Assembly: GCA_900320465.1 (NCBI GenBank)
Contig: ONSQ01000005.1
Span: 1 to 40,833, forward strand
DNA: 40,833 bases
Reading direction: 5' to 3'
From: an uncultured Eubacteriales bacterium
Lineage (GTDB): Bacteria > Bacillota > Clostridia > Oscillospirales > Oscillospiraceae
In this document: in pieces, positions 1 through 40,833 of the stretch
Layout: each line of letters starts with the position of its first letter
Numbering within the stretch: position 1 is the stretch's first letter
Program-made: the position numbers and the translations under genes
Notes under the pieces: model-generated
What the model was told of the DNA's origin: nothing
What the model saw: only the letters and a program-made list of their open reading frames with translations
The model's database searches: none

Positions 1-268
1 CTTTGGAGGCTTTGCCAATTGCAATTACTCCCTGCTTTTGGTAATATATAGCCAGAAAGGGAAACACCCTATTACATAAACCGTTCTGAATAAGTACAGA
101 GCGAAGGGGCGATCCCGGGCATGGAAATATTCCGGCACATATAGTTTACTCACTAAACGAGTTATTGATGATGTGTGATGTGGCCGTTGAGTGGATTTCA
201 AAGCCCGCAGGAAGCTCGAATCTGAAGAAAGAGAGGTAACCAGGATGCTAGATACCAAGATCGGAATG
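1..268. other. Unassigned left edge, no recognised gene
   Basis: No gene could be supported here. The stretch looks more AT-rich than the rest of the window. Short plus-strand frames end at about 79 and 239, and an open minus-strand frame spans 25-258, but none resembles a family I know. The two plus-strand terminators that follow at 269-353 imply that a plus-strand transcript entering from the left ends here. This could therefore be the 3' end of a truncated gene, a degraded mobile element or an untranslated tail. No tRNA, rRNA or riboswitch core was seen. Confidence 0.3.
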
Positions 269-322
269 AAATAACCCCTGACTGTGGAACCGAGGAGATC
301 AGTCAGGGGTTATTTCTTTTTT
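269..322 (+). terminator. Strong intrinsic terminator
   Basis: A 15-bp perfect stem pairs 269-283 with 301-315 (core AACCCCTGACT/AGTCAGGGGTT). A T-rich run follows at 313-322. It would end a plus-strand transcript arriving from the left of the window. Confidence 0.85.
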
Positions 323-331
323 GTGTACTGC

Positions 332-353
332 CAGCCGAAGGGCTGCTTTTTTT
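332..353 (+). terminator. Second tandem intrinsic terminator
   Basis: A short hairpin, CAGCC-GAAG-GGCTG at 332-345, is followed by C and seven T residues at 347-353. It backs up the terminator just before it and insulates the convergent spore protein gene. Confidence 0.6.
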
Positions 354-378
354 ATGCCTGCATGCGGAAATAGAATTG

Positions 379-401
379 CAGGACGGACAAGCCGCCCTGC
401 A
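379..401 (-). terminator. Possible terminator hairpin of the SASP gene
   Basis: The inverted repeat GCAGGACGG-ACAAG-CCGCCCTGC has one mismatch and lies about 20 bases beyond the stop of the minus-strand spore protein gene. On the minus strand the tail is only weakly T-rich, so its role as an intrinsic terminator is tentative. Confidence 0.4.
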
Positions 402-421
402 ACCTTACGTCAAAAGACGCT

Positions 422-622
422 TTACTTCATGCCGTTCTCGTAGGCCTCGATCATCTTCTTGACCATCTGGCCGCCAACGGAACCGGCCTGACGGCTGGTG
501 AGATCACCGTTGTAACCGTTCTTCAGATTGACGCCGACTTCAGAGGCGGCTTCCATCTTGAACTTATCCATAGCCTCACGGGCGTTCGGATTCACGAGCT
601 GGTTACTGGAAGTGTAAGACAT
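422..622 (-). CDS. Small acid-soluble spore protein, alpha/beta type
   Basis: This 66-residue protein belongs to the alpha/beta SASP family, which coats and protects DNA in the dormant spore and is degraded by the protease GPR at germination. Visible family features are the NPNAREAMDKFK N-terminal motif, the KMEAASEVGV segment matching the GPR-cleavage region, and the C-terminal stretch with RQAGSVGGQMVKKMIEAYE. The length is normal for the family. On the minus strand AAGGAG lies 8 bases ahead of the ATG. Forespore (sigma-G) control is usual for this family, but I could not find a convincing sigma-G promoter. It shows that the organism sporulates. Confidence 0.95.
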   Translation of the reverse strand: MSYTSSNQLVNPNAREAMDKFKMEAASEVGVNLKNGYNGDLTSRQAGSVGGQMVKKMIEAYENGMK

Positions 623-837
623 GTTTGCATCTCCTTTTCTTCAGATTGGACACAGAAGGGAAAAGCAGACGTCATGCGCCGCGCTTTTCATTTCCTTGTC
701 CGCCCTTATCTTCTGCGCTTAAAAGGGATATATTCAGATAGAGAACATGAAAATAATGCCAAGGACAGCTGTAAACAGATTAAAATAACAGATAATCCGC
801 ACCCCGTCGGCATTGCCCGATTGGGTGTTTTTACATA

Positions 838-866
838 TTGACAACGTTTGTCTCAAAGGGTATCAT
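838..866 (+). promoter_or_regulatory. Sigma-A-type promoter ahead of the ATPase operon
   Basis: TTGACA at 838-843, a 17-base spacer and TATCAT at 861-866 form a near-consensus vegetative promoter. Transcription should start near 873, about 50 bases before the ATPase ATG at 924. The rest of the 301-base gap between the SASP gene and the ATPase holds nothing else I can name. Confidence 0.75.
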
Positions 867-923
867 CAAATAGTTAAAGAGCAATTGACAGATAAATACC
901 GCTCAGAGAGAGGATAGAGATAG

Positions 924-2969
924 ATGGCAAAACACCTTGCCCAAAAGGAAAAACCGATCAAAAAACCGGCGCGAAGACCGCTTCAGGAGCTGACGATCCG
1001 CATTCCGGATCGGAGCAAGGCCAAAAAGAATAAGCGCCACACCAGGAGTGTGGAGGACCGATTCCAGAGCGCCATGCTCAATAAAACGCTGGATCGCAAA
1101 TTTACCTTGACGGATCTGGTTCTTGCGGGCTTGGCACTTGTGCTTTTGCTGGTGTCTTATTTTCTGCCGACCCATGGCCTTATCCGTCTTTTGAGCTTCC
1201 TGGTTCCTTTCCTACTGGCCGGGTATTCATACCTGTTTGAAGCCTTCCAAGAGGCCTTTATGGGGATCGTTCTCGGCAGAGAGCTGATTATCACCCTGGC
1301 CTCTCTGATGGCCTTCTTCGGCGGTTCCAACTTCGGCGGAGCGGCCATTATGGTCTTTATGAAGCTCTGCGACCTGGCGCTGTCGTACGCTGAGCTATTG
1401 CAGTCTCAGAAGATCGACGCGCTCTATGCCCTGCGCAGCGATAAGGCTACGATCATCAGCAACAGCGGTGAGGTCTCCGGTAAGGCCTCCGAACTGCAGG
1501 AGGGCGATCTGATCGAGATCGCTGCAGGAGAGCTGATCCCTGTCGACGGTGTTGTGATCGGCGGCACATCGGTGCTGGACGCCTCCGCACTGACACGCTC
1601 CAACAGCAGCTTTGCCGTTTCCGCCGGGAGCCGCGTGCTGTCCGGCTGCACCAATGTGAGCGCGCCCATCCGTGTGAAAGTCGAATGCCCGCAGAGTGAG
1701 TCCCTGATTTCCTCGCTGATCCGCAGCGCGGAAAACGCATGGATGCACAAATCTGCCCAGCAGCGCTTGCTCCAGCGCATCATGTCTTACGCCGCTGCCG
1801 GCATCGTTGCCGCTGCAATCGTGCTGGCGCTGGTATTCTCTGTCGTGACGGGGCAGTGGAGGCTCTGGCTGCTGAGGGCGTCGGTTCTTCTGACAGTTTC
1901 CCAGATGTACGCTGTTGTCCAGACGGTCAAGCTGGCCTATGACTGCGCTGCTTCCAACGCGGCGGGCAAAGGCCTGATCATCAAGGGCCATGACGTGCTG
2001 GAAGCCCTGTCCCGCGCCGAAACGATGGTCTTTGATAAAACCGGGACGGTCACAGTTGGCAAGTATACCATCAAGGGCGTGTTTCCCCGCGGCATTACGG
2101 AAGATCAGTTGCTGTTCCTGGCCGGCGCGGCGGAGCTGCACTCCGATCATCCCATCGCCAAAGCTCTGGTCAACGCCAGCGGCGCCTACGCCTCGGACGT
2201 GGAAGCTGTGGATATCGAGGAAACGCCCGGCCGCGGCGTCTGTGCTTTTATCGACGGGCGCAGCGTTTATGTGGGAAACGGCGCGCTGATGGAGGACCAC
2301 GGGATCAGCTACGATACGCCGACGGTTCCCGGTTCCGCGATCCATGTGGCGATCGACAATCGCTATGTTGGCCACATCGTGATGGAGGATGCGTTGCGTG
2401 ACGGTGCCTTTGACGCTGTGGAGGAGCTGCGTCTGTGCGGTGTTTCAACGACCGTCATGCTGACCGGAGACGTTCATTCCGCAGCGCGCAAGGTCGCTTC
2501 ATCGCTGAACTTTGATCTCGTCAAGTCTGAGCTGACGCCCGAGGAAAAATGCAGCTCGGTGGACTATCTGATGTCGAACCGCAACGTCAACACGACGCTG
2601 GCCTTTGTTGGTGACGGTATCTGCGATACCGATGCGCTCAAGCTTGCTACCGTTGGCATTGCGCTTGGCTGCCTGGACAGGAAAGAAGCGATTGCGGCTT
2701 CCGACGTTGCCATTCTGGGCGAAGATATTCACAACATTCCCAGAGCCTGTCGGATCGCTAAAGCCGCATCTGAAGCTGCCACGACGAATATGATCGTCTG
2801 CGGAGCGGTCAAGGTCCTGGTGCTGCTGCTTGGTCTGTTCGGCGTGATGGGCGTGGGCCTTGCCGTCACGCTGCAGACCGCAGCCGTTCTCTTTGAAGTA
2901 CTCAACGCACTGCGTATTCTATATTTTGAAGAAAATCGTCCTAAACTCAGAAGGGAGAAAAAACAATGA
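924..2969 (+). CDS. P1B-type metal ATPase-like protein with degenerate motifs
   Basis: A 681-residue membrane protein with P1B (heavy-metal) ATPase architecture. It has a basic N-terminus without a CxxC metal-binding domain, membrane segments at about 62-100 and 117-155, an actuator domain, further membrane segments at about 288-335, P and N domains, and a C-terminal membrane pair near 625-665. It keeps the phosphorylated Asp in DKTGT (371-375), the N-domain HP (409-410), TGD (514-516) and the GDG Asp (564). However, the actuator TGE is TRS (224-226), the membrane CPC position is SQM (about 326-328), and the hinge GDGxND reads GDGICD with Pro replaced by Asp at 570. It may be a divergent transporter or a regulatory pseudo-ATPase. 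An ATGA overlap links it to the next gene. Confidence 0.85.
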   Translation: MAKHLAQKEKPIKKPARRPLQELTIRIPDRSKAKKNKRHTRSVEDRFQSAMLNKTLDRKFTLTDLVLAGLALVLLLVSYFLPTHGLIRLLSFLVPFLLAGYSYLFEAFQEAFMGIVLGRELIITLASLMAFFGGSNFGGAAIMVFMKLCDLALSYAELLQSQKIDALYALRSDKATIISNSGEVSGKASELQEGDLIEIAAGELIPVDGVVIGGTSVLDASALTRSNSSFAVSAGSRVLSGCTNVSAPIRVKVECPQSESLISSLIRSAENAWMHKSAQQRLLQRIMSYAAAGIVAAAIVLALVFSVVTGQWRLWLLRASVLLTVSQMYAVVQTVKLAYDCAASNAAGKGLIIKGHDVLEALSRAETMVFDKTGTVTVGKYTIKGVFPRGITEDQLLFLAGAAELHSDHPIAKALVNASGAYASDVEAVDIEETPGRGVCAFIDGRSVYVGNGALMEDHGISYDTPTVPGSAIHVAIDNRYVGHIVMEDALRDGAFDAVEELRLCGVSTTVMLTGDVHSAARKVASSLNFDLVKSELTPEEKCSSVDYLMSNRNVNTTLAFVGDGICDTDALKLATVGIALGCLDRKEAIAASDVAILGEDIHNIPRACRIAKAASEAATTNMIVCGAVKVLVLLLGLFGVMGVGLAVTLQTAAVLFEVLNALRILYFEENRPKLRREKKQ

Positions 2970-3484
2970 ACGAAGCTCTTGCTAATCTGTATGAAAGACG
3001 CAGTATCCGCAAGTATAAAGAGGAACAGATCACCCGTGAGGAGATGGACGCGGTGATCCGTGCCGGCGTATGCGCCGCCTCGGGAAAGAACGGCCAGTCT
3101 GCCATCATCGTCGCCGTCCAGGACAAAGAGACGCGGGATTTGCTCTCACGCCTCAACGCTGCGGTTCTTGGCGTGAACAGCGATCCATTTTACGGCGCTC
3201 CTACCGTGCTGATCGTGCTGGCCGACGCAAACAGCAACTTTGCCGTTCAGGATGGCAGTCTGGTCATGGGTAATCTTATGAACGCCGCCAACGCGATCGG
3301 TTTGGGCTCCTGCTGGATCAACCGTGCCAGAGAAGTCTTTGCTACCGAAGAGGGCAAGGCTCTTTTGAGGAAATGGGGCATCGAGGGCGAGTGGCTCGGT
3401 ATCGGCAACTGCATCCTGGGCTATCCGGCAGAAGCTCCGGCTATGAAGAAGCGCAAAGAGAATTACGTTACTTACGTTCTCTGA
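2966..3484 (+). CDS. Nitroreductase family protein
   Basis: A 172-residue FMN-dependent nitroreductase-family protein. Members reduce nitro groups, quinones or other acceptors with NAD(P)H in the cytoplasm. The N-terminal RRSIRKY (12-18) is the usual FMN phosphate-binding signature. The C-terminal GIGNCILGYPAE matches the family's closing flavin-contact strand. The length is typical of the short anaerobe members. The start overlaps the ATPase stop as ATGA, with AAGGGAG just upstream, so the two genes are translationally coupled. The physiological substrate cannot be read from sequence. Confidence 0.9.
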   Translation: MNEALANLYERRSIRKYKEEQITREEMDAVIRAGVCAASGKNGQSAIIVAVQDKETRDLLSRLNAAVLGVNSDPFYGAPTVLIVLADANSNFAVQDGSLVMGNLMNAANAIGLGSCWINRAREVFATEEGKALLRKWGIEGEWLGIGNCILGYPAEAPAMKKRKENYVTYVL

Positions 3485-3487
3485 TCG

Positions 3488-4063
3488 ATGAACGTATACG
3501 ATTTTGACGAAACGATCTTCCAACCCGACAGCTCCTTTGCCTTTATTCTGTACTGTGTGAAGCGCTGTCCGGGCGCACTGCTCCGCACGGCTCCCGGCAC
3601 GATCGGAGCTGCTGTTCGGTATCGAGCCGGGCGAATTCCGACCAAGACACTGAAGGAGCAGCTCTTCTCCTTCCTGCGCTATGTTCCGGATCCGGAAGGA
3701 CTTGTACAGGACTTCTGGGACAAGCATTTCTCACAGGTCGAGCGCTGGTATCTGAACCAACGCAAGGCGGATGATCTGATCATCACCGCCTCGCCGGAAT
3801 TTCTGGTGGGGGAGGCCGCGCGCCGTCTGGGCGTCTCCGTTCTGGGGACGCGCATGGATATCCGAAGCGGCCGCATCGAGGGTGAGAACTGTCACGATTC
3901 GGAGAAGGTCAATCGCTTCCGCTCCTTATACGGCGATACCCAAATCGCAGAGTTTTATTCGGATTCGCTGTCTGACACACCGATGGCAAGGCTTGCCCGG
4001 CAGGCGTTTCTGGTGCACAAGGGTACGCTGCGTTCTTGGCCCGATTCAGACCATACAATGTGA
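3488..4063 (+). CDS. HAD-superfamily phosphatase (SerB-like)
   Basis: A 191-residue haloacid dehalogenase-type phosphatase. Motif I is DFDET (5-9) with nucleophile Asp5 and acid/base Asp7. Motif II is the Thr in LIITASP (T100). Motif III Lys is in HDSEKVNRF (about 140). Motif IV is YSDSLSD with Asp159 and Asp163. The mostly helical cap inserted after motif I resembles phosphoserine phosphatase-like members. It starts four bases after the nitroreductase stop and belongs to the same operon. The substrate is unknown. Confidence 0.85.
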   Translation: MNVYDFDETIFQPDSSFAFILYCVKRCPGALLRTAPGTIGAAVRYRAGRIPTKTLKEQLFSFLRYVPDPEGLVQDFWDKHFSQVERWYLNQRKADDLIITASPEFLVGEAARRLGVSVLGTRMDIRSGRIEGENCHDSEKVNRFRSLYGDTQIAEFYSDSLSDTPMARLARQAFLVHKGTLRSWPDSDHTM

Positions 4064-4071
4064 GGGATAAC

Positions 4072-4629
4072 ATGTCTTCATCTACAAAAGAAGCGCTTGG
4101 ACAGGCCTTGAAAAAAATGATGGCCGTCAAGCCCATCGACAAGATCACGGTAAAGGACCTTGTGGAGATTTGCGGGGTCAACCGGCAGACATTTTATTAC
4201 CATTTTGACGATGTGTATGATCTGCTGGAATGGGTTTTTGAAGTGGATGCGGACAGAAATCTGCCTCATGAGGTGAAGTATGAGCGCTGGCGCGAGGACG
4301 TCTCCAGCTTTTTCATGTATCTGATCCACAACGCGGACTTTGCACTGAACATTTATAATTCTCCCAACCGCACCTATATGCTGCGCTTTTACAAACAGAA
4401 GCTGCAGAATTGCATTCGCAGCTTTGCCGTTATCGTCTCGCACGACATGAAAATCGACAGGCGCGATTTTGAGTTTGTGGTGGAGTTTTATTCGCACTGT
4501 GTGGTTGGCGTCATATCCCAGTGGCTGGATATGGGAATGCAGCTGCCGCCGGAAATCACGGTGGAGCAGTGCCTTGCCGTTCTGGACAACAGCGTGGAAA
4601 ACATGCTCAAGCGCTTCGATCAGTCCTGA
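4072..4629 (+). CDS. TetR/AcrR-type transcriptional regulator
   Basis: A 185-residue regulator with an N-terminal TetR helix-turn-helix (ITVKDLVEICGVNRQTFYYHF, roughly residues 24-44). Its C-terminal helical domain is of the type found in DhaS-like members. The ATG at 4072 was preferred over an in-frame ATG at 4036 because GAGGGA at 4062-4067 sits correctly in front of it and the family starts just before the helix-turn-helix. The gene overlaps the RBS region of the HAD gene's stop, so it closes the ATPase operon and may control it. The ligand is unknown. Confidence 0.85.
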   Translation: MSSSTKEALGQALKKMMAVKPIDKITVKDLVEICGVNRQTFYYHFDDVYDLLEWVFEVDADRNLPHEVKYERWREDVSSFFMYLIHNADFALNIYNSPNRTYMLRFYKQKLQNCIRSFAVIVSHDMKIDRRDFEFVVEFYSHCVVGVISQWLDMGMQLPPEITVEQCLAVLDNSVENMLKRFDQS

Positions 4630-4642
4630 GGAATCTTACATT

Positions 4643-4676
4643 CCCGGCGGTTATTCCGCCGGGTTTTTCTTTTCGT
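4643..4676 (+). terminator. Intrinsic terminator of the ATPase-TetR operon
   Basis: CCCGGCGG-TTATT-CCGCCGGG forms a GC-rich stem at 4643-4663. A T-rich tail (TTTTTCTTTTC) follows, 13 bases after the TetR-type gene's stop. Confidence 0.9.
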
Positions 4677-4706
4677 TTTTTCGTATTCGCAACCAGCCTT
4701 TTCCTA

Positions 4707-4735
4707 TTGAAAGAGCGCGAAAAGAAAGGTATAAT
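4707..4735 (+). promoter_or_regulatory. Sigma-A promoter of the ybaK-uvrA-recD2 operon
   Basis: TTGAAA at 4707-4712, a 17-base spacer and a perfect TATAAT at 4730-4735 stand 40 bases ahead of the ybaK start. Transcription is expected near 4742. Confidence 0.85.
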
Positions 4736-4775
4736 AAAAAATAACGCAAATTGAAGAACGCGCGGAGAAATCGCA

Positions 4776-5255
4776 ATGGCCGAGCAAAAAACGAATGTGA
4801 TGCGCAAGCTTGATCGGGCAAAAATCGCATACAGCACACATGAATACCCGCACGGGGACAGCGCCGTGGACGGCGTAACCGTGGCAGGACTCATCGGAAA
4901 AGACAGCGCCTGCGTGTTCAAGACGCTGGTAGCGCGCGGCTCGGACCAGGCGATTTATGTTTTCGTGATCCCGGTGGCAAAAGAACTGGATCTCAAGGCC
5001 GCGGCCAGGGCAGTAGGCGCAAAGTCTATTGCCATGGTCCATGTCAGCGAGATCAATACCTTGACCGGATATATCCGGGGCGGCTGTTCTCCCGTCGGCA
5101 TGAAAAAGCAATATAAGACGGTGATCGACGACTCTGCTCTTGATCAGGAAACCATGGTCGTCAGCGCCGGCAGGATCGGCGCGCAGGTCGAGCTTTCACC
5201 GCAGGATCTGATTCGCATCACACGTGCCGCCACAGCGGCTGTTACGAAGGAGTAA
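4776..5255 (+). CDS. ybaK: Cys-tRNA(Pro)/aminoacyl-tRNA deacylase, YbaK family
   Basis: A 159-residue YbaK/EbsC-type trans-editing protein. This family hydrolyses mischarged Cys-tRNA(Pro) in the cytoplasm, and the family's length is about 155-160. Visible signatures are VFKTLVARG in the middle and [13 protein letters not shown], which holds the conserved Gly-Gly loop. A C-terminal [16 protein letters not shown] segment is also typical. It is the first gene after a strong promoter, and uvrA follows after two bases. That places translation quality control and DNA repair in one transcript. Confidence 0.9.
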
Positions 5256-5257
5256 GC

Positions 5258-8095
5258 ATGCAGGACAGCATCTTTATCAAAGGGGCAAGAGAAAACAATC
5301 TGAAAAACATAGACGTGGAGATTCCGCGCGACAAGCTGGTAGTTATCACCGGTCTGTCCGGCAGCGGTAAGTCCAGCCTGGCTTTCGACACGATCTACGC
5401 CGAGGGCCAGCGCCGCTATGTGGAGAGTCTCAGTTCCTACGCCCGCATGTTCCTGGGACAGATGGACAAACCGGATGTGGATTATATCGACGGTTTGTCT
5501 CCGGCCATTTCCATCGACCAGAAGACCACCTCCAAAAACCCGCGTTCCACCGTGGGCACGGTGACGGAGATCTATGATTATATGCGTCTTCTCTGGGCGC
5601 GCATCGGCATTCCGCACTGTCCGAATTGCGGTAAGGAGATCCGCCAGCAGACAATCGATCAGATCGTCGATCAGATCATGACGCTGCCGCAGGGGGCCCG
5701 TATTCAGATTCTGGCCAAGGTGGTTCGCGGCCGGAAGGGCGAGCACACCAAGGTCTTTGAGGATGCAAAAAAATCCGGCTACGTCCGTGCGCGTGTGGAC
5801 GGAAACCTCTACGATCTCAGCGAGGAGATCCGGCTGGAAAAGAACAAGAAGCACAACATTGAGATCGTTGTGGACCGTCTTGTGATCAAGCCGGATATTC
5901 AGCGCCGCCTGACCGATTCCACCGAAACCGCGCTGGCTCTGGCGGGCGGTCTGGTAATGGTGGACGTGCTGGGCGAGGAAGCACAGACGCTGTCCTTTTC
6001 TCAGAATTACGCCTGCGAGGACTGCGGCATTTCCATCGAAGAGCTGACACCGCGCCTGTTCTCCTTTAACAATCCCTACGGCGCCTGCCCCAGCTGTACC
6101 GGTCTTGGGGTGCAGCTTCTGGTGGATCCGGAGCTGATCATCCCCAACCCGTCCCTGAGCATCATGGACGGCGCCATCACCGCCAGCGGCTGGGGAAACG
6201 TCAAGAGCGATTCCATCTCCCGCATGTATTTTGAGGCACTTGCCAAGCGCTACCGCTTCAAGCTGACAGACCCTGTCCGCGATATCCCGAAGGAGGGCCT
6301 GGATGCCATCCTTTACGGTACAAAAGGGGAGGCCCTTCAGCTTCGTTTTGAGAAGAACGAGGGCTTTGGCGTCATCAAGCGCGAATTTGAGGGAATCGTG
6401 CCCAATCTGCAGCGTCGCTATAAGGAAACGCAGAGTCCCTCCATGCGGGAGGATATCGAGGACTGCATGGCCGAGATCCCGTGTCCGGACTGCGGCGGTC
6501 GGCGTCTGAAAAAGACAGCCCTGGCCGTGACGGTGGGCGGCATGAGTATAGCGGAGTTTTCCGATCTGTCGGTTGTGGATGCCCTGCGCTTTTTTGACGA
6601 AACGCATTTTACGGAAAAAGAACTGCTTATCGGCGAGCGGATCATCAAGGAGATCCGCGCTCGTCTGGGCTTTTTGTCCAGCGTTGGTCTCGGTTATCTG
6701 ACCCTTTCCCGCTCTGCCGGGACCCTTTCCGGCGGTGAGAGTCAGCGTATCCGCCTGGCAACCCAGATCGGATCGAGCCTGATGGGTGTTCTGTATATCC
6801 TGGATGAGCCCAGCATAGGCCTGCACCAGCGTGACAACGCCAAGCTCATCCGCACGCTCAAGGAGCTGCGTGATCTGGGGAACACCCTGATCGTGGTGGA
6901 GCACGACGAGGACACGATGCGCGCCGCCGATCATATCATCGATATCGGCCCCGGAGCCGGCGTCAACGGCGGCTCTGTTGTGGCGGAGGGTACGTTTGAA
7001 GAAATCTGCGCCTGTGAAACTTCTGTTACCGGCCAGTATCTGAGCGGCAAACGCTTTATCCCTGTCCCGGCGCAGCGCCGCAGGGGGAGCGGTCACAGCC
7101 TGGTGATCCGCGGGGCCAGAGAGAACAACCTGAAAAACATCGATGTGGAGTTTCCTCTCGGGACGCTCATCTGCGTAACCGGCGTGTCCGGCAGCGGCAA
7201 ATCCTCTCTTATCAACGAGATCCTGTATAAAACGCTGGCGGCCGAGAAGAACCGTGTAAAAGTCCGCCCCGGCAAGTCCGACGGGATCGAAGGACTGAAC
7301 TATGTGGACAAGGTCATCTGCATCGACCAGAGTCCCATCGGACGCACGCCGCGCTCGAACCCCGCTACGTACACAGGCGCTTTTAATGACATCCGAGACA
7401 TTTTTGCCTCCACGCCGGACGCGAAAATGCGCGGCTTCGGTCAGAGCCGCTTTTCCTTCAACGTGAAGGGCGGCCGCTGTGAGGCCTGCTCGGGCGACGG
7501 TCTGGTGAAGATCGAAATGCATTTTCTTCCGGACGTGTTTGTCCCCTGCGAAGTCTGCAAGGGCAAACGCTATAACCGCGAAACGCTGGAGGTCAAGTAC
7601 AAGGGCAAGAGCATTGCCGACGTGTTGGACATGACCGTGGAGGAGGCTTATACCTTCTTTGAAAATCAGCCCAAGGTCAGACGCAAGATCGAGACGCTGC
7701 TGGACGTGGGACTTGGATATATCCGGCTCGGACAATCCAGTACGACGCTCTCCGGCGGTGAAGCCCAGCGTGTGAAGCTGGCCACAGAGCTGGCCAAGCG
7801 GGAGACCGGCTCGACGGTCTATGTGCTAGACGAGCCCACCACCGGCCTTCATGTGGCAGATATCCACAAGCTGGTCCATATTCTGGACAGACTGGTGGAG
7901 TCCGGCAATACCGTTGTGGTTATCGAGCACAATCTTGACGTTATCAAGGTGGCCGATTATATCATCGACCTGGGGCCTGAAGGCGGCGACGGCGGCGGAA
8001 CGCTGGTCTTCGCCGGTACGCCTGAGGACTGCGCCCGCTGCGAGGAGAGCTACACCGGGCAATATCTAAAGCCATTGCTGGAAAGAGCGGAGTAA
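5258..8095 (+). CDS. uvrA: Excinuclease ABC subunit A
   Basis: A 945-residue UvrA, the damage-sensing ATPase of nucleotide excision repair that loads UvrB at lesions. It has two ABC modules: Walker A motifs GLSGSGKSS (near 32-40) and GVSGSGKSS (near 645), and signatures [12 protein letters not shown] and [12 protein letters not shown]. Zinc-finger cysteines are present ([37 protein letters not shown]). The length is normal. GAAGGAG lies a few bases before the ATG. uvrB and uvrC are not in the window. A very long open frame on the opposite strand is only its GC-rich shadow. Confidence 0.98.
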
Positions 8096-8099
8096 GAAC

Positions 8100-10325
8100 A
8101 TGGATCAGGATAACGAACTGCAGGAGCTCGTCGGCGTTGTAGATTCGGTCATATACAAAAACGAAGAGAACGGCTACACAGTGCTTCGGCTGCGCACCGC
8201 CGAGGAGGAACATGTCACCGTCGTCGGGACGTTTCCGTATGCCGCGGCGGGTGAGTCGATGATCATCTCCGGCAACTGGATGACCCATTCCGTTCACGGA
8301 AAGCAGTTTAAGGCGGAGTATGCCCAGCGTCTGCTGCCCAGCTCCGCACCGGCCATTTACGATTATCTGGCAGGCGGCGCCGTCCGCGGTATCGGTCCGG
8401 CCACGGCTTCGCTGATCGTAAACCGCTTCGGCGACCAGACGCTGGATGTGCTGGAGAATGCGCCGGAGAAGCTGGCAACCATCAAGGGGATCAGCCTACA
8501 GAAAGCACAGCAGCTCTCCGAGACCTTCCGGCATCAGACCGGTATGCGCCGGCTCATGGAGTTTGTTTGCTCCTTTGGCCTGCGTCCGATCCTCGCTATC
8601 CGCATGTACCGCTTCTATGGCGACAGCGCGATGAAGATCCTGCAGGATAATCCCTATATCCTTGCCTCTGCCCATATCGGCGGCAGCTTTAACGAGGCGG
8701 ACGATATGGCGCTGGAGCTGGGGATCGAGCTGGCCAGCGAGAATCGCATTGAGGCCGCCGCTATCTTTGAACTGGAATATAACGCCGGGGGTGGACACTG
8801 CTTTATTCCCCGGGAAAAGCTCGCGGCCATTACTGCCCAGATGATCGACGTGGATGTGGATCGGGTGGATGCCGTGCTGGAAGACATGATCGGAAATGGC
8901 CGGATCGCCTATGAACAGATCGCGGGCTGCGACGCCTGTTATCTGCAGCGCCTCTATGACGCCGAGTGCTTCACGGCCGAGCGGATCGCCGCCATGGCCG
9001 GCGGACACTATACGTTCCAGATGAATTTTGCGTCTCTGCTCTCGGAATTGGAGCATAAGCTCAATATTCGCTATGCTCCGCGTCAGCGTGATACGCTCCA
9101 GCTGGCGCTGGAAAACCAGCTTGTTGTGATCACCGGCGGGCCCGGTACCGGTAAGACTACCACGATCAGAGCAATCCTTGCGATGTTTGACCGGTTAGGG
9201 TATAAGACGCTGCTGACGGCGCCCACAGGGCGCGCGGCCAAACGCATGACCGAGCTCACCGGCAGTGAGGCTTCCACCGTTCACCGCCTGCTGGGGGCCA
9301 AATTTGCCGAGGACGAAGAGAGCGTCGTTTTTTCCAAAAACGCTTCCGAGCAGCTTGACTGTGACGCCGTTATATTGGACGAGTGCTCCATGGTAGATAT
9401 TTCCCTGATGAGTGCGCTGCTGCAGGCTATCCCCTCCGACGCGCGTCTTGTCCTGGTGGGCGACGCGGATCAGCTTCCCTCTGTAGGGCCGGGCGACGTG
9501 TTTTCCGCTATCATCCGCAGCGAGGTTGTTCCCACGGTACGTCTGACTGAGATCTTCCGTCAGAACAGTACCAGCCGCATCATCCGCAACGCCCATATGA
9601 TCAACCGGGGCGAGCATCCGGACCTGTCGGAAAACGCGGGAGATTTCTTCCGCCTCAAACGACTGCAGTCTGCCAGCACGGTCGAGACGATCACAGAGCT
9701 GTGCGCCTCGCGTCTTCCGCAGAAAATGCACATCCCCAGCGAAGAGATCCAGGTTCTTTCTCCCACGCGAAAAGGGGAGTTGGGGACTGCGAATCTCAAT
9801 AAAAGTCTGCAGGAGGCGCTCAATCCCGCCGTTCCGGGAAAGAAGGAAAAGCTGTTCGGCACGGTTGTATTTCGCGAAGGCGATCGGGTCATGCAGATCC
9901 GCAACAACTACGATCTTCTGTGGCACACCGCCGATAACCGCAGCGCCGGCAGCGGCATCTATAACGGTGATATCGGCGTGGTGTCACGTATTGATCACGA
10001 GCAGGAGACACTGACCGTGGATTTTGACGGTAGGCTTGCCTCCTACAGCTTTGATCAGCTCATTGAACTGGAGCATGCCTGGGCCATGACCGTACACAAA
10101 TCGCAGGGGAGCGAGTATCGGGCCGTTATCCTGTGCCTGAGCGCGACGACGCAGATGCTTATGTCCCGCGATATCCTCTATACTGCCGTGACCCGGGCAA
10201 AAGAGCTTTTGATCCTGGTGGGCGACGACAGGATCGCTTATCAGATGATCGATAATGTCCGGCAGTCGCGCCGTTACAATGCCCTGCGTCTGCGCATCCG
10301 AAAAAAGTGCGGATTAAATTCATAA
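8100..10325 (+). CDS. recD2: RecD2-type 5'-3' DNA helicase
   Basis: A 741-residue SF1B helicase of the RecD2 (RecD-like without RecBC) family, which works in DNA repair and replication stress. The N-terminal OB-like region is followed by helix-hairpin-helix motifs (IGPATASLIV, IKGISLQKAQQL near 98-145). The motor then shows Walker A GGPGTGKTTT (near 345), Walker B LDECSMVD (near 426), motif III VGDADQLPSVGPGD, and motif VI-type MTVHKSQGSEY (near 665). It starts four bases after uvrA, so repair functions are coupled. Confidence 0.96.
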   Translation: MDQDNELQELVGVVDSVIYKNEENGYTVLRLRTAEEEHVTVVGTFPYAAAGESMIISGNWMTHSVHGKQFKAEYAQRLLPSSAPAIYDYLAGGAVRGIGPATASLIVNRFGDQTLDVLENAPEKLATIKGISLQKAQQLSETFRHQTGMRRLMEFVCSFGLRPILAIRMYRFYGDSAMKILQDNPYILASAHIGGSFNEADDMALELGIELASENRIEAAAIFELEYNAGGGHCFIPREKLAAITAQMIDVDVDRVDAVLEDMIGNGRIAYEQIAGCDACYLQRLYDAECFTAERIAAMAGGHYTFQMNFASLLSELEHKLNIRYAPRQRDTLQLALENQLVVITGGPGTGKTTTIRAILAMFDRLGYKTLLTAPTGRAAKRMTELTGSEASTVHRLLGAKFAEDEESVVFSKNASEQLDCDAVILDECSMVDISLMSALLQAIPSDARLVLVGDADQLPSVGPGDVFSAIIRSEVVPTVRLTEIFRQNSTSRIIRNAHMINRGEHPDLSENAGDFFRLKRLQSASTVETITELCASRLPQKMHIPSEEIQVLSPTRKGELGTANLNKSLQEALNPAVPGKKEKLFGTVVFREGDRVMQIRNNYDLLWHTADNRSAGSGIYNGDIGVVSRIDHEQETLTVDFDGRLASYSFDQLIELEHAWAMTVHKSQGSEYRAVILCLSATTQMLMSRDILYTAVTRAKELLILVGDDRIAYQMIDNVRQSRRYNALRLRIRKKCGLNS

Positions 10326-10347
10326 AAAGTACAGGAGGAAAGTCAGC

Positions 10348-11304
10348 ATGCGTTGGATCACCGAAGAGAACTACGCCGAGACCATGCGTACCGTCGTTGA
10401 ACCTTATGTCGAGGCGCGGATGAAATCCGGCTATGATGAGCGTATCCCGGGCGAACAGATCTATTACGAGCACTTCAAGGCGGACGAGGCAAAAGGTGTG
10501 ATCGTTATCAGTCACGGCTTTACAGAGTCTGTCAAGAAGTTTACGGAGAGCATCTACTACATGCTGCAGGCAGGTTATGAGGTCTGGGGCGTCGACCACC
10601 GCGGACACGGTCGGTCCAAGCGTCACAATGAGAATCCCTACGTGGTGCATATCGAGCATTTCCAGGACTATGTGCTGGACCTGGTGCATCTGACAAAAAC
10701 GCTCGTCAAGCCAGCTGCGGGGGATCTTCCGGTGTATCTCTACTGCCACTCCATGGGCGGCTGTGTGGGCGCCTGGACCATTGAGAGCTATCCAGATCTA
10801 TTTGACAAAGCTGTGCTTTCCTCTCCGATGCTGGGTCTGAGCTTCGGCAAGATCCCGGTGCCGGTCGTGTATATCGGCGCCAGCATCAAGGGCATGGGGG
10901 AGAAGCGCAAGAATTCTCTTCAGCCCGTGGACTCCTTCCAGGAGGAGCCGGACTTTCTCAACAGCTGCGATTCTTCGGAGTGCCGCTATCTCTATTACTT
11001 CGACAAACGCAAGAACGACCTGGCATTGCAGACAAGCGCCCCCTCCATCAACTGGGGCAAGCAGTCGGTCAAGGCCTGCGCCCGTGTCACGTCCAAGGCC
11101 CAGACCGCAAAGATCCAGATCCCGGTGCTCCTCTTCCAGGCCGGCGCCGACACGGTGGTTAAAAACGCCTCCCAGGATCTGTTCGCTTCCCGGACGAAAG
11201 GCTGCGAGCTTGTTCGCATTCCCGGTATGAAGCATGAACTGTACATGACCGACTCCGAGGTTCTGATCCCGTACTGGGAAAAGATCTTTGCTTTTTTTGG
11301 CTGA
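10348..11304 (+). CDS. Alpha/beta hydrolase, monoacylglycerol lipase/lysophospholipase-like
   Basis: A 318-residue serine hydrolase of the alpha/beta fold, close to monoglyceride lipase and PldB-like enzymes. ISHGFTES forms the oxyanion-loop strand, and GVDHRGHGRS is a family hallmark. The nucleophile Ser is in CHSMGG (near 134), the Asp is in QAGADTVV (near 266), and the His is in GMKHELYM (near 296). No signal peptide is present, so it acts inside the cell. CAGGAGG lies 9 bases before the ATG. It follows recD2 by 22 bases and is probably read from the same transcript. The exact ester substrate is unknown. Confidence 0.88.
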   Translation: MRWITEENYAETMRTVVEPYVEARMKSGYDERIPGEQIYYEHFKADEAKGVIVISHGFTESVKKFTESIYYMLQAGYEVWGVDHRGHGRSKRHNENPYVVHIEHFQDYVLDLVHLTKTLVKPAAGDLPVYLYCHSMGGCVGAWTIESYPDLFDKAVLSSPMLGLSFGKIPVPVVYIGASIKGMGEKRKNSLQPVDSFQEEPDFLNSCDSSECRYLYYFDKRKNDLALQTSAPSINWGKQSVKACARVTSKAQTAKIQIPVLLFQAGADTVVKNASQDLFASRTKGCELVRIPGMKHELYMTDSEVLIPYWEKIFAFFG

Positions 11305-11324
11305 CAGCGAGATAACCTGCGTGG

Positions 11325-11353
11325 TTGAACAACGCCGCCGCAGGTGGTATAAT
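11325..11353 (+). promoter_or_regulatory. Extended -10 promoter ahead of comF, inside a dyad
   Basis: TTGAAC at 11325-11330, a 17-base spacer and TATAAT at 11348-11353 with an extended TGn directly before it. The -35 region and spacer lie inside an inverted repeat, ACCTGCG...CGCAGGT (about 11315-11345), so a regulator may bind there. Confidence 0.7.
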
Positions 11354-11410
11354 CAGAAAAACGATGCTTCTTCCGGTACTAACCGCGTCTGGAACAGAAG
11401 GATTCCGTGC

Positions 11411-11439
11411 TTGACAGGCACCCTTGCCGTGGGTAGAAT
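11411..11439 (+). promoter_or_regulatory. Second, start-proximal promoter of comF
   Basis: TTGACA at 11411-11416, a 17-base spacer and TAGAAT at 11434-11439. The hexamers are close to consensus. The -10 box abuts the AGGAG Shine-Dalgarno (11440-11444). A transcript started about 7 bases downstream would therefore lack that site and be almost leaderless. Confidence 0.55.
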
Positions 11440-11453
11440 AGGAGCGATTTTGT

Positions 11454-12113
11454 TTGAAAGCTTTTTTCGACGCGCTTCTTGATCTCTTCTTTCCGCGCCG
11501 CTGCCCCTTTTGCCGCTGCATTTTGAAGGATTATGAGAAAGCGCATTGCAAAGCCTGCAGCGAAAAGCTTCCCTGGGCGCGAGGCAGCGCGCAGCGGCAA
11601 GTCATGCGGCACATCGAGCTTTGCGTCTCGCCGCTCTTTTATGAAGAAAACGTGCGCAGTGCGCTCCTGCGCTTTAAGTTCCACGGCCTGCGCGTCTATG
11701 CGGCAAGCTTTGCACGCATCATGGCCGATGCGCTTCGGCAGCAGGAGATTTCTTTCGATTTAATCACCTGGGTGCCTGTCAGTGCAAAGCGGTTAAAACA
11801 ACGCGGATACGACCAGGCTCAGCTGCTGGCCGAGGAATTGAGTGAACTCACGCTCTGCCCCTGCAGGCGTTTACTGCTCAAAACAAACGACAACCCGGCG
11901 CAGTCCTCGCTTAAGTCTCCGGAACAGCGGCGCAAGAATGTTGCGGGCGTTTACCGGCTATGCGATCCTGAATCTGTTAAAGGACTCCGGATCCTGTTGG
12001 TGGATGATATCGTGACTACCGGCGCTACAATCAACGAGTGCGCCAGAATGCTGCGCTCCGCCGGCGCTGAAGGGGTCTTCGGCGTCACGCTTGCCAGAAG
12101 CAGGCATAGCTGA
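11454..12113 (+). CDS. comF: ComF family phosphoribosyltransferase-like protein
   Basis: A 219-residue ComF/GntX-type protein, linked in other bacteria to DNA uptake and processing. The N-terminal zinc ribbon uses CPFCRC and CKAC cysteines (17-35). The C-terminal PRTase domain carries the PRPP-binding motif LLVDDIVTTGATI (near 181-193), with KRGYDQ-like LKQRGYDQAQLLAEEL upstream. The start is TTG at 11454, chosen because AGGAG stands 9 bases upstream and the family begins just before the ribbon. Other competence genes are not in the window. Confidence 0.9.
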   Translation: MKAFFDALLDLFFPRRCPFCRCILKDYEKAHCKACSEKLPWARGSAQRQVMRHIELCVSPLFYEENVRSALLRFKFHGLRVYAASFARIMADALRQQEISFDLITWVPVSAKRLKQRGYDQAQLLAEELSELTLCPCRRLLLKTNDNPAQSSLKSPEQRRKNVAGVYRLCDPESVKGLRILLVDDIVTTGATINECARMLRSAGAEGVFGVTLARSRHS

Positions 12114-12159
12114 CGGCCGACTTGACACGAGCGAACTACTATCTTTGAGGTGAAGGAAA

Positions 12160-13191
12160 ATGGTTATATTCGAAAAAGACATAGCGATTGACATGGGTAC
12201 TTCTTCCACACTCGTGTTTGAGCAGGGTAAGGGCGTGGTATTGCGCGAGCCGACGGTTGTCGCAGTGGATAAGTTTACGGGCAAGATACTCAAGGTCGGC
12301 CAGGATGCACAGAAGATGCTGGGACGTACGCCGGCCAACATAGTCGCCATTCACCCGGTCAGCGCCGGTGTAATTTCGGATTATGAGATGAGCGCGCAGA
12401 TGCTGCGCGAGCTGATCGGCAGAATCACTTCCTTCAGCTTTTTCAAGCCCTGTGTGCTGGCTTGTGTGCCCAGCAGCATCTCCGGCGTGGAGGAGCGTGC
12501 TGTGATCGACTCGGCTATTGAGGCCGGCGCCCGGAAGGTGTACCTGCTGGAAACCGCTGTGGCAACGGCTCTCGGCGCGGGCATCGATATCTCCAAGCCA
12601 GACGGACACATGATCATCGATATCGGCGGCGGCACCACCGAGGTTGCCGTTGTCTCTGTCGGCGGCGTGGTGGAGTGCGAGTCCATCAAGACCGCCGGCG
12701 CCAGCTTTGACGAAGCAATCGTCAAATACGTCCGCCGGAAGCATAATATGCTCATCGGCCTGGGGACCGCCGAGGAGATCAAACGCAGCATCGGCTGTGT
12801 CATTCAGCGCCCCGACGTGGGACTGGAGGAGGTCAAGGGCAGAAGCCTGACCAACGGCCTTCCCAAGACTGTGTCGCTGAGCTCCGGAGAACTGATCGAG
12901 GCTTTTGTGGAGCCCATGAACCGCATTCTAGAAGCGATTCACAATGTTCTGGAGCGCACGCCTCCGCAGCTGGTGGGCGACCTGGACCGGAACGGCATTG
13001 TCATGTCCGGCGGCGGCAGTCTAATCTATGGCATCGACAAGCTCATCGAACGCAGCACCGGTATCCGCACGGTGGTTGTTGACGATGCGGTTTCCTGCGC
13101 GGCCTACGGCGCCGGTAAGATGCTCAAGCATCTGGATGATATGCAGGACGGTATGATGAACTTCTATCGCAAGCGTCAGCTTAAGGGCTGA
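12160..13191 (+). CDS. mreB: MreB/Mbl-family rod-shape actin homologue
   Basis: A 343-residue bacterial actin that organises lateral wall synthesis beneath the membrane. Nucleotide-binding motifs are visible: phosphate-1 IAIDMGTSSTLVF (8-20), phosphate-2 IDIGGGTTEVAVVSVGG (near 149-165), and the adenosine motif SGGGSLIYGID near 286. The length is typical. GGTGAAGG lies 6 bases before the ATG. There is no mreC or mreD next to it, as is common for mbl or mreBH paralogues, so the exact paralogue is unresolved. It is followed directly by the isoprenoid genes ispD and ispF. Confidence 0.93.
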   Translation: MVIFEKDIAIDMGTSSTLVFEQGKGVVLREPTVVAVDKFTGKILKVGQDAQKMLGRTPANIVAIHPVSAGVISDYEMSAQMLRELIGRITSFSFFKPCVLACVPSSISGVEERAVIDSAIEAGARKVYLLETAVATALGAGIDISKPDGHMIIDIGGGTTEVAVVSVGGVVECESIKTAGASFDEAIVKYVRRKHNMLIGLGTAEEIKRSIGCVIQRPDVGLEEVKGRSLTNGLPKTVSLSSGELIEAFVEPMNRILEAIHNVLERTPPQLVGDLDRNGIVMSGGGSLIYGIDKLIERSTGIRTVVVDDAVSCAAYGAGKMLKHLDDMQDGMMNFYRKRQLKG

Positions 13192-13205
13192 GAAAGGAGC
13201 CTTAC

Positions 13206-13931
13206 ATGGCCATTGCCGATCTTTTCAAAAAGAGCTCTGAAAAGCCCCGCTGTTCGGCCGTGATCGTGGCGGCCGGTAACTCGGTCAGAATGGGCGCGGA
13301 TAAGTTAAGCGCTGAGCTTTGCGGCGTCAGTGTATTGGTTCGTACATTGCGGGTATTTGAAAACTCCGACTATATCCGTGAGATCGTAGTCGTCACCCGC
13401 AAGGACAAGCTGGAAAGCGTAGCGGATCTGATCGCCAAGAACGGCTTCAACAAGGTCGCCAAGGTGGTGGCAGGCGGCAAGACCCGAATGGAATCGTCGC
13501 TCATCGGATGCGCGGCCGTTAAGTCCGATGCAAAGCTGATTGCCATTCACGACGCAGCGCGTCCGCTGCTGACCGACACGCTGATCAAGCGCACGGTTTT
13601 AGCCGCTCAGGAGCATAAGGCCGCCGTCCCCGTGCTTCCCAGCACCGATACGCTCAAGGCTGTGGACGAGTCCAGCTTTGTTATAGGCACCGTTGATCGC
13701 GCCACTACGTATCGTGTGCAGACGCCTCAGATCTTTGACGCGATGCTGATCAAAGGGGCGCTGACCAGGGCCGCTGAGAAGGGACTTGCGCTGTCTGACG
13801 ACAGCGCGGCCATGGATATGACCGGCTTTCGGACCTTCGCGGTTGCCGGAGAAGAGGACAATATCAAGATCACCACGCCGCGCGATCTGATGATCGGCGA
13901 GGCTATTCTGAAAAGCAGGGGAGAAGCATGA
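13206..13931 (+). CDS. ispD: 2-C-methyl-D-erythritol 4-phosphate cytidylyltransferase
   Basis: A 241-residue IspD that makes CDP-methylerythritol in the MEP isoprenoid pathway. The CTP-binding signature [16 protein letters not shown] (about 19-34) holds the catalytic Arg and Lys. [23 protein letters not shown] and [10 protein letters not shown] are further family motifs. There are about 15 extra N-terminal residues ([13 protein letters not shown]) before the fold starts. AAAGGAG precedes the ATG. The stop overlaps the ispF start as ATGA, giving consecutive-pathway coupling. Confidence 0.96.
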
Positions 13932-14401
13932 AGATCGGTCACGGATACGACGTTCACCGACTGGTGGAAGGGCGCGCGCTGATTCTCGGCGGCGTTATCA
14001 TTCCGTATGAAAAGGGCCTTCTGGGTCATTCCGACGCTGACGTGCTGCTTCATGCGCTGATGGATGCGATGCTGGGCGCCGCCGCGCTGGGCGACATCGG
14101 CCAACTTTTTCCGGACAAGGACGAGCGATACGCAGGCGCGGACAGCGCCATGCTGCTGCGTGAAGTGACGCGCATGCTCCGTGAGGCCGGTTATGGCCTT
14201 GTCAACGCGGACTGCACGATCCTGGCCCAGCGTCCGAAGCTGATGCCATATATCCCGCAGATGCGTCGCAACATAGCCGACGCTATCGGTGTCGAGGCAG
14301 ATGTGATCAGTGTCAAGGCCACTACCGAGGAAGGTCTGGGCTTCACAGGCGACGGCTCCGGCATTGCCGCTCACGCGGTCGTCCTCATCGAGAAGCGATA
14401 A
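13928..14401 (+). CDS. ispF: 2-C-methyl-D-erythritol 2,4-cyclodiphosphate synthase
   Basis: A 157-residue IspF that closes the MEP cyclodiphosphate ring. The metal ligands Asp8 and His10 (HGYDVHRL) and His42 (VLLHALMDA) sit at the family's standard positions. [14 protein letters not shown] and [12 protein letters not shown] are diagnostic. It is a trimeric cytoplasmic enzyme. It overlaps ispD by four bases and is closed by the terminator at 14466-14499. IspE is not nearby. Confidence 0.97.
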
Positions 14402-14465
14402 TCAGTTTTTAATCGCCGCGCATAGGATGTCATGTACCGTGCGTGGTAAATAAGTTGACTGTCAG

Positions 14466-14499
14466 GCAGAGCATGGTGAATCCGTGCTCTGCTTTTTTT
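14466..14499 (+). terminator. Intrinsic terminator between ispF and the DUF3343 gene
   Basis: GCAGAGCA (14466-14473) pairs with TGCTCTGC (14485-14492), followed by seven T residues. It ends the ispDF transcript. The next gene's ribosome-binding site begins only four bases beyond the T run. Confidence 0.88.
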
Positions 14500-14514
14500 G
14501 TTGAGGTGACCGAA

Positions 14515-14766
14515 TTGAAACAGTATCTCATTCTGTGCCGCTCCGTTACCAGCGCACAGCGCTGTGCAAGGCTGCTCCAATCCTCCCTGATCCGTGCTTC
14601 TGTGACCAAAGCGCCGAGCGGCCTGACAAAAGCGGGCTGTACCTATGCGCTTTTGTTACACGGAAAGCTGGAGAATGCGTTATCCCTGCTTCGCTCGAAT
14701 AAGATGCCATTTGGGAAAGTCTTTTCCAGGGAAGATCGCGGCGAATGGATCGAGGTGCAGGCATGA
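14515..14766 (+). CDS. DUF3343 (putative Se/S carrier-like) protein
   Basis: An 83-residue protein of the DUF3343 family. Its members are small proteins proposed to carry sulfur or selenium near cysteine desulfurases. It starts with KQYLILCRSVTSAQRC and has the central KAPSGLTKAGCTYALLL segment with the family's Gly-Cys pair. TTG at 14515 is the start, because GAGGTG lies 6 bases upstream. An earlier in-frame ATG at 14443 would run through the terminator. The stop overlaps the desulfurase start (ATGA), supporting a joint function. The carrier role is from family knowledge and is not proven. Confidence 0.8.
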   Translation: MKQYLILCRSVTSAQRCARLLQSSLIRASVTKAPSGLTKAGCTYALLLHGKLENALSLLRSNKMPFGKVFSREDRGEWIEVQA

Positions 14767-15875
14767 TCTATCTGGACTGTGCCGCTACCTCGTTTCAGAA
14801 GCCGGGAGAAGTCCTTCGCGCTTACGAGCGCACACTTCTCTCTGCTTCCAGCCCCGGAAGGGGCTCTTACGCGCCGGCCATGAGGGCGTCCGTCGCCATG
14901 CTGGCGGCGAGAGAGGCGGCTGCTGCCTTCTTCAACTTCCCGGATCCGGAGCGCGTGGTAATGACCATGAATGCGACCCACGCATTGAATATTGCCATCC
15001 ATGCCCTGGCACAACCGGGGAGGCGTGCGGTGATATCCGGATTTGAACACAATTCCGTGGTCCGTCCGCTGATTGCCTCCGGGATGGAGTTGTCGGTTGC
15101 GGGACGCAGGCTTTTTGACGACGAATCCCTTTTGAGGGATTTTCGAATTCTTCTCAAGGGGGCCTCTCTGGCTGTCAGTACTCATGTGTCCAATGTGTTT
15201 GGCTATGTGCTGCCCATTGGGGAAATAGCGCGGCTGTGCCGGCAGGAAGGGGTGCCCCTGATCGTCGACGCTTCTCAGAGCGCCGGCGTGATCGAACTGG
15301 ACTGGCACGAGCTCAACTGCGCTTACGTGGCCATGCCTGGCCATAAATCCCTTCTGGGGGTACCGGGCAGCGGCCTGCTGCTCTGCGGGCAGAAGCAGGG
15401 AACACCGCTTCTCTTTGGCGGCTCCGGCAGCGACAGCAGGCAGAAGACCATGCCGGACTATTATCCGGACCGCTTTGAGGCAGGCACACAGAACGCCCCG
15501 GCCGCGGCAGCGCTGTCAGCAGCTATCCGGTATATCACGAAACGCGGCCGAAAAGAAATCGAGCGTCATGAACAGGAGCTGTGCTCACACATGCGCCAGC
15601 TTTTACAGAACAGAGAGGAATTGCAGCTCTTTTGCCCGGAAGGCGAGGTACAGAGCGGCGTGCTGAGCTTTCGCTGCTCCACATTGGACTGCGAAGAGAT
15701 TGCCGCACGCCTGGGAGAGGCGGGGATCTGCGTTCGCGCCGGACTCCACTGTGCGCCGCTGGCTCATGAGAGCGCGGGAACCATCGCCACCGGCACAGTG
15801 CGCATGAGCTTCTCTCCCTTCAACACGCACGGCGAGGTGGAAGCTGCCGCGGCAAAATTAATAAAAATTATATAA
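14763..15875 (+). CDS. Cysteine desulfurase family aminotransferase (class V)
   Basis: A 370-residue PLP enzyme of the NifS/CsdA-like type. It starts with IYLDCAATSFQKP. His96 (FEHNSVVRP) and Asp169 (VDASQSAG) contact PLP. Lys195 (MPGHKSLLG) forms the Schiff base. Cys330 in the RAGLHCAPLAHE loop is the persulfide-forming residue. The ATG at 14763 was chosen over 14745 for its fit to the family start and its ATGA coupling to the DUF3343 gene. The lineage resembles the subfamily seen near selenium-dependent hydroxylase genes, although none is visible here. The product could be persulfide or selenide for cofactor making. Confidence 0.9.
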   Translation: MIYLDCAATSFQKPGEVLRAYERTLLSASSPGRGSYAPAMRASVAMLAAREAAAAFFNFPDPERVVMTMNATHALNIAIHALAQPGRRAVISGFEHNSVVRPLIASGMELSVAGRRLFDDESLLRDFRILLKGASLAVSTHVSNVFGYVLPIGEIARLCRQEGVPLIVDASQSAGVIELDWHELNCAYVAMPGHKSLLGVPGSGLLLCGQKQGTPLLFGGSGSDSRQKTMPDYYPDRFEAGTQNAPAAAALSAAIRYITKRGRKEIERHEQELCSHMRQLLQNREELQLFCPEGEVQSGVLSFRCSTLDCEEIAARLGEAGICVRAGLHCAPLAHESAGTIATGTVRMSFSPFNTHGEVEAAAAKLIKII

Positions 15876-15893
15876 ATTCAACACGCTTTCCAT

Positions 15894-15922
15894 TTGCCTT
15901 TTTCCGGGCTTTGCTATATAAT
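15894..15922 (+). promoter_or_regulatory. Sigma-A promoter of the cdaA operon
   Basis: TTGCCT at 15894-15899, a 17-base spacer and TATAAT at 15917-15922. Transcription should begin about 45 bases ahead of the cdaA ATG. This is the last clear promoter before a long run of overlapping genes. Confidence 0.75.
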
Positions 15923-15971
15923 AAAGTGATAAAAAGGGTCTCTGCGTAAATATGTTGACTGAGGATCATAT

Positions 15972-16856
15972 ATGGAAGCGATAAGAACCGGTATTGAGCG
16001 CTCGCTCAACCTGCTTGTGACAATCGGCGTGGCGGATATCATCGACATCCTGCTCGTCGCTTATCTGATTTATAAAGCCATCTGGTTTGTCAGAAGGACC
16101 AATTCCTATAACCTGGCCAAGGGAATTCTGGTTTTTCTGATCGTCATGCTGCTCTCGGACCTCTTTGGTCTGAAGATGATCAGCTTTGTGCTCAGAAAGG
16201 CGGCGGAGCTGGGACTGATTGCGCTGGTCATCCTGTTCCAGCCTGAGCTGCGCCGCCTGCTTGAGCGTATGGGCAGCGGCCTTTCCAGCTCCCGGGGCGA
16301 GACAGGCACAGAAATCGATTCCGCCATAGCGCATACGGTTCTGGCCTGTTCAGATATGTCCGCCTCCAAGACTGGCGCGCTCATCATCTTCGAGCGCAAT
16401 ATCCGTCTCAATGAGATCATGAGTACCGGCACGATCATCAACGCCGATACGAACGCCGAGTTGATGAAGAACATCTTCTTCAACAAGGCTCCGCTGCACG
16501 ACGGCGCACTGATTATCCGCGCAGGGCGCCTGGCCGCTGCCGGCTGTGTACTGCCGCTGACCAAGAGCACCAACCTGAGCAAGGAGCTGGGTATGCGACA
16601 TCGCGCCGGTATCGGTCTGAGCGAACAGTCTGACGCCGTGGTCGTTATCGTCAGCGAGGAGACGGGTTCGATCTCCGTGGCCATCGACGGGATGCTCAAG
16701 CGGCATCTGAACGCCGCCACGCTCGAACGTATCCTGCGCTCCGAACTTGTTACGCCGGAGCCTGCACAGGGCCAGCGCGGCATTCTGCAGCTTATGAAAA
16801 AGCTCTTTAAGGGGAAAAACAATGAAGAAGACGAGCGTAATGAGAAAACTGTATAA
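15972..16856 (+). CDS. cdaA: Diadenylate cyclase CdaA
   Basis: A 294-residue membrane diadenylate cyclase that makes c-di-AMP from two ATP. Three N-terminal membrane helices (about 23-95) are followed by the DAC domain. It has the catalytic DGA motif (PLHDGALII, near 177) and the RHR motif (GMRHRAGIGL, near 211). c-di-AMP controls potassium, osmotic and wall homeostasis in Firmicutes. The 3' end overlaps the regulator cdaR by 35 bases. Confidence 0.97.
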   Translation: MEAIRTGIERSLNLLVTIGVADIIDILLVAYLIYKAIWFVRRTNSYNLAKGILVFLIVMLLSDLFGLKMISFVLRKAAELGLIALVILFQPELRRLLERMGSGLSSSRGETGTEIDSAIAHTVLACSDMSASKTGALIIFERNIRLNEIMSTGTIINADTNAELMKNIFFNKAPLHDGALIIRAGRLAAAGCVLPLTKSTNLSKELGMRHRAGIGLSEQSDAVVVIVSEETGSISVAIDGMLKRHLNAATLERILRSELVTPEPAQGQRGILQLMKKLFKGKNNEEDERNEKTV

Positions 16857-18090
16857 CAGCAGGATCTTCTGGCTGATTATCGCTCTGATGGCCTCGCTTT
16901 CCCTCTGGATCTACGTGATCAGCCAGGACACCGAGGAATACAAGCAAACCTTCCGCGGCGTCAAGGTGGAGCTGGTGGGCGAGGATATCCTTCTCAACTC
17001 CCGGAATCTGGTCATAACCGGGCTGAATACCAACACCGTCACGGTCGAAGTATCCGGCCCGCGGCGTGTTGTCGGAACCTGGAGTTCGGACGATCTGGTA
17101 GCGCAGATCGACGTCAGTAAACTGACGCAGGCGGCGTATACCTCGCTGCAGTACACGGTCAAATATCCGGACGGCGTGGACAGCGGCGGCGTCAAGGCCA
17201 TTTCCAAGACCCCCGAGACCGTGAACTTTATGGTCTCGGCTCAGACAAGCAAGGTCATCCCCGTGTCCGGCAGCTTTGAAGGCAGCGTAGCGGAGGGCTT
17301 CACCGCCGAAACGCCGGAGTTTGAGCCCGCCACGATCACCGTATCCGGACCTGAGGCGTATCTGAAGAACATCAATCGCGCCTGGGTCGAATTCGGCGCC
17401 ATGGATGTTTCCAGCACCTACTCCACGGATATCGGCTTTACGCTCCAGGACGAGAACGGTGAGGAGTGCTCTACCACGGGGCTTAGCTTCTCTACCGACA
17501 CGATCCACGCCACGCTGCGCATCCTCGCGGTCAAGCAGATCCCGCTGACCGTCGATCTCATCGGTGCCGCCGGCGCGTCCACGGCCAACACCATCGTCAC
17601 TGTCGAGCCGGATTCCATTACCCTTGCCGGTGATACGGCCATTCTCTCCGGCCTGAATCGGATTTCGCTGGCCACCATCGATCTGAGTAATTTCGACGCC
17701 ACGTTCTCCAGTGATTATCGCATCGTCTATAACGACGGGCTGAAGAATCTATCGGGTATCAACGAAGCGCATGTGGAGGTCGAGATCATCGGTCTTGAGA
17801 CCCGCACATTCTATGTGCGAAACGAGAATATGACCTGCATCAATGTCACCGACGGCTACTCAGCTGAGGTTCTGTCCGAAAACCTTGCCGTTCGTCTGCG
17901 CGGCACGCCCGAGCAGCTGCAAAACGTCAAGAGCGAGAACATCCGCGCCGTGGCTGATTTGAAGGATTACAACACCTCTGTCGGGCAGTTCATGCCGCCG
18001 GTCAAGATTACGGTGGACGGATACTCCGATGTTGGAGCTATCGGGGATTACACCATTTCCATCGAAATCAGGAGGGAAACGGACGAATGA
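16822..18090 (+). CDS. cdaR: CdaA regulator CdaR (YbbR-repeat protein)
   Basis: A 422-residue membrane-anchored extracytoplasmic protein. One N-terminal membrane helix (IFWLIIALMASLSLWIYVI, about 13-31) is followed by about four YbbR beta-repeats of roughly 80-90 residues. Repeat hallmarks such as VEVSGPRRVV, ITVSGPEAYL and VRLRGTPEQL are visible. In Firmicutes CdaR binds CdaA and modulates its activity. The start at 16822 lies inside cdaA, with AAGGGGAAAAAC before it. glmM, its usual neighbour, is absent; rseC follows with a four-base overlap. Confidence 0.93.
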   Translation: MKKTSVMRKLYNSRIFWLIIALMASLSLWIYVISQDTEEYKQTFRGVKVELVGEDILLNSRNLVITGLNTNTVTVEVSGPRRVVGTWSSDDLVAQIDVSKLTQAAYTSLQYTVKYPDGVDSGGVKAISKTPETVNFMVSAQTSKVIPVSGSFEGSVAEGFTAETPEFEPATITVSGPEAYLKNINRAWVEFGAMDVSSTYSTDIGFTLQDENGEECSTTGLSFSTDTIHATLRILAVKQIPLTVDLIGAAGASTANTIVTVEPDSITLAGDTAILSGLNRISLATIDLSNFDATFSSDYRIVYNDGLKNLSGINEAHVEVEIIGLETRTFYVRNENMTCINVTDGYSAEVLSENLAVRLRGTPEQLQNVKSENIRAVADLKDYNTSVGQFMPPVKITVDGYSDVGAIGDYTISIEIRRETDE

Positions 18091-18491
18091 CACAGGAAGG
18101 AATCGTCACGCGCCTGTTTCCCCATGATATGGCTGAGGTTGCCGTGACTCGAATGACCGCCTGCGGCGGAAACTGCGGCAGCTGTGAGAGCTGCATGCTC
18201 CAGAGCGAGGTCAAGGCTATTGCCAAAAACCATGTCTCGGCCGAGCCCGGGCAGCGGGTTCTCATTGAAAGCCGTACCTCGGCGGTCTTTGGGGCCGTGT
18301 TTCTGGTCTATGTAATGCCCCTTGTTTGCTTTCTGCTGGGGTATGGCGCGGCCTATGCCGCCGGACTTAGAGAAGGGCTGTGCATCCTGTGCAGTTTTCT
18401 GGGACTGGCCTTTGGGGCGGTGCTGCTGGTGCTGACGCAAAGAGGAAACAAAAAAGCGTCGATCAGCTATGATATCACTAAAGTTCTTTGA
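18087..18491 (+). CDS. rseC: RseC/MucC-type SoxR-reducing family protein
   Basis: A 134-residue integral membrane protein of the RseC family. An N-terminal cytoplasmic domain carries a four-cysteine cluster (CGGNCGSCESC; Cys26, 30, 33 and 36). Two membrane helices follow (about 66-85 and 96-115). Family members accompany electron-transfer complexes (Rnf/Rsx) or sigma-E systems. No rnf gene is in this window, so the partner here is unknown. It overlaps cdaR by four bases (ATGA). Confidence 0.85.
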   Translation: MTQEGIVTRLFPHDMAEVAVTRMTACGGNCGSCESCMLQSEVKAIAKNHVSAEPGQRVLIESRTSAVFGAVFLVYVMPLVCFLLGYGAAYAAGLREGLCILCSFLGLAFGAVLLVLTQRGNKKASISYDITKVL

Positions 18492-18505
18492 ATGCGGAGG
18501 AAACC

Positions 18506-19384
18506 ATGATCAAAAGCATGACGGGCTACGGCAATGCCAAGGGCAAGGTCGGAGAACTGGAAATATCCGTTGAACTCAAAAGCGTTAACAATCGCTATTT
18601 GGACGCATCCGTGCGGATGCCGCGCAGTTTTCTCTTTGCCGAGGATGCTGTAAAGGCTGCCATTTCCCGGCATATTTCCCGCGGTAAGGTGGACATGTTC
18701 ATCAATGTGGACACTTCCGCTGCGGGCAATATGAACGTGAAAGTCAACGAGCCTCTTCTGCGGGGCTACATCGACGCTATCCAGAAGATTTCGGAAGAGT
18801 ATGGGCTTGCTAATGATCTGACCGCGCTGAGCGTCAGCCGCTTTCCGGATATCCTGATCGTGGAGAAAGAGGATCTTGACGCCGAAGCGATCTCTGACGG
18901 CATCGTTAATATCGTCGAACAGGCTCTGTGCGATTTTGACGCCATGCGCCTGCGTGAAGGTGAGCGTCTCTGCGCGGACGTGCTGGAAAAGCTGGGCACC
19001 ATCGAAGAACTGGTTTCCATCGTGGAGCGCGAATCTCCCAAGACGGTGGAAGCCTACCGCGCCCGGCTGCGCGATAAGATGACCGAGCTTCTCGGCACCG
19101 CGGGGATCGAGGAAAGCCGGATTCTGGCCGAGTGTGCGATTTACGCCGACAGAGTTGCGGTTGACGAAGAGACTGTGCGTCTGAGAAGTCATATGAGCCA
19201 GCTGCGAACCATGCTCAAGGGCTCCTCTCCCATCGGACGAAAGATCGATTTCCTCATTCAGGAGTTCAATCGCGAGGCCAACACCATCGGCTCAAAATGC
19301 CAGAACTCCGATATTGCCCATGTCGTGGTGGATCTGAAATCAGAGATTGAGAAGATCCGTGAACAGATCCAGAACATTGAGTGA
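18506..19384 (+). CDS. yicC: YicC family endoribonuclease
   Basis: A 292-residue YicC-type protein; the family has been shown to be endoribonucleases in E. coli and relatives. The N-terminal IKSMTGYGNAKG and the C-terminal stretch with SSPIGRKIDFLIQEFNRE and ANTIGSK are hallmarks of the two family domains. ATG 18506 was preferred over 18488 because GGAGG lies 5 bases upstream and the conserved N-terminus begins there. It sits immediately before remA and gmk, the standard Firmicute order. Confidence 0.93.
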   Translation: MIKSMTGYGNAKGKVGELEISVELKSVNNRYLDASVRMPRSFLFAEDAVKAAISRHISRGKVDMFINVDTSAAGNMNVKVNEPLLRGYIDAIQKISEEYGLANDLTALSVSRFPDILIVEKEDLDAEAISDGIVNIVEQALCDFDAMRLREGERLCADVLEKLGTIEELVSIVERESPKTVEAYRARLRDKMTELLGTAGIEESRILAECAIYADRVAVDEETVRLRSHMSQLRTMLKGSSPIGRKIDFLIQEFNREANTIGSKCQNSDIAHVVVDLKSEIEKIREQIQNIE

Positions 19385-19393
19385 GGATATGCC

Positions 19394-19660
19394 ATGAAGC
19401 TGATCAACATCGGGTTCGGCAATCTTGTCTCGGCAGAACGGATCGTATCCATCGTCAGCCCGGAATCTGCGCCAATCAAGCGCATGATCCAGGACGGACG
19501 GGAGCGCGGCCAACTTATAGACGCGTCCTTTGGACGCAGTACACGCGCCGTCATCGTGACGGACAGCGGGAACCTGATCTTATCCTCGCTGACGCCGGAG
19601 GCTCTGGCGCAGCGGGCAGAAGAGAAAAATAAAGAGGAAGCAGGACAAAAAAATGAGTGA
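19394..19660 (+). CDS. remA: RemA family regulator (DUF370)
   Basis: An 88-residue RemA/YlzA-like protein. In Bacillus subtilis RemA is a DNA-binding activator of biofilm-matrix genes. The [20 protein letters not shown] start and the [17 protein letters not shown] core are diagnostic. A charged tail ([14 protein letters not shown]) extends beyond the core. The gene overlaps gmk by eight bases and follows yicC by nine. Its targets in this organism are not visible. Confidence 0.93.
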
Positions 19661-20252
19661 AAAGGGAAGGCTGATCGTCGTCTCCGGGCCCTCTGGCGCA
19701 GGGAAATCTACCGTTGTCTTCAAAGCGATCGAGGGCAGGAAGGATATGTGCTTTTCCACATCCGTCACATCCCGCAAGGCTCGTCCCGGCGAGGTGGACG
19801 GAAGAGAGTATTTCTTTATCACACGTGAGCGCTTTGCCGAGATGATCGAAAACGACGAGCTTCTGGAGCACGCGGAATACGTGGGCAATTGCTACGGCAC
19901 ACCCCGCAAATTCGTGGAAGACAAGCTTGCCCAGGGCATGAACGTGGTGCTCGACATTGAAGTGCAGGGAGCCAGACAGGTCGCCGGCAAGATGCCGGAC
20001 GCCGTCAAAATTTTCGTGATCCCGCCCACGCTTGACGAACTGAAGAACCGACTTGAAAAGCGCGGAACCGAGACCGAGGAGAGCATTGCGGGCAGATTGA
20101 CGCGCGCCCGCGAGGAGTATGCGGAAGCGGACTTCTATGATTACATTGTCGTCAACGACACGGTGGATGAGGCCGCCCGCGAGCTCAACGCCATCCTGTT
20201 AGCGGAGAAATGCAGATTTCAGAACAGAGTACAGTATCTGAGAGAAATCTGA
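19653..20252 (+). CDS. gmk: Guanylate kinase
   Basis: A 199-residue GMP kinase converting GMP to GDP with ATP. The P-loop GPSGAGKST is at about residues 12-20. The GMP-binding segment [17 protein letters not shown] follows, with [12 protein letters not shown] further on. RLTRAREE gives the lid arginines. The length is typical. It lies in the conserved yicC-remA-gmk-rpoZ cluster. Confidence 0.97.
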
Positions 20253-20316
20253 TTTCCATATACCAACCCTTGCAAAATCAGTGCCGCGTAAGGCGGCAGA
20301 ATGGAGACTAATTATC

Positions 20317-20508
20317 ATGATGCTTTATCCCCCCGTATCCGAGCTTGTTGAAAAGATCGGCAGCCGTTACCAGCTTGTGAATCTCGTGGCCCGCCGCGCG
20401 CGCGTCATTTCGGCCGAGGCCGAAGAGAACGGCATCTCGCTGGATAAGAAGCCCGTGTCTTCCGCCATCGACGAGGTCTATACCGGCAAACTGGGCATTA
20501 AAAAGTAA
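20317..20508 (+). CDS. rpoZ: RNA polymerase omega subunit
   Basis: A 63-residue omega subunit that stabilises the beta-prime subunit. Visible motifs are the N-terminal MLYPPVSELVEKIGSRYQLV and the core VARRARVIS, followed by KKPVSSAIDEVYTGKL. ATG 20317 was chosen over a GTG at 20281, since the family begins just before the PPVSEL segment and GGAG at 20303 is positioned for it. In many clostridia coaBC separates rpoZ and priA; here priA follows after 21 bases. Confidence 0.93.
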   Translation: MMLYPPVSELVEKIGSRYQLVNLVARRARVISAEAEENGISLDKKPVSSAIDEVYTGKLGIKK

Positions 20509-20529
20509 GCACGACTGGGTGGTGGTTTC

Positions 20530-22779
20530 TTGCCGATCCGGATTGCAAAAATAGCGGTCAGCGCCGCCACATACAGTATAGACAAGCCCTATGATTATCT
20601 TGTGCCTGAGCCTTTAGCAGACAGCATCAGGGTGGGCTCTCGCGTCAGCGTTCCTTTCGGAAAGGGCAATCGGACGTGTGAGGGGGTCGTTCTCGCCATT
20701 GAACAGTCGAGCGAGATCGGCTCTCTCAAAAGCGTTCTTGCGTCTCTTGACCGGGAGAACGTTCTGACGCCGGCCCAGATCCGACTGGCGCTGTTTATGC
20801 GCGAACGCTTTTTCTGCACAGTGTACGACGCCGTTCGCGTCATGCTTCCGGCAGGCCTCTGGTTCGACGCCGAAGGCAGGCGCAAGGCCAATGACAAGAC
20901 CGTGGAGATCGCCTCTCTGGCGCTGAGCTCCGATGAAGCGGAAGCGCTTGTTGAGGCCAAAAGGCTTCGCTCACCGCAGCAGGCCGCGCTGCTGGATCTG
21001 CTGTGCTGCTTTGATTCTCTGCCTGTGCGGGACATGCTTGTGCACACCGGAGCCAAGCGCAGTTCTCTCGCGGCGCTTTGCAAAGCGGGCGCTGTGGAAT
21101 TGGGGGAGCGTGAAGTATATCGCCGCCCCAAAATCACGGCTTCGGAAATGCGGCCGCTGCCGACGCTCAATGAATCCCAGCAGCAGGCGTTCGACGGACT
21201 TCAAGCCCTCATCAAGGACGACAAGGCCAACGCCGCACTGCTGTTCGGCGTGACGGGAAGCGGCAAGACAAGCGTTTACATCCGCTTGATCGACTCTGTC
21301 CTGCAGCGCGGCCAGGGTGCGATCCTGCTGGTGCCGGAAATAGCCCTGACGCCGCAGATGCTGGAGACATTTTCGGCTCATTTCGGCGAGCAGATCGCCG
21401 TTCTGCACAGTTCTCTTTCCATCGGTGAGCGCTATGATGAGTGGAAGCGCGTCAAGCGCGGAGAAGCCCGGCTTGTCATCGGTACGCGCAGCGCGATTTT
21501 TGCACCGGTCGAGGATCTCGGCATCCTAATCATCGATGAGGAGCAGGAAGAAACCTACAAATCCGAAAATACGCCCCGCTATGACGCCCGGGAGATCGCA
21601 AAGTATCTCTGCGCCCGCTCCCGCGCTCTGCTGCTGTTCGGGTCTGCCACACCGCAGATCGTCAGCATGTACAGCGCGAAAAAGGGGAGCTACCATTACT
21701 TTGAGCTGAAAGAACGCTTCAACGAGCAGGAGCTTCCAAGCGTGGAGATCGTCGATATGAAGCGGGAGCTGCGGCGCGGCAACAACGGCGACATCAGCTC
21801 GCTGCTGCGTGACGAGCTGCAAAGCAACATTGAACGCGGTGAACAGAGCATTCTTTTCATCAACCGCCGTGGCGCCAGCAAGCTGGTCAGCTGCGGAGAG
21901 TGTGGCTTTACCTATCGATGCCCCAACTGCAGTGTCTCGCTTACCTACCACAGCGCGCGACGGCGGCTTATGTGCCACTACTGCGGGTATTCCCAGCGTG
22001 TGGACGCGGCCTGCCCCTCCTGCGGCGGAGAGCTTCGATATATCGGCAGCGGGACCCAGCATGTGGAGGAGGAGCTCCATGAACTGTTCCCGGAGACAGA
22101 GATCCTCCGTATGGATACGGATACCGTGGCGCCGGTGGGGTCTCATGAAAAGCTTTTTGATCGCTTTCGCAGTGAGAATATTCCGATAATGGTCGGGACG
22201 CAGATGGTCACCAAGGGACTGAACTTTGAGAATGTGACCCTGGTGGGCGTGCTCAATGCGGATCAGAGTCTGTATTCCGGCGATTACCGCGCCGGAGAGC
22301 GCAGCTTTTCCCTCATCACCCAGGTGGTCGGCCGCAGCGGACGCGGCAGCAAGCCCGGTAGAGCCGTAATACAAACCTTTACGCCGCAAAATCAGACGAT
22401 CCTCCAGGCTGCCCGCCAGGATTACGAGGATTTTTACAGTTCCGAAATCGAGCTGCGGAAGCTGCAGAACGCACCGCCTTTTGCAGATCGTTACACAATC
22501 ACCGCCTCGGGTGCTCAGGAAGAGCAGGTAGAATGGGCGATCCGCTATGTCTGTGATCTGCTTCGTCTATCCGCAGCGGAGATTCCCGGGACAGTCGTCC
22601 TCGGACCAGCGCCGCTTCCGGTGGTAAAGGTCAATAACCGCTTCCGGCACAGGGTGAATATCTACGGCATCGACAGCGCCGCCATCCGCAAGGCGGTATC
22701 CGCTGCCGTGATCGAGTGCAGCCGCGATAAGCGCTTTCGCTCCGTCAGCATTTTCTCGGATCACGATCCATCCGATTGA
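20530..22779 (+). CDS. priA: Primosomal replication restart helicase PriA
   Basis: A 749-residue SF2 helicase that reloads the replisome at stalled forks. A DNA-binding N-terminus is followed by Walker A LFGVTGSGKTSVY, motif II IIDEEQEETYKSE, and a zinc-binding insert with paired cysteines (CGECGF, CPNC, CHYCGY, CPSCGG). The C-terminal helicase lobe includes VTKGLNFENVTLVGVLNAD and QVVGRSGRG. Motif II is DEEQ rather than the usual DEEH. The start is TTG at 20530, with a GGGTGGTGG stretch upstream. Confidence 0.96.
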   Translation: MPIRIAKIAVSAATYSIDKPYDYLVPEPLADSIRVGSRVSVPFGKGNRTCEGVVLAIEQSSEIGSLKSVLASLDRENVLTPAQIRLALFMRERFFCTVYDAVRVMLPAGLWFDAEGRRKANDKTVEIASLALSSDEAEALVEAKRLRSPQQAALLDLLCCFDSLPVRDMLVHTGAKRSSLAALCKAGAVELGEREVYRRPKITASEMRPLPTLNESQQQAFDGLQALIKDDKANAALLFGVTGSGKTSVYIRLIDSVLQRGQGAILLVPEIALTPQMLETFSAHFGEQIAVLHSSLSIGERYDEWKRVKRGEARLVIGTRSAIFAPVEDLGILIIDEEQEETYKSENTPRYDAREIAKYLCARSRALLLFGSATPQIVSMYSAKKGSYHYFELKERFNEQELPSVEIVDMKRELRRGNNGDISSLLRDELQSNIERGEQSILFINRRGASKLVSCGECGFTYRCPNCSVSLTYHSARRRLMCHYCGYSQRVDAACPSCGGELRYIGSGTQHVEEELHELFPETEILRMDTDTVAPVGSHEKLFDRFRSENIPIMVGTQMVTKGLNFENVTLVGVLNADQSLYSGDYRAGERSFSLITQVVGRSGRGSKPGRAVIQTFTPQNQTILQAARQDYEDFYSSEIELRKLQNAPPFADRYTITASGAQEEQVEWAIRYVCDLLRLSAAEIPGTVVLGPAPLPVVKVNNRFRHRVNIYGIDSAAIRKAVSAAVIECSRDKRFRSVSIFSDHDPSD

Positions 22780-22790
22780 TACAAAAGAAA

Positions 22791-22811
22791 GGCCGGATTA
22801 AGCTCCGGTTT
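22791..22811 (+). terminator. Weak hairpin between priA and def
   Basis: CCGGA-TTAAGC-TCCGG, extended by two G-T wobbles, is followed by only three T residues. It may slow or partly end transcription after priA. It is too weak to call a full terminator. Confidence 0.3.
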
Positions 22812-22826
22812 AACAGGAGGAGCACT

Positions 22827-23330
22827 ATGGCTACCAGAAATATTGTGACAAAAGAAGAGCCTCTGCTCTATAAAAAGAGTCGTCCCGTCAAGAATTTTGA
22901 CGAAAGGCTGCATCAGCTGTTGGACGACATGGCCGAAACATTGCTGCAGTCCGGCGGCGTCGGTCTTGCCGCGCCCCAGGTCGGCGTTTTGCGCCGCGCG
23001 GTACTCGTCATCGAAACCAACGTGGAAGAAGGCGAGGAGGAAAAAATCATTGAGCTCATCAACCCTGAGATCATTGAATCCTCCGGCGAACAGCGCGGGG
23101 CCGAAGGCTGTCTGAGCTTTCCGGAGGAATACGGCATCGTCACGCGCCCCATGGACGTTACCGTCCGCGCGCAGGACCGTTTTGGCAAGGAATTCACCGT
23201 CAGCGGGACCGGATTGACCGCCCGCTGCTTCTGCCATGAGATCGACCATCTTGACGGCGTAGTGTTCACTTCGCTGTGCGAACGCATGCTCAGTGAAGAA
23301 GAACTGGAAAAAGGACAGATTGAGGAGTAA
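22827..23330 (+). CDS. def: Peptide deformylase
   Basis: A 167-residue metalloenzyme that removes the formyl group from nascent proteins. All three signatures are present: GVGLAAPQVG, EGCLSFP with the metal Cys, and HEIDHLDG (HExxH metal and catalytic residues). ATG 22827 was chosen because AGGAGG lies 6 bases upstream. An earlier in-frame ATG at 22776 would overlap priA. It pairs with fmt, which adds the formyl group to initiator tRNA. Confidence 0.97.
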   Translation: MATRNIVTKEEPLLYKKSRPVKNFDERLHQLLDDMAETLLQSGGVGLAAPQVGVLRRAVLVIETNVEEGEEEKIIELINPEIIESSGEQRGAEGCLSFPEEYGIVTRPMDVTVRAQDRFGKEFTVSGTGLTARCFCHEIDHLDGVVFTSLCERMLSEEELEKGQIEE

Positions 23331-23334
23331 GAAC

Positions 23335-24267
23335 ATGCGCGTTGTCTTTATGGGAACACCGGACTTCGCAGCCGCCTCGCTTCAGCGCCTGCTGGATGAC
23401 GGCTTTGACGTGGTCGGTGTTTTCACCCAGCCGGATAAGCCCCGCGGCAGGGGAATGGAATCTTCTTTTTCGCCTGTCAAGGAGATCGCCCTGGCTAACG
23501 GAATCAGCGTGTTTCAGCCGGAGAAAATGCGGGACGGCACCGCACTGGCCGCGGTCAAGAGCCTGCAGCCGGATATCCTTGCTGTGGTCGCTTACGGCCG
23601 CATCCTGCCGGACGATATTCTTGCTGTTCCTCGCTTCGGCGCCGTGAATGTTCACGGCTCGCTGCTGCCGAAATATCGCGGTGCCGCGCCTATCCAGTGG
23701 GCCGTGCTCAACGGCGATAGGGTCACCGGTGTGACCACCATGTACCTGGCCAGCGAAATGGACACCGGAGATACGATCTATACCGAGGAAACTCCCATCG
23801 GTGAATTTGAGACCTCCGGGGAGTTATTTGATAGGCTAAAGGTCATGGGCGCTGCGCTTCTGTCTCGCACGCTGCGGGATATCGAAGCGGGCTGCGCGCC
23901 CCGCACACCTCAGGACCACAGCAAGGCCAGCTATGTAAAAATGTTGGACAAGAGCATGTGTCCTCTGGACTTTTCCCGGGCGGCGCGCGCTGTAGTCAAA
24001 CAGATCTACGGACTGCAGCCCTGGCCTGTTGCCACCATGCAGATCGGCCGGGATGTGTTTCGCGTATTCTCTGCTGAATACGGAAGAGACGATATTTCCG
24101 CCGAGCCCGGCGAAATCCTCTCCACGGGAGAGAGAGGAATTGAAATCGCCTGCGGCGATGGCAAAAGCATTCTTGTCACCGAGCTGCAGGCTCCTGGCAA
24201 GAAGCGTATGCGCAGCGCGGATTTCCTCCGCGGCCGTAAGCTTGCGGGAGGGCGCGTCACGTGGTAA
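23335..24267 (+). CDS. fmt: Methionyl-tRNA formyltransferase
   Basis: A 310-residue enzyme that formylates Met-tRNA using 10-formyltetrahydrofolate. VVFMGTPDFAAASLQ at the start and VNVHGSLLPKYRGAAPIQWA hold the catalytic Asn-His region and the conserved SLLPKYRG loop. A C-terminal OB-like domain follows. ATG 23335 is used because GAGGAG, within the def stop region, stands correctly before it. The last bases overlap the rsmB GTG start. Confidence 0.97.
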   Translation: MRVVFMGTPDFAAASLQRLLDDGFDVVGVFTQPDKPRGRGMESSFSPVKEIALANGISVFQPEKMRDGTALAAVKSLQPDILAVVAYGRILPDDILAVPRFGAVNVHGSLLPKYRGAAPIQWAVLNGDRVTGVTTMYLASEMDTGDTIYTEETPIGEFETSGELFDRLKVMGAALLSRTLRDIEAGCAPRTPQDHSKASYVKMLDKSMCPLDFSRAARAVVKQIYGLQPWPVATMQIGRDVFRVFSAEYGRDDISAEPGEILSTGERGIEIACGDGKSILVTELQAPGKKRMRSADFLRGRKLAGGRVTW

Positions 24268-25583
24268 ACGCGCGTTATGCAGCCCTGCAGGTGCTTGAGC
24301 GCTGCCGAAAGGACGGCGCCTGGGTATCCGCGGTGCTCGACAGCGTGATCCGAAAGAACGAGCTGTCACACCGGGACGCGGCGCTGGTTTCGGCGCTGTG
24401 CCTGGGCGTTTTGCAGAACAGCAGTTATTTTGATTTTCTTATTTCCGCTTATTCCTCCACCAGGGCCGAGAAGCTGGAAAAGATAGTTCTGGACATTCTG
24501 CGCCTCGGCGTCTGTCAGCTTCTTCTTATGGACCGTATCCCGCAGCGTGCAGCGGTCAATGAGACGGTCGCACTCTGCGATCTGGCCAGGATGAGCCGCG
24601 CCAAAGCACTGGTAAACGCGGTGCTGCGCCGAGTGGCAGAGCATCTTACCGATCTGCCGGAGGTGCCGGAAAAGGGGAGTACGGCCTATCTCGCCACACG
24701 CTACTCACATCCGCTGTGGCTGTCGGAACGGCTCTGCGCCGAACAGGGCTACGAGTTTACCGAGGCTTTCTTTAACGCGAACAATCACACTCCTCCGCTG
24801 ACGATACAGATCAATACGCAGCGTGTTTCCGAACAGGAATATCTCTGCGCCCTGGATAATAAGGGCATCCGTTATACGTGTCCACCCTGGCCGGCGCATT
24901 GTGTGGCGATCGAAGGCTGCCCGGTGACGCTTTTACCGGGATATGACGAAGGACTCTTCTATGTTCAGGATCGCGCCGCCCGCATGGCCGTCGATCTGAT
25001 GGGGCTGAGAGAGGGCATGCGTGTCCTTGATGCCTGCGCAAGCCCGGGCGGGAAGAGCTTTGCAGCCGCCCTGAACATGAACGGGAAAGGCCAGATCCTC
25101 TCCTGCGATATCCATGAAAAAAAGCTCTCACTGATCCAAAGCGGGGCCCGCAGATTGGGGATTGATTGTATTCAGACTCGATGCCGCGATGCCAGACATG
25201 CGGATGATTCGGAGAAGAACGCTTATGACGCCGTGATCGCCGATGTACCCTGTTCCGGTCTTGGTGTTATGGCAAAAAAGCCGGAGATCCGCGGTAAAAA
25301 GGCAGAAGAGCTGCGCTCCCTGCCTGGGATCCAGCTTCAGATTCTGGACGCGCTTTCAAGCTGTGTCAAGCCGGGCGGTATTCTTCTTTACTCCACCTGC
25401 ACGATACTGCCGGATGAAAACGAGGGCGTGGTACGGAGCTTTCTGGACAATCATCCGGATTTTCATCTCTGCGCTTTTTCAATTGGAGAGAAATCGGTCC
25501 CAGCGGGCTATTATACTTTTTATCCCCATGTGGACGGAACTGACGGCTTTTTTGCGGCAAAGCTGATAAAGGACATTTCATGA
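24261..25583 (+). CDS. rsmB: 16S rRNA m5C967 methyltransferase RsmB
   Basis: A 440-residue rRNA cytosine-5 methyltransferase. The N-terminal NusB-like helical domain (about 1-140) includes VNETVALCDLAR and KALVNAVLRRV. The Rossmann methyltransferase carries the SAM motif DACASPGGKSFAAA, the DVPCSGLGV loop and the catalytic YSTCTILPDENE cysteine. The start is GTG at 24261, overlapping fmt by seven bases. Position between fmt and rlmN is the usual clostridial order. Confidence 0.95.
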   Translation: MVNARYAALQVLERCRKDGAWVSAVLDSVIRKNELSHRDAALVSALCLGVLQNSSYFDFLISAYSSTRAEKLEKIVLDILRLGVCQLLLMDRIPQRAAVNETVALCDLARMSRAKALVNAVLRRVAEHLTDLPEVPEKGSTAYLATRYSHPLWLSERLCAEQGYEFTEAFFNANNHTPPLTIQINTQRVSEQEYLCALDNKGIRYTCPPWPAHCVAIEGCPVTLLPGYDEGLFYVQDRAARMAVDLMGLREGMRVLDACASPGGKSFAAALNMNGKGQILSCDIHEKKLSLIQSGARRLGIDCIQTRCRDARHADDSEKNAYDAVIADVPCSGLGVMAKKPEIRGKKAEELRSLPGIQLQILDALSSCVKPGGILLYSTCTILPDENEGVVRSFLDNHPDFHLCAFSIGEKSVPAGYYTFYPHVDGTDGFFAAKLIKDIS

Positions 25584-26611
25584 AAAAAGATTTGTTGTCA
25601 ATGCTTCCACAGGAGCTGGAGCAGGAGCTCACAGCACTGGGCGAGCCCCAATATCGTGCCGGACAGATCGGACGCTGGCTGACGCGCGGCGTGCGTGACT
25701 TCGATGAGATGTCAGATCTGCCTAAGCCGCTGCGGGACAAGCTTTCCGAACACTTCCGCCTGTATCGGCCAAAGGTTCTGTCCAAGCAGGTCTCTGCCCT
25801 GGACGGGACGATCAAATACCTCTGGGAGCTGGCGGACGGAAACGCCGTAGAAACGGTGGTCATGACCTACTCCTACGGCAACACGGTATGCATCTCCTCT
25901 CAGGTGGGCTGCCGCCAGGGCTGCGCTTTCTGCGCATCCACCATCGGCGGTCTGGTCCGGGGACTGGAGAGCTCGGAAATGCTCGATGAAGTCCTCTTCA
26001 GCGAACTGGACAGCGGGAAAAAGATTTCTCACATCGTTCTCATGGGTATCGGCGAGCCGCTGGACAATTTTGACAATGTGGTACGCTTTCTCTCCCTTGT
26101 TAACAACCCCAAGGGCATGAACATCGGCATGCGGCATATCACCATCTCCACCTGCGGCCTGATCGAGCGATTTGACGATCTGGCGGCGTTGGATCTGCAA
26201 TTGACGCTCACCGTGTCGCTGCACGCGCCGGATGACGAGACCCGCAGCCAGATCATGCCGGCCAATCACGGCCGAGGCGTGGACGAGCTGATGGCCGCTT
26301 GCAAGCGGTATTATCAGAAAACCGGGCGACGCATTTCCTTTGAGTACGCGATGATCGACGGCGTCAACGATACGGCTTTTCACGCCAGAGAACTTGTGCG
26401 CCGGGCGCGTGAGGTCGGGGCTCATGTGAATCTCATCCCGCTCAACCATGTGGAAGAGAGACGCTTCAAGCCCTCCACGCAGGGACATATGAAAGCCTTT
26501 ATGAAGATATTGGACGAAGGCGGCGTCAACTACACGGTTCGACGCACGCTGGGCAGTGACGTGGACGCTTCCTGCGGACAGCTCCGCAGGAAAATGCAGA
26601 AAAAGATCTAA
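25580..26611 (+). CDS. rlmN: Dual-specificity RNA methyltransferase RlmN
   Basis: A 343-residue radical SAM enzyme that makes 2-methyladenosine in 23S rRNA and some tRNAs. The cluster-binding CRQGCAFC (about 110-117) follows SSQVG. The GIGEPLDNFDNVV SAM-contact loop is present. The methyl-carrying Cys is in DASCGQLR near the C-terminus. The start overlaps the rsmB stop as ATGA. Confidence 0.97.
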   Translation: MKKDLLSMLPQELEQELTALGEPQYRAGQIGRWLTRGVRDFDEMSDLPKPLRDKLSEHFRLYRPKVLSKQVSALDGTIKYLWELADGNAVETVVMTYSYGNTVCISSQVGCRQGCAFCASTIGGLVRGLESSEMLDEVLFSELDSGKKISHIVLMGIGEPLDNFDNVVRFLSLVNNPKGMNIGMRHITISTCGLIERFDDLAALDLQLTLTVSLHAPDDETRSQIMPANHGRGVDELMAACKRYYQKTGRRISFEYAMIDGVNDTAFHARELVRRAREVGAHVNLIPLNHVEERRFKPSTQGHMKAFMKILDEGGVNYTVRRTLGSDVDASCGQLRRKMQKKI

Positions 26612-26628
26612 GTCTGGGGACGATTGCT

Positions 26629-27375
26629 ATGAAGTTTTTCGGTATGACAGACAAAGGCAAGGTAAGAGCCGACAACCAGGACAGCTTTATTATTGAATAC
26701 TGCGAGCCCAAGGACTGTGTTGTCACCGCCCTGTGCGACGGCATGGGCGGCGCCAAGGCCGGAGGGCTGGCAAGCTCGCTGTCCAACAAGGAGTTTGTCA
26801 ACTATGTCTACGGAAAGCTCACCTCCCGCGTGGTCCGCACGGTCGATTTCCGCAGGCTTCTTATGGATGCCTGCGCAGACGCCAACGGTGTGGCCTATGA
26901 GTATTCCAAGTTCGACGAAGCCTACAACGGCATGGGCACGACGCTTGTCGGCGGGGTTATCAAATCCAACGGAGAAGGGTATCTTATTAACGTGGGTGAC
27001 AGCCGCGCCTACCAGGTGCTCAAGCGCTATGACACGATCATGCAGATCACAAGGGATCACTCTCTTGTGGAGGATCTGGTGGAATACGGCGCCATTACCA
27101 AGGAGCAGGCCAAGCATCATCCTCAGCGGAATGTGATCACGCGCGCGCTGGGGTCCGACGCTGATGTGGAGGCAGACTATTACGAGATCAATCTTGCTCT
27201 GGGCGATATGCTGATCCTCTGCTCGGACGGTCTTTCCAACATCGTCAGCGACGAGGAAATACTGGATTACGCCGTGGATTATCCCGAACCCGAGATCTTG
27301 TGCCGCGCTTTAATGAGCAAGGCGCTCAACCGCGGCGCGAGGGATAACGTGACAGTCGTTGTGATCAAGCGCTGA
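26629..27375 (+). CDS. prpC: PP2C-type Ser/Thr phosphatase (Stp/PrpC)
   Basis: A 248-residue PPM phosphatase that opposes the kinase encoded next to it. Metal-binding and catalytic motifs are visible: VRADNQDSF, LCDGMGGAKAGG, GMGTTLVGG, NVGDSRAYQV, ITRDHSLV, and CSDGLSNIV, with the final Asp in ARDNVTVVV. It starts 17 bases after rlmN and precedes prkC by 20. Together they form a reversible phosphorylation pair controlling wall growth and germination in Firmicutes. Confidence 0.95.
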   Translation: MKFFGMTDKGKVRADNQDSFIIEYCEPKDCVVTALCDGMGGAKAGGLASSLSNKEFVNYVYGKLTSRVVRTVDFRRLLMDACADANGVAYEYSKFDEAYNGMGTTLVGGVIKSNGEGYLINVGDSRAYQVLKRYDTIMQITRDHSLVEDLVEYGAITKEQAKHHPQRNVITRALGSDADVEADYYEINLALGDMLILCSDGLSNIVSDEEILDYAVDYPEPEILCRALMSKALNRGARDNVTVVVIKR

Positions 27376-27395
27376 ATCCCAACTACGGAGTTGCT

Positions 27396-29063
27396 ATGAA
27401 CGAACAAGAAAAGTACATCGGAAAAATGCTCGACGATCGCTATGAGATCCTTGAAACCATCGGTGAGGGCGGCATGGCAATCGTGTTTCGTGCGCTGGAT
27501 CATCGGCTGAATCGCTATGTGGCCGTGAAGATCATGCGCGAAGAGATGGCGGAGGATGAGGAATTTCGCCGCCGCTTCTGCGCGGAGTCTCACGCTGTCG
27601 CCATGCTGTCCAATCCGAACATCGTTTCGGTTTACGACGTCAGCCACAGCGACGAGCGCGAGTATATCGTCATGGAGCTGATTTCCGGTATCACTCTCAA
27701 GCAGTATATGGACAAGAAGGGCGCGCTGGACTGGAAGGAAGTTGTTCACTTCACCAAGCAGATCACGCGCGCGCTTTCCCATGCCCACGAGCGCGGAATC
27801 ATTCACCGCGATATCAAGCCGCAGAATATCATGCTGCTGCGCGATGGCACGCTGAAGGTTGCTGACTTCGGCATCGCTGCGCTCGAAAACGAGGTCTACG
27901 AAAATAACGGCCAGACTATCGGCTCCATTCACTATATCGCGCCGGAGCAGGCCCGCGGCAACAGCCCGGACGCCCGCAGCGATATCTACTCTCTCGGCGT
28001 CGTCATGTACGAGATGCTCTCGGGCAGGCTGCCCTATACGGGCGATACGCTGGCCGAAATCGCAGTCAAGCACATGAACGCCAATCCCGAGCCTCTGCAT
28101 GACCTGTTCCCCTCCATCCCGCCGGAACTGGAGGCCATCACCCTCAAGGCCATGAGCGCTAATCTGGACGAGCGCTACCAGACGGCGGCCGAGCTTCTGG
28201 CCGCTCTGGACGAGTTCACCCGCAGCGCTATGAAGCAGGAGCTCCCCATGGAACCGGAAGAGGAAACGCCGGTAAAGCCGGTGGTTTCCTATGGGGATCT
28301 GACCAAGTCCAGCTATAACATCCGCCGCAAAAAGGCCTCGCGGGTCAGCTTCCTCAGCGGCTCCTTCGGATTGCTCATCGTGACGGTGGCGCTTTTTGTG
28401 TTCCTGTGGAATTTCTGGGTAAAGGATCTTTTCTCCCCCGCGGAGCGAATCGAGCTGCCGGATTTCATCGGAAGCCGCTATGACGACGTGGTGCGCGACG
28501 CTGACCCGGTATACAATTTCATCATCACCGATGTATACACCAATGACAGCGCTCCCGGCGTCATCATCAGCCAAAAGCCCGATCCGGGCCGCAGCATGAG
28601 TATTGAGAACGAGGGCGTTACGGTCGAAATCTCCGTCAGCCGCAGCATGACCTCCATTGCCGTGCCGGACGTGGCGAACCAGGAATATCGCGATGCGATC
28701 GCAACATTGGAAAAAGCCGGGTTTGCAGTTGAGGTCGAATCCTCCACCAGTGATTCTGTCGCTCACAACTATGTGATTTCCACCAGCCCATCGGCCGGAG
28801 AAATGATTATCAGCGGCTCTACCGTGTATCTCAACGTCAGCAGCGGCGCTCAGGTCGTCTATGTGCAGATGCCGAATCTGATCGGCCTGTCCGAGGATGC
28901 CGCCATTAACAAGCTGGTCAGCAACAATCTCAATTATGCCGGCTCCCAGTGGGTAGACAGTCCTCTGGACCGCGGAACTGTCGTTGGCCAGGATATTCAG
29001 ATCGGGGAGCGCGTGGAGGAACACAGCAAGGTCACGCTCCAGGTCTCTCTGGGCGCAGAGTGA
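27396..29063 (+). CDS. prkC: PASTA-domain Ser/Thr protein kinase (PrkC/StkP type)
   Basis: A 555-residue membrane kinase. The cytoplasmic Hanks domain (about 15-270) shows the glycine loop GEGGMAIVF, the VAVKIM lysine, the HRDIKPQN catalytic loop, DFG (VADFGIAAL) and IAPEQARG. One membrane helix lies at about 325-345 (LLIVTVALFVFLW). Three extracellular PASTA repeats (about 352-555) follow, with phrases such as VPDVANQEYRDAIATLEKAG and MPNLIGLSEDAAINKLV. These bind muropeptides in the family. Three repeats is within the usual range. Confidence 0.97.
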   Translation: MNEQEKYIGKMLDDRYEILETIGEGGMAIVFRALDHRLNRYVAVKIMREEMAEDEEFRRRFCAESHAVAMLSNPNIVSVYDVSHSDEREYIVMELISGITLKQYMDKKGALDWKEVVHFTKQITRALSHAHERGIIHRDIKPQNIMLLRDGTLKVADFGIAALENEVYENNGQTIGSIHYIAPEQARGNSPDARSDIYSLGVVMYEMLSGRLPYTGDTLAEIAVKHMNANPEPLHDLFPSIPPELEAITLKAMSANLDERYQTAAELLAALDEFTRSAMKQELPMEPEEETPVKPVVSYGDLTKSSYNIRRKKASRVSFLSGSFGLLIVTVALFVFLWNFWVKDLFSPAERIELPDFIGSRYDDVVRDADPVYNFIITDVYTNDSAPGVIISQKPDPGRSMSIENEGVTVEISVSRSMTSIAVPDVANQEYRDAIATLEKAGFAVEVESSTSDSVAHNYVISTSPSAGEMIISGSTVYLNVSSGAQVVYVQMPNLIGLSEDAAINKLVSNNLNYAGSQWVDSPLDRGTVVGQDIQIGERVEEHSKVTLQVSLGAE

Positions 29064-29066
29064 GCT

Positions 29067-29948
29067 ATGACAGAAGGTATCATCATTAAAGCACTCAGCG
29101 GTTTCTACTATGTCCAGACAAGCGACGGTCTTGTTTCCTGCAAAGCGCGGGGCCGGTTCCGTCTGGACGGAACCTCGCCGCTGGTAGGGGACCGGGTGCT
29201 GGTTAGTGTGGATAAGGATGGCAGCGGGCGCATCGATAAGCTGTTTGAGAGGCGCAATTTCTTCATCCGACCGGCAGTGGCGAACATTGACACCATGGTG
29301 TTCATCGCAGCCAACGTCAATCCGATCACCGATCCGTTTCTGATCGACCGGGTTGCTGTGATCGCCCACGAGGCCGGATGCGAGCTCGTCATCTGCATCA
29401 ACAAGGTGGATCTGGACGAAGGGGACGAGCTGTATCGCATCTTCAGAAATGCCGGATACAGCGTTGTCAAAACAAGCGCCGAGACAGGTCTGGGAGCGGA
29501 GGAGCTGCGCGAAGTGCTGCGCGGCAAGGTCTGCGCTTTCACCGGAAACTCCGGTGTGGGGAAATCCAGTATTCTCAATGTGCTGCTCCCCGGCGCTGAT
29601 ATTCCCACAGACGAGGTAAGCGAGCATCTGGGCCGCGGCAAGCACACGACGCGACATGTGGAGCTCTATCCCCTTGGGGACGGTACCTACATAGCCGACA
29701 CACCCGGGTTTGCGTCTTTTGATATTCAGATGATGAAGACGATCGAAAAGGAGCAGCTGCAATACGATTTCCCGGAGTTTGAGCCCTATTTGGGCCGGTG
29801 CCGTTTCCTGGACTGTGCCCATTTAAAGGAGCCCGGCTGCGCCGTACGTGAGGCTTTGGAGGAGGGCAGGATATCTCAAAGCCGTTATGATTCCTATGCC
29901 CGTCTTTATGATCTGACGGCCAAACAGAAGCCCTGGGAATCCAGGTAA
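29067..29948 (+). CDS. rsgA: Ribosome small subunit-dependent GTPase RsgA
   Basis: A 293-residue circularly permuted GTPase that assists 30S maturation. An N-terminal OB fold is followed by the permuted motifs: NKVDL (G4) comes first, then FTGNSGVGKSS (G1, near 160) and DTPGFASFD (G3). The C-terminal zinc domain has the CRFLDCAHLKEPGC pattern. The gene starts three bases after prkC, as in many Firmicutes. rpe and thiN, which often come next, are absent. Confidence 0.96.
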   Translation: MTEGIIIKALSGFYYVQTSDGLVSCKARGRFRLDGTSPLVGDRVLVSVDKDGSGRIDKLFERRNFFIRPAVANIDTMVFIAANVNPITDPFLIDRVAVIAHEAGCELVICINKVDLDEGDELYRIFRNAGYSVVKTSAETGLGAEELREVLRGKVCAFTGNSGVGKSSILNVLLPGADIPTDEVSEHLGRGKHTTRHVELYPLGDGTYIADTPGFASFDIQMMKTIEKEQLQYDFPEFEPYLGRCRFLDCAHLKEPGCAVREALEEGRISQSRYDSYARLYDLTAKQKPWESR

Positions 29949-29971
29949 AACAGAATACTGTCATAAAACGA

Positions 29972-30020
29972 CGTCCTTTCGCTTAGAATGTATCAGTCAT
30001 GAGCGAAGGGGCGTGTTTTT
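29972..30020 (+). terminator. Terminator-like hairpin that also masks the next RBS
   Basis: A 12-bp RNA stem with two G-U pairs joins 29972-29983 to 30002-30013. The loop is 18 bases and a TGTTTTT tail follows at 30014-30020. It ends the rsgA operon. Its 3' arm contains GAAGGGG, the only ribosome-binding site available to the 50-residue ORF whose ATG directly follows the T run. Confidence 0.7.
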
Positions 30021-30173
30021 ATGCGCAGAAGCGGAATGAATCTGTGGGGCGTGATGGCCATCGCATGCGGCGTGGTGATCATCCTGTCTATTGTCCTTCC
30101 AAAGTCTTTCTGGTGGTTTGTTCTGGCCGCGGCGCTGATCTGCGGTGGGATCTGGTTAATTCGCTGTTGTTAG
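30021..30173 (+). CDS. 50-residue small membrane protein
   Basis: A small ORF starting MRRSGMNLWGVMAIACGVVI. It has two predicted membrane helices, about residues 8-24 and 28-46, with an LPKSFWWF turn between them and an Arg-Cys-Cys end. Positive residues at the N-terminus suggest a cytosolic start. I recall similar short proteins with a central FWWF motif in related clostridia, but the function is unknown. The ATG follows directly on a terminator-like hairpin that covers its GAAGGGG site. It may therefore need read-through, a different promoter or unfolding to be expressed. Confidence 0.65.
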   Translation: MRRSGMNLWGVMAIACGVVIILSIVLPKSFWWFVLAAALICGGIWLIRCC

Positions 30174-30255
30174 AAAAGGGGAATGGGGAATGAAAATCAT
30201 TGTCTTTCGTATGCCGCGCTTTCTGAGCAGAATCATACTGCTGTTCCGTCGGCGG

Positions 30256-30284
30256 GAATAATCCTGATCACGGCAACATACGCT
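30256..30284 (+). promoter_or_regulatory. Sigma-E-like sporulation promoter of the SipL-like gene
   Basis: GAATAAT at 30256-30262, a 14-base spacer and CATACGCT at 30277-30284. This resembles the mother-cell sigma-E pattern (a -35 close to ATATT and a -10 close to CATACAnT). It stands 30 bases ahead of the spore-envelope gene start, which fits its role. Confidence 0.5.
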
Positions 30285-30314
30285 GTACAAAGCAAGCAAA
30301 AGGAGTACGAGCCA

Positions 30315-31811
30315 ATGGAAATTCAATTGATCAGAGAATCGATTCCGTTCTGCAGGGAACTTGGGCATCAGACGAAGCTGATCCAAGAGAACGTGGAGAG
30401 CATCGTCTCGGATATATACGAGGATATCGGCGCCATTCTGTCCAGCTGTGCACAGCTATGCCTGAAAAGCAAGGATGTGACGCAGCACGGCGTCAGCATC
30501 ACCGGCAGCGCGGAGATCTGCGTGCTATATATCAACGAAAGCCGCGGCGCGGTTCAGTGTCTCAACCTGTCGAAGGACTTTTCAGCAGATTTTGATCTGC
30601 CGACCGTTACGATCGAGTCGCAATGCCAGGTCTGTCTTCACTGCATGGGTGTGCAGGCGCGCGCGGTCAACTCACGCAAGGTTGCCGTGCAGCTGTCGAT
30701 CCGCGCGGACATGACATGTTGGAGCGACGAATCCCTTTCTTATGCCATGGGTGCGGAGGAGGCAGAGCAAAACGCGCTGTATCTGAAAAGACAAAGCGCG
30801 GTGCTGACTCTTCCCACACAAATAACGGAAAAATCTTTCAGCATCAATGAACAGATCCCGCTAAGCCTTTCGCAGAACACAGCCACACGTGTTCTGAGCA
30901 CGCTCTGTGAGCTCCGCTCACAGGATAGTCAGATGATCGGCGGCAAAGCGCTTATCAAGGGAACGGCTCATGTGCAGTGGCTCACTCTGTCGGACGGAGA
31001 CAGTCTGCCCCAAAGGCAGGAGGCTGCGCTGCCCTTCAGCGTCCTCATCGACGCCGCAGACGAGAAGAGTGTACTCTCCTCCGTCGTCTTTCAGCCGACG
31101 GCAGTCTATTCTTCTTTCAGCGAGGCAATTAACGGCAGCAGCGTCATGGAACTGGAACTGCATGTCATAGCCCAGGCCTGCTTTGAGAAGCAAACAGAGA
31201 TCCGTTATCTGACGGACGCATATAGCACGCGTTATCCGATTGACCTGAAAGACGAAAACACCGTGCTCGCGCTGTCGCGTACTTTCGAAGCAGCCCGCGC
31301 AGAAGCGCAAGAGAGCCTTACTCTCGACGAAGGCGGATTCAACGTCCAGCTGTGCAATGCCCAAATCTTGTCGGTCTCTGTAAAAAATGACACGATCACC
31401 GCTTCCGCTTCGCTCGAAGTGCTGTTGTCGTCCGCAGACGGGACACTTAGTACCGTGCAAAAGCTTGTAAGTGCCCAGACGCCGCTGAGCAAGGGCGACA
31501 TGACCCTGCAGGACGCGGAAATAACTTCTTATTCCTGCGAGCTGAGCGGAAATGAGCTGACGATGAAAGCGTTTTTTTCTTTTCAATTGACCGGACAGGA
31601 AAAGACATCCCTACGCACGTTGAGCGAGGCTGAGCTGGATACGGAAGCGCCTTACTCCGTAAGTTCGCAGCCGCCGCTGAGCGCTGTCAAGCAGCGGGGA
31701 CGCACACTGTGGGAGCTTGCAAAAGCGTACAACTCCAGCGAGGACGCGATCGAGAAGCTGAATGAAAGCTATCCGATGCCAAACGGGATCCTCCTGATCC
31801 CCAGAATATAA
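30315..31811 (+). CDS. sipL: SipL-like spore envelope protein (DUF3794/SPOCS plus LysM-like end)
   Basis: A 498-residue protein built from repeated DUF3794/SPOCS-type beta domains. These occur in spore morphogenetic proteins such as SipL, the SpoIVA partner of clostridia. The C-terminus, RGRTLWELAKAYNSSEDAIE followed by LNESYP and GILLIPRI, resembles a LysM domain, as in SipL. ATG 30315 was chosen because AGGAG sits 9 bases upstream and the SPOCS region begins soon after; longer starts lack a site. A sigma-E-like promoter lies just ahead. The assignment is by architecture, and the SpoIVA-binding residues were not checked. Confidence 0.75.
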   Translation: MEIQLIRESIPFCRELGHQTKLIQENVESIVSDIYEDIGAILSSCAQLCLKSKDVTQHGVSITGSAEICVLYINESRGAVQCLNLSKDFSADFDLPTVTIESQCQVCLHCMGVQARAVNSRKVAVQLSIRADMTCWSDESLSYAMGAEEAEQNALYLKRQSAVLTLPTQITEKSFSINEQIPLSLSQNTATRVLSTLCELRSQDSQMIGGKALIKGTAHVQWLTLSDGDSLPQRQEAALPFSVLIDAADEKSVLSSVVFQPTAVYSSFSEAINGSSVMELELHVIAQACFEKQTEIRYLTDAYSTRYPIDLKDENTVLALSRTFEAARAEAQESLTLDEGGFNVQLCNAQILSVSVKNDTITASASLEVLLSSADGTLSTVQKLVSAQTPLSKGDMTLQDAEITSYSCELSGNELTMKAFFSFQLTGQEKTSLRTLSEAELDTEAPYSVSSQPPLSAVKQRGRTLWELAKAYNSSEDAIEKLNESYPMPNGILLIPRI

Positions 31812-31816
31812 GGTGA

Positions 31817-31849
31817 AAAGCCGCGGAGGCCGTCTTCTTCCGCGGCTTT
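31817..31849. terminator. Hairpin after the SipL-like gene
   Basis: AAAGCCGCGGA pairs with TCCGCGGCTTT around a short loop, six bases past the stop. The 11-bp GC-rich stem has A-run and T-run flanks, so it can act in either direction, although the T run is short. Confidence 0.65.
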
Positions 31850-31868
31850 CCGACGTGAAAATTTGCTC

Positions 31869-31897
31869 TTGTCATGCTTGCTCCTGTGTGGTAAAAT
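31869..31897 (+). promoter_or_regulatory. Sigma-A promoter of yebC
   Basis: TTGTCA at 31869-31874, a 17-base spacer and TAAAAT at 31892-31897 preceded by an extended TGn. The expected transcript start is about 50 bases ahead of the yebC ATG. Confidence 0.75.
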
Positions 31898-31954
31898 AAT
31901 GGCCGAAAAAATGCATTCTTGCAAAAGAACTCATATAAAAGGAGCGGACAAGCA

Positions 31955-32695
31955 ATGTCAGGACATTCCAAGTGGCACAACATACAGAAGACCAAGGGCG
32001 CTGCCGACGCCAAGCGCGCGCAGGCCTTCACGAAGATCGCGCGTGAAATGGTCGTCGCGGTCAAGGAAGGCGGCAGCGGCGATCCCCGCAGCAATTCCAA
32101 GCTGGCGGCGGTCATTGCCAAGGCTAAAGCGGCCAACATGCCCAATGATAATATCAAGCGCACCATTGACAAGGCGCTGGGTTCCGGCAACACCGAGAAC
32201 TATGAAAAGATTACCTACGAAGGCTACGGTCCTCAGGGCGTTGCCGTCATTGTCGAAACCATGACCGACAACCGCAACCGTACCGCCGGCGAGATCCGTC
32301 ATTACTTTGACAAGTACAACGGCAACATGGGCACCGCCAACTGCGTGTCCTGGTCCTTCGACCGCAAGGGCGTTATTGTCATCGATAACGAGGATGAAGA
32401 GCTGGACGAGGATACCGTCATGATGGATGCCCTCGACGCCGGCGCCGCCGACTTTGAGGCCGAAGATGTTGTTTACAACGTCTACACTTCCGAGGACGAT
32501 ATCGCTGCTGTTGCCGACGCGCTGACCGCCAAGGGATACACGCTGCTCTCCGCCCAGGTGGAAATGCTGCCCCAGAACGGCTATATCAAGCTCACCAACG
32601 AGGACGATATCAAGAACATGCAGAAGATGCTTGATATGTTCGAGGATAACGACGACGTCCAGAATGTCTGGCACAACTGGGAAGACGCCGAATAA
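31955..32695 (+). CDS. yebC: YebC/PmpR family protein
   Basis: A 246-residue YebC-type protein. This family was first described as transcriptional regulators; recent work links it to translation of difficult (for example proline-rich) stretches. SGHSKWHNIQKTKGAADAKR at the start, ANMPNDNIKRTIDKA, and YEGYGPQGVAVIVE followed by TDNRNRTAGEIRHYF are hallmarks. ATG 31955 follows AAAAGGAG; an earlier ATG at 31919 lacks a site and precedes the conserved start. The gene has its own promoter and is flanked by hairpins. Confidence 0.95.
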   Translation: MSGHSKWHNIQKTKGAADAKRAQAFTKIAREMVVAVKEGGSGDPRSNSKLAAVIAKAKAANMPNDNIKRTIDKALGSGNTENYEKITYEGYGPQGVAVIVETMTDNRNRTAGEIRHYFDKYNGNMGTANCVSWSFDRKGVIVIDNEDEELDEDTVMMDALDAGAADFEAEDVVYNVYTSEDDIAAVADALTAKGYTLLSAQVEMLPQNGYIKLTNEDDIKNMQKMLDMFEDNDDVQNVWHNWEDAE

Positions 32696-32747
32696 CCCCC
32701 TTCGTGAACGGGAAGAATTGAAGTTGGCGTAACGCAAAGTAGAGCTC

Positions 32748-32793
32748 ACGTCCGCCCTGTTTCGCTTCTATGAAGAGATAGCAGGGCGGGCGT
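32748..32793 (+). terminator. Hairpin after yebC
   Basis: ACGTCCGCCCTG pairs with CAGGGCGGGCGT (12 bp with one wobble) around a 22-base loop. The bases TTTCGCTTCTAT occur both in the loop and directly after the stem. The T run is poor, so termination is likely but not certain. Confidence 0.5.
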
Positions 32794-32823
32794 TTCGCTT
32801 CTATACGATTAATGGAGACACAC

Positions 32824-34563
32824 ATGGCACACCCACAGAAAAGCATGAAAACCTATACGATGAAGCAGCTCATGGAGCAATACGGTTTTTCCAAGACCTT
32901 CCTTCATCGTCATTTTCCCCATCCGCGCCGTAAAGAGATTCGAGGCGTTGGCACGACCTATGTTTGGACGGAAGATCAGCTTCGACGCGTTCTGAATTCC
33001 AGAGAAGCCATTGAATATCTGAAGCAGAGGAATGAAGAGGCAGACAGAAAAAAGCAGATGCAGGAAATCCGTTCTCTGCTGTCAGACTATACGCCGGAGT
33101 ACTATATCGATCACGCCCGTAAGCTGAGCCATCGCGTTTTCGTCCTGCACGTGGGACCGACCAACAGCGGCAAGACCTTTGACGCCATGGAAGATCTGAA
33201 GGCCAATACGCCGGGCACTTATCTGGGACCGCTGCGTCTGCTGGCTTTGGAAATGGCGGACAAGCTCAACGCAGCCGGGATTCCCACCAGTATGATAACG
33301 GGAGAGGAGACGATACTTGCTCCCGACGCCGTCGTCATAAGCTCCACCATTGAACTCTGTAATTATGAACAGCATTTCAGGACCGCCGTGATCGATGAAG
33401 CGCAGTTGATTGCCGATCCTGACCGCGGCTCGTCCTGGCTCAAGGCTCTTTGCCTTGTTAACGCCGACGTGGTACATGTGTGCATGGCGCCGGAGGCTAG
33501 AAGCTATATCGAGGGACTGATCAAAGATTTCGGCGCGGAGTATGTGGTACGGGAGCATCAGCGGCTGGCGCCTCTGGTGTACGGAGGCGCCTGCAAGGGT
33601 ATCCGCGATCTGCGGGAAGGAGACGCTGTCATTTCCTTTTCCCGGAAGAGCGTTTTGTCCACCGCTGCTCAGCTGGAAAAGAAAGGCTTTCGCGCCAGTG
33701 TGATCTACGGAGCGCTGCCGCCCGAGGCCAGACGCAACGAAGTCAGAAAATACATGTCGGGCCAGACGAATATCGTCTGCGCGACTGACGCCATCGGGCT
33801 GGGAATCAGCTTACCCATCTCCCGCGTCATCTTTGCCGAATCTCAGAAATTCGACGGGAAAGAGCTGCGCAGGCTCACTGTCAGCGAGGTACGTCAGATC
33901 GGTGGGCGCGCGGGTCGTTTCGGACTTAAGGAAAAAGGGGAGGTGCTCCACTTCGGTGACGCCGCCTTTATCGGCCATTATCTCAGCGCCACGCCGCCTA
34001 AAATACGCGCCTGCTGTATCAGCTTTCCCCGGGAGACACTGCAGACGGATTATCCCCTCGATCAGCTGTTTCGCGTCTGGCAGGGGCTGAATAGACAGCC
34101 GGGTTTTGTGCGCGAGGATATGAAGGACGCCTTGATCCTGTACGGGCAGATTCAAAAGCAGGTCAAGAAAGCCAACCGCGAGCTGATCTATGATCTCATT
34201 ACCTGCCCGGTCGACACAAGGAACACCGAGTTGGTGGGCTACTGGGCCGCGTGCGCCTTGGCTATTTTGAAAAACAGAGCGATTCCTCAACCCTATTTCG
34301 GCACTGAATCGCTGCAGGCCTGCGAGCTTCAGTACCGGGCGTATGATATTCACCACCAGTTATTGCGCCGTATCGGCCGTGAGGACGACTGCACCCGTGA
34401 ACGGCAGGAGATCTGTGAAAAGATAGCGCGCTTCATGGCGGCGAGCAAGGACCAGTATATTCGTCGATGCAGGGTCTGCGGACGCGAACTGCCGATCGGC
34501 TATGCGTTCAATACCTGCGAGCGCTGCTTCAGCCTGGGCGCAGTACATAATGGCATCAGCTGA
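32824..34563 (+). CDS. Suv3-like SF2 RNA helicase with C-terminal zinc ribbon
   Basis: A 579-residue helicase resembling the mitochondrial RNA helicase Suv3. After an N-terminal helical region (possibly a helix-turn-helix, YTMKQLMEQYGFSKTFLHRH) it shows Walker A HVGPTNSGKTFDAME (near 109), YLGPLRLLALEMADKLNAAG, motif II VIDEAQLIADPDRG (near 188), motif V CATDAIGLGISLP, and motif VI EVRQIGGRAGRFG (near 357). The C-terminus has paired cysteines, CRVCGRELP and CERC, a likely zinc ribbon. ATG 32824 has GGAG 6 bases upstream; ATG 32812 has no site. In mitochondria the family works with RNA decay enzymes; here it stands alone. Confidence 0.82.
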   Translation: MAHPQKSMKTYTMKQLMEQYGFSKTFLHRHFPHPRRKEIRGVGTTYVWTEDQLRRVLNSREAIEYLKQRNEEADRKKQMQEIRSLLSDYTPEYYIDHARKLSHRVFVLHVGPTNSGKTFDAMEDLKANTPGTYLGPLRLLALEMADKLNAAGIPTSMITGEETILAPDAVVISSTIELCNYEQHFRTAVIDEAQLIADPDRGSSWLKALCLVNADVVHVCMAPEARSYIEGLIKDFGAEYVVREHQRLAPLVYGGACKGIRDLREGDAVISFSRKSVLSTAAQLEKKGFRASVIYGALPPEARRNEVRKYMSGQTNIVCATDAIGLGISLPISRVIFAESQKFDGKELRRLTVSEVRQIGGRAGRFGLKEKGEVLHFGDAAFIGHYLSATPPKIRACCISFPRETLQTDYPLDQLFRVWQGLNRQPGFVREDMKDALILYGQIQKQVKKANRELIYDLITCPVDTRNTELVGYWAACALAILKNRAIPQPYFGTESLQACELQYRAYDIHHQLLRRIGREDDCTRERQEICEKIARFMAASKDQYIRRCRVCGRELPIGYAFNTCERCFSLGAVHNGIS

Positions 34564-34797
34564 TTCCGAGCGGAATTGGCCGTGACGCCGAGCTGAAAAA
34601 AACGCACTCATCCAACAGAGCTGCCCGGACTGCATGCCGGACAGCTCTGTTGGCTTATCGCATTCGCTTTCGAGTTTTCCATTAAGTGCATATTATGGAA
34701 GTATTTGATTGCGCCCGTCCATTATTTGTTGTAGAATAACTACAGTACAGAATACCTTGGCAGACGGATGAATCGTTCGTCGAAAAGGAAAAAGGCT
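34564..34797. other. Intergenic region, first part of a 336-base gap
   Basis: No gene is supported here. The only clear elements are the long hairpin at 34612-34653 and a small inverted repeat, TGTAG-AATAA-CTACA, near 34729-34743. The stretch is more AT-rich than neighbouring genes. It marks the change from housekeeping genes to the secreted wall-binding cluster. Confidence 0.4.
34612..34653. terminator. Long hairpin after the Suv3-like gene
   Basis: CCAACAGAGCTG pairs perfectly with CAGCTCTGTTGG, with an inner CCGG/CCGG pair. The plus-strand tail is weak (CTTATCG). On the minus strand a run of seven T comes only about 10 bases after the stem. It probably terminates the helicase transcript. 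Confidence 0.6.
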
Positions 34798-34831
34798 TGT
34801 GACACTTATGTGACAAAACCTGTGCTAAGAT
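34798..34831 (+). promoter_or_regulatory. Promoter 1 of the GG-leader cluster with TGTGAC direct repeat
   Basis: TGTGAC at 34798-34803 and again at 34809-34814 (11-base period) is followed after eight bases by an extended -10, TGC-TAAGAT (34823-34831). No ordinary -35 is present, and the repeats occupy its place. This looks like an activator-dependent promoter, as for OmpR/PhoP-type response regulators. The same layout recurs at 39136-39169. Confidence 0.7.
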
Positions 34832-34899
34832 ACACCTGCAAACAAAAAAACAGCGAACGCGAGAGCGGACGCACCGAAGAATTGAAAGGAGAAAAAATC

Positions 34900-35232
34900 A
34901 TGAGCGAAATGGAAAAGAAAATCGAGAAGATGGCTGACGAGGCCCTGGGCACTGTGGCTGGCGGCACCTCCGCAAACTACACGGTGGCGGTCGACGTCAT
35001 CAACGGCAAGTATGGCAACGGTGAAGAGCGCCGCCGCAGACTGACCGCGGCTGGTTATGACTACGAGACCGTCCAGGCAATGGTCAATACCATGCTCAAC
35101 GGCTACGACAAGGTCGCCAGAGACGTTATCGAAGGCAAGTACGGCAACGGCCAGGCCCGCGTCAACGCGCTGAAGGCTGCCGGCTATGACGCCGCCAAGG
35201 TCCAGGCTCTTGTGAACGAGATCCTGAAGTAA
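34900..35232 (+). CDS. Double-glycine-leader protein with two CW_7 wall-binding repeats
   Basis: A 110-residue protein. Residues 1-22 form a bacteriocin-type leader ending in LGTVAGG, with hydrophobic residues at -12 (Met), -7 (Leu) and -4 (Val) relative to the cut after GG. The 88-residue remainder is two copies of a CW_7 (Cpl-7 lysozyme-type) module with a 43-residue period: GKYGNGEERRRRLTAAGYDY from residue 36 and GKYGNGQARVNALKAAGYDA from residue 79. CW_7 modules bind peptidoglycan. There is no Sec signal. ATG 34900 has AAGGAG 8 bases upstream. Export by a C39-peptidase ABC transporter is inferred; none is in the window. Confidence 0.85.
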   Translation: MSEMEKKIEKMADEALGTVAGGTSANYTVAVDVINGKYGNGEERRRRLTAAGYDYETVQAMVNTMLNGYDKVARDVIEGKYGNGQARVNALKAAGYDAAKVQALVNEILK

Positions 35233-35262
35233 GCTCCAGAGAGTTACCCGGAGGACTGAAAA

Positions 35263-35526
35263 ATGAGCGATACTATCAAAGTCAATGAAAATGAGCTGAA
35301 TGAAGTCGTCGGCGGCGCCGCCAATTGGCAGCAGTATGCCAAGGGCACCTATGTGAACTACGGCAATCACATTGTTTACACGGTCGCTGTCGGTGATGTT
35401 CTGGGCGGTATCGCCCTCCGCTTCGGCGTGACGGTTGCGCAGATCGCTCAGTGGAACAATATCAAGAACGTCAATCTGATCCACGCCGGCCAGAAGTTCA
35501 CGATCTATCCCACGATCGTTCGCTAA
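35263..35526 (+). CDS. Double-glycine-leader protein with a LysM domain
   Basis: An 87-residue protein with an 18-residue leader ending ENELNEVVGG, an excellent match to the GG consensus (Val -12, Glu -8, Leu -7, Val -4). After about 20 linker residues rich in Asn, Gln and Tyr comes one LysM domain (about 39-82, YTVAVGDVLGGIALRFGVTV followed by AQIAQWNNI). LysM binds N-acetylglucosamine chains in peptidoglycan. The gene starts 30 bases after the CW_7 gene, with CCGGAGG before the ATG, and no terminator lies between them. Predicted fate: leader cleavage during export, then wall binding. Confidence 0.85.
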   Translation: MSDTIKVNENELNEVVGGAANWQQYAKGTYVNYGNHIVYTVAVGDVLGGIALRFGVTVAQIAQWNNIKNVNLIHAGQKFTIYPTIVR

Positions 35527-35586
35527 AGCCTATATGACCCCGCCGGAATCTTATCCCAGGGGGACTTAACCAGAAGGAGAAGAACC

Positions 35587-37485
35587 ATGCTTGCTAAGAA
35601 AAAGATCATCTGCCTCCTGCTTGCCGCTGTGATGCTGCTTTCTCTGGCTGCCTGCGGCACCGCGGCTGCACCTGCCGAGACTGTCGCTCCGGCTGTCGAG
35701 CCGACTGAGGCTCCCGCTGCTGCCCCCGCTCCGGCTGAGGCGGAAGTTGAAATCGTTGATGTTGTTGTGTCGGATATCGACCAGCAGCTCAGTCTCATCT
35801 ATTCCCAGGTCAACACGCTGCTGCAGAAGGGCGGCGCGAATACCTGGTACTACACCGTGGCGGATCTCGACCACGATGGCAGCCTTGAGTTTATCGCCGC
35901 TTCCCAGCACCCTGCCGATCGCTCTACGAACGTACGGATCTGGTCCGTCAACGCAGACAGAACCGGTCTGACGGAGACTGCGCTTCAGAAGGACGAAGAC
36001 GAATCCTTCCCGGATATCCTCACAGACTGCGCGGACGTCTTTCATGTGGAAGCTACCGACACCTGGTATTACCTGATCAACGATAACATCGTGATCTCCG
36101 ATACCGAGATCTACACCATCAAGACCGCAGTTGATTTCAAGAACGGCGTTACCAAGTACACGCCCTTTGCCATCGAGCACATGGTGCTGGATAATGCGCG
36201 CCGCAATGTTTCCCACATGGACACCAACGGCTTTGCCATTTCCCAGGAGCAGTACAACTCTTCCGCCATCAACGCCTTTGTCGGCGCCATCCGCAGCAGC
36301 GTCAGCTTTGAGTGGCTGACGGAAGACAAGGCTGTGAGCCTTTTCAACCTGGCCGACAGCTATGCGGTGTTCATGGGCGAGAAAGCCCCCACCGAGGTCT
36401 ATCCCGTTCCCGAGCCGGCCGCTCTGAGCGATGACAACCCCGCTCTTATCCCGCTGTATGTCAGCAAGAACCCCACCGGAGAGAAGAAGGTGGAGGGCGA
36501 AACCGCACTGTTTATCGCTTACGCCAACCTCTACGACTCTCTAACCTGGACATTTGTGTCTCCCAACGGCGGCGCTTATGCTGTGCAGGGCTTCAAACAG
36601 CTGTTCCCTGGCTGCTCTGTCAGCGGCGAGTACAGCACGACTCTCAGCATTTCCAAGGTTGCTTCGGGCATGAACGGCTGGGGTGTGTTCTGCACCTTCT
36701 ACTACAAGGGCCAGACCGCCCGCACCAGCACGGCATATCTGAGTGTTACGGAAAAGGACAAGCCAGCCCCGACCCCGACGCCCGCGCCGACTGCTGCGCC
36801 GGATCCTTATGATCCGTACCCGACTCGTGAAGACGGAGAGCTCTCCGGTGTCGTGGAGGACTACAACTACGATTACGTTGTCGTCGACGTGACAGGTGTG
36901 GACCTGTTCCATATCTCCAAGGATATGTGCACCATCAGCGGTGAAATCTACATCGGTGCTCCCGCTGTTGTAAAGTATGACGCCCGCGGAGCCAGAGGCG
37001 TCCATGTCTGCGGCTGCACGATCACCGGCCGTGAGCCCGAGCCTCAGCCGGTTTACGGCAGCACCAACGGCACGGTGTACCGTGAGTACGACAATACGCT
37101 TACCGTTTTCCTCAAGGATGACAGCACCATTTCGCTGCCCACCACCTCGAGCGAGAACTATAAGATCGAAATCTACAACGGCACGCTGGAGGACATCGGC
37201 TTCGCCGGCGGTGGTATGGAGTGCCTGATTTACTACGTCAATACGCCTTCTGCCGAGAACGTGTACCTGATCAAGGTCTTCATTGAAAAAGACGCCGCTC
37301 CCGAACCTGATCCCGAGCCCGATGTTCCGGAACCCGCCCCCGAGCCTGACCCGGAGCCTGCTCCCGAACCCGCTACTGAACCTGATCCGGAACCCGCACC
37401 CGAACCCGTTCCTGACCCTGAACCCTCTGATGAGCCCAATCCGTCCGACGAAGGCGGTGAAGGCTCCGGCCAGAGCAACGGCTGA
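35587..37485 (+). CDS. Large lipoprotein with FG-GAP-like, Ig-like and repeat domains and a Pro-Glu tail
   Basis: A 632-residue lipoprotein with lipobox LAAC (Cys23). An Ala/Pro/Glu linker (about 25-55) precedes a domain holding DLDHDGSLEFIAAS, like calcium-binding FG-GAP/VCBS strands. An Ig-like domain (about 285-395) ends before a Pro-Thr linker. Then come two diverged copies of a beta module (about 415-480 and 485-570). The C-terminal 60 residues are a PEP/DPEP-rich tail. It follows the LysM gene by 60 bases with AGAAGGAG before the ATG. The function is unknown. It is a paralogue of the next gene. Confidence 0.8.
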   Translation: MLAKKKIICLLLAAVMLLSLAACGTAAAPAETVAPAVEPTEAPAAAPAPAEAEVEIVDVVVSDIDQQLSLIYSQVNTLLQKGGANTWYYTVADLDHDGSLEFIAASQHPADRSTNVRIWSVNADRTGLTETALQKDEDESFPDILTDCADVFHVEATDTWYYLINDNIVISDTEIYTIKTAVDFKNGVTKYTPFAIEHMVLDNARRNVSHMDTNGFAISQEQYNSSAINAFVGAIRSSVSFEWLTEDKAVSLFNLADSYAVFMGEKAPTEVYPVPEPAALSDDNPALIPLYVSKNPTGEKKVEGETALFIAYANLYDSLTWTFVSPNGGAYAVQGFKQLFPGCSVSGEYSTTLSISKVASGMNGWGVFCTFYYKGQTARTSTAYLSVTEKDKPAPTPTPAPTAAPDPYDPYPTREDGELSGVVEDYNYDYVVVDVTGVDLFHISKDMCTISGEIYIGAPAVVKYDARGARGVHVCGCTITGREPEPQPVYGSTNGTVYREYDNTLTVFLKDDSTISLPTTSSENYKIEIYNGTLEDIGFAGGGMECLIYYVNTPSAENVYLIKVFIEKDAAPEPDPEPDVPEPAPEPDPEPAPEPATEPDPEPAPEPVPDPEPSDEPNPSDEGGEGSGQSNG

Positions 37486-37502
37486 ACCCAGGTTTAAGGC
37501 TT

Positions 37503-39110
37503 ATGATGAAGAACAAAGCGACTATCAGCCTTCTGCTTGCGCTCCTTATGCTTCTGTCCTGCGCTGCCTTCGGCTCCCTTCCGGCGTATGCGGAAGAGGA
37601 TCAGTCGGATATCGACCAGCAGCTGCGTTACATCAGCACCCAGGTAAGCTCGCTCAAGCAGCAGGAAGGGGAGAACCCCTGGTACTATACCGTCACGGAT
37701 CTTGATCACGACGGAAGCCTTGAGTTCGTAGCCGCCTCCCAGCATCCTCAGGATCGTTCCACCAACCTGATGGTCTGGGAGGTCGGCAGCGACCGCAGCA
37801 GCTTGTCGGCCTGTCAGCTCAGCAAGGACGAAGACGAATCCTTTCCGGATATTCTGACTGACAGCGCGGACACCTTCCATGATACGGAGAGCGACACCTG
37901 GTTTTACCTGGTCTACGACAACATCGTGCTTCCCAGCAGCGAGGTGTACACGATCAAAACCGCTGTAAACATGAAAGACGGTGTGGTGGCCTATGATCCC
38001 TACGCCATCGAGCATACCGTCATGAACGGCTCCGGCAGAAGCGTCTCCCACACCGACGTCAACGGCTTCTCCATTTCGGCGGAGGAGTACAACGCAGCAG
38101 GCAACAACGCTTTCCAGAATGCCGAGCGATTCAGCACCAACTTCGAGTGGATCGAAGGCGAGAATGCGGAGGATCTGCACACGCTCACCGACAGTTATGC
38201 TGTTTTTGCCGGCATGAGAAAAGCCACCGAGGTGTTCCCGGTCCCCAAGGATGAGGTCGTTGAAACGCCGGAAGAGACAGTTGTCCCTGTCGAGGCGCCA
38301 AGGCCCACGCCCAAACCGGAACCGAAGTATCTGGTTATTACGAAGAACCCTACCAACGAGTACAACCGCAGAGTCGGCGGTACGGCAAACTTCGTTGCCT
38401 GCGGCAGTTATTTCACCTCACTGAGCTGGACGCTCGTCTCGCCGGATGGCGGTGAATATTCCGCTCAGCAGGCCGGAAGCCTGTTCCCGGGCCTTGTTGT
38501 CTCGGGCGTTGAGAGCACCACGCTGAGCCTGGCCAATCTGAGCGAGAACATGAGCGGTTGGGGCGCTTACTGCACCTTCTATTATGAGGGCCAGACAGCA
38601 CGCACCAGCACAGGCTACATCAGCTTCGCCAAGGATAACAGCACGCCCGCGCCTGCCCAGGGCGGCTCTGCTTCCGGCACCGTTTATGACTGGAATTTCG
38701 GAACTGTCAGTATTCGGCTGGACGACGGGAACACCACCAGCGCGAGCTGGACGGTATGCTCGGTAAGCGGCGATATTTACAACGGTGCGCCTGCAACGAT
38801 CGTCTGGAGGGATTCGATCAGTAATGTGATCTCCTGCTCGATCCATGGCTCTGAAGCCGTGAATCAGCCGGTTTATGCCTCTATGAGCGGAACGGTATCC
38901 GGAATCGGAAATGCCTACACGCTCACCCTCGCCAATGGTACCAGCGTGACTGTAAGCAGCTCCGTCTGTACGCTCAGCTCCGGCGAGTTTGTCGGTGAAG
39001 GTGACAGATGTGTTGTCTATTACACTGACTCGCCGACGCAGGAAAATATCTACAAGGTTGAAGTCCAGGGGCAGTTCAACAGTGTGGAAATCCCGTTCTT
39101 CCAGCCGTAA
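37503..39110 (+). CDS. Exported paralogue of the preceding lipoprotein
   Basis: A 535-residue secreted protein. The N-terminal hydrophobic stretch could end at a lipobox-like LLSC (Cys20) or at a signal peptidase I site after PAYA. After that it parallels its neighbour: DLDHDGSLEFVAASQHP, SKDEDESFPDILTD, an Ig-like domain with SLSWTLVSPDGG, and GAYCTFYYEGQTARTSTGYI. Two copies of the repeated beta module follow (about 390-450 and 455-525). It lacks the Pro-Glu tail and the long N-terminal linker. It starts 17 bases after the first copy with a weak AAGG site, suggesting recent duplication within one operon. Confidence 0.8.
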   Translation: MMKNKATISLLLALLMLLSCAAFGSLPAYAEEDQSDIDQQLRYISTQVSSLKQQEGENPWYYTVTDLDHDGSLEFVAASQHPQDRSTNLMVWEVGSDRSSLSACQLSKDEDESFPDILTDSADTFHDTESDTWFYLVYDNIVLPSSEVYTIKTAVNMKDGVVAYDPYAIEHTVMNGSGRSVSHTDVNGFSISAEEYNAAGNNAFQNAERFSTNFEWIEGENAEDLHTLTDSYAVFAGMRKATEVFPVPKDEVVETPEETVVPVEAPRPTPKPEPKYLVITKNPTNEYNRRVGGTANFVACGSYFTSLSWTLVSPDGGEYSAQQAGSLFPGLVVSGVESTTLSLANLSENMSGWGAYCTFYYEGQTARTSTGYISFAKDNSTPAPAQGGSASGTVYDWNFGTVSIRLDDGNTTSASWTVCSVSGDIYNGAPATIVWRDSISNVISCSIHGSEAVNQPVYASMSGTVSGIGNAYTLTLANGTSVTVSSSVCTLSSGEFVGEGDRCVVYYTDSPTQENIYKVEVQGQFNSVEIPFFQP

Positions 39111-39135
39111 GACGGCATAAAGAGATAATGGAGAG

Positions 39136-39169
39136 TGTGACGGTTCTGTGACGATCGTCATGCTACACT
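39136..39169 (+). promoter_or_regulatory. Promoter 2 of the GG-leader cluster with TGTGAC direct repeat
   Basis: TGTGAC at 39136-39141 and 39147-39152, then eight bases, then an extended -10, TGC-TACACT (39161-39169). Every spacing equals that of promoter 1, and the match resumes at CAAACAA (39177-39183). It drives the single-LysM gene and perhaps the lipoprotein beyond. Confidence 0.7.
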
Positions 39170-39208
39170 CAACACGCAAACAACAAATACCGAATGGAGG
39201 TAAGCCCT

Positions 39209-39415
39209 ATGTCTATGGAAAAGTATGCTCTGAGCGACGATCAGATGGATCTGGTCAGCGGAGGCTCGATCCTTCCTTACCGTGTCCAGCCCGGTGATAC
39301 GCTTGGTGCGATCGCCAAGAAGTACAATGTCACCATCGAGCAGCTGATGAAGTGGAACAACATCCAGAATCCCAATCTGCTGACTGTTGGCCAGCAGCTG
39401 AAGATCAAGTTCTGA
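39209..39415 (+). CDS. Short double-glycine-leader LysM protein
   Basis: A 68-residue protein. The 19-residue leader ends LSDDQMDLVSGG, a textbook GG-leader (Leu -12, Ser -11, Met -7, Val -4). The 49-residue remainder is almost exactly one LysM domain (YRVQPGDTLGAIAKKYNVTI, then EQLMKWNN and the GQQLKIKF end). ATG 39209 is used because TGGAGG lies 8 bases upstream; the in-frame ATG at 39194 would overlap that site. It stands alone under promoter 2 and is closed by a hairpin at 39491-39527. Confidence 0.87.
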   Translation: MSMEKYALSDDQMDLVSGGSILPYRVQPGDTLGAIAKKYNVTIEQLMKWNNIQNPNLLTVGQQLKIKF

Positions 39416-39490
39416 TTGTTTTCCCGCAAGGATTTTGCCGTGTGCGAATCGCTTCGAATCCGCCGACAAGCAGAATCCGCTAAGCAATCG

Positions 39491-39527
39491 GGGGGCCCAG
39501 CGTCTTCTGACGCCGGGCCCTCTGTCT
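39491..39527 (+). terminator. Terminator hairpin after the short LysM gene
   Basis: GGGCCC-A-GCGTC pairs with GACGC-C-GGGCCC around TTCT, leaving one internal mismatch. A modest T-rich tail (TCTGTCT) follows. The likely role is intrinsic termination after the LysM gene. Confidence 0.6.
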
Positions 39528-39551
39528 GCAAAAGTCATCTGAAATTAAGAA

Positions 39552-39560
39552 TGATAGAAT
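39552..39560 (+). promoter_or_regulatory. Extended -10 promoter candidate for the last lipoprotein
   Basis: TGA-TAGAAT at 39552-39560 has the extended -10 form. No good -35 is seen 17 bases upstream. It is directly followed by the palindrome TTGCAATGTATTGCAA, a natural place for a repressor. Confidence 0.45.
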
Positions 39561-39627
39561 TGCAATGTATTGCAAGAGAGCTTTCCATGCTTTTGCGGAA
39601 GGAGAGCTTTCTCGCAATGGATTGCAT
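39560..39627. repeat. Paired palindromes forming a long imperfect hairpin
   Basis: The palindrome TGCAAT-GT-ATTGCA (39561-39574) is repeated imperfectly as CGCAAT-GG-ATTGCA (39613-39626). With the AGAGAGCTTTCC and GGAGAGCTTTCT segments between them, the two halves also pair as one stem of 26-base arms (39561-39586 with 39601-39626), including a few wobbles and mismatches. It may be a double operator or an RNA leader structure. Confidence 0.6.
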
Positions 39628-39631
39628 GACT

Positions 39632-39662
39632 GTGCGTTGGGCCCGGACACGTCTCAACGCAC
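39632..39662 (+). promoter_or_regulatory. Leader hairpin just before the last lipoprotein RBS
   Basis: GTGCGTTG (39632-39639) pairs perfectly with CAACGCAC (39655-39662) around a 15-base loop. It ends only a few bases before the GGGGAAAGGA site, so it could influence translation of the lipoprotein. Confidence 0.5.
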
Positions 39663-39679
39663 GGGGAAAGGATACCTGA

Positions 39680-40833
39680 ATGACAGTTCGAATGAAGAAA
39701 GGCAAATACAATCTGCCGGTCCTGTGCCTGTGCCTGGTCCTGATCGTCTCGCTTTTGAGCGGATGCGGCATGCATGAAGAAACCGTCCGACAGACGGCGA
39801 CGCCCAGCCCGACAGCGCAGAGCAGCAGCACGCCTGCGCCGCAGGACGGCAGCTGGGAGGCAAAGTTTATTCCGATTCAGAACGACGGAAGCTTTGGCAA
39901 GCTGGAAAACATCACCGTACAGAATGACGCCGTTTACTTCACCTCCGTCGGTGTTCTGGAGGATCGGACCCCCGCCGGCGTGACCCCGGAATGGCCTGAG
40001 CAGTACTGGGTATACGGCCCGGTGCTTGTCGAAGCAGACTTTGAAGGCAACACGCATATCATTCCTTATGTGAGCCAGCCGACACAAGCGGATGAAGGGG
40101 AGAACAGCGGCGTCCTGTTTGAAAAGCTGTACGCTGACCCGGATGGAAGCATTTGGGTGCTGGAGAACCACTACACCGTGAACGAAGAGACTTCTGAGCT
40201 GAACACAGTAGAGAAAAACCTGGTCCACCTGACGGTGGACGGAACCGTTCTGCAGAATTTTCCGCTTCTTCATCTGGCACAGCATCGTGAGGATGCGCAG
40301 GGCAAGACTGGAACATACAGTTTTGACGTTGCCGGCATCGTGACTGATGAGACAGGACACGTGTATATGGGGATTCACGAATGGTTCTCCGGCAACGGAA
40401 CCTATAACGCGGCCGATCAGCTTTGTGTGCTGGACGCTGTCAGCGGCGAGCGCACCCACTCCATCGCGCTTTACGGTGAAACCGCAGGACTTGCCCGTCT
40501 GAGCGACGGCAGCATTGTTGTTGCCAGCTACAGCGGTTCCTCCCCGGTCATCGGCCTTGTCGATCTGAAATCGGAAACCATTCAGGAAATAGCCACGCTC
40601 TATGATTTCCTTGACGGGATGGCCGGAAGCCCCGCAGGCACGCAGCTGTACTACAGCGCCGGCGACAGTGTCAGCCGTCTCGATACGGGTGTTGAAGAAT
40701 CCGAAGAAAAGCTGTTTGCCTGGACTGCCTGTGATGTGGCGCATGACGACAGCGACGGTCTGTGCGTTCGCTCCGACGGGTCCGTCGTCACCTTCGTCAC
40801 CGAAGAGACCGGCGCAGCCGTTCACCAGGAGCT
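39680..40833 (+). CDS. Lipoprotein, truncated by the window edge
   Basis: Open from ATG 39680 to the edge, 384 codons and incomplete. The signal peptide ends in the lipobox LSGC (Cys29). A Thr/Ser/Pro/Gln linker (about 35-55) follows. The rest has repeated strands such as DPDGSIWVLENHY, DETGHVYMGIHEWF, VLDAVSGER and LSDGSIVVASYSG, suggesting a beta-propeller-like sensor or ligand-binding fold. AAAGGA stands 7 bases before the ATG; an ATG 12 bases later is possible. It follows the short LysM gene, mirroring the GG-protein plus lipoprotein order of the first cluster. Its C-terminal part is unseen. Confidence 0.8.
   Translation, partial: MTVRMKKGKYNLPVLCLCLVLIVSLLSGCGMHEETVRQTATPSPTAQSSSTPAPQDGSWEAKFIPIQNDGSFGKLENITVQNDAVYFTSVGVLEDRTPAGVTPEWPEQYWVYGPVLVEADFEGNTHIIPYVSQPTQADEGENSGVLFEKLYADPDGSIWVLENHYTVNEETSELNTVEKNLVHLTVDGTVLQNFPLLHLAQHREDAQGKTGTYSFDVAGIVTDETGHVYMGIHEWFSGNGTYNAADQLCVLDAVSGERTHSIALYGETAGLARLSDGSIVVASYSGSSPVIGLVDLKSETIQEIATLYDFLDGMAGSPAGTQLYYSAGDSVSRLDTGVEESEEKLFAWTACDVAHDDSDGLCVRSDGSVVTFVTEETGAAVHQE

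What the first reader, a model, noticed from the sequence alone, without database searches (positions are those of the whole stretch)
34798..40833. Candidate system: double-glycine-leader wall-binding proteins with lipoprotein partners
Seen: three small ORFs with GG leaders whose cargo is CW_7 or LysM, interleaved with two paralogous exported proteins and a third lipoprotein. The order is [promoter, GG gene(s), envelope gene(s)] twice. Known: GG leaders direct cargo to C39-peptidase ABC exporters, mostly for bacteriocins and pheromones, while LysM and CW_7 bind peptidoglycan. Inference: a dedicated route secretes small wall-binding proteins that may decorate the wall, tune hydrolases, act on competitors or serve as ligands for the lipoproteins.
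Basis: partly seen in the sequence, partly recalled or inferred. Interest (0 to 1): 0.92.

Follow-up and report, generated by a model that had tools for sequence, protein, structure and literature searches.

The report
Double-glycine export of wall-binding proteins
A group of gut bacteria, mostly known from the rumen, appears to switch on, with one shared promoter type, many small proteins that a bacteriocin-style exporter would trim and release and that should then stick to cell walls, a use of this export route that is hardly described.

Summary
The window has three double-glycine (GG) leader genes (2xCW_7, LysM, LysM), two paralogous exported proteins and a cut lipoprotein gene. The only C39 peptidase found in the genome is in an NHLM-type exporter on contig C58, over the curated cut-off. 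C58 also carries paralogues of the window's CW_7, both LysM and exported genes. Relatives keep GG-CW_7/LysM genes beside the exporter.

Both window units start with TGTGAC-N5-TGTGAC at fixed distance from a -10-like box. Of 100 sampled exact sites (293 in 42 genus genomes), 66 lead into a GG-leader ORF; random positions: 128 of 5000. Of 65 distinct GG proteins, 29 match LysM, 9 CW_7, 7 PepSY. All 36 genus genomes with a close RR1 response regulator have the promoter; 6 of 65 without do.

Best reading: a response-regulator-controlled GG secretome, rich in non-catalytic wall-binding domains, probably coating the producer's own wall. Export and regulation are inferred from sequence; the role is open.

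The parts
34798..34831 (+). Promoter 1: direct repeat TGTGAC-N5-TGTGAC (34798-34814) and -10-like box TAAGAT (34826-34831)
   Evidence: Exact match to the own-genome pattern and to the genus pattern, which has 0 reversed-control matches in the 101 genomes
34900..35232 (+). GG-leader protein with two CW_7 repeats (110 aa; leader ends ...GTVAGG)
   Evidence: (repeats 34981-35097 and 35107-35226); homologues with leader in relatives; Arg and Gln of the docking site kept
35263..35526 (+). GG-leader LysM protein, type a (87 aa; leader ends ...EVVGG)
   Evidence: 68% identical C58 copy
35587..37485 (+). Exported protein EXP1 (632 aa, lipobox-like signal by eye) with an acidic Pro-rich tail
   Evidence: a homologue (L196, E 1.5e-101) lies directly under the same promoter in G381
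37503..39110 (+). Exported protein EXP2 (535 aa), paralogue of EXP1; Ig-like middle part in a low-confidence model
   Evidence: mean pLDDT 69; PDB matches mostly immunoglobulin-type, TM by query 0.10-0.18 in the 50 rows shown
39136..39169 (+). Promoter 2: TGTGAC-N5-TGTGAC and -10-like box TACACT (39164-39169)
39209..39415 (+). GG-leader LysM protein, type b (68 aa; leader ends ...LVSGG)
   Evidence: 71% identical C58 copy
39484..39529 (+). Stable hairpin after the LysM gene (possible terminator or processing site; no clear T-run)
   Evidence: not listed by the terminator scan
39680..40833 (+). LP3: lipoprotein-like ORF cut by the contig end
   Evidence: relatives of 832 and 840 stop-to-stop residues lie beside a CW_7 fragment and a GG-LysM gene (L033) and a GG-CW_7 gene (L039); another (L227, E 4.9e-66) is directly under the promoter; the L033 relative has a solute-binding-protein match just under the Pfam cut-off (24.9 vs 26)

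Best explanation
The window carries two transcription units of a genus-wide double-glycine secretome. A response regulator (RR1, on contig C58) binds a direct repeat (TGTGAC-N5-TGTGAC) that takes the place of a -35 box and switches on many small genes [inferred]. Their products carry a short leader (about [LIM]-N-[DE]-E-E-L-x-x-V-[SAT]-GG) that the C39 domain of the NHLM-type exporter ABC1 cuts after GG while ABC1, with ABC2 and a short HlyD-like protein, moves the small domain out [inferred from the leader, the exporter with visible Cys, His and Asp motifs, and their linkage]. Outside, the LysM and CW_7 domains, which have no catalytic part, bind peptidoglycan non-covalently and coat or tune the producer's own wall together with co-regulated exported proteins of the EXP family [inferred, least certain step].
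For: The only C39 domain found in the genome is in ABC1, over the TIGR03796 cut-off (937.6 vs 853.3), beside ABC2, over the TIGR03797 cut-off (721.3 vs 709.4); motifs ECG, HFVVL, NDP present (roles recalled). C58 carries paralogues of the window's CW_7, LysM a, LysM b and EXP genes plus a third GG-LysM. 58 leaders: GG 58 of 58, -7 Leu 50, -4 Val 49, -10 Asp 49. GG-CW_7/LysM genes near ABC1 in L021, L024, L025, L028, L029, L031, L032, L039, L040 and in L094-L097, L099; L031 and L095 share sequence and contig length. In 36 of 53 genus genomes with a small-frame CW_7 match a C39 domain is within 12 kb on the same contig, 28 within 6 kb. Promoter: 66 of 100 sampled sites lead into a GG ORF, 58 of 89 without the own genome, vs 128 of 5000 random positions. 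Other ORFs under it include EXP and LP3 homologues. RR1 with promoter 36 of 36, without RR1 6 of 65. All 54 CW_7 repeats that the script could read in 29 proteins keep the Arg and Gln that contact the muropeptide in the Cpl-7 docking model (passages of PMC5705596). Precedents: EbfG/PteB and MAM.
Against: No expression, secretion or cleavage data. 27 of 65 regulon GG proteins match neither LysM nor CW_7. Some look bacteriocin-like: L161 is over the Lactococcin-like Pfam cut-off (28.7 vs 23.1; stretch 1-36, so mostly its leader), L213 has weak glycine-zipper and class IIc matches. Small membrane proteins under the promoter (C12 and C79, related to each other at E 4.7e-10) could be immunity proteins. 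At 31 of 100 sites no GG-like ORF was flagged and 3 flagged ones are signal peptides. Only 32 of 58 GG-LysM/CW_7 genes have the repeat with at most 1 mismatch in the 285 bases examined upstream (random windows 14 of 3000); in named loci 12 of 30. 19 of 53 genomes with a small CW_7 ORF lack the exact promoter. The HlyD-like protein is about 143 residues and far below the TIGR03794 cut-off (29.1 vs 156.2). No sensor kinase was identified. The RR1 cut was chosen after seeing the list, and the co-occurrence is not corrected for shared ancestry. The genome is about 80% complete, so a second exporter may be missing.
Confidence: 0.62

Rival explanations
1. Antagonism: the GG proteins are non-lytic, wall-binding bacteriocin-like factors. 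They are cut and exported by the same route but act on neighbours' walls, with co-regulated small membrane proteins or lipoproteins giving self-protection.
For: GG/C39 export is typical of bacteriocins. Some cargo matches bacteriocin models: one over a Pfam cut-off (L161, Lactococcin-like), one glycine-zipper protein (L213), and weak TIGR01847 matches in 17 of 65 (best E 0.014). Two related small membrane proteins lie under the promoter. Several near-identical LysM genes in G391.
Against: LysM/CW_7 window proteins show no other domain over a Pfam cut-off; LysM and CW_7 bind generic peptidoglycan (recalled; for CW_7), which gives little target selectivity; EXP and LP3 homologues are co-regulated.
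Confidence: 0.2
2. Hydrolase or muropeptide control: the exported single domains compete with LysM/CW_7 hydrolases for substrate or capture muropeptides, and so regulate wall turnover or signalling.
For: The cargo resembles binding modules of wall hydrolases without the enzyme; PepSY cargo (7 of 65) belongs to a family associated with peptidase inhibition (recalled).
Against: No hydrolase was recognised by eye among the 26 non-GG ORFs at sampled sites, but only their first 75 residues were printed and they were not searched for domains. Not tested directly.
Confidence: 0.12
3. The N-terminal segments are not leaders but a retained part of the proteins; the GG is a coincidence.
For: No experiment shows cleavage.
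Against: The same leader pattern precedes unrelated domains (LysM, CW_7, PepSY, GGx, zinc-ribbon-like). GG stands in 65 of 65 of these by selection, and in 58 of 65 small ORFs found by domain, plus 2 by eye; the exporter gene is often nearby.
Confidence: 0.03

Closest known systems
MAM of Faecalibacterium (PMC12184118, passages including part of the abstract; PMC8836110, passages and section 5)
   Same: Gut Firmicute; short GG leader; C39 ABC exporter (PCAT); the product is an abundant envelope protein; HlyD-like and Ig-domain proteins near mam.
   Different: MAM is a mainly helical protein proposed to form a lattice; 'LysM' has 0 occurrences in the main text of both papers. A shared promoter repeat or response regulator was not mentioned in the passages seen.
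EbfG1-4 / PteB of Synechococcus elongatus (PMC4997328, passages)
   Same: Small GG-motif proteins secreted by a C39 transporter with a non-bacteriocin role (biofilm), shown there by mutation and mass spectrometry.
   Different: Mature EbfG proteins have no domains of known function; here much of the cargo is recognisable wall-binding modules.
NHLM export cassette (TIGR03794, TIGR03796, TIGR03797; PMC2887384, passages)
   Same: ABC1 with C39 and ABC2 pass the curated cut-offs; HlyD-like gene adjacent.
   Different: Window GG proteins are not NHLP/Nif11 precursors by the curated cut-offs; HlyD-like protein is truncated; no RiPP-modifying enzyme was recognised by eye in C58:8000-26899.
Cpl-7 CW_7 and LysM wall-binding modules of lysins and hydrolases (PMC5705596, passages)
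   Same: Same domains; docking-model contact residues of CW_7 kept in 54 of 54 readable repeats.
   Different: No enzyme attached; GG leader instead of phage or Sec delivery.

Membership tests
GG-leader substrates of C39 (PCAT) exporters | Short N-terminal leader with GG at -2/-1 and hydrophobic -4, -7, -12 | tested here: met
   Window three of three; 58 leaders in relatives
GG-leader substrates of C39 (PCAT) exporters | C39 exporter in the genome | tested here: met
   One C39 match, on C58, with GG-LysM/CW_7 genes on the same contig
GG-leader substrates of C39 (PCAT) exporters | Cleavage after GG and export | not testable with these tools
   Needs protein data
NHLM export cassette | TIGR03796 over cut-off | tested here: met
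   937.6 vs 853.3 bits
NHLM export cassette | TIGR03797 over cut-off | tested here: met
   721.3 vs 709.4 bits
NHLM export cassette | TIGR03794 HlyD protein over cut-off | tested here: not met
   29.1 vs 156.2 bits, first 50 of 421 positions only
NHLM export cassette | NHLP or Nif11 precursor | tested here: not met
   Window GG proteins: none over the cut-offs; CW_7 protein has a weak Nif11 match outside its leader (13.4 vs 32.3). 4 of 65 regulon proteins match the Nif11 leader model at E up to 0.1, best 1.6e-5
Class II bacteriocin (window proteins) | Curated class II model over its cut-off | tested here: not met
   LysM a: TIGR01847 13.3 vs 15.7, TIGR03949 11.4 vs 21.5; LysM b: CTB family 14.8 vs 32; CW_7: none. 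Elsewhere in the regulon L161 is over the Lactococcin-like cut-off
Class II bacteriocin (window proteins) | Antimicrobial activity and immunity gene | not testable with these tools
   Small membrane ORFs under the promoter are only candidates
MAM-type envelope protein | Sequence similarity to MAM | not tested
   MAM was not fetched or compared; the likeness is in leader, exporter and location only
OmpR/PhoB-type direct-repeat regulation by RR1 | Receiver plus Trans_reg_C output domain | tested here: inconclusive
   RR1: Response_reg 46.1 (cut-off 30.2), Trans_reg_C 15.2 vs 26.2; RR2: 77.1 and 24.2 vs 26.2
OmpR/PhoB-type direct-repeat regulation by RR1 | Direct repeats with an 11-base period upstream of target genes | tested here: met
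   that this period is typical of the class is recalled

The most novel reading that the evidence does not exclude
A response-regulator-controlled, Sec-independent pathway in which a bacteriocin-type exporter trims and delivers a large, duplicating set of single wall-binding domains that clip onto the producer's peptidoglycan: a renewable, non-covalent coat made by a GG secretome.
Probability: 0.42. Interest if true: 0.9.

Novelty: new variant of a known kind. Interest (0 to 1): 0.82.

Why it matters
GG leaders with C39 exporters are mined mainly for bacteriocins and pheromones. Here one promoter pattern, used without looking at the proteins, pulls out 65 distinct GG proteins of which 29 match LysM and 9 CW_7. 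That gives a way to find surface proteins that signal-peptide predictors miss, warns against calling every GG gene a bacteriocin in rumen and gut genomes, and makes a direct test possible: does a C39 exporter build part of the bacterial surface? In the library searched (open PubMed Central papers), I found no paper tying GG leaders to LysM or CW_7 cargo; the searches were made, of which I saw listings, plus passages of the papers named in this report.

Tried and rejected
Chance GG: rejected by leader conservation and by promoter-only sampling with a random-position control. The control loci (40 exporter loci and the window) themselves hold GG genes, so the control is if anything too high. The promoter pattern was drawn from own-genome sites, so own-genome enrichment is partly circular; without its 11 sites the result is 58 of 89.

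Other kinds of CW_7 ORF: 22 ORFs over 250 aa were set aside; 6 of them have a GG within 25 residues before the domain, but only L096 looks like a leader by eye (its long frame holds a GG-CW_7 gene). Order-wide search: 14 of 295 genomes match, only the own one over the full length; the other 13 have partial matches, nearly all in frames of 242 aa or more. Class-wide search with GG-LysM b: 249 of 391 genomes match; in the rows listed (list cut) only the two own-genome type-b proteins match 1-68, and the 11 rows of other genomes that start at positions 5-10 lie in frames over 500 aa; small frames without leader coverage in other genomes were not read. So I know the wall-binding form from this genus, from genus g218 (L096, L099) and from named, mostly rumen assemblies whose genus I did not determine.

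EXP fold: low confidence, so only 'Ig-like part' is taken from it. The sigma-70 scan did not list the two promoters. SH3-like cargo: L191 hits SH3_3 below cut-off (18.3 vs 27), while the own C76 protein hits the first 79 positions of Peptidase_C69 models, so its nature is unclear. Papers: Lactobacillus reuteri LysM/YG proteins and C. tyrobutyricum mention both terms without linking them (passages); the Hungate1000 rumen paper has no hit for peptidoglycan or NHLP (passages).

Dropped rows: of 65 small domain ORFs, 7 were not scored GG: 2 have GG by eye (L032:10373, L026:1223), 2 are cut by contig ends, 1 is a shifted-frame fragment (L025:10463), 2 (L045 242 aa, L043 206 aa) have no leader. The 4 large-frame LysM matches of the own genome were not read for leaders. 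G313 and G365 were removed from the CW_7 count (frames over 300 aa). Named loci and G genomes overlap (L031 with L095, L021 with L071), so counts from the two collections are not independent. A line saying all 53 CW_7 genomes have C39 is a script artefact; its table and one search give 51 of 53. In one search I had typed mostly one CW_7 place per genome, partly those on exporter contigs; one search repeats the count with the 84 listed small-frame places and gives the same 36 of 53.
Full report
What is in the window. The window is a whole contig (C78, 40833 bases) of a 2.36 Mb assembly of 148 contigs, 80.44% complete. From 34798 it reads: promoter repeat, GG-leader 2xCW_7 gene (34900-35232), GG-leader LysM gene (35263-35526), exported protein EXP1 (35587-37485), its paralogue EXP2 (37503-39110), a second promoter repeat (39136), another GG-leader LysM gene (39209-39415), a strong hairpin, and a lipoprotein-like gene cut by the contig end.

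The exporter. A search for the C39 peptidase in the own genome gives one match, on C58. The protein is over the TIGR03796 (NHLM_micro_ABC1) cut-off and its neighbour over the TIGR03797 (ABC2) cut-off; the HlyD-like protein beside ABC1 is short and matches only the first 50 positions of TIGR03794. Cys, His and Asp motifs are visible (roles recalled). The same contig carries paralogues of the window's CW_7, LysM a, LysM b and EXP genes, a third GG-LysM gene, a GG protein (GGx) similar to part of some EXP homologues, two response regulators, a protein without a Pfam or NCBIfam match next to RR1, and a DUF218 protein. A third GG-CW_7 gene is on C12.

Leaders. In the own genome LysM has 9 matches: 5 in small frames (82-103 aa), all with GG leaders, and 4 in large frames (356-433 aa), not read further. 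CW_7 has 6 matches in 3 small ORFs, all with GG leaders. Across fetched loci, 58 of 65 distinct small LysM or CW_7 ORFs were scored GG by script and 2 more by eye; the 5 left are 2 cut by contig ends, 1 shifted-frame fragment and 2 longer ORFs. Position by position the conserved places are -12, -10, -7, -4 and GG, the pattern described for PCAT substrates (PMC12184118, passages; the -10 preference is extra). These loci were mostly found with GG proteins or the exporter as query, so this count alone is biased; the promoter test below is not.

Neighbourhood in relatives. The scan of named genomes with the three CW_7 proteins found 23 loci, many of them rumen assemblies titled Oscillospiraceae, Ruminococcaceae or Clostridiales (that RUG and similar names mean rumen is recalled). 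ABC1 and ABC2 are within the fetched flanks in 10 of 23 (L021, L024, L025, L028, L029, L031, L032, L038, L039, L040; in L038 the CW_7 gene is cut before its leader). The family-wide search has TIGR03796 over cut-off in 34 of 300 genomes. Of 40 exporter loci that I read from it (35 over the cut-off, 5 below), 5 have GG-LysM or GG-CW_7 cargo beside ABC1 (L094, L095, L097 of this genus; L096, L099 of genus g218); the others show other GG proteins or none flagged. So the exporter family serves varied GG cargo. In the genus, 55 of 101 genomes match the CW_7 model. Of 53 with a small-frame match, 51 have C39, and in 36 a C39 domain lies within 12 kb on the same contig (28 within 6 kb).

One promoter for many. 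Both window units start with TGTGAC-N5-TGTGAC. In the own genome this short pattern with up to one mismatch has 19 places against 1 for the reversed control. The long form with a fixed -10-like box (TGTG-N7-TGTGA-N10-GNTANNNT) has 13 exact places and 3 with one mismatch against 0. Nine of these 16 lead directly into GG genes: CW_7 three times, LysM b twice, LysM a, LysM c, GGx and a new GG gene on C76. The rest lead into two lipoprotein-like ORFs, two related small membrane proteins, a LURP-like protein (recalled likeness), an acidic secreted ORF, and one site has no ORF. In the genus, the stricter form beginning TGTGAC is found exactly in 42 of 101 genomes, 293 places by my sum of the table, up to 19 in a genome, with no control match in any row. 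I read 100 distinct exact sites: all 19, 19 and 18 listed sites of G381, G317 and G391, 5 of 10 of G309, and those in the loci returned. The script flagged 69; 3 are ordinary signal peptides, leaving 66 GG ORFs (58 of 89 without the own genome); 26 sites lead to other ORFs, 4 to none, 1 is cut. The same rule on random positions gives 128 of 5000. Of the 65 distinct GG proteins, 29 match LysM, 9 CW_7 and 7 PepSY at E 0.001. Among the 26 other ORFs are two with similarity to EXP (L196, E 1.5e-101; L175, 3.5e-28) and one to LP3 (L227, 4.9e-66). In the other direction the link is looser: of the 58 GG-LysM/CW_7 genes, 32 have the repeat with at most one mismatch in the 285 bases examined upstream (random windows 14 of 3000); some of the rest are second or later genes of a cluster, and 19 of 53 genomes with a small CW_7 ORF lack the exact pattern.

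Regulator. RR1 orthologues with 63% identity or more are in 36 of 101 genomes, all 36 with the promoter; 6 of 65 genomes without have it. The next match is at 37% identity, so the cut is natural, but it was set after looking, and relatedness within the genus was not corrected for. RR1 has a receiver domain and a sub-threshold Trans_reg_C match. RR1 as activator is therefore likely, not shown.

Ligands. In 29 CW_7 proteins all 54 repeats that the script could read keep the Arg and Gln that contact the muropeptide GMDP in the Cpl-7 docking model; the paper tested mutants of both, but their outcome was not in the passages I saw (PMC5705596). The cargo can be expected to bind peptidoglycan. Nothing shows whose wall.

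Mechanism and doubt. The chain promoter, leader, C39 exporter, wall-binding domain is coherent and each link has comparative support; none has experimental support here. Decoration or tuning of the producer's wall is preferred because LysM/CW_7 cargo shows no killing part, because EXP and LP3 homologues share the promoter, and because GG cargo with surface or community roles is known from MAM and EbfG. Against it stand bacteriocin-like regulon members (L161, L213), immunity-like small membrane proteins and many members of unknown kind.

Novelty. Exporter family and domains are known; the use of a GG/C39 route for a regulated set of single wall-binding domains was not found in print in the searches named, which cover open PubMed Central papers only.

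Noticed in passing
L185, L184, L195, L221, L213, L232-L234 (genus genomes): The same promoter drives GG proteins with PepSY domains, an unknown family around 'VDDGDG-KFWLVRQ', zinc-ribbon-like cargo (by eye) and a glycine-zipper protein.
   Followed up: partly
G000:C12:727 and G000:C79:5376 (L139, L149): Two small membrane proteins (64 and 74 aa), similar at E 4.7e-10, sit directly under the promoter; candidates for immunity or accessory proteins.
   Followed up: partly
G000:C76:16548 (L153:1614-1895): GG protein of 94 aa that matches the first 79 positions of Peptidase_C69 models; a look-alike (L191) weakly matches SH3_3.
   Followed up: partly
L002:16145-18899: A site-specific-recombinase-like and a mobilisation-type ORF (by eye) follow RR2 on C58, so the cluster may border a mobile element.
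   Followed up: no
L080-L119: NHLM-type exporters over the curated cut-off occur in 34 of 300 genomes of the family, several with other unstudied GG cargo nearby.
   Followed up: partly
L198:1299-1679: A LysM protein with what looks like two successive GG-leader motifs before the domain.
   Followed up: no
window 32812-34563: ORF upstream of the finding resembles a SUV3-like RNA helicase (recalled, not searched).
   Followed up: no
window 30183-31811: ORF resembling a SipL-type sporulation protein with a LysM-like C-terminus and no GG leader seen (recalled, not searched).
   Followed up: no
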